Source: Prosthecobacter sp.
Lineage (GTDB): Bacteria; Verrucomicrobiota; Verrucomicrobiia; Verrucomicrobiales; Verrucomicrobiaceae
Length of the DNA: 35,784 bases
Direction: 5' to 3'
Assembly (NCBI GenBank): GCA_030827515.1
Contig: JAUREI010000016.1
Span: 1-35,784 of the forward strand
Position numbers and translations under genes: made by a program. The first letter of the stretch is position 1, and every line of letters begins with the position of its first letter. A model generated the notes under the pieces. The model did no database searches. It saw only the letters and a program-made list of their open reading frames with translations, and was not told where the DNA came from. This document shows, in pieces, positions 1 to 35,784 of this stretch.

Positions 1-1588
1 ATTGGCGGACAAGGGGATGCGGATGATCGAGCTGGGCGGCCACGGCCTCCTGCACACGCGGCTCGCCGATCCAGCGATCGAGGCTGAGCGTGGCGCTGGC
101 CTTCCAGACGGGAATTTCCTCACTGCCGAGCAGTTCCAGCAGGCCGTCGCGGCCCTCGGGCCGGCCCAGGCGCGCCTGAGCCATGGCGAAGGCGCGCTTG
201 CGGGTGTGGCGCTCCATCTTCGGGCCATACCATTTCTCGACGGCCTGCAGGGCCCAGTCGACGCTCTGGTCCTGATGGCACTTGTTGCAGGCGTTGGGCA
301 CGCCGTGCTCCTTGGTGAGCAAAGGATCGGGTATGGTGAATCCGTGATCGTGGCGCGGGTGCCTCTGCATGTAGGTCGTCTGCGGCATGTGGCAGTTGAT
401 GCACTGGTTGCCGGTGCTCTCCGCCTTGTGAAAGCTGTGGACCTCGGGCAGGATGGGGGGGGCATTGGGAAAGCCTCCGGGAGTGTGGCAGCGCATGCAC
501 AGCTGATTGCCGGGCAGCAGGGTCTCCATGCTGTGCATGTCGTGGCAGTCCATGCAGCGAACGCCGGCATGATACATGCGGCTGCTCAGGAAGCTGGCAA
601 ACTCGTAGTTCTCGTCGCGAATCTGGCCATCGGGATAGTAGATGTCAGTGCCATCGGTGACGGTCAGCAGGTAATGATCCCAGAAAGACTCTCCGGGCAC
701 AAAGTCACCCGTGATCTCACCGCGGCGGGCATGGCAGCCGGCACAATTCTCGATGTGCTGGTCGCGGCTCCACTTGACGAGGTGCGGATCGCCCTTGCCC
801 CCGGGGTTGGCTCTCTGCCAGTCGTCGTGCGCCTTCATGGGGCCGTGGCAGGATTCGCAACTGACAGTGAGCTGGGCCATGGAAGTGTGGTAGCTGTCCG
901 ACTCCGGATCGTAGTTCTTGCGTAGTCGCGTGTTGTGGCAGCTCGCGCACATCTGGTTCCAGACCATGCCGCGTCCGGTCCAGTGCCCCCATTCACCCGG
1001 CCGACGGTCCTCGTCGCCATACACATTGAACCAGTCGCCCCTGTGGGGATCGTAGCAGGCCTCCATGGCGTGCAGGCGTCCGCCGCCGCCCGCGACCAGA
1101 AACTGCCGCAGCGGGTCATTGCCAATGACGCGCTCCACCCGCCAGGGCCCGGGTTGGTTGTCAAAACCGGGGGACACAATCTCGAAGGCGTCGCCATTCC
1201 GGCGGGCCTCACTGGTCTGGCTGCCATGCCGGAAGGACTGAGCCGGCTCAAAGGCGGCGAGATCGAGCCGGGAATCGGGCAGGCGCTCCGCGAGGCCGTG
1301 GTTGGAACCTTTCCATTTCGCATGCTCAGTGGCATGACACTGTGCGCAGGAGGCGTCGCCGGCATACTGGGCGAACACGGCCTTCTCCTCCGGCAGGACA
1401 TACGTCACGACCGACACGGACGCAGGCGCCTCGACTGGGACGGTGATGTGATCAGCACGGGGCCAGAGCAGGGCAACGACGAGGGCAACGAAGGCACCGA
1501 TGCAAGCAAGCAGCACGGCCAAGCCGCGCGCCCGCGAGGGCGTCGCTGCAGTGCTGCCATCCTGCCGATTTTTCTTCATCCTCCTCAT
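1..1588 (-). CDS. Eight-heme multiheme cytochrome c (3' end outside window)
   Basis: Membrane-anchored or periplasmic multiheme c-type cytochrome, expected to carry electrons outside the cytoplasm. The frame is open from 1588 to the window edge, so the C-terminus is missing. Residues about 22-42 form one hydrophobic segment (signal anchor). Eight CXXCH heme sites are visible: CAQCH (residue 81), CASCH, CESCH, CAGCH, CMDCH, CMRCH, CINCH and CNKCH (residue 434). The spacing resembles the cytochrome c-554/paired-CXXCH families. After the last heme the protein continues without hemes into an alpha-helical, HEAT/TPR-like part, as in planctomycete and verrucomicrobial multiheme proteins. An in-frame ATG at 1579 is an alternative start, but the AGGAGG there touches that ATG with no spacer, so 1588 was chosen. 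It lies 36 bases downstream of the unknown gene at 1625-2569 and is probably cotranscribed. The redox partner and substrate cannot be told from sequence. Confidence 0.88.
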   Translation of the reverse strand, partial: MRRMKKNRQDGSTAATPSRARGLAVLLACIGAFVALVVALLWPRADHITVPVEAPASVSVVTYVLPEEKAVFAQYAGDASCAQCHATEHAKWKGSNHGLAERLPDSRLDLAAFEPAQSFRHGSQTSEARRNGDAFEIVSPGFDNQPGPWRVERVIGNDPLRQFLVAGGGGRLHAMEACYDPHRGDWFNVYGDEDRRPGEWGHWTGRGMVWNQMCASCHNTRLRKNYDPESDSYHTSMAQLTVSCESCHGPMKAHDDWQRANPGGKGDPHLVKWSRDQHIENCAGCHARRGEITGDFVPGESFWDHYLLTVTDGTDIYYPDGQIRDENYEFASFLSSRMYHAGVRCMDCHDMHSMETLLPGNQLCMRCHTPGGFPNAPPILPEVHSFHKAESTGNQCINCHMPQTTYMQRHPRHDHGFTIPDPLLTKEHGVPNACNKCHQDQSVDWALQAVEKWYGPKMERHTRKRAFAMAQARLGRPEGRDGLLELLGSEEIPVWKASATLSLDRWIGEPRVQEAVAAQLDHPHPLVRQ

Positions 1589-1624
1589 TACGCGGCGGAA
1601 GCCGGCGAAGTCAACGCCACAGGA

Positions 1625-2569
1625 TCAACGCACCGCCGGCATGCCCGCCGTGAGGCTGTCGCCGAGCCAGCGCACCAGCTCGCCGATCGCCTCGTGCTTC
1701 TTGGCCAGCGCGGAAAGCGCCTGCCAGTCGATGCGCGGCCGCAACACCGGCGCGGTGACCCGCTGGAGTCGCAGCTTGGCAAGCACGCTCTCAAACTCGG
1801 CCACGCCCATGGCGTGGAGATCCCGTGCGGCGGGCAGGTCGTCCAGCTGGGCGGCATGAATGCCCAGACTGCTGATGCCGACACCGAACTGGTTGCCGAG
1901 ACTGCGCAGGGCCTCGACGAGCGCCTCGTCACTGAGGGGTTCGGCAACCACCATCTCGCTCTGCAGCGTCCACCGGCTGGCGCTGAGGGTCTGGAAAAAC
2001 TCGGCGGCAAAGTTCTCGTGGTTGATACCGGTCTTCAGCTGCACGCCGGTGACGATGGCCTCCGGACCGCCGAGGTGCCGGCGCAGTCCCAGCATGGCCG
2101 TGTCAAAACGGGTGACGTCATCCGGGCCGGTCTCGAGGTCCCATTCGGCGACAACCATGTCGGGAACATCCCAGTGACTGCGCACCTCAACACCGTGGCC
2201 GGCGCGACCATTGAGCAGGAAGGGGTGCTGGGCGCGCAGCACGCAGAGGCGCTCGAAGATGGCAAGCAGGCGCAGGTAACGGCCAAGTCGCTGGTCGCCC
2301 TCGGCAGCGCCGAACAGGTAGCCGGAAGAAGATGCGACCACGCTGCGCGCCTGGCGCAGGTAGTACCCCTGTCCCTGGTCCACCTTGGCAATGGGCGAGG
2401 TGGAGTCGTAGGAAAGGATGGAGAAGTGGTAGCGCAGGGTGGCGTCGCTGTAGTCACCGGCGAGACGCAGGCGCACCATGCGGATGAGCTCGGTGCCCTT
2501 GATGGCCTGTTCGGGATCATCGGGAAGGATGTCCGGGAGAATGACTCTCAGTTGTTCGCGCAGGTTCAT
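1625..2569 (-). CDS. Unknown protein: N-terminal winged-helix-like region plus nuclease-fold-like C-terminus
   Basis: A 314-residue soluble protein with no signal peptide or membrane segment. Residues about 1-72 look like a winged-helix DNA-binding region (GTELIRMVRLRLAGDYSD, then a stretch ending GQGYYLR). Residues about 128-240 resemble the COG2958-type restriction-endonuclease-like fold: PDMVVAEWD near 136-144, QLKTGIN near 177-183, and FFQTLSASRW near 191-200. In a PD-(D/E)XK nuclease these would be PD at 136-137 and (D/E)XK at 177-179, but residue 177 is Gln, so catalysis may be lost. The family assignment is from motif memory and is tentative. It sits between the glycosyltransferase (52-base gap) and the multiheme cytochrome (36-base gap) on the same strand, which gives no clear functional hint. 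It could also be a transcriptional regulator. Confidence 0.75.
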   Translation of the reverse strand: MNLREQLRVILPDILPDDPEQAIKGTELIRMVRLRLAGDYSDATLRYHFSILSYDSTSPIAKVDQGQGYYLRQARSVVASSSGYLFGAAEGDQRLGRYLRLLAIFERLCVLRAQHPFLLNGRAGHGVEVRSHWDVPDMVVAEWDLETGPDDVTRFDTAMLGLRRHLGGPEAIVTGVQLKTGINHENFAAEFFQTLSASRWTLQSEMVVAEPLSDEALVEALRSLGNQFGVGISSLGIHAAQLDDLPAARDLHAMGVAEFESVLAKLRLQRVTAPVLRPRIDWQALSALAKKHEAIGELVRWLGDSLTAGMPAVR

Positions 2570-2621
2570 TCCGGCAGGCGGTGCTTGGGTGACGCAGGAT
2601 GCAAGTGGAAGGCGGCGCAGG

Positions 2622-3335
2622 TCAAGATGGAAACGCGGATTCTTTGCACCGAATGCGGACCCGCCGGCTGTTCAGCCAGCGCACGCCAAACATGTCGAGC
2701 GTCGCCCGCAGGGCGCGATTGCCGAAACCGTACTTGCTGGCACCATGCACCCGCGGCCGGTGGTTGACCGGCATTTCCGTGACGCGGTAGCCCATGGCGC
2801 CAACCAGCGCGGGGATGAAGCGGTGCATGCCGTTGAACGGCAGCAGCGATTCGCGACATTCTCGACGCATCACCTTGAGCGTGCAGCCGGTGTCACGCAC
2901 ATGATCGCCAACAAAGCGCGAGCGCACCGCGTTGGCGATCCGGCTCTGCCAGCGCTTGAAAGCGGTGTCCTTGCGGTTGGCGCGGTAGCCGCAGACCAGA
3001 TCCCAACCCTCGTCCAACCGCGCGATCAGGGCGGGGATGTCGGCCGGATCGTTCTGCAAATCGCCATCGAGGGTGACAAGCACCGCGCCGCGGGCGGCCA
3101 TCAGGCCGGCATACATCGCCGCGCTCTGGCCGGCATTGGCGGCGAATTCGATGAGTTGCGTGCGGCCGTCCAGCATCACCCTGGCGACGGTGGCATCCGT
3201 GCTGCCGTCATCGACCAGAATCAGCTCATAGTCGCGTCCGGAGAGTGCGGCACCCACCTGCCCCTGGAGTTCCCCCACATTGTCCTCTTCGTTGTAGAGT
3301 GGCACGATGATGGAGAGGGTGGGGGCGGATGGCAT
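2622..3335 (-). CDS. Family 2 glycosyltransferase (DPM1/ArnC-like)
   Basis: A 237-residue GT-A fold glycosyltransferase, expected to move a sugar from a nucleotide donor to a polyprenyl phosphate or envelope glycan on the cytoplasmic face of the membrane. It opens with the family's LSIIVPLYNEEDNV motif (residues about 7-20), then the nucleotide-binding LILVDDGSTDAT (about 38-49) and the metal-binding TLDGDLQNDP region (about 88-97, DGD). The C-terminus lacks the two membrane helices found in ArnC/GtrB proteins, so it is of the short soluble DPM1 type. It starts 6 bases after the lpxD stop codon and is very probably in the bamA-skp-lpxD operon, which supports a role in surface polysaccharide or lipid A-linked glycan. 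The exact sugar and acceptor are not determinable. Confidence 0.9.
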   Translation of the reverse strand: MPSAPTLSIIVPLYNEEDNVGELQGQVGAALSGRDYELILVDDGSTDATVARVMLDGRTQLIEFAANAGQSAAMYAGLMAARGAVLVTLDGDLQNDPADIPALIARLDEGWDLVCGYRANRKDTAFKRWQSRIANAVRSRFVGDHVRDTGCTLKVMRRECRESLLPFNGMHRFIPALVGAMGYRVTEMPVNHRPRVHGASKYGFGNRALRATLDMFGVRWLNSRRVRIRCKESAFPS

Positions 3336-3341
3336 GGGATA

Positions 3342-4403
3342 TCAGCGGGGTTCGCCGGAATTGGACTCGAGGGCGGTCAGGCGCTTCTCCAGCGTCCTGA
3401 GACGGTCGAGGATGTCGGGAATCTTTGCCGGCAGCGCAAGCAACTTACGCCCTTCCTGCAGCGGTTTGGCGGGAAAACCGGTGTAGGGGCCGGGCTCCGT
3501 GAGGCTCTTGGTCACACCCGCCTTGGCGAACAGAATGACCCTGTCGGCGATCTCCAGATGCCCGGCGATGCCGACTTGTCCGGCAACGGTGACATAGTCT
3601 CCCAGACGGGTGCTGCCGGAAATGCCCACCTGCGAGACGATGATGCAGTGCCGGCCGATGCGGACGTTGTGGCCGATCTGCACAAGGTTGTCGATTTTGG
3701 TTCCCTCCCCGATGATCGTGCGGCCGAAGCGGGCGCGGTCGATCGTCGTGCAGGCACCGATCTCAACATCATCGCCGATCTCGACCATGCCAACCTGCTC
3801 AATCTTCACGTGCCGACCATCGGTGAATTCGTAACCAAAACCGTCGCTGCCAACCACTGTGCCGCTGTGAACCACAACCCGGTTGCCGAGTTGGCAGCGT
3901 TCGCGCACGATGCTGTTGGCATGAAGCACGCAGTCCGCGCCAAGCCGGGCGCCGCGGCCGACGAAGGCGCCGGCTTGGATGATGCACCCATCACCGAGCA
4001 CGGCCCCCTCCTCGACCACCGCACAGGGACCGATGGAGACGCGGGAAGGATCCAGGCAGGCTTCCGGTGCCACCTGGGCGGATGGATGAACACCGGGGCG
4101 AAAGGCCGGTGGTTCCGGGGTGAAATGACGCACCACGGCGGAAAAGGCGAGGGTCGGATTCGCCACGACAATCAACGCAGGCACCTCGCCAGGCTCGCAC
4201 TCAAGGCCTTCGCCAATCAGGACGGCCGACGCACGCGTCGTTTTCAGCGCGGCAACATAGCGCTCATTGCCGACAAAGCTCACCTCGCCGGGCCCCGCAT
4301 CGGTGATGGAGTTGATGCCCGTCAGGCTCAGCGCCGGATCACCGCGCCGGATCTCACCGCCGACCAGTCCGGCCAGTTGCTGGAGGGTGAGGGGTGAACT
4401 CAT
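3342..4403 (-). CDS. lpxD: UDP-3-O-acylglucosamine N-acyltransferase LpxD
   Basis: Third step of lipid A synthesis: transfers a hydroxyacyl chain from acyl-ACP to the 2-amino group of UDP-3-O-acylglucosamine in the cytoplasm. The 353-residue length fits the family (about 340). The N-terminal uridine-binding domain (with NPTLAFSAVV) is followed by a long left-handed beta-helix of hexapeptide repeats (about 103-310, for example SIGPCAVVEEGAVLGDG). The catalytic His is in IDNLVQIGHNV (about residue 245). The C-terminus carries a short coiled coil (DILDRLRTLEKRL). The frame is open to a TTG at 4418, but the ATG at 4403 gives the usual N-terminus. Neighbours are skp upstream and a glycosyltransferase downstream, the classic bamA-skp-lpxD order. 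No Shine-Dalgarno sequence precedes the start. Confidence 0.96.
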   Translation of the reverse strand: MSSPLTLQQLAGLVGGEIRRGDPALSLTGINSITDAGPGEVSFVGNERYVAALKTTRASAVLIGEGLECEPGEVPALIVVANPTLAFSAVVRHFTPEPPAFRPGVHPSAQVAPEACLDPSRVSIGPCAVVEEGAVLGDGCIIQAGAFVGRGARLGADCVLHANSIVRERCQLGNRVVVHSGTVVGSDGFGYEFTDGRHVKIEQVGMVEIGDDVEIGACTTIDRARFGRTIIGEGTKIDNLVQIGHNVRIGRHCIIVSQVGISGSTRLGDYVTVAGQVGIAGHLEIADRVILFAKAGVTKSLTEPGPYTGFPAKPLQEGRKLLALPAKIPDILDRLRTLEKRLTALESNSGEPR

Positions 4404-4420
4404 CACGTGAAATGACAAGG

Positions 4421-4448
4421 GGCACGCCGCAAAGTCGCTCGGCGTGCC
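4421..4448 (-). promoter_or_regulatory. Perfect 9-bp inverted repeat between skp and lpxD
   Basis: Arms GGCACGCCG (4421-4429) and CGGCGTGCC (4440-4448) are exact reverse complements around a 10-base loop. In the minus-strand transcript this RNA hairpin lies after the skp stop and 17 bases before the lpxD ATG. It has no following T-run, so it does not look like a full intrinsic terminator. It may set the 3' end or stability of the skp message, or tune lpxD translation. The pairing is seen directly; the role is inference. Confidence 0.5.
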
Positions 4449-4468
4449 TGGGCTGTACGCGGTGCGGC

Positions 4469-5062
4469 TCAGGGCTTTTTCGGCGTCTCGGCGGACTCGG
4501 CGGGCTTTTTGTTGAGCTCGGCAATGACAAGATCCGTGATGTCGGTGACGTCCTTATAGTAAAGCAGCACGGGGACCGTCGAAAGACTCATGCCCGAGCG
4601 GTCAAAAACGAGATCAAAACCTTCGGCCTCAGCCTTGTCACGCACGGCGACGAGGATCTCGTCGTAGATGCCGCGGCGGATTTCCACATCCTCCTGCTTG
4701 AGCTGGGTGGTTCGGCGGTTCTGCATCTCACTGATCTCCTGCTCAAGCTCGCGCAGCTGCTTGGCCTTTTCCTCGAACTCGACGGCCTTCTTGTTGCGGA
4801 CCTCGGGCGAGCTGATCGGATCGCTGATCTCCTTTTTCAGCTTCTGCATGCCGTCCATGAGCGTCTTGTAACCCGTCCAGCGCTCGTTCATCTCGCGCTG
4901 AGCCTTGTCGACGTTGGCCTTGTACTTGTCGACCGCCAGCTTGGTCTTGTGAAACTCGGAAAAGGCCTTGGACATGTCGACCACGCCAAACTTGAGGTCG
5001 GCGGCGGCGGCTCCCGACAGCAGAGCGCCGGCGAGAAAAAGGGAAAGCAGGGGGCGGATCAT
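4469..5062 (-). CDS. OmpH/Skp-family periplasmic chaperone
   Basis: A 197-residue periplasmic chaperone that holds unfolded outer-membrane proteins on their way to the BAM complex. Residues 1-21 are a signal peptide (hydrophobic core LLSLFLAGALLSGAAAA), and the mature protein starts with the family's DLKFGVVDMSKAF strand. A long charged coiled coil follows (about 45-145, rich in Lys, Glu and Gln), forming the tentacles of the Skp trimer, and then the closing strand GFDLVFDRSG. The C-terminal tail is Lys/Pro-rich. It starts 19 bases after the bamA stop codon, in the conserved bamA-skp-lpxD order, which strongly supports the assignment. The leader is pyrimidine-rich with no Shine-Dalgarno sequence. 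Confidence 0.93.
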   Translation of the reverse strand: MIRPLLSLFLAGALLSGAAAADLKFGVVDMSKAFSEFHKTKLAVDKYKANVDKAQREMNERWTGYKTLMDGMQKLKKEISDPISSPEVRNKKAVEFEEKAKQLRELEQEISEMQNRRTTQLKQEDVEIRRGIYDEILVAVRDKAEAEGFDLVFDRSGMSLSTVPVLLYYKDVTDITDLVIAELNKKPAESAETPKKP

Positions 5063-5081
5063 GGAACGATGGAAACGGGGG

Positions 5082-7475
5082 TCAGAACTTGTAGCCCATG
5101 TTGAACTGGAAGCGCGGGCTGTTGCCGGTGAATTCGTCCTTGTGGACAGGAATGCCTAGGTCAAGGCGAATCGGGCCGATGGGCAGGAACATGCGCAGGC
5201 CGATGCCGGCGTTGGAGTAGAGCTCACCGTCCCCGACGATCGGGCCGCCGTTGCGGATGCCCTTGGCATTGCGCCCCTTGGAGGCGTTGATGTCGGTGCT
5301 GATGTAGCCAAGATCGTAGAACACGGCACCGCGCACCTTCTCGATGATCGGGAAGGAATACTCGGCGCTGGCGAAGATGGAGGAACTGCCGCCGATGGGT
5401 TCGCCGGAGATGTCCTTCGGACCGGCCTCACGGAAGTCATACCCGCGGACGTTGTTGGCGCCACCGAGGAACTGCCGCTCATAGATCGGGACGTCGCCCG
5501 ATCCCCAGGCATCCACAAAGCGGGCCATGCCCTCGAAGCTGACGATGCCGTCGCCAGGCAGGCTGAAGTACTGGATGCCGCCGAAGTTGGCGCCCCAGAC
5601 TTCCGCGTCGCCACCCAGACCCGACGCCATCAAACCGGCTTCCACCTTGTGACCCGTGCGGGTGATGAAAACGGTGTCGCGGGTGTCGTGGACCAGGCTG
5701 AAGTCAAGCTTGCTCTGGGTGAACTGGCCGTCCTCGTCCCGCAGGACCTGCGAGGTGCTGCGGCGGTTGTCGACGTCGATGTCGATGGACTGCAGGGTGT
5801 AAAGCCCCTCGATGTAGGCGTGATCACCGATGGGCTTGCGCAGGCCGATGGAAGTGCCCGCGTTGCGCTGGTCGAAGCGGTCCGACAGGTAGAACATGTT
5901 GCGGTAGAACAGTTCCGTGGTCAGCGCCAGCTTCTGGCCCATGAACCAGGGCTCGGTGAAGGACATGTTGAAGTCCTGGCGCTGGGGACCGAAGCGGATG
6001 TTCATGTTGAAGCGCTGACCAGCGCCGCGGAAGTCGCTCCAGTCGGTGATGTCAAAGTTGGTCTGCGTGACGTCGATGAAGCCAACAACGCTGTCGATCG
6101 AGCTGAAGCCGGCGCCGAAGTTGATGGTGCCCGTCGGCTTCTCGGTGACGTTGACCTCGATGTCCTTGAAGCCGGGAACCTCGGTGGTGACGGGGCGCAC
6201 AGTCAGCGGGTTGGCCTCGCCCGGGCCCTCGAAGTAGTTGAGGTTCTGCAGGCGCTGCTGGGCGTTTTCAAGGAGGACAGTGTTGAGTTCGTCGCCGGGC
6301 GTCAGCGGCAATTCACGGCGAATGACGCGGTCCTCGGTGTTGCTATTGCCGCTGATGTTGATCTTGCGGATGAAGGACTTGCCGCCCTCATAGACGCTGA
6401 AGGTGACATTGAGCTTGCCGGGGCCGGCGTCAGACAGCCGGGTCTCGACCCGTGCATCGGCGTAGCCGCGCGAGCCATAATAGTCCTGAATCATCTTTTC
6501 GTCGCCACCGACCTCGGTGCCGGAGTAAATCTGGCCGGGTTCGGTGAGCACGGCGGGCATCAACTCCTCCTTGGTGAAGAGGGTCAGCCCCTCAATCTCA
6601 AGGCCGGCCACCTCATACTGTCCGCCCTCGGTGATTTCGAAGACGAGGGCGACACGGTCATCGCTGACGGTTTCGCGGCGATAACCGACTTGGACGTAGA
6701 CGTATCCCTTGTCCTGGTAGGCCTTCTCGATCTTTCGCACGTCCTCAAGGACGGCCTGATTGTCGAGCTTGCCAGCCTTGCCCCAGAGGCGCCAGAAGGT
6801 CTTTTCCTTGGAGGTCAACTCGGCGCGCAGCTTCTTGTCGGGGATGGCGGTGTTGCCCTCAAAGCGAATGTCACCAATGAAGCCCTTGCCGCCCTCCTCA
6901 ATCTTGAACAGCAGGCTGGTGAAGCCGGGCTTGCTGGAAGGCGAGGTCTCGTAGGTGACGAGCGCGTCCGAGAAGCCCTTCTTTTGATACAGTTCAAGAA
7001 TTTTCTGCTGGGCGGCCGAGATCTTGATCTCGTCGACCGAATCGCCCACCTTGACCTCAATTTCTTTGCGCAGCTTGTCGTTGTCGAAAGCCCCGTTTCC
7101 CAGGAAGCTGATCTCGCCGATTCCGCCGCGGCCGGCGATGGTGACAATGACGCGCACACCCCCGGAAACATCCACCGCGCGGATGTCAACATTCTCAACG
7201 GCGCCGGTCTGATACAGGTTGCGCAGGTCACGCTCGACAGCCTCGTCGGTGTAGGGTTCACCCACCCGGGTGGACATCTGCGCGCGCACGCGGTCAGGGT
7301 CGAGGGCGGAGACGCCTTGAAATTCAACGTCGACGGCCCGGACAATCTTGCGGCTGGCGGGGGCTGGCGCATCCAGAGCGACCTGGGCCGCGAGAGGGGC
7401 GGCGGGAAGCAGTGCGGCCGCGACAAGCGCGCCGGCAACCCGGCGGGCGAGGGTGAGGACTCCGAGGGGCGTCAT
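5082..7475 (-). CDS. bamA: Outer membrane protein assembly factor BamA
   Basis: Central subunit of the BAM complex, which folds and inserts beta-barrel proteins into the outer membrane. The 797-residue length is typical. A signal peptide (about residues 1-30, ending PLAAQ) precedes five periplasmic POTRA domains (about 40-440); examples of POTRA motifs are VDVEFQGVSALD, IGDIRFEGNTAI and IRKINISGNSNT. The C-terminal half is the 16-strand Bac_surface_Ag barrel, containing FLGGANNVRGYDFRE (the conserved VRGF/Y loop 6 motif) and RLDLGIPV, and ending in NMGYKF with a terminal Phe, as required for barrel recognition. It is the first gene of the minus-strand cluster bamA-skp-lpxD-glycosyltransferase. 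The start is preceded by a pyrimidine-rich leader. Confidence 0.97.
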   Translation of the reverse strand: MTPLGVLTLARRVAGALVAAALLPAAPLAAQVALDAPAPASRKIVRAVDVEFQGVSALDPDRVRAQMSTRVGEPYTDEAVERDLRNLYQTGAVENVDIRAVDVSGGVRVIVTIAGRGGIGEISFLGNGAFDNDKLRKEIEVKVGDSVDEIKISAAQQKILELYQKKGFSDALVTYETSPSSKPGFTSLLFKIEEGGKGFIGDIRFEGNTAIPDKKLRAELTSKEKTFWRLWGKAGKLDNQAVLEDVRKIEKAYQDKGYVYVQVGYRRETVSDDRVALVFEITEGGQYEVAGLEIEGLTLFTKEELMPAVLTEPGQIYSGTEVGGDEKMIQDYYGSRGYADARVETRLSDAGPGKLNVTFSVYEGGKSFIRKINISGNSNTEDRVIRRELPLTPGDELNTVLLENAQQRLQNLNYFEGPGEANPLTVRPVTTEVPGFKDIEVNVTEKPTGTINFGAGFSSIDSVVGFIDVTQTNFDITDWSDFRGAGQRFNMNIRFGPQRQDFNMSFTEPWFMGQKLALTTELFYRNMFYLSDRFDQRNAGTSIGLRKPIGDHAYIEGLYTLQSIDIDVDNRRSTSQVLRDEDGQFTQSKLDFSLVHDTRDTVFITRTGHKVEAGLMASGLGGDAEVWGANFGGIQYFSLPGDGIVSFEGMARFVDAWGSGDVPIYERQFLGGANNVRGYDFREAGPKDISGEPIGGSSSIFASAEYSFPIIEKVRGAVFYDLGYISTDINASKGRNAKGIRNGGPIVGDGELYSNAGIGLRMFLPIGPIRLDLGIPVHKDEFTGNSPRFQFNMGYKF

Positions 7476-7531
7476 AGGAAGGGGAGCTGGGAACGGGGGA
7501 CTGGATTCCGGGCTGTCGCCGGGTTGTCGAA

Positions 7532-7560
7532 GTAATGCTGACCATCGAGAGGCGCGTCAA
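7532..7560 (-). promoter_or_regulatory. Possible sigma-70-type promoter for the bamA operon
   Basis: On the minus strand TTGACG (7560-7555) is followed after 17 bases by CATTAC (7537-7532), a weak -10 match (3 of 6). It lies about 57 bases upstream of the bamA ATG in the divergent gap. The -35 is good and the -10 is poor, so this is only a candidate. Confidence 0.3.
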
Positions 7561-7672
7561 GGTTTAAAAACAGCATTCACGAAACCCGGTGACGCGTGTC
7601 ATCACAGGAGTACCTGAGACAGTGACAACCCCCGCAGGAATATCCCGGCCGGCGCGTTTTTGCTCTTACACC

Positions 7673-10666
7673 ATGAATCGACGACTGTTCCCCGTCCTGC
7701 TACTGCTGAACGCCGCAACCGCCCGCGCCCAGGATGTGGCCGGCAACGACCAAGTCCAAAAGATCATCGAAACCTTCGCCGGCCGCGGCACGCTGGCCGA
7801 TGACACGCCACCGACGCCGGCGAAGGAGGCCGTCCAGCGGTTCCAACTGCGCCCGGATGTCGCCATCGACCTCATGGCTGCCGAGCCGGAGGTCGAGCAA
7901 CCCCTGTATGCGAGCTGGGACTCGAAGGGGCGCATGTGGGTCACCCTCTACCGCCAGTATCAGTTCCCCGCCGGGTTGAAGATCGTCAGCTATGACCCGC
8001 ACCTGCGCGCCAAGTTTGACAAAGTGCCGCCGCCGCCGCCGCGAGGGCCGAAGGGCGCGGACAAGATCACTGTCTTCGAGGACACGGACGGCGATGGCTA
8101 TTTCGACAAGCACACCGATGTCATCACCGGCCTGAACATTGCCAGCGCCGCGCTGCACGGCATGGGCCGCATCTGGGTGCTGAACCCGCCCTACCTGCTG
8201 AGCTACCCGGATGCCGACTTCGATGCCCTGCCCGACGGCGACCCCGAGGTGGAACTGAGCGGCTTCGGCCTGGAGGACACCCACAGCGTGGCCACCAGTC
8301 TCATGTGGGGCATGGACGGCTGGCTTTACGGCGCCAACGGCAGCACCACCACCGGCAACGTCAGCAGCGCCAACAGCAAGAATGTCAAATGGGAGGGCCA
8401 GTGCATCTGGCGCTACCACCCGCGCAAGAAGACCTTCGAAATCTACGCCGAAGGCGGAGGCAACACCTTTAGCCTCGACATGGACAGCAAGGGCCGCGTC
8501 TTCTCCGGCACGAACAACGGCAAGACCCGCGGCATGCACTACGAGCAGGGCGGTTACGGCATCAAAGGCTGGGGCAAGCACGGGCCGCTGACAAATCCCT
8601 ATGCCTTCGGCTGGTTCGAGCACATGAGGCACGAGGGCGATGAAAAGCGCTTCCCCCAGGCCTTTGTCATCTATGAAGGCGGACTGCTGGGCAGCGCCTA
8701 CGAAGGAAAAATCATCGCTCCCAATTCCCTCCAAAACACCGTCTATGTCAGCGAGCGCCTGCCTGATGGCTCCACCTTCCGCACCAGGGACGAGGAGCTT
8801 TTGATGAGCGCCCCCGACCGCTGGTTCCGCCCGGTGTGGGCCGGTGTCGGCCCCGACGGCGGTTTTTACATGGCCGACTGGTATGACACACGGCTCAGCC
8901 ATGTGCGCCCCGTGGATGACTGGCACAAGACCAGCGGCCGCATCTACCGTGTCCGCCCCGCCAGTGGCGCGCCAAAGCTCAAGCCGTTTGATCTGAGCAA
9001 GGCCAGCGGGGAGGAATTGCTCGGGTATCTGAGTCATGCCAACCGCTGGTTCCGCAGGCAGGCGGCGCTGGAAATGGGGTGGCGCGGCTTGACGGATGTG
9101 GCCCCGAAGCTGGAAACCCTGCTCGACGGGCCGCAGGCCCTCGAGGCGCTCTGGGCGCTGGATGCCCTGCGCCCGGATTTCCCCCCTCCCCTCGATCATC
9201 GCGACCCCCATGTCCGCCGCTGGGCCGTGAAGATGATCGGCGAACGCCGGCAAGCGGACAGTGACTCCCTGTCCCGGTTGGCGCGCAGCGAATCTCACCT
9301 GGAAGTGTGCGCCCAGATTCTCGCCAGCGCCAAGCGCCTGCCGGCCGCCACCGCCCTGCCCCTGCTCTGGGCCGGCGTGGCCGAGGACACCAGCGGCCAC
9401 CTGCCCCTGCTCGCCTGGTGGGCCCTGGAGTCCAAGGCCGAGAAGGAGCGCGAGGCGGTCTTCACCTTCCTCAAATCGGACACCGCTTTCCTCCAGACCG
9501 AGCTTTTCAAAAGCCACCTCGCCGAAAAGCTCGCCAAACGTTACGCCTTGGCTGGCGGTGAAGCCAACTTCAACGCCTGCGCCGCCCTGATCGCCCTGAC
9601 GGACAACGCCGCCCTGCGCGCCAAGTTCATCGCCGGCATCGCCTCCGCCTTCGAGGGCGCGGAGCTGCCGCCGCTGCCGGACGCGCTTGCAAAGGCGCTG
9701 AATGATTTCATGGCGAAGCAGGGCGGCGGTGACCTCACGCTCGCCCTGCGCAGCGGCAGCGCGGATGCCTTGAAGAAAGGACTGGCCCTGCTTGCCAGCA
9801 GCAAGGAACCCAGCTCCGCGCGCATCGCCGTGGCCAAAACGCTCGCCGAGCTTGGCAAGACGGAGGCGGTGGCACCCATGGTTGCCATTTTGAAAAGCGG
9901 CAACCCCGCCAGCCTCAAGCGCGGCATCTTGCAGGCGGCCTCCCGCTTTGACGACCGCCGTATCGCCGAGGCCCTGCTCACCTCCTATGAATCGCAGATC
10001 GCGGGTGACAAGGCCCTGCGCGAGGACGCCCTGCGCACACTTGCCGGACGCAAGGCTTGGGCGCTTGAGCTGGTCCATTTCGTCAATCAGTGGAAGGTGC
10101 CCGCACGCCATGTTCCGGTGGATGTCGTCCGCCAGCTCAGCCTGCATCACGACCCCCAGATCGACGCCGCCCTCGACACCCACTGGAAGGGCCTGCTGGC
10201 CACCGGCCCGAGTGAGGCCAAGGAGAAGGAAATGGCACGCATCAAGACCGTGCTCCAGTCAGGCTCCGGCGACCCGGAGAAAGGCAGGCTGCAATACGCC
10301 GCCCGCTGTGCGATTTGCCACAAGCTCTTCGGCGAAGGCGGCACCATCGGCCCCGAACTGACCGGCTACGACCGTGGCAGCACCGATTTCTGGCTCGACA
10401 ACCTGTTCAACCCCAGCCTCGAAATCCGCGAGGGCTTCGGCAACTACGTCGTCAAGCTCAGGAACGGCCAGCTGCTCACCGGCATCATGGACGCGCAGGA
10501 CGCCTCCGGCATCGTGCTCAAGGACATCGCCGGCAACCGCACCCCGGTGAAGCAAGCCGACATCGAAACCCTGGAAGCCAGCCCGGTTTCACTCATGCCC
10601 GAGGGGTTGACCACCGGCATGAGCGACGCCGACCTGCGCGACTTCTTCGCCTATCTCATGAAGTGA
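7673..10666 (+). CDS. PVC-type heme-binding, sorbosone-dehydrogenase-like exported protein
   Basis: A large (997 residues) exported redox protein of the kind expanded in Planctomycetes and Verrucomicrobia. The ATG at 7673 gives a signal peptide (MNRRLFPVLLLLNAATARA), so the longer open frame from 7589 is not used. Residues about 40-440 form a beta-propeller domain similar to glucose/sorbosone dehydrogenases (membrane-bound dehydrogenase type), with MYADWYDTR-like family text seen here as MADWYDTRLSHVRP and KTSGRIYRVRP. A helical HEAT-like region follows (about 450-850). The C-terminal cytochrome c domain has one CAICH heme site at residues 879-883 and the family motif GTIGPELTGYDRGS, with downstream EIREGFGNYVV. 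The likely role is oxidation of a sugar or related substrate in the periplasm; the substrate is unknown. It ends only 10 bases from the convergent giant gene. Confidence 0.93.
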   Translation: MNRRLFPVLLLLNAATARAQDVAGNDQVQKIIETFAGRGTLADDTPPTPAKEAVQRFQLRPDVAIDLMAAEPEVEQPLYASWDSKGRMWVTLYRQYQFPAGLKIVSYDPHLRAKFDKVPPPPPRGPKGADKITVFEDTDGDGYFDKHTDVITGLNIASAALHGMGRIWVLNPPYLLSYPDADFDALPDGDPEVELSGFGLEDTHSVATSLMWGMDGWLYGANGSTTTGNVSSANSKNVKWEGQCIWRYHPRKKTFEIYAEGGGNTFSLDMDSKGRVFSGTNNGKTRGMHYEQGGYGIKGWGKHGPLTNPYAFGWFEHMRHEGDEKRFPQAFVIYEGGLLGSAYEGKIIAPNSLQNTVYVSERLPDGSTFRTRDEELLMSAPDRWFRPVWAGVGPDGGFYMADWYDTRLSHVRPVDDWHKTSGRIYRVRPASGAPKLKPFDLSKASGEELLGYLSHANRWFRRQAALEMGWRGLTDVAPKLETLLDGPQALEALWALDALRPDFPPPLDHRDPHVRRWAVKMIGERRQADSDSLSRLARSESHLEVCAQILASAKRLPAATALPLLWAGVAEDTSGHLPLLAWWALESKAEKEREAVFTFLKSDTAFLQTELFKSHLAEKLAKRYALAGGEANFNACAALIALTDNAALRAKFIAGIASAFEGAELPPLPDALAKALNDFMAKQGGGDLTLALRSGSADALKKGLALLASSKEPSSARIAVAKTLAELGKTEAVAPMVAILKSGNPASLKRGILQAASRFDDRRIAEALLTSYESQIAGDKALREDALRTLAGRKAWALELVHFVNQWKVPARHVPVDVVRQLSLHHDPQIDAALDTHWKGLLATGPSEAKEKEMARIKTVLQSGSGDPEKGRLQYAARCAICHKLFGEGGTIGPELTGYDRGSTDFWLDNLFNPSLEIREGFGNYVVKLRNGQLLTGIMDAQDASGIVLKDIAGNRTPVKQADIETLEASPVSLMPEGLTTGMSDADLRDFFAYLMK

Positions 10667-10676
10667 CCCGAACCCG

Positions 10677-13600
10677 TCAGGGTTGCTGGACCTCCAGGTT
10701 GACCGCATTGCTCTCCTCGCCGCCAGGCGTCAGGGCGTTGCTGACCCGCACCGTGTAACTGGCGGCGTCGCCCGCCACCACCGGATCGAACACCAGCTTG
10801 AAGCTGGTCGCGCCGTCGATCTCGACACCGTCCTTGAACCACTGATAGAACAACGGGCTGGTGCCCTGGGCCGTGGCGGTGATCTCAACCCGGGCGCCCA
10901 GCGGCACGGGTTGCTCAGCCGGCAGCGTGATGGCGGCCGTCACGTCGCTGACCGGCAGGCCGACGGCCAGTTCCACGGGGTCGCTGAGCACCCCCGCTGG
11001 AGTCTCGGCGTTGAAGACACGCACCGTGTAATCGCCGGTGTCGGATTCCAGGACCGAGATCAGGGTGTACGTGACACTGTTGGCGCCGGCGATGATGACA
11101 TTGTCCTTGTACCACTGGTAGGTGAAGGGGCCGAGGCCGGCATTGCTGACCGTGAAGTCGACCCGCTGCCCGACGGCGACCGCACCCACACCCGGGGTGC
11201 GTTCGACCGAGACGTTGGCGACACGGGCGTCCAATGCGAGCGGCACCTCGTTGCTCAGCACCCCCGGATTCGTCAGGGCATTGGCCACACGCACGGTGTA
11301 GTCCCCTTCCGCCCCAGCCCCGGCAAACGGGATGGTGTAGGTGGCCTGGGTGGCATCGGGGATTTCCTCGCCATCCTTGAACCACTGGTAGGTGAAAGGA
11401 CCCGTGCCGTCGGCGGCGACCTGGAAGGTCACGCTGCTGCCGATGGGTACCTGTGCGTCGGGCGGCGTTCGGGAGGCGATCGGATTGCGCACCATGGAGG
11501 CAACCTCAAGGACCACCTCGTTACTGATCACTCCGGAGGGACTCAGCAGACTGGTCACCCTCACGGTGTAAGTGCCGGCATGGAACGATTCCACGCTGCC
11601 AATCAGATAGGTGCTCGAGGTGGCCCCCTCGATGTCCTCGCCATTGCGGCGCCACTGGTAGGAGAGATCACCGCTGCCGTTCGCCGCCGCGCTGAAGGTG
11701 ACGGACGAGCCCTCGTCAATGAGGGCGTCGGCGGGGCTGCGACTGATGATGACCGAGGAGACGGGATCGTTGACGGTGAGGACGGCGACGGCACTGACGG
11801 CACGACCATAAAGGGTGCTGATGACGACGTCATAATCCCCCTCATCACCCTCGTCGATCGCGGTGATCTGGAACGTCGAAGCCGTGGCGCCATTGATGCT
11901 GGTTCCGTTGAAACGCCACTGATAGCTGAGGGCACCGAGCGCCTGGGCGGTGACACTGAAGGTGTGGGTTGCGCCCGGATCCACCGTGGCCGCCGAGGGT
12001 TGACTGAGGATCTGGATCGGCGCTGAACTGAGACGGACGTCGCCGGCCAGGATCGGCGAGGTCGTCGCCGGCAGGCCGTCCGAGGGCTTCTGCGCGAGCA
12101 GAAAGCTGCCGACTCCCTTGCCGGTGTCGCCGGGGACATCGACGGTGACAATGTCCCCGAACTCATCACGCCTCTGGGTCTGGGTGTCCGGAATGCGGGG
12201 AATAACCAAGCCGTAAAACGAGGCCTTGCGCCTGGGTTTCAGCTCGGGGTCATCGTCGACGCTGAAACTTCCGCTGACGAGTCCGGTGGTGCGAATGACG
12301 GCCAGGTTGACGGAACCGGGATTGCCGGCCGAAGGAATGACGGGAACGTTGCTGCCGTTGAGAGTCAGCAGAGGAACGTCTGGATCCGTCTGGGCCTGCT
12401 CGATGCCTCCCTCGCTGAAGGCCAGGCTGGCGTTGTTGTCGATGCCCTGCGGCAGCCCAAGCACGGGCAGGCCGGAGGCCGGCGGGTTGTAGGAAATGCC
12501 AAGGGTGTCCAGAACCAGCGGCCCGAAACCATCCCGATAGGCGCGTTCCTTGCTTGAAGTCTGGGGATCGCGGCTCCAGTTGAGACTGCCGGAGACCCGC
12601 AGCCACAGTTCATTGACTCCGGACGGGGCCAGGTTGACGCCAAGAATGTTCTGGACGCCCCCCACGGCTCCGGTGCCCTTGTAAAGGGACTGGTAAACCA
12701 CGAACTGGAACTGACTGCCCAAATGGGAGCCGCAGGTGAAACTGGCGCCATCGCCCATGCGGCCGGAACAGGTGATGACACCGTTGTTGGTGAGCACAAC
12801 GCGCAGAAAACCGGTGCCCTGCGGAATGTCGTCATCCCCCACATCATCCTCGTCGAGATGCAGGCCGATGTTGAAGGTCTGCTCGAGGCCGAGCGGATTC
12901 CAAGTGGTGTTGTAAACACGGCGATAACCGTAGATCTCGGCCGTGTTGGCACCGTCGGTGACCAGTCCGCTGATGTCGCCGCTGTCGGAGAATCCCTGCA
13001 GGGCGACCGTTTGAAACAGCAGAGTCAGGGTGGACTGCCCTCGGCGAACGATGACCGCCTGCCCGCTGGCAAAATTGCTGCCGGGTGTCTGGCGCATCGT
13101 GCCGGTGAAGCGGTAGGAGTTCTTGCCCTCGACCAGTTTGCCGCTGACCTGACCGCCGTCGGTGACGGTCATGTCAAAGCGGCCTCCCTTGTTACCGTTG
13201 AGCACCGCAGAGGGCGCAATCTGGCCGAGAAACGAGCCGACGGCCGGCTCCGGCATTGGCAGCACGGTCAACGTGCCGGTCACTGGCAGACTGGTGCCGG
13301 CGGCATTCCTGCCAGTCACCGTGAGCGTGTAGAACCCGGGGCGGGTCGGACGGCCCTGGATGCGGCCGGTGGCCGGGTCCATGCGCAGCCCCGCCGGCAA
13401 CCCCTTGATGCTGAACGTCATCACCGAGGTGTTGTTGTCGCCACCGAAGGGCAGGGTGTGATCGTAGTCGAGTCCGATGTAGGCGGTGGCCGGCGTGAAG
13501 TTCGACAGGACCGGACGAATCGCGAGATGAACACGCCAGGCGCCGGTTTCAGTTTCAAGATCGCTGCCGGGGCTGCTCACACGGCAGGTGTAATCCCCCA

Positions 13601-16600
13601 GATCGTCCTCGCTGAGCGCCCCCAGCGTCAGGGCCGAAGTCGCAACCCCCTTGAGCGTGTCGGTTTCGACCAGCAACAGTTCACCGCCCTTGAACCACTG
13701 GTATTGCAAACCCGGCCCGCCCGCCACCTGAGCGGTGAGCACGACTTTCTTGCCCGGCAGGCCCAGCGCCAGCTTCGAAGCCTTGTCGACCACGAGAACT
13801 TCGGCGGGATCACTGAGAACGTTCTTGGCCGACAGATTGCTGGCGCGTGCCTGATACACGCCGCCATCCGCCAGGGTTGCCGAGGCGATGCTCAGCCTGG
13901 TCGAGGTCTGCTTGGGCACCACCTTGCCCGAGCGCAGCCAGGCGAGGGCCGGCAATGGCGACCCGGTGCCGTTCACCTCGAGCTCCAAGGGGTTCCCCAC
14001 CTCGACCACCTTGGCCTGCGGCTGGCTCGTAAAGACGGGTGGCGCACGCAGATCGATGCGGACGATGTTGCTCAAGACGCTCAGCCCCGCGTCGGAAACC
14101 CGCACGGCATATTCCCCGGTCTTGTCCGCGTCGACGCCGGCAACGACCAGAAGGGGCTGGGTTTCCCCATCCAGTTCGTCTCCATCCTTCAGCCACTGGT
14201 AGGTCAGGGAACCACTGCCGGACGCCTTGACGGCCAGCTTGGTGGTGGCGCCTTCCACGACAGTGACCGAGACCGGCTGGCGGGTGATGACCGGTGCCTT
14301 GTAGTTGCGCACCACCGTGGCGGTGAAACTCTGACTGCTGACATTGCCATCCAGATCGGCGGCCTGCACGGTGATCTGGGCGCTGCCTTCCTTGAGGGTC
14401 TGCAGGACGAGGTTGTTGCCGCTGACCGCAGCGGCGACGACACTGCTGTCGGTGTTGGCGGTGACGCTGTAACGAAACACCGGGATCTGCGCCGCCTGCT
14501 GGATGCGCACCGTCTGGTTGACATCCATGTCCACCGGCGCACTGCCCTCGGTGTTCATCGGCACCGTCTCCATCGCCTCGCGCCGGAGGAACTGATACTG
14601 TCCGTTGCTCAGCTCATACAGCAAAACGCGCTTGTCGAGGGACTCGGTGGTGCCGCCGCCGCTGTTGAAATTGCGATAAACCCCGATGGGCAGGGCGGCG
14701 ATGGCGTCGGCCACACTCATGCCACCTCCGGCGACACGGCCGAAGGCGGCGAAGCCCTCGTTCTGGTTGTCGAGGTTCTCGGCGTTGTCGGCCAGGTTGA
14801 CGAAGAAGTCGAGCGTGGCGCTGTCGGGCGACCCCGGCAGTTTGGCCCAGGCCACGGTGCCACGGACGTTGGAGATGCCCGGCTCATTGCGCGGTGAGGC
14901 CCGCGAAGGCTGGCTCAGCACAAAGTAGTTGGGTGCCTGAACCGGCACATAACTGCCCGTCTGGATGATGAAACCGGGCACCGATCGATGAAAGGCGGTG
15001 CCATTGTAAGTGCCGTTGTTCACGTAGTGCAGGAAATTCTCCACCGACTCGGGGGTCAGGTCGGGATAGAGCAGAACATCGAGATCCCCGAGGGTCGTTC
15101 GCAGGCGCACGGCCGCCTGGGAATCGGCATCGGCAAACTTGTCCTGCAGGGGCAGCACGAGTTGCAATCCGGGAGCATAGGTGACGTCGGGAATGGCCGT
15201 GGCAACTGCCGGAGCGGCGCCCGCAGGGAGCACGCGCAGGTTGAGAACGGCGGTCGCAATGTGACCATCATTGAACTCCGCGGTCATCGTGCAGGGAAAC
15301 AGGCCGGTCACGGTGGGTGTCCCGCTGATGATGCCGCTCAGCGCATTGAATTCGAGACCGTCCGGCAGGCCGCTGACCTGCCGTTCCACCACGGCGTCCT
15401 CGTTGGAGGTCGTCATCTGATAGCTGAAAAACCCGTTCTGGGTGGCCGGCTCAAAGGAACGGCTGGTGAAGCCATGATGCGGCGTTGCCTCGGCCTCGGC
15501 GCCATCCTGGGCCGCCACCCGGCCGATGACGTTGCCGCTGCCGTCCCGGGTGTAGATGACGGCCTCGACGCGAAACTCATGGGCGCTGCCCTTCTCAAAA
15601 TCACTCAGCGTGTTGCCGGTGAATTCCGCCTGGCTGACGTTCACGCGCCGGGTGTCCGCCGGCAGCGTGAGCGCATACTCCCACTCCGGCAGGCCTTTGA
15701 GGCGGGCGAATACCTCGAAATTGGTTTCCGCCTCGGACTGATCCTCCCACTCCAGGCGAATCTGACCGGCATAGCCTGTGTCCGTGGCGGTCAGATTGCC
15801 GGGGCCGGGGAAACTGGTGCCCAGTTCAATCTCGTTGCTCGGCGCAGACACGCTCACTTCTTCGCCGGATACCGGGTCGAGATACACGGCGAGCACCCGC
15901 CAGTCCAAATTCACGTTGGAACCCACCGTAACGTCATACTGGGTGACGTTCGCAGCCGTCGTGGTATCGCCGCTGCCCAGTGCGTTCCATTCCGTCTCCT
16001 CCGGATCCTTGTATTCAATGCGGTAGCCCCCCTCGTTCTCGGAGTTGTCCGTCCAGCGCAGGCGTATCCTCGTCTGGTCGAGCACCGAACCCTGCAGGTT
16101 CGTCGGTGCCGTCAGAACCGGCACCGCCACCGAAACCTCGTTGGACAGCTCCGAGTCATAGGGAACGATCCGTGTCGCTGTGGCATTGTGATAGTTGTCC
16201 AGCGACTGGATCAGGCGCAGCACCGAGCGGACCCTGAAATTGTAGGTGGTCCCGGGTTCAAAATCGACCCGTCTGTTGGCCAGGCTGCCGCTACGCAGGT
16301 GAGCCAGCTTGCTCGGCGGCAACTGCCCCGACCGGAGCAGGACCTCCGTGCGGTCGAGCTCGATGTAAAAGGACTCCGTGTAGCCGGCATCGGCCTGCTT
16401 CTTGTAAAACACCTGATGGTAGGTCTCGGCGGTGCTGGTATCGACCCAGTTGAGCTGCACCCGGCCATCGCCTTGCAGGGCCGCCGTCAGCCCCGTGGGA
16501 GTGTTGATCACACCCGTCCCGCTCGGATAAACAAGGGTCTGAATCGGCCCTGAACGCGACTCAATGACGGCACCGTTGTACTTGAAGGCGGTGACCTGAA

Positions 16601-16937
16601 ATTGCACCGTCTGTCCGGGCTGCAGGTTGAAGGGCGGACTGGTGCCGCCACCGAGGTACATGCCCTCCTGATTCGGGCCGAAGTAGCCGGCATTGTAAAA
16701 TTGCCCGGTGTTGCCGCCACGAAATCCCACCCGATAGCCGGTCTCATCAATGGCGTTGTCGTCCCAGGTCAACACATAGGTGTCGCCCGTAAGCGCGGTG
16801 TTGCCATTCTTGACGCCAAGGCTGAGACTGGCCTTCACCCCGGTAGGTGCCCCTGGAGGCAGCGCCAAGGCGGCAGCAAACGGCAGCAGGACCAGACTGG
16901 CCAAGCGACAGAAAAAAGAGGAGAAAGTAGCGGACAT
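10677..16937 (-). CDS. Giant exported FN3/Ig multidomain protein with an internal cyclophilin domain
   Basis: A 2086-residue surface or secreted protein. The ATG at 16937 gives a clear signal peptide (MSATFSSFFCRLASLVLL onward); the upstream TTG at 16961 is less likely. Order of domains: four fibronectin type III repeats (about 25-480, each with a W-x-D or W-x-E core); a putative-Ig (He_PIG-like) domain (about 490-575, GLPDGLEFNALSGIISGTP); a cyclophilin-type peptidyl-prolyl isomerase domain (about 602-756, FHRSVPGFIIQTGSY and FFVNLADNAENLD); a linker; three Ig-like domains (about 880-1135, YQWLKDGD, YQWFKGGE); a second He_PIG-like domain (about 1150-1226); a beta-rich region (about 1227-1639); and five tandem Ig-like domains to the end. 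No membrane anchor, PEP-CTERM or other sorting tail is seen. Likely an adhesin-like or matrix protein; the function is not known. Confidence 0.9.
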   Translation of the reverse strand: MSATFSSFFCRLASLVLLPFAAALALPPGAPTGVKASLSLGVKNGNTALTGDTYVLTWDDNAIDETGYRVGFRGGNTGQFYNAGYFGPNQEGMYLGGGTSPPFNLQPGQTVQFQVTAFKYNGAVIESRSGPIQTLVYPSGTGVINTPTGLTAALQGDGRVQLNWVDTSTAETYHQVFYKKQADAGYTESFYIELDRTEVLLRSGQLPPSKLAHLRSGSLANRRVDFEPGTTYNFRVRSVLRLIQSLDNYHNATATRIVPYDSELSNEVSVAVPVLTAPTNLQGSVLDQTRIRLRWTDNSENEGGYRIEYKDPEETEWNALGSGDTTTAANVTQYDVTVGSNVNLDWRVLAVYLDPVSGEEVSVSAPSNEIELGTSFPGPGNLTATDTGYAGQIRLEWEDQSEAETNFEVFARLKGLPEWEYALTLPADTRRVNVSQAEFTGNTLSDFEKGSAHEFRVEAVIYTRDGSGNVIGRVAAQDGAEAEATPHHGFTSRSFEPATQNGFFSYQMTTSNEDAVVERQVSGLPDGLEFNALSGIISGTPTVTGLFPCTMTAEFNDGHIATAVLNLRVLPAGAAPAVATAIPDVTYAPGLQLVLPLQDKFADADSQAAVRLRTTLGDLDVLLYPDLTPESVENFLHYVNNGTYNGTAFHRSVPGFIIQTGSYVPVQAPNYFVLSQPSRASPRNEPGISNVRGTVAWAKLPGSPDSATLDFFVNLADNAENLDNQNEGFAAFGRVAGGGMSVADAIAALPIGVYRNFNSGGGTTESLDKRVLLYELSNGQYQFLRREAMETVPMNTEGSAPVDMDVNQTVRIQQAAQIPVFRYSVTANTDSSVVAAAVSGNNLVLQTLKEGSAQITVQAADLDGNVSSQSFTATVVRNYKAPVITRQPVSVTVVEGATTKLAVKASGSGSLTYQWLKDGDELDGETQPLLVVAGVDADKTGEYAVRVSDAGLSVLSNIVRIDLRAPPVFTSQPQAKVVEVGNPLELEVNGTGSPLPALAWLRSGKVVPKQTSTRLSIASATLADGGVYQARASNLSAKNVLSDPAEVLVVDKASKLALGLPGKKVVLTAQVAGGPGLQYQWFKGGELLLVETDTLKGVATSALTLGALSEDDLGDYTCRVSSPGSDLETETGAWRVHLAIRPVLSNFTPATAYIGLDYDHTLPFGGDNNTSVMTFSIKGLPAGLRMDPATGRIQGRPTRPGFYTLTVTGRNAAGTSLPVTGTLTVLPMPEPAVGSFLGQIAPSAVLNGNKGGRFDMTVTDGGQVSGKLVEGKNSYRFTGTMRQTPGSNFASGQAVIVRRGQSTLTLLFQTVALQGFSDSGDISGLVTDGANTAEIYGYRRVYNTTWNPLGLEQTFNIGLHLDEDDVGDDDIPQGTGFLRVVLTNNGVITCSGRMGDGASFTCGSHLGSQFQFVVYQSLYKGTGAVGGVQNILGVNLAPSGVNELWLRVSGSLNWSRDPQTSSKERAYRDGFGPLVLDTLGISYNPPASGLPVLGLPQGIDNNASLAFSEGGIEQAQTDPDVPLLTLNGSNVPVIPSAGNPGSVNLAVIRTTGLVSGSFSVDDDPELKPRRKASFYGLVIPRIPDTQTQRRDEFGDIVTVDVPGDTGKGVGSFLLAQKPSDGLPATTSPILAGDVRLSSAPIQILSQPSAATVDPGATHTFSVTAQALGALSYQWRFNGTSINGATASTFQITAIDEGDEGDYDVVISTLYGRAVSAVAVLTVNDPVSSVIISRSPADALIDEGSSVTFSAAANGSGDLSYQWRRNGEDIEGATSSTYLIGSVESFHAGTYTVRVTSLLSPSGVISNEVVLEVASMVRNPIASRTPPDAQVPIGSSVTFQVAADGTGPFTYQWFKDGEEIPDATQATYTIPFAGAGAEGDYTVRVANALTNPGVLSNEVPLALDARVANVSVERTPGVGAVAVGQRVDFTVSNAGLGPFTYQWYKDNVIIAGANSVTYTLISVLESDTGDYTVRVFNAETPAGVLSDPVELAVGLPVSDVTAAITLPAEQPVPLGARVEITATAQGTSPLFYQWFKDGVEIDGATSFKLVFDPVVAGDAASYTVRVSNALTPGGEESNAVNLEVQQP
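10680..12020 (-). repeat. Five tandem Ig-like repeats at the C-terminus of the giant protein
   Basis: Five consecutive units of roughly 85-92 residues, each with a start of the type VPIGSSVTFQVAADGTGP, a central YQW(F/R/Y)(K/R)(D/N/F)G core and a closing Y(T/D)V(R/V)(V/I)S or similar strand. The repeats have diverged in DNA and protein, so they are old duplications rather than recent copies. Confidence 0.85.
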
Positions 16938-17002
16938 GCGAGCAGGGAACCGTCGGCTCAATGAAGATTGGACAGTTCCCAGGGGGGGATTTGTTCGATG
17001 AG

Positions 17003-17030
17003 ACTATCTTTTTTGTCATTACATCGTCAA
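17003..17030 (-). promoter_or_regulatory. Candidate promoter for the giant exported protein
   Basis: On the minus strand TTGACG (17030-17025) is separated by 16 bases from GATAGT (17008-17003), matching sigma-70 -35 and -10 elements at 5 of 6 and 4 of 6. The predicted start of transcription near 16996 leaves a leader of about 60 bases before the ATG at 16937. The remaining divergent gap to 17135 holds no other clear signal. Confidence 0.45.
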
Positions 17031-17134
17031 TCCCAATCAAAAGGGAGTTCATTCGGACCCGACAAGACGTCTTTTCCGTTCCCCCGGCGTTTTTCACTGG
17101 CCAAGCCGGCCCTGCTGCGCGCATGGTCGCGGCC

Positions 17135-18313
17135 ATGCGCCGCCTTGTCCTCCTGTTCCTGCCTTCCCTGGCCCTCGCCCAGGCCCAACCCGAGTTTCGC
17201 GCCGAAGAGATCGACGCCGACATCGGCATTGGCTACGGCCTCGCCCTGGCCGACGTCGATGGGGACGGTCGCACGGACGTCCTGCTCGCCGACAAAGACG
17301 CCTTTGTCTGGTACCAGAACCCGACCTGGCAAAAGCGAGTGCTGGCCCCCAAATTGACCGACCGCGACCATGTCTGCATCGCCGCACGCGACATCGACGG
17401 CGACGGCAAAGCCGAGGTCGCCGTCGGAGCCCAGTGGAATCCCGGGGACACCGAAACAAGTGGCGCCGTCTTTTACCTGCAAGCACCGGCCGACCGCCTG
17501 CAGCCCTGGACGCCCGTTCAGCTGACCCACGAGCCGACCACCCACCGGATGCGCTGGGTGCGCAATCGAGCCGGCCGCTACGATCTCGTCGTCGCGCCGC
17601 TGCACGGTCGCGGCAACAAGAATGGCGAAGGCGCCGGCGTGCGTCTGCTCGCCTACCACGTGCCGGAGGACGTCTCCCGGCCCTGGAACACAACCCTGAT
17701 CCATGACAGCATGCACATGACTCACAATTTTGAGGTCGTGCCGGCACCAGCCCACGAGGCGGAAACCCTGCTGCTGGCGGGCAGGGAGGGCATTGTCCGG
17801 CTCACTCCGGGTGACACCGGCTGGAAGGCGCAGTGGCTGGCAAACCACGGCAAATCCGGCCTTGCCGGAGTGGGCGAGGTCCGCTGGGGCGCCTTTGGCG
17901 GCGGCCAGCCCTATGTCGCCGCCATCGAACCCATGCACGGCCACCAGTTGGTCCTCTACACACCTCCCGCCGGCGGCCCCAAGGACGGCCTGTGGGAGCG
18001 ACGGATCCTTGACGACACCCTTGCCGACGGCCACGCACTTGCCTGTTACGACTACCTCGGCCTGAACAACCGCCAGATCGCCGTCGGCTGGCGTTCCGCC
18101 CAAAAGGTCGGCCCGCGCGTCGGTGTGAAGCTCTTCCACACCACCAAGGAGGACGGCGGCGGCTGGCAGCAGCACCTCATCGATGACAACGGCATGGCCT
18201 GCGAGGATCTCGTGGCGGCTGATCTCGACGGCGACGGCGACTCCGACCTGGTCGCTGCCGGCCGGCGCAGCAAAAACGTCAAGATTTACTGGAACCAACG
18301 CCGCCAGCCCTGA
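17135..18313 (+). CDS. Exported FG-GAP/VCBS repeat protein
   Basis: A 392-residue exported beta-propeller protein. The start at 17135 gives a compact signal peptide (MRRLVLLFLPSLALAQAQ); an in-frame ATG at 17123 is nearly as good, and the frame is open back to 16961. At least three FG-GAP/VCBS calcium-binding loops of the DxDGDGxxD type are visible: ALADVDGDGRTDVLLAD, ARDIDGDGKAEVAVGA and AADLDGDGDSDLVAAG, at the start, early middle and end of the protein. These bind calcium in integrin-like propellers. No catalytic residues are recognised. It is 9 bases upstream of the TauE/SafE permease and likely cotranscribed. Such proteins are common in PVC genomes, usually without known function. Confidence 0.87.
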   Translation: MRRLVLLFLPSLALAQAQPEFRAEEIDADIGIGYGLALADVDGDGRTDVLLADKDAFVWYQNPTWQKRVLAPKLTDRDHVCIAARDIDGDGKAEVAVGAQWNPGDTETSGAVFYLQAPADRLQPWTPVQLTHEPTTHRMRWVRNRAGRYDLVVAPLHGRGNKNGEGAGVRLLAYHVPEDVSRPWNTTLIHDSMHMTHNFEVVPAPAHEAETLLLAGREGIVRLTPGDTGWKAQWLANHGKSGLAGVGEVRWGAFGGGQPYVAAIEPMHGHQLVLYTPPAGGPKDGLWERRILDDTLADGHALACYDYLGLNNRQIAVGWRSAQKVGPRVGVKLFHTTKEDGGGWQQHLIDDNGMACEDLVAADLDGDGDSDLVAAGRRSKNVKIYWNQRRQP

Positions 18314-18322
18314 CCGATTCCC

Positions 18323-19093
18323 GTGCCCGACTGGCTGATCCAGCACACCCTCTTCACCGGCGAGCCGCGCATCCTGCTGCTCGCGGCGATCGCGGCTGTC
18401 TGCATTGGCCTGTCCAAAAGCGGCCTTTCCGGCACCGCCACTCTCAATGTCGTCCTGATGGCCCAGGCCTTTGGCGCCAAGGCCTCGGTCGGGCTGGTGC
18501 TGCCGCTGCTCATCGCCGCCGACCTCATGGGCTACTTTCTGAATCGCGGCGGCGGCAGCTGGCGCCAGGTGCTGCCGATGGCTCCTCCCGCCATCGTCGG
18601 CGTCATCGCCGGCTGGCTGCTGCTGGACACCATCGACAATCAGGCGGCGCGCACGGTCATCGGCTGGCTCATCATCGGCCTGCTAGGCTTCCACCTGCTG
18701 CTCGACCGCCGCCGACAGGACCTGCTCGCGCTGACCGAGCACCGAGGCTTCGCCTGGACCCTCGGCTGCGGCGCCGGTGTCACCACGATGCTCGCCAATG
18801 CCGCAGGCCCGGTGATGACCGTTTACCTCCTGTCACGGCGATTGGACAAGAAGGATCACCTCGGTGTTTTCAGCCGCTTCTTCCTCTTCATCAACCTCTT
18901 CAAGGTCCCCTTCTCCGCCAACCTCGGCATCATCCACCCGCGCTCGCTCGCCACCAACCTCGTTCTCCTGCCGGTGGTCGTCCTCGGCATCCTGCTCGGT
19001 TGGCAGATCCTCAAGCGCATCCCGCAAAAGGCCTTCGAACGCACCCTTTTCCTGCTTACCCTGGTCGCGGCGCTCTGGCTGGTGCTGGGGTGA
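18323..19093 (+). CDS. TauE/SafE family (UPF0721) membrane permease
   Basis: A 256-residue integral membrane protein of the sulfite exporter TauE/SafE family, which moves sulfite, sulfoacetate or other small anions across the inner membrane. It starts with GTG at 18323. Seven to eight hydrophobic segments are visible. Two internal family repeats show the usual motifs: the first begins LLAAIAAVCIGLSKSGLSG (about 13-31) and the second has TTMLANAAGPVMTVYLLS (about 154-171), followed by the FFLFINLFKVPF stretch. The DNA-level context (FG-GAP protein upstream, sucC downstream) does not identify the substrate. Confidence 0.9.
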   Translation: MPDWLIQHTLFTGEPRILLLAAIAAVCIGLSKSGLSGTATLNVVLMAQAFGAKASVGLVLPLLIAADLMGYFLNRGGGSWRQVLPMAPPAIVGVIAGWLLLDTIDNQAARTVIGWLIIGLLGFHLLLDRRRQDLLALTEHRGFAWTLGCGAGVTTMLANAAGPVMTVYLLSRRLDKKDHLGVFSRFFLFINLFKVPFSANLGIIHPRSLATNLVLLPVVVLGILLGWQILKRIPQKAFERTLFLLTLVAALWLVLG

Positions 19094-19115
19094 TCAAAGA
19101 ATCCTCCCCCACGGC

Positions 19116-19143
19116 TTGACCGCGCGGCGGCGCCTTCTATGCT
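19116..19143 (+). promoter_or_regulatory. Sigma-70-type promoter for sucC
   Basis: TTGACC (19116-19121) and TATGCT (19138-19143) are separated by 16 bases, with 5 of 6 and 4 of 6 consensus matches. The predicted transcript would begin near 19150, about 19 bases before the ATG at 19169. The alternative start at 19139 falls inside the -10 element, which rules it out if this promoter is real. Confidence 0.6.
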
Positions 19144-19168
19144 GGCGGCCGCACCCCCCTTCCCCCCG

Positions 19169-20353
19169 ATGAACATCCACGAATACCAGGCCAAGGAACT
19201 CTTCCAGAAATTCGGCGTCGCCACCCCGCCCGGGCGTGTGGCCGCGACAGCGGAAGAGGCCGGCACGGTCGCGGAGGAGCTGGGCGGAGCCGGCCTCGTC
19301 GTGAAGGCCCAGATTCACGCGGGTGGGCGCGGCAAGGGCACCTTCAAAAACGGCTTCAAGGGCGGCGTCCACGTCATCGACACCGCCGCCCAAGCCCAGG
19401 ACATCGCCGGCAAAATGCTCGGCCAGACCCTGGTCACCCACCAGACCGGCCCGGAAGGCAAGCTGGTCAGCAAGGTCCTCGTCGCCAAGTCGGTCGACAT
19501 CGTCAAGGAATACTACTTTGCCATCCTCTTCGATCGCGGCAGCAGCAACCACGCCCTCATCGCCAGCACCGAGGGCGGCATGAACATTGAGGAGGTCGCC
19601 GAAAAGACCCCTGAGAAGATCATCAAGGAGTTTGTCAGCCCGGCCTTCGGCCTGCAGGCCTACCAGGCCCGCAAGATCGCCGCCGAACTCGGCCTGCGCG
19701 GCAAACTCGCCTCCCAGGCAACCAAGCTCTTCCTCTCGCTCTGGAACCTCTACCTGAAGAGCGACTGCTCGCTCGTCGAGGTCAATCCGCTGGCCATCAC
19801 CAGCGACGACCAGGTGGTCGCCCTCGACGCCAAGTTCAACTTCGACGACAACGCGCTCTACCGCCAGAAGGACGTTGTCGCCATGCGCGACACGACCGAG
19901 GAGGATCCGCGCGAGGTCGCCGCCAGCGAGTTCGGCCTCAACTACATCGGCCTTGACGGCAACATTGCCTGCCTCGTCAACGGCGCCGGCCTCGCCATGT
20001 CCACCATGGACATCATCAAGCTGCACGGCGGCGAACCGGCCAACTTCCTCGACGTCGGCGGTGGCGCCACCAAGGAGCAGGTCGCCGCAGCCTTCAAGAT
20101 CATCCTCGGTGACCCCAATGTGAAGGGCATCCTGGTGAACATCTTCGGCGGCATCATGGACTGTGACGTCATCGCCCACGGCATCATCGCCGCAGCCCAG
20201 GAGGTTTCGCTCAACATCCCGCTCGTCGTTCGCCTCGAGGGCAACAACGTCGAGGCCGGCAAGGCCACCCTGGCCGCCAGCGGCCTGGCCATCACCAGCG
20301 CCGACGGCCTCACCGACGCCGCCCAGAAGATCGTCGCCGCGGTCCAGGGCTGA
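19169..20353 (+). CDS. sucC: Succinate-CoA ligase (ADP-forming) subunit beta
   Basis: Beta subunit of succinyl-CoA synthetase in the TCA cycle, which couples succinyl-CoA cleavage to ADP or GDP phosphorylation together with subunit alpha (SucD). The protein is 394 residues (E. coli about 388). It begins with the diagnostic [17 protein letters not shown]; the ATP-grasp domain has [13 protein letters not shown] (about 42-54) and EVNPLAIT (about 205). The C-terminal ligase domain has [18 protein letters not shown] and [15 protein letters not shown], then [13 protein letters not shown]. The start at 19169 was chosen over the upstream 19139 by homology and because of the promoter. No sucD follows; the next gene is the convergent sufD. 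Confidence 0.96.
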
Positions 20354-20381
20354 ACCGGCCCCGGCTTGGCTCACCAAACTC

Positions 20382-20416
20382 GAAGGCCGCAGACCTCTGC
20401 CGCCTTCTTTCTTTTG
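20382..20416 (+). terminator. Intrinsic terminator after sucC
   Basis: GAAGGC (20382-20387) pairs exactly with GCCTTC (20402-20407). After a C-C mismatch GCAG (20389-20392) pairs with CTGC (20397-20400) around a 4-base loop. A T-rich tract (20408-20415, TTTCTTTT) follows. It begins 28 bases after the sucC stop. The shape fits a Rho-independent terminator. Confidence 0.65.
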
Positions 20417-20514
20417 CACCGCTGCCAGCAACCGGAGGTTGATGGATGATTGCTGATCGATAAAAGACCCCCTGGCCTCCATCAAGCAACTCCGATCTTC
20501 CATCTCCGATCTAC

Positions 20515-20529
20515 GGCGGCTGCGCCGCC
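20515..20529 (-). terminator. Short GC hairpin just after sufD, possible transcript end
   Basis: GGCGGC (20515-20520) and GCCGCC (20524-20529) are perfect complements around TGC, 3 bases past the sufD stop codon on the minus strand. No T-run follows on that strand, so it is only a weak terminator candidate. The rest of the 180-base gap between sucC and sufD holds no open gene that I can support. Confidence 0.3.
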
Positions 20530-20532
20530 TCC

Positions 20533-21828
20533 TCAGACCGCGCGCTGCAACTTGTCGTCGATGCGCGCCACCAGGGTGTCGAGCACCTCGCTGTTGCCGA
20601 AGCGCTCAATAACGTCGGCCAGGAAACCCTCAACGATGAGCTTGCGCGCCTGGCCGTCGGAAATGCCGCGCGCCTTGAGGTAAAAGAGTTCCTCGTCGGC
20701 AATCGGGCCGCTGGTGCTGCCGTGGCTGCACTTGACCTGATCGGCGTTGATCTCCAATCCCGGCAGGGAGTTGGCCTCGGCCTCCTCACTGTTGAGCAGG
20801 TTGCGGCAGGTCTGGTAGGCGTCGGTGTAATGCGCGCCCTCGTCGACGATGATGAGGCCGCTGAACACCGTGCGCGCCTGGCCGTAGAGGGCGTTTTTGT
20901 ACAGCAGGTCGCTGGTGGCATGCGGCGCCTTGTGACGCTGCAGCGTGCGCTGGTCCACGACCTGCTCACCGACCGGCATCGAGACGCTCAGCATGTCGCT
21001 GCGCGCCCCCTCGCCGACGAGGTCGCTGACGCTTTCGCTGCGACTGAAGGCGGCGCCGAGCTGGACCTGGAAGCTTTTCACCGCCGCATCGCGACCGGCA
21101 CGGATGCCGGAGAGATGCAGGGCCTGAGCGTCATCGGCGAGTTCCTGGCAGGCGGCATAGGTGATCTTGCTGCCCGGCCCGCCAACCAGATCGGCGATGG
21201 CAATGCTGAGACCGCCCTCACCTTCCAGACTGCGGTAGTGGTCGACGACACTAATCTGGGCATTGTCCTCGGCAACCACCAGCGTGTGCGGGAAGATCGC
21301 CGCGTGGTCGCCGACGACCCAGTGGAAGATTTCGACGGGCTTGTCGATGACTGCGTTCTTCGGCACCAGGATGACCGTGCCGGCCTTGACGTGGGCCAGG
21401 TGCAGGGCGGCAAACTTGGCCGACCCGAGCGGCAGGTCGGCCTTCATGAAATGGGCCTCCAGGGCCGGGCCATGGGTTTTCAGGGCCTCGGCGAAACTCA
21501 AGCAAACCACCCCGACGGGAAGGCCGGTGCTGTCGGACTCGACAAGCGTGTCGTTGACGAAGACAAAACGCGCGGCGCGCTCCTTCAGGCCTTCCGTGAG
21601 GGCAAGCGCGGCCTTGGACTGTTCGAACGTCGGCGACTGCGCAGGCGCATGGTCGGCGAGCTCAATCTTCTTGGCGCTCGAGTAGCGCCAGTTTTCATCC
21701 TTGAGGCCGGGAAGCGGCAGGGACTGGAATTCGCTCCAGGCGGCTGCGGCACGCTTCAGGAACCATTCGGGGGCAGCGTCAGAAGGGCGGAGGGGGGCGA
21801 TGGTGAGGAGACCGGAGGCGGGAGGCAT
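20533..21828 (-). CDS. sufD: Fe-S cluster assembly protein SufD
   Basis: Scaffold partner of SufB in the SufBC2D complex, where clusters are built in the cytoplasm. The protein is 431 residues (family about 420). An N-terminal helical region contains FQSLPLPGLKDENWRYSS (about 34-51), then a right-handed parallel beta-helix core, and a C-terminal domain with VKCSHGSTSGPIADEELFYL (about 357-376), including the conserved His, and ARGISDGQARKLIVEGFLAD. It is the last gene of the suf run, separated from sufB by a small unknown gene and a nucleotidyltransferase, which is not the usual sufB-sufC-sufD adjacency. The start has a long pyrimidine-rich leader. No sufS or sufU follows. Confidence 0.95.
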   Translation of the reverse strand: MPPASGLLTIAPLRPSDAAPEWFLKRAAAAWSEFQSLPLPGLKDENWRYSSAKKIELADHAPAQSPTFEQSKAALALTEGLKERAARFVFVNDTLVESDSTGLPVGVVCLSFAEALKTHGPALEAHFMKADLPLGSAKFAALHLAHVKAGTVILVPKNAVIDKPVEIFHWVVGDHAAIFPHTLVVAEDNAQISVVDHYRSLEGEGGLSIAIADLVGGPGSKITYAACQELADDAQALHLSGIRAGRDAAVKSFQVQLGAAFSRSESVSDLVGEGARSDMLSVSMPVGEQVVDQRTLQRHKAPHATSDLLYKNALYGQARTVFSGLIIVDEGAHYTDAYQTCRNLLNSEEAEANSLPGLEINADQVKCSHGSTSGPIADEELFYLKARGISDGQARKLIVEGFLADVIERFGNSEVLDTLVARIDDKLQRAV

Positions 21829-21855
21829 TGGGGGAAAGGGAAAAAAGCTTGAGAA

Positions 21856-22314
21856 TCAATCGGCGTCCTGACGAGCAACCTCGGTCAAGGCCTCGACGTC
21901 GAGCAAGTCCTGGGGGCGAGCTGCGGCTTGTTTGGCTTGGATGAGGTGCTTCAACGAGACGAAAGGCACGGAAACACCACCCACATCAGAGATGACGCGA
22001 GCTTGATGCGCTGCGGCAAAATCCAAACCCGGAACAGACGTGAGAAAGTCCACGCGACAGGGAGGCAGGCCGATTTGGAACATCGTCCGTTCCGTCGAAA
22101 AGTGCTCCAGTGTCATTCCCTCCACCCAGCCACCAAAACGCAGCAGCGCTTCGCGCACTCGCACGGCGTTCTCTGCGCTGGGCAGAATCCAGAGGTCGAT
22201 GTCCTTCGTGTAGCGTGGCTCGGCATAAAAAATGACCGCGTAACCACCGACGACGAGATACTCAACCTGGCAGTCGTTCAAAATGGTGAGCAGTTCTTTG
22301 AAGTCGGAGTTCAT
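21856..22314 (-). CDS. MNT-type nucleotidyltransferase (DUF6036/AbiEii-like)
   Basis: A 152-residue protein of the minimal nucleotidyltransferase superfamily. The catalytic core is visible: VEYLVVGGYAVIFYAEPRYT (about 16-35), with the GG signature, followed by KDIDLWI holding the metal-binding DxD (36-42). This is the fold of nucleotidyltransferase antitoxins and AMP-adding enzymes. The ATG at 22314 gives the normal short N-terminus; the frame is open further upstream to 22464 but that part overlaps the preceding gene. It overlaps the small unknown gene by 53 bases and lies 27 bases before sufD. A toxin-antitoxin-like or regulatory role is plausible by family, not shown. Confidence 0.82.
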   Translation of the reverse strand: MNSDFKELLTILNDCQVEYLVVGGYAVIFYAEPRYTKDIDLWILPSAENAVRVREALLRFGGWVEGMTLEHFSTERTMFQIGLPPCRVDFLTSVPGLDFAAAHQARVISDVGGVSVPFVSLKHLIQAKQAAARPQDLLDVEALTEVARQDAD

Positions 22315-22522
22315 CAGCGGGACGGCCTTTGAGAAGCCAGGCGGTTTCGACGAGTTCCCAAGCAGCCGTGAAACGCGCGCAGGCAGGCTGGGTTTGCCAG
22401 AAGGCGAGATCAAACTCACGTCCGGCCTGTTCCAACGGCACCGCACGCCACATGACGTTGCCACGTGCAGACTGACCGGTTTGGATCGCAGTGGAAGGTG
22501 ACATGATCTGCAAAAGCTGCAT
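22262..22522 (-). CDS. Small unknown protein paired with the nucleotidyltransferase
   Basis: An 86-residue protein without recognised domain. It is mostly helical in appearance, with FDLAFWQTQPACARFTAAWE and RPADELRLQRTAHHF. Its start overlaps the sufB stop as TGATG, a typical translational coupling arrangement; an in-frame ATG at 22504 (protein starting MSPSTAIQTGQ) is an equally possible start. Its 3' end overlaps the nucleotidyltransferase by 53 bases in another frame. The fixed pairing suggests a two-gene unit, such as the partner of an MNT protein. The family is not recognised, and the function remains open. Confidence 0.65.
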   Translation of the reverse strand: MQLLQIMSPSTAIQTGQSARGNVMWRAVPLEQAGREFDLAFWQTQPACARFTAAWELVETAWLLKGRPADELRLQRTAHHFERLPG

Positions 22523-23961
22523 CAGCCAACGCTGCCTTCCATTTCGAGATCGATGAGGCGCTTGAGCTCGACGCTGTATTCCATCGGGAACTCTTTGACG
22601 AGGTCGTTGATGAAGCCGTTGACGCTGAGGCTCATCGCCTCGGCCTCGCTGAGGCCGCGCTGCATCAGATAAAAGATCTGATCGGCGCTGACCTGGCTGA
22701 CGCTGGCCTCGTGCTGGGTGGCGTGCTGGTTGCCGCGCACACTGATCGCTGGGTAGGTGTCAGTGCGGCTCTTCGGATTGATCAGCAGGGCGTCGCACTC
22801 GGTGTTGTTTTTGCATCCCTTGAGATGCTTGGGGATGTGGACCAGGCCGCGGTAGGTGGAGCGCCCCTCGCCGATGGAGATCGACTTGGAGATGACGTTG
22901 CTGGTCGTCTCGTCGGCGGCATGCACCATCTTGGCGCCGGTGTCCTGGTGCTGGCCGCTGTTGGCGAGGGCGATGCTGATGACCTCGCCGCGCGCGCGCC
23001 GGCCCTTCATGATGACGCCGGGATACTTCATCGTCAGGCGGCTGCCAATGTTGCAGTCGATCCAGCGCACCTCGGCATCCTCGTGGGCGATGCCGCGCTT
23101 GGTGACAAGGTTGAAGACGTTGCTGCTCCAGTTCTGGACAGTGACATACTGAATCTTCGCGCCCTTGAGGGCGACCAGTTCAACGACGGCGCTGTGCAGG
23201 GTGGCGGTCTCGAACTTCGGGGCGGTGCAGCCCTCCATGTACATGACCTCGGCGCCCTCGTCGGCGATGATGAGGGTGCGCTCGAACTGGCCGAACTGCT
23301 CGCTATTGATGCGGAAGTAGGCCTGCAGCGGGTGCTTCACCTTCACGCCCGGCGGCACGTAGATGAAGGAGCCGCCGGAGAAGACGGCGCTGTTCAGCGC
23401 GGAGAACTTGTTGTCACCGGTGGGGATGACCTTGCCGAACCACTTCCTGAAGATCTCCGGGTGCTTGTGCAGGCCCTCGGTGCTGTTGACGAAGATGACG
23501 CCCTGCTCCTCGACGGCGGCCTTGATGTTCGAGTAGGCGGCCTCGCTGTCGTATTGCGCCTCGACGCCGGCGAGGAACTTTCGCTCCTGCTCGGGGATGC
23601 CGAGCCGGTCAAAGGTCTTCTTCACATCCTCGGGCACCTCGTCCCAGGAGCGCTTCGGCTTCTGGCCGTCGCTCAGGTAGTAGCGGAACTCGTCAAAGTG
23701 AATGTTCTCCAGATCCTTGGTGGCCCAATGCGTGGGCATGGGCTTGTCGAGGAAGACCTTGAGGGCCTTCTTGCGGAACTCGCGGATCCAGTCGGGATCA
23801 CCCTTGACGTCGCAGATGTAATCGATGGTTTTTTCCGTGATGCCGAAGCCGGAATCGAACTTGTTGCGTTCCGGGAAGGTGAAATCACCGACGCTGTCGA
23901 CCGTGATGCCGGCAAGGTCGGGGGCTTCGGGACGATCAAGGGTTTCTGGAGCGGAGACCAT
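22522..23961 (-). CDS. sufB: Fe-S cluster assembly protein SufB
   Basis: Main scaffold of the SUF system, on which Fe-S clusters are assembled with SufC and SufD in the cytoplasm. The 479-residue length is typical (E. coli 495). Family motifs include the N-terminal [17 protein letters not shown] (about 54-70), [40 protein letters not shown] and, near the C-terminus, [19 protein letters not shown] with a conserved Cys. It is 33 bases after sufC. Its stop codon overlaps the start of the small unknown gene (TGATG), so the unknown pair is translated from the same message. Confidence 0.97.
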
Positions 23962-23994
23962 GGCTGGAAAAGATTGAGGGTTGAGCCTTCACGT

Positions 23995-24750
23995 TCACGC
24001 CGCGGCGGCGACTTCCTCCTTGACCCAGTCGTATCCCTTGGCCTCGAGCTCGAGAGCGAGCTCCTTGCCGCCGGTCTTGACGATCTGGCCGTCCATGAGG
24101 ACGTGAACGATGTCGGGCTGAATGTAATTGAGCAGGCGCTGGTAATGGGTGATGAGCAAAAAGCCGCGGTCCCCGCTGCGCATGGCGTTGACGCCGCGGG
24201 CAACGATTTTCAGGGCGTCGATGTCGAGGCCGGAGTCGGTCTCGTCGAGGATGGCATACTTCGGTTCCAGCATCATGAGCTGGAGGATCTCGTTGCGCTT
24301 TTTCTCACCGCCGGAGAACCCCTCGTTGACGCTGCGCCCGGTGAAGCTGCGGTCCATTTCAAGGGCGTCCATGCGGGCATACAGCCGCTTGTAGAACTGC
24401 ACGGCGTCGATGTCCTCACCGGCCGGCAGCCGCGCCTTGAGGGCGGCACGCAGGAAGTTGGCGTTGCTGACGCCGGGAATCTCATGCGGGTACTGAAAGG
24501 CAAGGAAGAGGCCGGCACGGCTTCGCGCATCGACCTCCATGTCGAGAATGTTCTGGCCGTCGAGCAGGACCTGGCCACCGGTGACTTCATAATCCTCATG
24601 ACCGCACAGCACCTTGCTGAGCGTGCTCTTGCCGGAACCGTTCGGGCCCATGATCGCGTGGACTTCACCCGGGTTGATCGTGAGGTTCAGGCCTTTGAGG
24701 ATTTCGCGGCCGGGAATCTGGGCTTGGAGGTTTTGGATTTCGAGGGACAT
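23995..24750 (-). CDS. sufC: Fe-S cluster assembly ATPase SufC
   Basis: ABC-type ATPase of the SufBC2D complex; its ATP hydrolysis reshapes SufB-SufD during cluster assembly. The 251 residues match the family. Walker A is GPNGSGKST (35-43), the Q-loop lies in [10 protein letters not shown], the signature is FSGGEKKR (145-152), Walker B is [10 protein letters not shown] (167-176), and the H-loop is in [11 protein letters not shown]. The SUF-specific form of the signature followed by KRNEILQ separates it from transporter ATPases. It lies between the regulator (39-base gap) and sufB (33-base gap). Confidence 0.97.
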
Positions 24751-24789
24751 GAAGGGAATTTGAAATTTGAGATATATTTGAGATGCGCC

Positions 24790-25242
24790 TCAGCGTGCCG
24801 CACAGGCGCTGCAGGTGCCGTGGATGGCGAGTTCCATGCGGCTGACCCGGGTGCCGGCCGGCAGGTTCCAGAACTTGGCGGGATCAAAATCGGCGGCAGG
24901 ATGCGCGTCGATGACCTTGCCGCAGGTCTCGCAGTGAAAATGAACGTGCTCGTGCAGATTGGCGCAGTAGCGCGATTGGCCACGCTCCAGATGCACCTGC
25001 TTGATCAGGCCTGCGCCGGTGAGGTGTTCCAGGCAATTGTACACCGTCGCCAGCGAGATTCCCGGGGAACGGTCCTTGACCCGGGTGAACAGGTCCGTGG
25101 CCGTGGGATGGTCGGTGGATGCCTGCAGCACCTCAAAGACTTCACGGCGGTGCGGCGTCAGGCGCACATCGGCCCCGAGTACGGCCATCCGGCACTCCAG
25201 GCCGGTGGGCTTGGCAGGTTGACGGTTGGGGGTGGGCGGCAT
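24790..25242 (-). CDS. Fur-superfamily regulator, PerR-like
   Basis: A metal-dependent DNA-binding repressor of the Fur superfamily, 150 residues from 25242; an in-frame ATG at 25188 has a GGAG seven bases upstream and would give 132 residues. The winged helix covers about 20-85 (GISLATVYNCLEHL recognition helix). The dimerisation domain has HEHVHFHCETCG (97-108) and a second CxxC near the C-terminus (CSAC, 144-147), giving the structural zinc site. His45 in DHPTA and Asp112 in KVID sit where B. subtilis PerR has His37 and Asp104, the residues that are oxidised in peroxide sensing; Fur proteins usually have Glu at the second place. It heads the suf operon and probably controls both itself and suf through the palindrome at 25252. 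Confidence 0.9.
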   Translation of the reverse strand: MPPTPNRQPAKPTGLECRMAVLGADVRLTPHRREVFEVLQASTDHPTATDLFTRVKDRSPGISLATVYNCLEHLTGAGLIKQVHLERGQSRYCANLHEHVHFHCETCGKVIDAHPAADFDPAKFWNLPAGTRVSRMELAIHGTCSACAAR

Positions 25243-25251
25243 GGCTTTTTA

Positions 25252-25272
25252 GAATTAGAATGATTCTAATTC
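25252..25272. promoter_or_regulatory. Perfect 21-bp palindrome, probable Fur/PerR-type operator
   Basis: Arms GAATTAGAAT and ATTCTAATTC flank one central G with no mismatch. The core TTAGAAT-N-ATTCTAA has the 7-1-7 form of Fur-superfamily boxes and differs from the B. subtilis PerR box (TTATAAT-N-ATTATAA) by one base per arm. It also contains the TTAGAA-N3-TTCTAA core of alphaproteobacterial Irr boxes. It lies 10 bases upstream of the regulator's first ATG. A possible -10 (TAGAAT, 25268-25263) with -35 TTAGTT (25290-25285), 16 bases apart, overlaps it, so binding would block transcription of the regulator-suf operon. AT-rich in a GC-rich setting. Confidence 0.8.
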
Positions 25273-25336
25273 AGAAATCGCACCAACTAACGGGATTGCA
25301 ACCTTGGATTGGCCGGTTCCGATGAAAAACGCCTGC

Positions 25337-26227
25337 TCAGGGAGCCTCGGACGCCGGCAGCAACTGCAGGACGACCAACTGCTGCCGAATGATTGCGGCG
25401 ATGCGCCCGAGAAAGGCTGCATGCGACTCGACCTCCTCCCGGCGAACTTCCGGAATCCCCTGCCACCAATCCTCCGCCTGAGCCTGCCCGAGGATCTCCT
25501 CGTAGCGGCGCAGGCAGCTGCCGAGTTGCGCCCAGCGTTTCAGGATGGCCGCGTCGTCGCGGCGCACCTGCTTCGGGTCGAGCAGGTCGTTCAGCAGGTT
25601 GATGGCGGCCCCCGCACCGGTGAGTGGAGCCGCGAAGCCCGCCATGGGCATGTCGGCCATGGCGATTGCCTGCTCGGCGAGGCGAACCACCTCGGGCTTC
25701 AGTTCCGGACGTTGCAGGGCCCGCGCGGCAAGCTGGAAGTGCAGGATTTCGTAGAGCGATGTATCGCTGCGATCAAGCGCGTAGGCCGACCTCAGCCTCC
25801 AGAAGGCCGAGGAATCCAGGTAGCGCTGGTGGGCTGCAGTCATGGGAAAAGGGCTGTTGCGCCGGGTCCGCTCCTTTTCCAGACGGGCCAGCGCGTGCAC
25901 TCGCGCCTCCAGCCAGGTCACTTCGGGGACCGGTGCCGCCGCGGCGGTGGTCGCCGCGGCCCGGCGCGCAAACACACCCACCGCAGGAGGCGTCGGAGGT
26001 GTGGCAGCCGTTGCAGCTGGATGCTGGGCCTGGGCGGCACTTTCGCCGCCATGCCAGTAGCTGTGCAGGGAGTCGCGCACGAGTCGCGCGGCCAGACTCC
26101 CATAGGGGCTCCCGGGAAAACCGAGAAGTCCGCAGGAGCCGGCGTCGCGCCTCGCCGCGAGCTGATCGCCCGCGATCCACAGCAGCCCGGCAACGGACAG
26201 GGTCAGGAGCGGGTGCGAAAAAGACAT
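25337..26227 (-). CDS. Unknown exported or anchored protein of the ABC module
   Basis: A 296-residue protein with an N-terminal hydrophobic segment (about 5-22, SHPLLTLSVAGLLWIAG) that is a signal peptide or anchor, then an Ala/Pro-rich linker (about 66-100) and a helical C-terminal part (about 105-290). No domain is recognised and no catalytic motif stands out. It overlaps the permease gene by 25 bases and is the last gene of the ATPase-permease-unknown set, so it is probably an accessory or substrate-contact component of that transporter. This is inference from gene order only. The 94 bases between it and the regulator gene hold the palindrome at 25252-25272 and no terminator that I trust. 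Confidence 0.72.
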   Translation of the reverse strand: MSFSHPLLTLSVAGLLWIAGDQLAARRDAGSCGLLGFPGSPYGSLAARLVRDSLHSYWHGGESAAQAQHPAATAATPPTPPAVGVFARRAAATTAAAAPVPEVTWLEARVHALARLEKERTRRNSPFPMTAAHQRYLDSSAFWRLRSAYALDRSDTSLYEILHFQLAARALQRPELKPEVVRLAEQAIAMADMPMAGFAAPLTGAGAAINLLNDLLDPKQVRRDDAAILKRWAQLGSCLRRYEEILGQAQAEDWWQGIPEVRREEVESHAAFLGRIAAIIRQQLVVLQLLPASEAP

Positions 26228-26973
26228 AGGCCGGTCAGCGAGAGGGCGAGCCCCTGCAGGCCGAGCACACCGGCGGAGGCAAGAAAATCGGCGGCAGGCA
26301 GCGGCCCCATCTTGAACACCAGCCGCGGGGTCAGGTCGGCGAGATGATAATGGGGCACAGCCAGCCAGAGCGACTGCAGGAGTTTCGAGGAGGAGCCGCC
26401 AAGCAGGGGCGCGAGCCAGACGGCGCCAAAGAGGCCGGCGAGAAGCAGGCCGGTTGGCACGAGGAAGGCGATGACCTCAACCGTGCGGGTGCCGAGAGCC
26501 GTCGCCAGCAGGACGAGGGGCACCGCACAGAGCGTGTACAAGGCGGCATACTGGCCGACAAGCTGCAGCCAAAGCTCCACCTCCCCGGCTCGCCCAGGCA
26601 GGCACCATGTGACGCTGAGCAGCACTGCAATCAGGGCGAGGGCCAGAAGCCAGACGACCACGGCACCGCCCAGTTGCAACCAGAGGCGGCAGCGACTGGC
26701 GCCGATGGCATGCTCATGCTCCAGCATGCCCTCCGTGCGCATCCGATGCCCCAGAGCCGCCGCCTGAAAGGGCAGCCAGGTGAACAGGGCCAGCCAGGCG
26801 TAGGCCCAGATGGCCTGCGCACGCGCCGGCTGGAGGATTTGGGGATTCTCCTCCCAGGGCGTGACGAGCGGCGCCAGCCAGGCGAAAACCAAGGCGCCGC
26901 CAAGGAGCAGCCAGCAACTGCTGCGACTCATCAGGCCGGCGAGGCCCAGGCGAAAGAGGGGGAAATGCTTCAT
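26203..26973 (-). CDS. ABC-type membrane permease subunit
   Basis: A 256-residue integral membrane protein with about six hydrophobic segments (for example LLLGGALVFAWLAPLV near 22-37, VVWLLALALIAVLLSV, LVPTGLLLAGLFGAVWLAPL). The order directly after an ABC ATPase and the topology fit an ABC-2-type permease, although sequence similarity to named families is not evident by eye. The ATG at 26973 overlaps the ATPase stop as ATGA, giving tight coupling; the longer open frame to 27135 lies inside the ATPase gene and was rejected. The 3' end overlaps the next unknown gene by 25 bases. The substrate is unknown. Confidence 0.8.
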   Translation of the reverse strand: MKHFPLFRLGLAGLMSRSSCWLLLGGALVFAWLAPLVTPWEENPQILQPARAQAIWAYAWLALFTWLPFQAAALGHRMRTEGMLEHEHAIGASRCRLWLQLGGAVVVWLLALALIAVLLSVTWCLPGRAGEVELWLQLVGQYAALYTLCAVPLVLLATALGTRTVEVIAFLVPTGLLLAGLFGAVWLAPLLGGSSSKLLQSLWLAVPHYHLADLTPRLVFKMGPLPAADFLASAGVLGLQGLALSLTGLCLFRTRS

Positions 26974-27650
26974 GCCTGAAGGGACTGGTAGGTGGCCAGC
27001 CACGATCCGCCCCGGCACTCGCGGGAGTGGAGCAGTTTGCCTCCGTGGATGGAAAGCAGGGAGTCGGCGGTGCGCACGGACTCCAGTTCGTGCAGGATGA
27101 CCAGCCGAACCATGCTCGCCGCAGAACTCGCCCAAAGATCGGCGACCTGCGCGCGTGTTTCAACGTCGAGGCCGGTGAGCGGCTCGTCCATGAGCAGCAC
27201 TCCGGGCCTGGTGAAGACAGCCTTCACCTCGGCAAGAATGAGCAGAACCTTTTGACGGTTGCCACGGGACAGCCTTCCAATCTGCTGGTTCAGATCCAGG
27301 CGCAGGGTTTGAGCCAGGCTCCTGGCCAGATCCAGTGCCTCACCCTGAAACCAGGAGCGAAAGAAGGTAAGCGGTTTCAATTCCGGGTCCGCGCGCAGTT
27401 CATCAGCCACGTAGTGAACACCGGACGGCGGAACGGCCCCTCCTTCGAGAAAGGGCAGCAAGCCGGCCAGCGAGCGCAACAGGGTTGTCTTGCCGGAGCC
27501 ATTGGGGGCCACAAAGAGATGCAGGCCGGGTCCGATGTCGATGGCTTCGGGGGCGCTCGCCAGGCAGCGGTCGCGCCTTTGCCATGGCAATCCCTCACGG
27601 TAGCCGAAACGGGTGCCGGCGGGGATGGTCAAGCGAGGAGCATCAGGCAT
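26970..27650 (-). CDS. ABC transporter ATP-binding protein
   Basis: A 226-residue ABC ATPase, powering the permease encoded next to it. The ATG at 27650 (protein starting MPDAPRLTIP) was preferred to the upstream in-frame start, which overlaps the pseudopilin gene. Walker A is APNGSGKTT (48-56), the signature LSRGNRQK (127-134) replaces the usual LSGGQ with LSRGN, Walker B is VLLMDEP (151-157), the D-loop is GLD, and the H-loop His is in ILHELES (about 187). The LSRGNRQK form is seen in ABC-2 type exporters. Its start is 14 bases after the pseudopilin stop, so it follows the secretion operon without a break. Confidence 0.92.
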   Translation of the reverse strand: MPDAPRLTIPAGTRFGYREGLPWQRRDRCLASAPEAIDIGPGLHLFVAPNGSGKTTLLRSLAGLLPFLEGGAVPPSGVHYVADELRADPELKPLTFFRSWFQGEALDLARSLAQTLRLDLNQQIGRLSRGNRQKVLLILAEVKAVFTRPGVLLMDEPLTGLDVETRAQVADLWASSAASMVRLVILHELESVRTADSLLSIHGGKLLHSRECRGGSWLATYQSLQA

Positions 27651-27664
27651 CGGCGATAAAAGAC

Positions 27665-28072
27665 TCAATTGCCCGTGTCCCATAGGCCGTCATCGGCCTT
27701 GCCGGAAGGATCGTAAATGGCGCCATTGGCATAAAGTTTCGGCGGCATGACAGTGTGATCAAGGGTGAGCGCCTCGTTTTCGAGGCCTGTGAAAACCGGC
27801 ATGGCCGACCAACCCTCGGGCAGATAGGCCTGCAGCTGAACGGTGCTGACCAAGGCGATGTTGGCCGTCGGATGATCGGCCATATAGCCGCGCTGGGCGG
27901 AGTAAACCGCCCGGAGCGAGAGGGCCGCGTCCTTGCCGCGCTGCCAGTTGCGCACGGATGTGATTGTGAGGCCGGCAAGCGTGCCGAGGGCGAGCAGCAG
28001 GGCGATGACCAGACTGATTTCGATCAGGCTGAAACCGCGGGCGGCGGTCGCAGGGTGTGGCAGGACTTTCAT
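27665..28072 (-). CDS. Type IV pilin-like pseudopilin
   Basis: A 135-residue prepilin of the type II secretion/type IV pilus class. After a short basic leader (MKVLPHPATAARG) comes the prepilin peptidase site G13-F14 and the hydrophobic helix FSLIEISLVIALLLALGTLAGL with Glu at mature position 5, the hallmark of this class. The globular part is short (about 95 residues). It would be cleaved and N-methylated and polymerise into a pseudopilus. Its ATG overlaps the stop of the upstream unknown gene (ATGA). No prepilin peptidase gene is in this window. It could be a GspG- or GspH-like minor or major pseudopilin; the sequence does not decide. Confidence 0.88.
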   Translation of the reverse strand: MKVLPHPATAARGFSLIEISLVIALLLALGTLAGLTITSVRNWQRGKDAALSLRAVYSAQRGYMADHPTANIALVSTVQLQAYLPEGWSAMPVFTGLENEALTLDHTVMPPKLYANGAIYDPSGKADDGLWDTGN

Positions 28073-28542
28073 GGCTTCATGGCTTCTGTCTGGGGTGTTG
28101 CCGCGGCCGGCGTTTTGAGCAGCGGCACCTCGCTTTTTGGAATGATGCGCACCGCGGCGGGACGCTCCTGCAGGAGTTCCACGGCTCCTGACGGGTTCGC
28201 TGCTCCCGTACCGGAGGGAGCGGCGGGAAAAGCCTTCAGGCGCTGCTGCATGGCCGCCGGCAGTTGATTGTGCCGGTGCACAAACAGAATGCGTGCCGGC
28301 TCATGCATGACGACAGGCTGCGTGGCTCCGGACGACTGCGGCCTCACGGGCATGGCAGGCGCCGAATTGGGTCTCGCCCTCTGAACCTTGAGTGCCGAAA
28401 AAAGTGGATCTGTGGATTCCTTGGGACTGCGTTCTTTGGAAACCAAGCCTGGCACGGGACGTGGCACCAAGCGCGTGCCCACCTCTTGGGCCACGGCAAG
28501 CACGGCGGTCAGGCTGAGGACGACGGAAAGGATGCGCTGCAT
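28069..28542 (-). CDS. Exported proline/alanine-rich unknown protein
   Basis: A 157-residue protein with a clear signal peptide (MQRILSVVLSLTAVLAVAQE). The mature part is low-complexity, rich in Pro, Ala, Arg and Gln, and lacks a recognised domain or conserved motif. Its position between gspF and the pseudopilin, with a 6-base gap upstream and a 4-base ATGA overlap downstream, shows it belongs to the secretion operon. It may be a periplasmic linker or a minor component. The function is not recognised. Confidence 0.75.
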   Translation of the reverse strand: MQRILSVVLSLTAVLAVAQEVGTRLVPRPVPGLVSKERSPKESTDPLFSALKVQRARPNSAPAMPVRPQSSGATQPVVMHEPARILFVHRHNQLPAAMQQRLKAFPAAPSGTGAANPSGAVELLQERPAAVRIIPKSEVPLLKTPAAATPQTEAMKP

Positions 28543-28548
28543 GACAAA

Positions 28549-29766
28549 TCACATGTTGCCCGACTGCATCATGCGCGGGCCCATCAGGAAGATGGGGAGC
28601 ATGGACCCGGTGAAGACAAAGCCGATGAGAAAGACGGCCATCGCAAGGGTGACAAAGTTGATGACCTGGGTGAAGTCCGCCATGATGGCGGCGGTATCCT
28701 CCTCGTAGATGTCGCGCAGCAGTTCCAGCTGCTGCGGCAGGGAGGCGGACTTCTCACCGATACCAATCATGTGCGTGACTTGAGGATCGAGTTCTGTGTT
28801 GCGCTTCAGCGACTCAGCGAACGGCACGCCCGAGGATTCGTAGACACGCGCCGCCTTGACGAAGTCCTCGTACATCGGTGTACCGTTGAGCACCCGAGCG
28901 GAAAGCATCGAGGCACGGGCCAAGTTGATGCCGTTGGCGTAAAGCATCTGCAGGGTGCCAATCCACGCGCTCTGGCGCAGACTCATGATGAGCTTCTTGA
29001 GCAGACCCCAGCGGCCCATAAGCAGGATAAGCAGTCGTTGACGAAAATTTGCCGAGCGGAACAGAGCAATGAAGAAGCTGGTGAGTGCGATGACAAAAAA
29101 GGGCCAAACCTTCTGAACAACGTGGCTCACCGAAAAGATGACAACGGAGATGGGATCAGGTGCCTGGCGAACACTCTGTAGAGTCTCCTCAACTTTGGAA
29201 ACTACGTGCACCTGCGAGTAAATGAAAAGGCCAATCTGGAAGAGAATGATCAGGGTCGGCACCAGCAGTGCCGTGCGCAGCTTGCTGGCAAAGGTCATTT
29301 CGATCTTGATGCGGTGTGCCAGCGAAGTGAAAGCTTGACCGAGCTGGCCGGAGTCAGCCCCAGCCTCAATAATGGTGATGATTGTGGTGTCAAAGACCTG
29401 TTCCTTGGCGAACGCCACGTGCACAGGCAAACCCGCCTCCAGCCGGTTTCGGATGTTGATCAGCGTGGCCTTCAGGGCGGGATCCGGCAGGCCCTGAGCG
29501 TAGTAAAGAATTGCGTCCGAGGTGCTGATGTTCGCCTTGAGCATCGAGGCGAGACCGCGAAACATCTTGATCATTTCCTTGCGAGGCACACCGCGCGGCT
29601 TCTTGTTGTCGCGCTTGGCCCGGTTGAGCGGCTTGACCAACGCCACCCGGAAACCCGGCCGCGCCGCCATCTGTGCAGCTTGCTCGCGGTTGGGCGCCTC
29701 GAGCTCCAGCACCTTGGAGACGTCCGGACGCTCGCTGTGGCGAAGGGTGACCTGAAAAACGTTCAT
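28549..29766 (-). CDS. Type II secretion/type IV pilus inner-membrane platform protein (GspF/PilC)
   Basis: A 405-residue inner-membrane protein that couples the cytoplasmic ATPase to pseudopilin extrusion. It has the two repeated GspF/PilC cytoplasmic domains (about 65-185 and 270-385), with family text such as MFRGLASMLKANISTSDAIL and IIEAGADSGQLGQAFTSLA in the first and IGEKSASLPQQLELL in the second, and three membrane helices (about 185-205, 235-258 and 378-398). It starts 2 bases after the gspE stop codon, in the usual E-F order. Confidence 0.95.
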   Translation of the reverse strand: MNVFQVTLRHSERPDVSKVLELEAPNREQAAQMAARPGFRVALVKPLNRAKRDNKKPRGVPRKEMIKMFRGLASMLKANISTSDAILYYAQGLPDPALKATLINIRNRLEAGLPVHVAFAKEQVFDTTIITIIEAGADSGQLGQAFTSLAHRIKIEMTFASKLRTALLVPTLIILFQIGLFIYSQVHVVSKVEETLQSVRQAPDPISVVIFSVSHVVQKVWPFFVIALTSFFIALFRSANFRQRLLILLMGRWGLLKKLIMSLRQSAWIGTLQMLYANGINLARASMLSARVLNGTPMYEDFVKAARVYESSGVPFAESLKRNTELDPQVTHMIGIGEKSASLPQQLELLRDIYEEDTAAIMADFTQVINFVTLAMAVFLIGFVFTGSMLPIFLMGPRMMQSGNM

Positions 29767-29768
29767 GT

Positions 29769-31460
29769 TCAGGATTCGTACGTCATGTCGAGCACCTTCT
29801 TGAGGGCCTCGAGATCGGTCTTGCCCTCGGCAAGCAACTTTAGACCGTTGTCGCGCAGGGACGGCAGTCCACTATCGCGCCGCACCTCCTGCTCAAGCTC
29901 GTAGGGCGTGATCTCGCCCTTGGCCAGTTTGTCGCCAATTTTCGGACTGATTGGCAAGATCTCAAGGATGGCGGTTCGGCCGGAGTAACCGCGCCCCTTG
30001 CACTCGGGGCAGCCGTCCTTGCGGTGGACATAGACCGTGCGGGTAGCCCAGGAGGGATCGAGCTGAAAAAGCCTGACCTCTCGCTCGGACACACCCTCCT
30101 GGCGCTCCTTGCAGGCAGGGCAGAGCATCTTCACCAGGCGCTGGGCACAGGCCGCCTTGAGCGTCTGGGCGATCTTCCAGCGTTCCATACCGAGCTGCTG
30201 GAAGCGCTCAATGATCTGGGATGCGCGAGGCGTGTGAATCGTGGTCAGCACCTTGTGCCCGGTGATCGCCGCCTCAATGGCCAGTTCGGCCGATTCACGG
30301 TCGCGCACCTCACCCATCAGGATGACGTCGGGGTCGGACCGCATGAAACTGGCGATCATTGGCTTGAACTCGCTGGAATCCTTCAAGTCACAATGGGTGA
30401 CACCGGGGATTTCGTCCTCGACCGGGTTCTCAAGGGTCAGAATGTTGTCCTCGGGATGGTTCAACTCGCGCAGCATGGCGTTGAGCGTGGTCGACTTGCC
30501 GGAGCCGGTCGGTCCGGACATGACGATGATACCCGAAGGCACCGCCATGGCCTTGTCGAGCTCGAACAGTGTCTCCTTGTCAAAGGCAAGCGTGCCCATG
30601 CCCAGACGCGCCTCCAAATGCGTCTTGTCAAGCAGACGCATCGTGACGTGATAGCCGCGGTAAGTGCGGTGTCGCTCATAACGGACGCCGACCGCGCGAC
30701 CGTAGTAACTGGCAGTGAAGCGGCCCGAGATGCCCGGCCGCTTGTTGCGCTCCTCGGGTGCGAGCCTCATGAGGTTAAGCAGGAAGGCGTCGACACGGTC
30801 ACGCAGCTTCATAGGCATGTCGACACGGGGTCCGAGCGACCCGTCCATGCGGTAGCAGTATTGAAAAAGGGTCTTCTCGGTCTTGATGTGAATGTCGGAG
30901 GCGTGCTGCTTGATGGCGTCCGAGACCATGCTGGCCACCAGTTGGGCAATCGGCTCGTCATACTGGCGTGTGACGTCAAAGTCCGGGCTCTCATTTGAGT
31001 ACTCCTCCACCTCGAGCGCCTCAAGTTCCGCCCGGCTTGGCCCCGACGAACTGGCGGAGCCCTCGATGACCGAGGAAATCTCGGAGGACAGAGTGACGAT
31101 CTTGAGCAGTTCATCGTCCGGAAAACGCGAGGCGCAGTAGTCGTCCGCCCGGTAATCCCAGGGATTGGCGACGGCGAGCAGCACCTGCTTGGCGCTGCGA
31201 CGCAGGGGAACGAACATGCCGCGCGACAACACAGCGGGATCGCAGTAGCCGACGAACTCCGGATCAACCATCTCCCGCACCTGAGGAAAAGCAGGCAGAC
31301 CCGACGCGCGCCCAACCGCCCCAAGAATGCGCGTCTTCGATGACTTGCGAACCAGAGCCTCATCGGTGATGCCATCCTGAACGGCCGTCGACGAACGCAG
31401 CTGGCTGATGATGAGCCGCTGAATGGTGTCGTTGAATTCGATACCGAGGTTCAGGTTCAT
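29769..31460 (-). CDS. Type II secretion/type IV pilus assembly ATPase (GspE/PilB)
   Basis: A 563-residue cytoplasmic hexameric ATPase powering pseudopilus or pilus assembly. The N-terminal domain (about 1-150) is of the GspE_N type. The ATPase core has Walker A GPTGSGKST (316-324), the Asp box ENPVEDEIPGV (344-354), Walker B region DPDVILMGEVRD (376-387) and the His box GHKVLTTIHT (401-410). A tetracysteine zinc site (CPAC 447-450 and CPEC 484-487) is the GspE/PilB signature and separates it from the retraction ATPase PilT. Its start overlaps the HELNH unknown gene by 4 bases (ATGA). Confidence 0.96.
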   Translation of the reverse strand: MNLNLGIEFNDTIQRLIISQLRSSTAVQDGITDEALVRKSSKTRILGAVGRASGLPAFPQVREMVDPEFVGYCDPAVLSRGMFVPLRRSAKQVLLAVANPWDYRADDYCASRFPDDELLKIVTLSSEISSVIEGSASSSGPSRAELEALEVEEYSNESPDFDVTRQYDEPIAQLVASMVSDAIKQHASDIHIKTEKTLFQYCYRMDGSLGPRVDMPMKLRDRVDAFLLNLMRLAPEERNKRPGISGRFTASYYGRAVGVRYERHRTYRGYHVTMRLLDKTHLEARLGMGTLAFDKETLFELDKAMAVPSGIIVMSGPTGSGKSTTLNAMLRELNHPEDNILTLENPVEDEIPGVTHCDLKDSSEFKPMIASFMRSDPDVILMGEVRDRESAELAIEAAITGHKVLTTIHTPRASQIIERFQQLGMERWKIAQTLKAACAQRLVKMLCPACKERQEGVSEREVRLFQLDPSWATRTVYVHRKDGCPECKGRGYSGRTAILEILPISPKIGDKLAKGEITPYELEQEVRRDSGLPSLRDNGLKLLAEGKTDLEALKKVLDMTYES

Positions 31461-32047
31461 GAGGCAAAGTGGCTCTGCATGAGCTGGGTCCAGGACGACA
31501 AGTCAGTCAGGAAGGGAAAGACGAACGGCGAGTCTCCCCCAGTAATGTGATTGAGTTCATGGCCGATCCAGAACGATGCGACGGTGACCGCCACGGGATT
31601 GATGGAGGCGACATGGACGATACTGGTTTCACCCGCAACAACCGCTGGGGCACCAAGCGCCGAACAAATCGAACGTAGCGACGGGCAATGCTCATAAAGC
31701 GAGCCCGAGCGACCCGGAAGGGGGCCGAAGGTCCAGTAATAAACACGGTCGCTGAGGCTGCTGCGCAGGAGTTTCTGCATGCGGCTCACCTCCGCCTCGA
31801 CCGTCAGCGAGTGCTTTTCCGCCTGCGTCTCCGCGACAAAAAGCAAAAAATCCTTAGGCGCCGGCATCGACAGCGTCGCCCGATAGGCCTCGATCATGGA
31901 TTCGGCATCCGCCTCGGACAAGTAACCGTCCTGGCGCAGATGCTTGAGGCAGGTGCCGGCGACGCGTTCAAGCACCGGTCGAATGTCAGTGGGCGCAGCG
32001 GCGGCGGAAAAGGGCAGCCCGGCGACGGTCTCAGCTTGCGTAACCAT
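31457..32047 (-). CDS. Unknown protein with HELNH motif in the secretion operon
   Basis: A 196-residue protein without signal peptide or membrane helix. It has a helical N-terminal half (about 24-100) and a C-terminal half with small hydrophobic strands. HELNH at 163-167 matches the HExxH pattern of zinc metalloproteases, but no clear third ligand is assured and the match can be chance. It lies between the secretin (6-base gap) and gspE (4-base overlap), so it is translated as part of the secretion system. It might regulate or pilot the ATPase, but no family was recognised. Confidence 0.75.
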   Translation of the reverse strand: MVTQAETVAGLPFSAAAAPTDIRPVLERVAGTCLKHLRQDGYLSEADAESMIEAYRATLSMPAPKDFLLFVAETQAEKHSLTVEAEVSRMQKLLRSSLSDRVYYWTFGPLPGRSGSLYEHCPSLRSICSALGAPAVVAGETSIVHVASINPVAVTVASFWIGHELNHITGGDSPFVFPFLTDLSSWTQLMQSHFAS

Positions 32048-32053
32048 GAAATT

Positions 32054-33856
32054 TCAGCGGAAGGTCGCCCGACCCGCATGCTCTTCGGACGGGGTCGCGC
32101 CGGCGGATCTGTGATTGAAAAGGCGTCTGAACCATGATTTGCGTGGTTCAACAGGACTGGGGGAAGTCACTGGGAGAGACTGTTGCGATCCGGCACCGGG
32201 CACCAGTGGTGACAGCCCTTCAAAAGTGCCGGGTGAAATGGCGGAGTAGTCGCTAACCTGCTCGTTCATCAACCGAATATCGCCTTCCATGCTTGCGTCG
32301 TAAACCTGCGGAGTGATCACAAACACCAGACTAATCTGCTCAAGCTTCCTGCTCTCGGCGCCAAATAGCCTGCCAATTCCTGGAATGCTTCCCAAAATCG
32401 GCACCTTGCTGTTACCGTTCGTGCTGTTGTAGTCATAAAAACCGCCAAGGAAAAGGGACTTGCCAGCAGGAATGCGACTGATGGCTTCGATGGTCGATTC
32501 GCTGACGCGAGGATAGGCATTTCCGGCTGTTCCGTTGCTGCTTCGACCCGCGACAAGTTCAACGATCTTGGCTACGCGGGGCCGCAATTTCATGCGTACT
32601 GTGCCGTCGGGCAGGAGTGTCGGCGTTACCGTTAGGCTGACGCCAATTTCGCGGCTTTTGTCCGGATTCACGCTCGGATCAGGATCCTTTTCGTCGATCT
32701 GGTAACGCACCTCCTCGGAGATGTTCTGGCCGGCGGTGGTCGAGGACACGGTTGCGGTAATCACAGGAAAACGATCGACGATGGAAATTGTCCCCTGCTC
32801 ATTGTCCTCGGTGATGAGGGTAGGAGCCGCCTCCTGACTGACGATGTCCGCCTCTTCCAAGGCACGGAGGATGGCCTGAACCTGGGTGTTCCCAAAGACA
32901 AGACCGATCCCCTCCTGATTCAACTGGTCGAGCGTGGCGGTGGGATTGGAAGGATTCCCGGTGCTCGTGATGGTTTTGGTGTCCGGGAGATTGAAAAGCG
33001 CGTTCAGGCTCTGCGACATGCTGATGGTGGTTCCCACATCACCGAGCGCCTGGCTCCAGTCGATGCCGACCTGCCGCGACTCGTCACGGCGAATTCGCAG
33101 CACGCGAACGTTGACGAGGATTTGTTGCTTTGGGCGGTCGATCTCGGCAAGCAAGGCGCGGATGCGCTCGAGTTTCACCGAGTTGTCGGTGACGAGCAGG
33201 GTGTTGGTCTTCTCTTCAAATTCGATCAGACCGACATCCCGAGTCAGCATGGGTCGGAGGATCGCCTTGAGCTTTTCAAAGTCAGCCGTTCCCGTCGCCC
33301 CGGCAGCCGAACCACCACCCGCGCCACCAACCGCGCCACCACCCGCGCCACCACCCGCGCCACCACCCGCTCCGGCGGCAGAACCTACAGTGCTGCGGTT
33401 GAGCGGCGCACCACGCAGGTACTTGAGTTGGTAGCTCATTACCTCGACCGGCAAACGGCCTAGCTGGGCTTCCGTGAGCAGGCTGACAGAATTGCGTTGC
33501 TGGTAAACCGTCAAGCCGTAGGCAATGGCCAGATTCTCCATCTGCTGGCGCGAATCATCAATTTTAAGCTGCCCGGTGACGTTGTATTGGGGCGCGTTAA
33601 GTTCGTTGTTGTGAAAAAACTGCAAGCCGGCGCTGCGAGCCAGATACTGGAAGACCTCATTGATCGGGGCGTTGTCAATCCAGTAACCATCGTCTGCAAG
33701 GGCCGGCAAGCCACCGTTCGAAGCGTTGCTAGGCTGGAATTGCGCAGGCTGAGACGATTGAAGGGAGCTTCCGGGCACGGGCGCTTCCTGCGCCACGGCC
33801 ACGAGGTGCAGGCCTGCAGTGATGTGGGTGATCCAGCGGGGAAAAACGGCACTCAT
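32054..33856 (-). CDS. Type II secretion/type IV pilus secretin (GspD/PilQ)
   Basis: A 600-residue protein forming the multimeric outer-membrane channel. The N-terminal signal is weak but plausible (about 1-22). An N0-like domain (about 55-135, with YWIDNAPINEVFQYLARSAG) and an N1-type ring domain (about 138-245) are followed by the C-terminal secretin domain, ending in the family signature VPILGSIPGIGRLFG (about 490-504) and VFVITPQVYD. A Gly-rich insertion (158-190) of repeated GAGG blocks splits the N1-type domain, at the place where secretins often have a loop. Its ATG overlaps the upstream gene by 4 bases. Its partner pilotin is not seen here. Confidence 0.95.
   Translation of the reverse strand: MSAVFPRWITHITAGLHLVAVAQEAPVPGSSLQSSQPAQFQPSNASNGGLPALADDGYWIDNAPINEVFQYLARSAGLQFFHNNELNAPQYNVTGQLKIDDSRQQMENLAIAYGLTVYQQRNSVSLLTEAQLGRLPVEVMSYQLKYLRGAPLNRSTVGSAAGAGGGAGGGAGGGAVGGAGGGSAAGATGTADFEKLKAILRPMLTRDVGLIEFEEKTNTLLVTDNSVKLERIRALLAEIDRPKQQILVNVRVLRIRRDESRQVGIDWSQALGDVGTTISMSQSLNALFNLPDTKTITSTGNPSNPTATLDQLNQEGIGLVFGNTQVQAILRALEEADIVSQEAAPTLITEDNEQGTISIVDRFPVITATVSSTTAGQNISEEVRYQIDEKDPDPSVNPDKSREIGVSLTVTPTLLPDGTVRMKLRPRVAKIVELVAGRSSNGTAGNAYPRVSESTIEAISRIPAGKSLFLGGFYDYNSTNGNSKVPILGSIPGIGRLFGAESRKLEQISLVFVITPQVYDASMEGDIRLMNEQVSDYSAISPGTFEGLSPLVPGAGSQQSLPVTSPSPVEPRKSWFRRLFNHRSAGATPSEEHAGRATFR
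33314..33373. repeat. Five 12-bp tandem repeats coding a Gly-rich loop
   Basis: Five head-to-tail copies of ACCACCCGCGCC (plus strand), two of them with one change (second copy ACCAACCGCGCC, fifth ACCACCCGCTCC). On the coding strand each copy reads Gly-Ala-Gly-Gly or nearly so, giving the Gly-rich segment of the secretin. The 12-bp unit keeps frame when copies are gained or lost, so length variation would change loop length without breaking the gene. Confidence 0.9.
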
Positions 33857-34458
33857 GGTGAATCAGGCTTGGAGGGTTCTACGGGGAAAGCCATGCCGCC
33901 GAGCACATGGGCCGCGCCACTAAGCGGCTCCAGTGCCAAGCGCGGCACAAGCTTGTGCGGCAGTGTACCGGTTTCACCACGAATTAGATCGCGAAAGCGA
34001 AGCTCGGCATAGCCTACCTCCACGACCTGAGCCTGGAAAACCTCGCCCTTGAAGAGCATTTCAACAACATCGCCCTCGAAGACATTGCGGCCGCCGACAA
34101 GGAACTCCTTGTGGCTGATACTTATTCCATTGATACGAAGGGTCTGCAGCGCCTGGTTTAGGGTGATGCGTGGAGTCTCGCGCAACGGCTCCTCCTCAAC
34201 GAGCAACGTTTCGTCCTCACGCGGAAAGGTGGACACACCCAGCGGGTCGATGTTGCGCGTGCGAGCACCGAGCTTTTGAGCCCCGTTTTCCAAGGCCATC
34301 TCCTTGGGCAGCAGTTCGGTCTTTGGCAGCCAGCCGGCTCCAGAGCTGTCGCTGCCTAGGAAGAGTCGTCCACGCTTGGTCGATTCAGCAGGTGCCTGTG
34401 CCGCAGCATCAACGGCAGCGCACCAAAGCAGCAACACACAAACCACACGCAATGTCAT
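33853..34458 (-). CDS. PilP/GspC-like exported component
   Basis: A 201-residue exported protein (start ATG 34458, overlapping the upstream gene as ATGA; the longer frame to 34485 adds nine residues). The signal peptide is MTLRVVCVLLLWCAAVDAAA. The middle holds LNQALQTLRINGISI and the C-terminal part FLVGGRNVFEGDVV with a following small beta domain, the arrangement of the periplasmic HR/PilP-like domains that link inner-membrane components to the secretin. Similarity is structural and moderate. It precedes the secretin gene with a 4-base overlap, the position of PilP before PilQ. Confidence 0.72.
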   Translation of the reverse strand: MTLRVVCVLLLWCAAVDAAAQAPAESTKRGRLFLGSDSSGAGWLPKTELLPKEMALENGAQKLGARTRNIDPLGVSTFPREDETLLVEEEPLRETPRITLNQALQTLRINGISISHKEFLVGGRNVFEGDVVEMLFKGEVFQAQVVEVGYAELRFRDLIRGETGTLPHKLVPRLALEPLSGAAHVLGGMAFPVEPSKPDSP

Positions 34459-35018
34459 TTCCTGCCCTCCTCTACAGCCTTCCAACAGGTGTGTGTGACT
34501 TCAATCACCAGATGCTCGCGCTGCGTTAGCAGATGGGCCTTGCGGGTGATTTTGAGATCTTCAAGCACGGCTTGCGGCAACATCGACTCAACCTGATAGA
34601 GGGTTTCCTGCATCGGCCCGTAACCGCCGCTAAAACTGGTTTTGACGCGGGCCAGATCGGCTTTCGCAGCCTTGCCAAGGCGTCCCCGATCAAGCGGGAA
34701 GATCAGGCTGCCGCGCTGCAACTCGATTTCTTTATACTTCGGCAAAATGCTGTCAAGCAGGCGTGTAAAGACCTGTCCAGGGTCGGTCGCCAGGAGTTTT
34801 TTTTGCCCCTCAAAGACGGGTCGTTTGGGCGCGTTGTCGCTCTCCAGCTTCCGGTTGGCATTCTGCCGCATCGTGTGATCACGGTAAATCTCCTCCTTTT
34901 GCAAACGAACTTGTTCGAGCTTGTTAACCGCTGACAGCACACCTACAAGAATGAGTAGGTTGAAGGCGGCTGGCGTCACCAGACCAAAACGAATAATGGG
35001 CTGTGTGTAAGCACTCAT
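34455..35018 (-). CDS. PilO/GspM-like inner-membrane component
   Basis: A 187-residue bitopic membrane protein: a short cytoplasmic tail, one membrane helix (about 12-30, LVTPAAFNLLILVGVLSAV), then a charged coiled coil (about 30-70) and a periplasmic domain. This layout and its place after the PilN-like gene fit PilO/GspM. The DNA carries an A8 run (coding strand, complement of 34797-34804) in the coiled-coil part. It overlaps both neighbours by 4 bases. Sequence identity to PilO is not obvious by eye, so the name rests on order and topology. Confidence 0.72.
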   Translation of the reverse strand: MSAYTQPIIRFGLVTPAAFNLLILVGVLSAVNKLEQVRLQKEEIYRDHTMRQNANRKLESDNAPKRPVFEGQKKLLATDPGQVFTRLLDSILPKYKEIELQRGSLIFPLDRGRLGKAAKADLARVKTSFSGGYGPMQETLYQVESMLPQAVLEDLKITRKAHLLTQREHLVIEVTHTCWKAVEEGRK

Positions 35019-35755
35019 GTTCCGTAGGGTTTGGCCACAGGGAGCGCTAACACATCCTTGTCAGTGAGCGTCTGGCTGATGGTGATCTCGAAATTGAAAG
35101 GGTAGGCCATGACCGGGTCGCGTGCCAAGTCGCCGATACTGGCCTGGGGATCATAGCGCGAATTGCGACCCTGGGTCAGGCTCACGGTAATCTGTCGGTC
35201 GGGATCCGGTCGGTAGGAGTCGTCGCCGGTTGCGGTGGCCAGTTGCTCAAAAAAGGCACTGACTCCGCGTTGGCTGTTGATACCGCTCAGCAACTCCATG
35301 GCCTTGGGTTTGACCAGTCCCTTAATCTGCCAGCTGCGAATAAGTCCGCTGAATTCCGGCTCGGGCGCTTTGCCGCGGGCGGCAGAAGGTGCCGGCCTGG
35401 CCGTATCAAGGACATAATTGTAACTGTCTACCCGAACCCCTGAATCCTCGGGAAAGAGCTGCAGCAGGAACTCCATCGTCACCCAACCACGCGATCGCGG
35501 CAACATGAGCTTCTCAGTCCGCTGAATCTGTTTCTGCTCATTGAGGAGCTTGGTGTTGCTAGCCTTGGCCTGCTGAACATCTTCCTGAGTCAAGTGCCAA
35601 GAAGGATGATTCATCGCTGCCAAGAGCGACCAAGTGCCATATCCTCCCGTACCAAGCAGGGCAAAAACCAACAAGGTCAGCAACCAGCGTGCAAGGCGCA
35701 GTAGCTTGAAGTCGTTCCGGGTGGGATAGAGCATGTCAAGCCGGGCGATGTCCAT
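35015..35755 (-). CDS. PilN/GspL-like inner-membrane component (possibly extends past window)
   Basis: A 246-residue bitopic membrane protein: a short basic cytoplasmic tail, a membrane helix (about 26-46, LLTLLVFALLGTGGYGTWSLL) and a large periplasmic part (about 50-246). The N-terminal LDMLYPTRNDFKLLRLARWL resembles the PilN start, where a LLP motif contacts PilM. The reading frame has no stop between 35755 and the window edge at 35784 (residues WQGWAHQNY upstream), so the protein may start earlier or be the C-terminal half of a PilM-PilN fusion. ATG at 35755 or 35734 are the start choices within view. It overlaps the PilO-like gene by 4 bases. Confidence 0.72.
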   Translation of the reverse strand: MDIARLDMLYPTRNDFKLLRLARWLLTLLVFALLGTGGYGTWSLLAAMNHPSWHLTQEDVQQAKASNTKLLNEQKQIQRTEKLMLPRSRGWVTMEFLLQLFPEDSGVRVDSYNYVLDTARPAPSAARGKAPEPEFSGLIRSWQIKGLVKPKAMELLSGINSQRGVSAFFEQLATATGDDSYRPDPDRQITVSLTQGRNSRYDPQASIGDLARDPVMAYPFNFEITISQTLTDKDVLALPVAKPYGT

Positions 35756-35784
35756 GTAATTCTGATGGGCCCAGCCCTGCCAGA

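Follow-up and report, generated by a model that had tools for sequence, protein, structure and literature searches.

A Putative Dedicated Fur-Family Regulator of the suf Operon in Prosthecobacter Combines PerR-Type and Zur-Type Metal-Site Residues

Introduction

The assembly of iron–sulfur (Fe–S) clusters is usually switched by regulators that are themselves Fe–S proteins and belong to families other than Fur, such as IscR and SufR, the latter a DeoR/ArsR-like winged-helix protein. SufR is described as an Fe–S cluster repressor that is encoded by the first gene of the suf operon and acts as its Fe–S switch, with three cysteine residues named for the cluster (PMC6034842). Within the Fur family, the regulatory metal of PerR is bound by His37, Asp85, His91, His93, and Asp104, while Fur carries Glu at the Asp104 position and Zur carries Cys instead of Asp85 and has no equivalent of His37 (PMC4866751), with Cys84 of Bacillus subtilis Zur located in the regulatory site (PMC4866751, PMC5007448). 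A connection between PerR and suf has also been described in Streptococcus mutans, where PerR represses sufCDSUB, which its authors call the first direct PerR–suf link (PMC11631912), such that a link of this type is not new in kind.

Here, we analyze a stretch of 35,784 bases from a Prosthecobacter contig (hereafter, the window), for which the original prediction had proposed a PerR-like regulator, preceded by a perfect 21-bp palindrome, at the head of a suf operon. Our literature search found no report of this regulator, nor of any suf regulator from Verrucomicrobia.

Results and Discussion

Organization of the suf Locus

The proposed suf operon is borne out, with sufC, sufB, and sufD all scoring above the cut-offs of their TIGR models. 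It lies on the minus strand in the order regulator–sufC–sufB–(nucleotidyltransferase-like)–sufD, and opens with the gene of a 150-residue protein (positions 24790–25242) that belongs to the Fur superfamily, matching the Pfam FUR family (PF01475) at 90.3 bits against a cut-off of 23.1. This gene is followed by those of the Fe–S assembly ATPase SufC (23995–24750; TIGR01978, 357.8 bits, cut-off 212.8) and of SufB (22522–23961; TIGR01980, 614.5 bits, cut-off 346.4), by an open reading frame (ORF) resembling nucleotidyltransferases (21856–22464; DUF6036/DUF2204, borderline at the cut-offs), and by sufD (20533–21828; TIGR01981, 232.5 bits, cut-off 222), with intergenic gaps of, in order, 39, 33, 57, and 27 nt.

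The spacing of these genes varies within the genus, as loci L050–L052 have a sufB–sufD gap of about 120–510 nt where the window has the nucleotidyltransferase-like insertion, and sufC and sufB are roughly 600 nt apart in some of loci L048–L053, compared to 33 nt in the window. Upstream of the regulator and its operator, on the same strand, positions 25337–27683 hold an ORF with no family match, followed by an ABC-2 permease-like and an ABC ATPase ORF.

Metal-Site Residues and Phylogeny of the Regulator

By sequence, the closest solved structure is that of B. subtilis PerR (2fe3, 6.4e-21; 6.8e-27 in a profile search), and the protein is predicted to adopt a winged-helix plus dimerization-domain fold (mean pLDDT of the model, 85.9). 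Superposition of this predicted model on full-length Fur-family structures gave Z scores of up to 14.5, with Fur, Mur, Zur, and PerR about equal, and its agreement with PerR 3f8n (Z of 13.7, rmsd of 2.6, 133 residues, 35% identity) is level with that obtained for other Fur-family entries.

Alignment with 2fe3 places His45 (codon at 25108–25110; all codons on the minus strand) at His37 and Asp112 (24907–24909) at Asp104 of B. subtilis PerR, in agreement with the original assignment of both residues to the PerR sensing positions; Asp112 in particular does not fall outside the sensing site. His99 and His101, in the segment His99-Val-His101 (24940–24948), take the positions of His91 and His93. What had been missed is the replacement of the remaining ligand, Asp85, by Cys93 (24964–24966), which aligns with Cys84 of Zur. 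Across 48 suf-linked orthologues (22 from the genus, 12 from the order, and 14 from the class, collected by plain protein and profile searches), His45, Cys93, His101, and Asp112 do not vary, and 46 sequences have His99, with the two exceptions (L201 and L210) showing a one-residue insertion by eye. Among the seven cysteine positions counted, Cys93 is the sole one kept in all 48. The two CxxC zinc pairs that had been noted are indeed present in the window protein (Cys104/107 and Cys144/147), and such structural pairs are incomplete in at least five of the 12 order loci and in most of the 14 class loci. We note that the 14 class loci, together with six weaker matches, were taken from 202 genomes with a match, and that one same-genus regulator (L030; G021:C582:7885-8261), which is split over two frames by a frameshift or an assembly error while its operator is intact, was excluded from the 48.

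The Cys93 position is occupied by Asp in 6/6 relatives with no suf linkage (one alone of which is from the same class), such that the change from Asp to Cys coincides with linkage to suf in this comparison of 48 with six sequences. In a tree of 44 rows, the deep branches of which are weak, all 22 suf-linked rows form one group (92/84; one change, 100% of 200 bootstrap trees), which is separate from the PerR proteins of Bacilli (95/79) and from Irr (100/100). Judged from the alignment, the regulatory site would correspond to a Zur-type ligand in a PerR-type frame, and the protein appears, on its sequence, to resemble both peroxide and zinc sensors while mixing their metal-binding parts.

Palindrome and Operator within the Genus

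The predicted perfect palindrome is real: GAATTAGAATGATTCTAATTC spans positions 25252–25272, with arms of 10 bp and zero mismatches, and is the sole match to itself at up to three mismatches in the whole window. No other odd palindrome among the 35,784 bases is as long, and none of this kind was found in 100 dinucleotide shuffles. The runner-up, ACCAGCTTGAAGCTGGT (10792–10808), has arms of 8 bp.

All ten arm pairs are, however, present in the window only among the 22 same-genus loci, and the gene-distal arm varies at its three outer bases, from which it follows that the perfection of the full 21-mer is partly luck. We thus rejected the 21-bp palindrome as the functional unit; the part that is kept is a 15-bp core with the adjoining hexamer toward the gene. 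Specifically, TTAGAATCATTCYAATTC lies close upstream of the regulator gene in 22/22 loci, and the conserved operator, TTAGAATCATTCTAATTCTAA as read on the gene strand (25249–25269, minus strand), consists of a 7-1-7 box (25255–25269) and one gene-side hexamer, with all columns invariant save one C/T site in 18 same-genus sequences registered on the box. The expectation that related genomes would share the 21-mer therefore held for the box core, which is found upstream of the orthologues, and failed for the full sequence. In the window, both operator and palindrome lie directly upstream of the regulator ATG. On the other strand, the operator reads TTAGAAT-TAGAAT-G-ATTCTAA, a layout that we take to be that of the classical Fur box, although built from another hexamer, and the 7-1-7 box presumably differs from that of Bacillus PerR by one base per arm.

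A genome scan found the operator in 29 of 30 same-genus genomes, at one locus each, compared to three chance matches to the reversed pattern across all 30; six of these genomes (G320–G325) were counted for the operator by sequence scan alone. The sole genome with no operator, which is 52% complete, likewise yielded no regulator. Several same-genus operators (L066, L069, L080, L011, L012, and L022) contain an extra ATTCTA unit, often alongside a C in the first unit (ATTCCA), as though the additional hexamer made up for that change.

Conservation of Regulator, Operator, and sufCB across Verrucomicrobiia

The pairing of a Fur-family regulator at the head of the suf operon with an operator of its own is conserved far beyond close relatives, in line with the original proposal. 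Outside the genus but within the order, the regulator is followed by sufC–sufB in 12/12 loci, and 10 of these carry a site that scores 12/15 or better; the two weak sites (9 and 10 of 15) belong to f2/g2, presumably the Akkermansia-like group. The Akkermansia site is weak (GGAATTGTTCTTG), with GGAATTGTTCTTGCAAAA kept throughout 11 aligned loci. Fourteen further class loci (13 from other orders and one from the same family but a different genus) all have sufC and sufB downstream, and all carry a site matching TTRGAATNATTCTWR at 13/15 or better. Extending the comparison to 80 named loci, which were found via a pattern including R[YF]C and so carry no weight for the conservation of the cysteine, we observed sufC downstream in 77, with less than 200 nt of DNA left in the remaining three, and, in 80/80, a match of at least 12/15 to TTAGAATNATTCTTG in the 300 bp preceding the gene, compared to 1.15 expected from shuffles. 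The operator consensus outside Prosthecobacter is TTAGAATAATTCTTGAT.

What most strongly ties the operator to the regulator is their joint absence. Eleven order or class genomes were listed with no regulator match, and all eight of these that we examined keep sufC–sufB with no regulator adjoining; their highest-scoring site over 1200 bp, or over as much DNA as was available (just 190 nt upstream of sufC in L224), reaches 9–11 of 15, which is at chance level. The comparative sequence data thus give good support to a suf regulator that is dedicated and autoregulated and has an operator of its own.

Position of the Operator Relative to the Promoter

Less can be said for the proposal that the palindrome overlaps a plausible −10 element: TAGAAT resembles TATAAT, yet a consensus scan gave no sigma-70-type promoter, and no −35 element at constant spacing from the candidate −10 was found in the relatives. 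A −10 inside the window's operator is therefore unsupported, and the Prosthecobacter promoter was not identified by either the consensus scan or the spacing comparison in relatives. Outside the genus, an operator TTGNNN is followed 16 nt on by TANNNT in 18/56 loci, compared to 0–4 loci for other spacers, which suggests that the operator there probably covers the −35 element.

Regulon and Related Regulators

Allowing up to two mismatches, TTAGAATNATTCTAA occurs at one place in the Prosthecobacter genome, at suf (the reversed control also gave one), and a wide PerR-like regulon was not found, this being the single operator locus of the genome. As sufS lies on a different contig and no second operator was seen within two mismatches, part of the pathway seems to lie outside the switch. 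The same genome contains two other FUR matches, C129 and C218, which by eye are Fur-like (with Glu in place of Asp104) and Zur-like, respectively, as well as two Rrf2-family matches above cut-off.

We also scanned 76 genomes of the class for TTAGAATNATTCTTGAT at up to one mismatch, a strictness at which most genomes have no site and weaker operators are missed. Matches were found in 12/76 genomes, four of them just upstream of the regulator; those away from it comprise six copies in the Akkermansia group and one each in G312 and G364, of which G312 also has a control match. The six Akkermansia-group genomes (L180–L185; 1450–1520 in L180) have TTTAGAATAAATCTTGATT between the stop codon of a lipA-like (lipoyl synthase) gene and an ORF resembling a CxxCH-rich cytochrome c peroxidase, with both names assigned by eye, the ORFs read in L180, and the sequence read in L180, L181, and L183. 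It is possible that TTTAGAATAAATCTTGATT is a second target, or merely a shared −35 element (TTGATT) plus the stop codon.

Alternative Readings of the Regulatory Signal

PerR regulons include peroxide genes, and the single operator locus per genome in the genus argues against a strict PerR, that is, a Fe2+-bound repressor that is inactivated by H2O2 through metal-catalyzed oxidation of histidine, inducing Fe–S repair. Such a reading would draw on the closest solved-structure match being B. subtilis PerR, on the retained equivalents of His37, His91, His93, and Asp104, on the O-donor at the Asp104 position, described as the residue that chiefly governs whether H2O2 can reach the iron site (PMC4866751), and on the repression of sufCDSUB by PerR in S. 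mutans (PMC11631912). The PerR label is not supported, however, since four of the five ligands are present and the Asp85 equivalent is Cys in 48/48, the branch lies outside that of Bacilli PerR (the suf regulators group apart at 92/84), and the NCBIfam PerR models that match score far below their cut-offs (82.8, 69.7, 51.7, and 42.4 bits against 180, 200, 250, and 200); the relatives that do keep Asp are, in 6/6 cases, not linked to suf. We consider strict PerR function unlikely on these grounds. The box core, TTAGAAT-N-ATTCTAA, resembles the Irr box, and three Irr sequences likewise have no CxxC pairs, which would speak for an Irr-type regulator responding to iron or heme status. However, Irr forms a separate branch (100/100, three rows), and its residue at the Cys93 position is Asp (FDTN in each of the three), such that we rejected Irr membership on both tree and ligands; the two NCBIfam Irr models give 64.8 and 65 bits against cut-offs of 170 and 150, and we regard this type of regulator as most improbable.

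Position 81 of the regulator is Lys, Arg, or Asn where Mycobacterium tuberculosis FurB has the Asp of "GLVD", which we take to be a metal ligand, and both this and the presence of a separate Zur-like paralogue (C218, by eye) count against a Zur-type zinc sensor that would tie Fe–S assembly to zinc (mis)metallation. While Cys93 does occupy the position of the regulatory-site Cys84 in B. subtilis Zur (PMC4866751, PMC5007448), the His37 equivalent that Zur does not have (PMC4866751) is kept here as His45 in 48/48, and zinc sensing seems to us quite improbable. Alternatively, the protein could sense the product of the pathway or its sulfur, with DNA binding altered by an Fe–S cluster or a persulfide formed on Cys93, either alone or together with the CxxC cysteines. 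The regulator shares both slot and target with SufR (PMC6034842), E. coli Fur has been reported with a [2Fe-2S] cluster (PMC11001641), a cyanobacterial PerR is reported to sense polysulfide via cysteine persulfidation (PMC9952342), and, of the cysteine positions counted, it is Cys93 that is universal. One invariant cysteine per monomer is nevertheless few for a cluster, and many orthologues do not have the CxxC pairs on which the persulfide case relies; we consider this reading unlikely.

Proposed Mechanism

Our preferred reading, which we consider reasonably probable, is that the protein is a dedicated, autoregulated, metal-dependent Fur-family repressor of the suf operon, probably using Fe2+, and an analogue of SufR. 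The dimer would carry its regulatory metal, most likely Fe2+, on His45, Cys93, His99, His101, and Asp112, and in this metal form would bind the 7-1-7 box, possibly with two dimers that together span the additional hexamer, thus blocking transcription of the regulator, sufC, sufB, and sufD. Iron shortage, or an oxidized or emptied metal site, would then lead to release and to induction of Fe–S assembly. We infer repression, rather than activation, from the position of the operator, and metal dependence, Fe2+, and the signal itself are likewise inferred, with the choice of Fe2+ the weakest step. A thiolate ligand would separate the regulator from both Fur, with its Glu at the Asp104 position, and PerR, with its Asp85, and because the metal site is mixed, its specificity is a testable question.

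Conclusions and Comparison with Known Systems

More tentatively, and with some doubt that all parts will hold, the regulator could represent a distinct Fur subfamily, found in Verrucomicrobiia only in our sample, in which a Zur-type Cys in a PerR-type site creates a sulfur-ligated His-Cys-His-His-Asp sensor of iron, Fe–S, or sulfur (persulfide) status, and which independently took over the role of SufR and IscR as a dedicated feedback switch for Fe–S assembly. A Fur-family protein in that slot throughout the class, including the relatives of Akkermansia, would be an independent solution to the control of Fe–S assembly. The hybrid site would directly test how a single ligand, Asp or Cys, changes the role of a peroxide sensor, and, with a regulon that is apparently one operon, the logic from ligand to output could be cleanly studied.

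Compared to known systems, the regulator is like SufR of cyanobacteria and of M. tuberculosis (Rv1460) in that its gene is the first of the suf operon and in being a presumed autorepressor of Fe–S assembly, and unlike it in being a Fur-family protein. It is like PerR of B. subtilis (2fe3/3f8n) in its predicted fold, in the residues at the His37, His91, His93, and Asp104 positions, in the two CxxC pairs of the window protein, and in a palindromic 7-1-7 box, and unlike it in the Cys at the Asp85 position, in its place outside the PerR branch, and in its apparently single-operon regulon. With Zur (B. subtilis, and FurB of M. tuberculosis) it shares the Cys at the Zur Cys84 position, while differing in the PerR-type His45 and Asp112, in having no acidic residue at position 81, and in an operator that lies at suf. 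Finally, S. mutans PerR at sufCDSUB offers a parallel as an iron-dependent Fur-family repressor at a suf promoter; there, the regulator is global and the contacted nucleotides are imprecisely defined (PMC11631912), whereas here the regulator is apparently dedicated and linked, and its candidate operator is sharply conserved.
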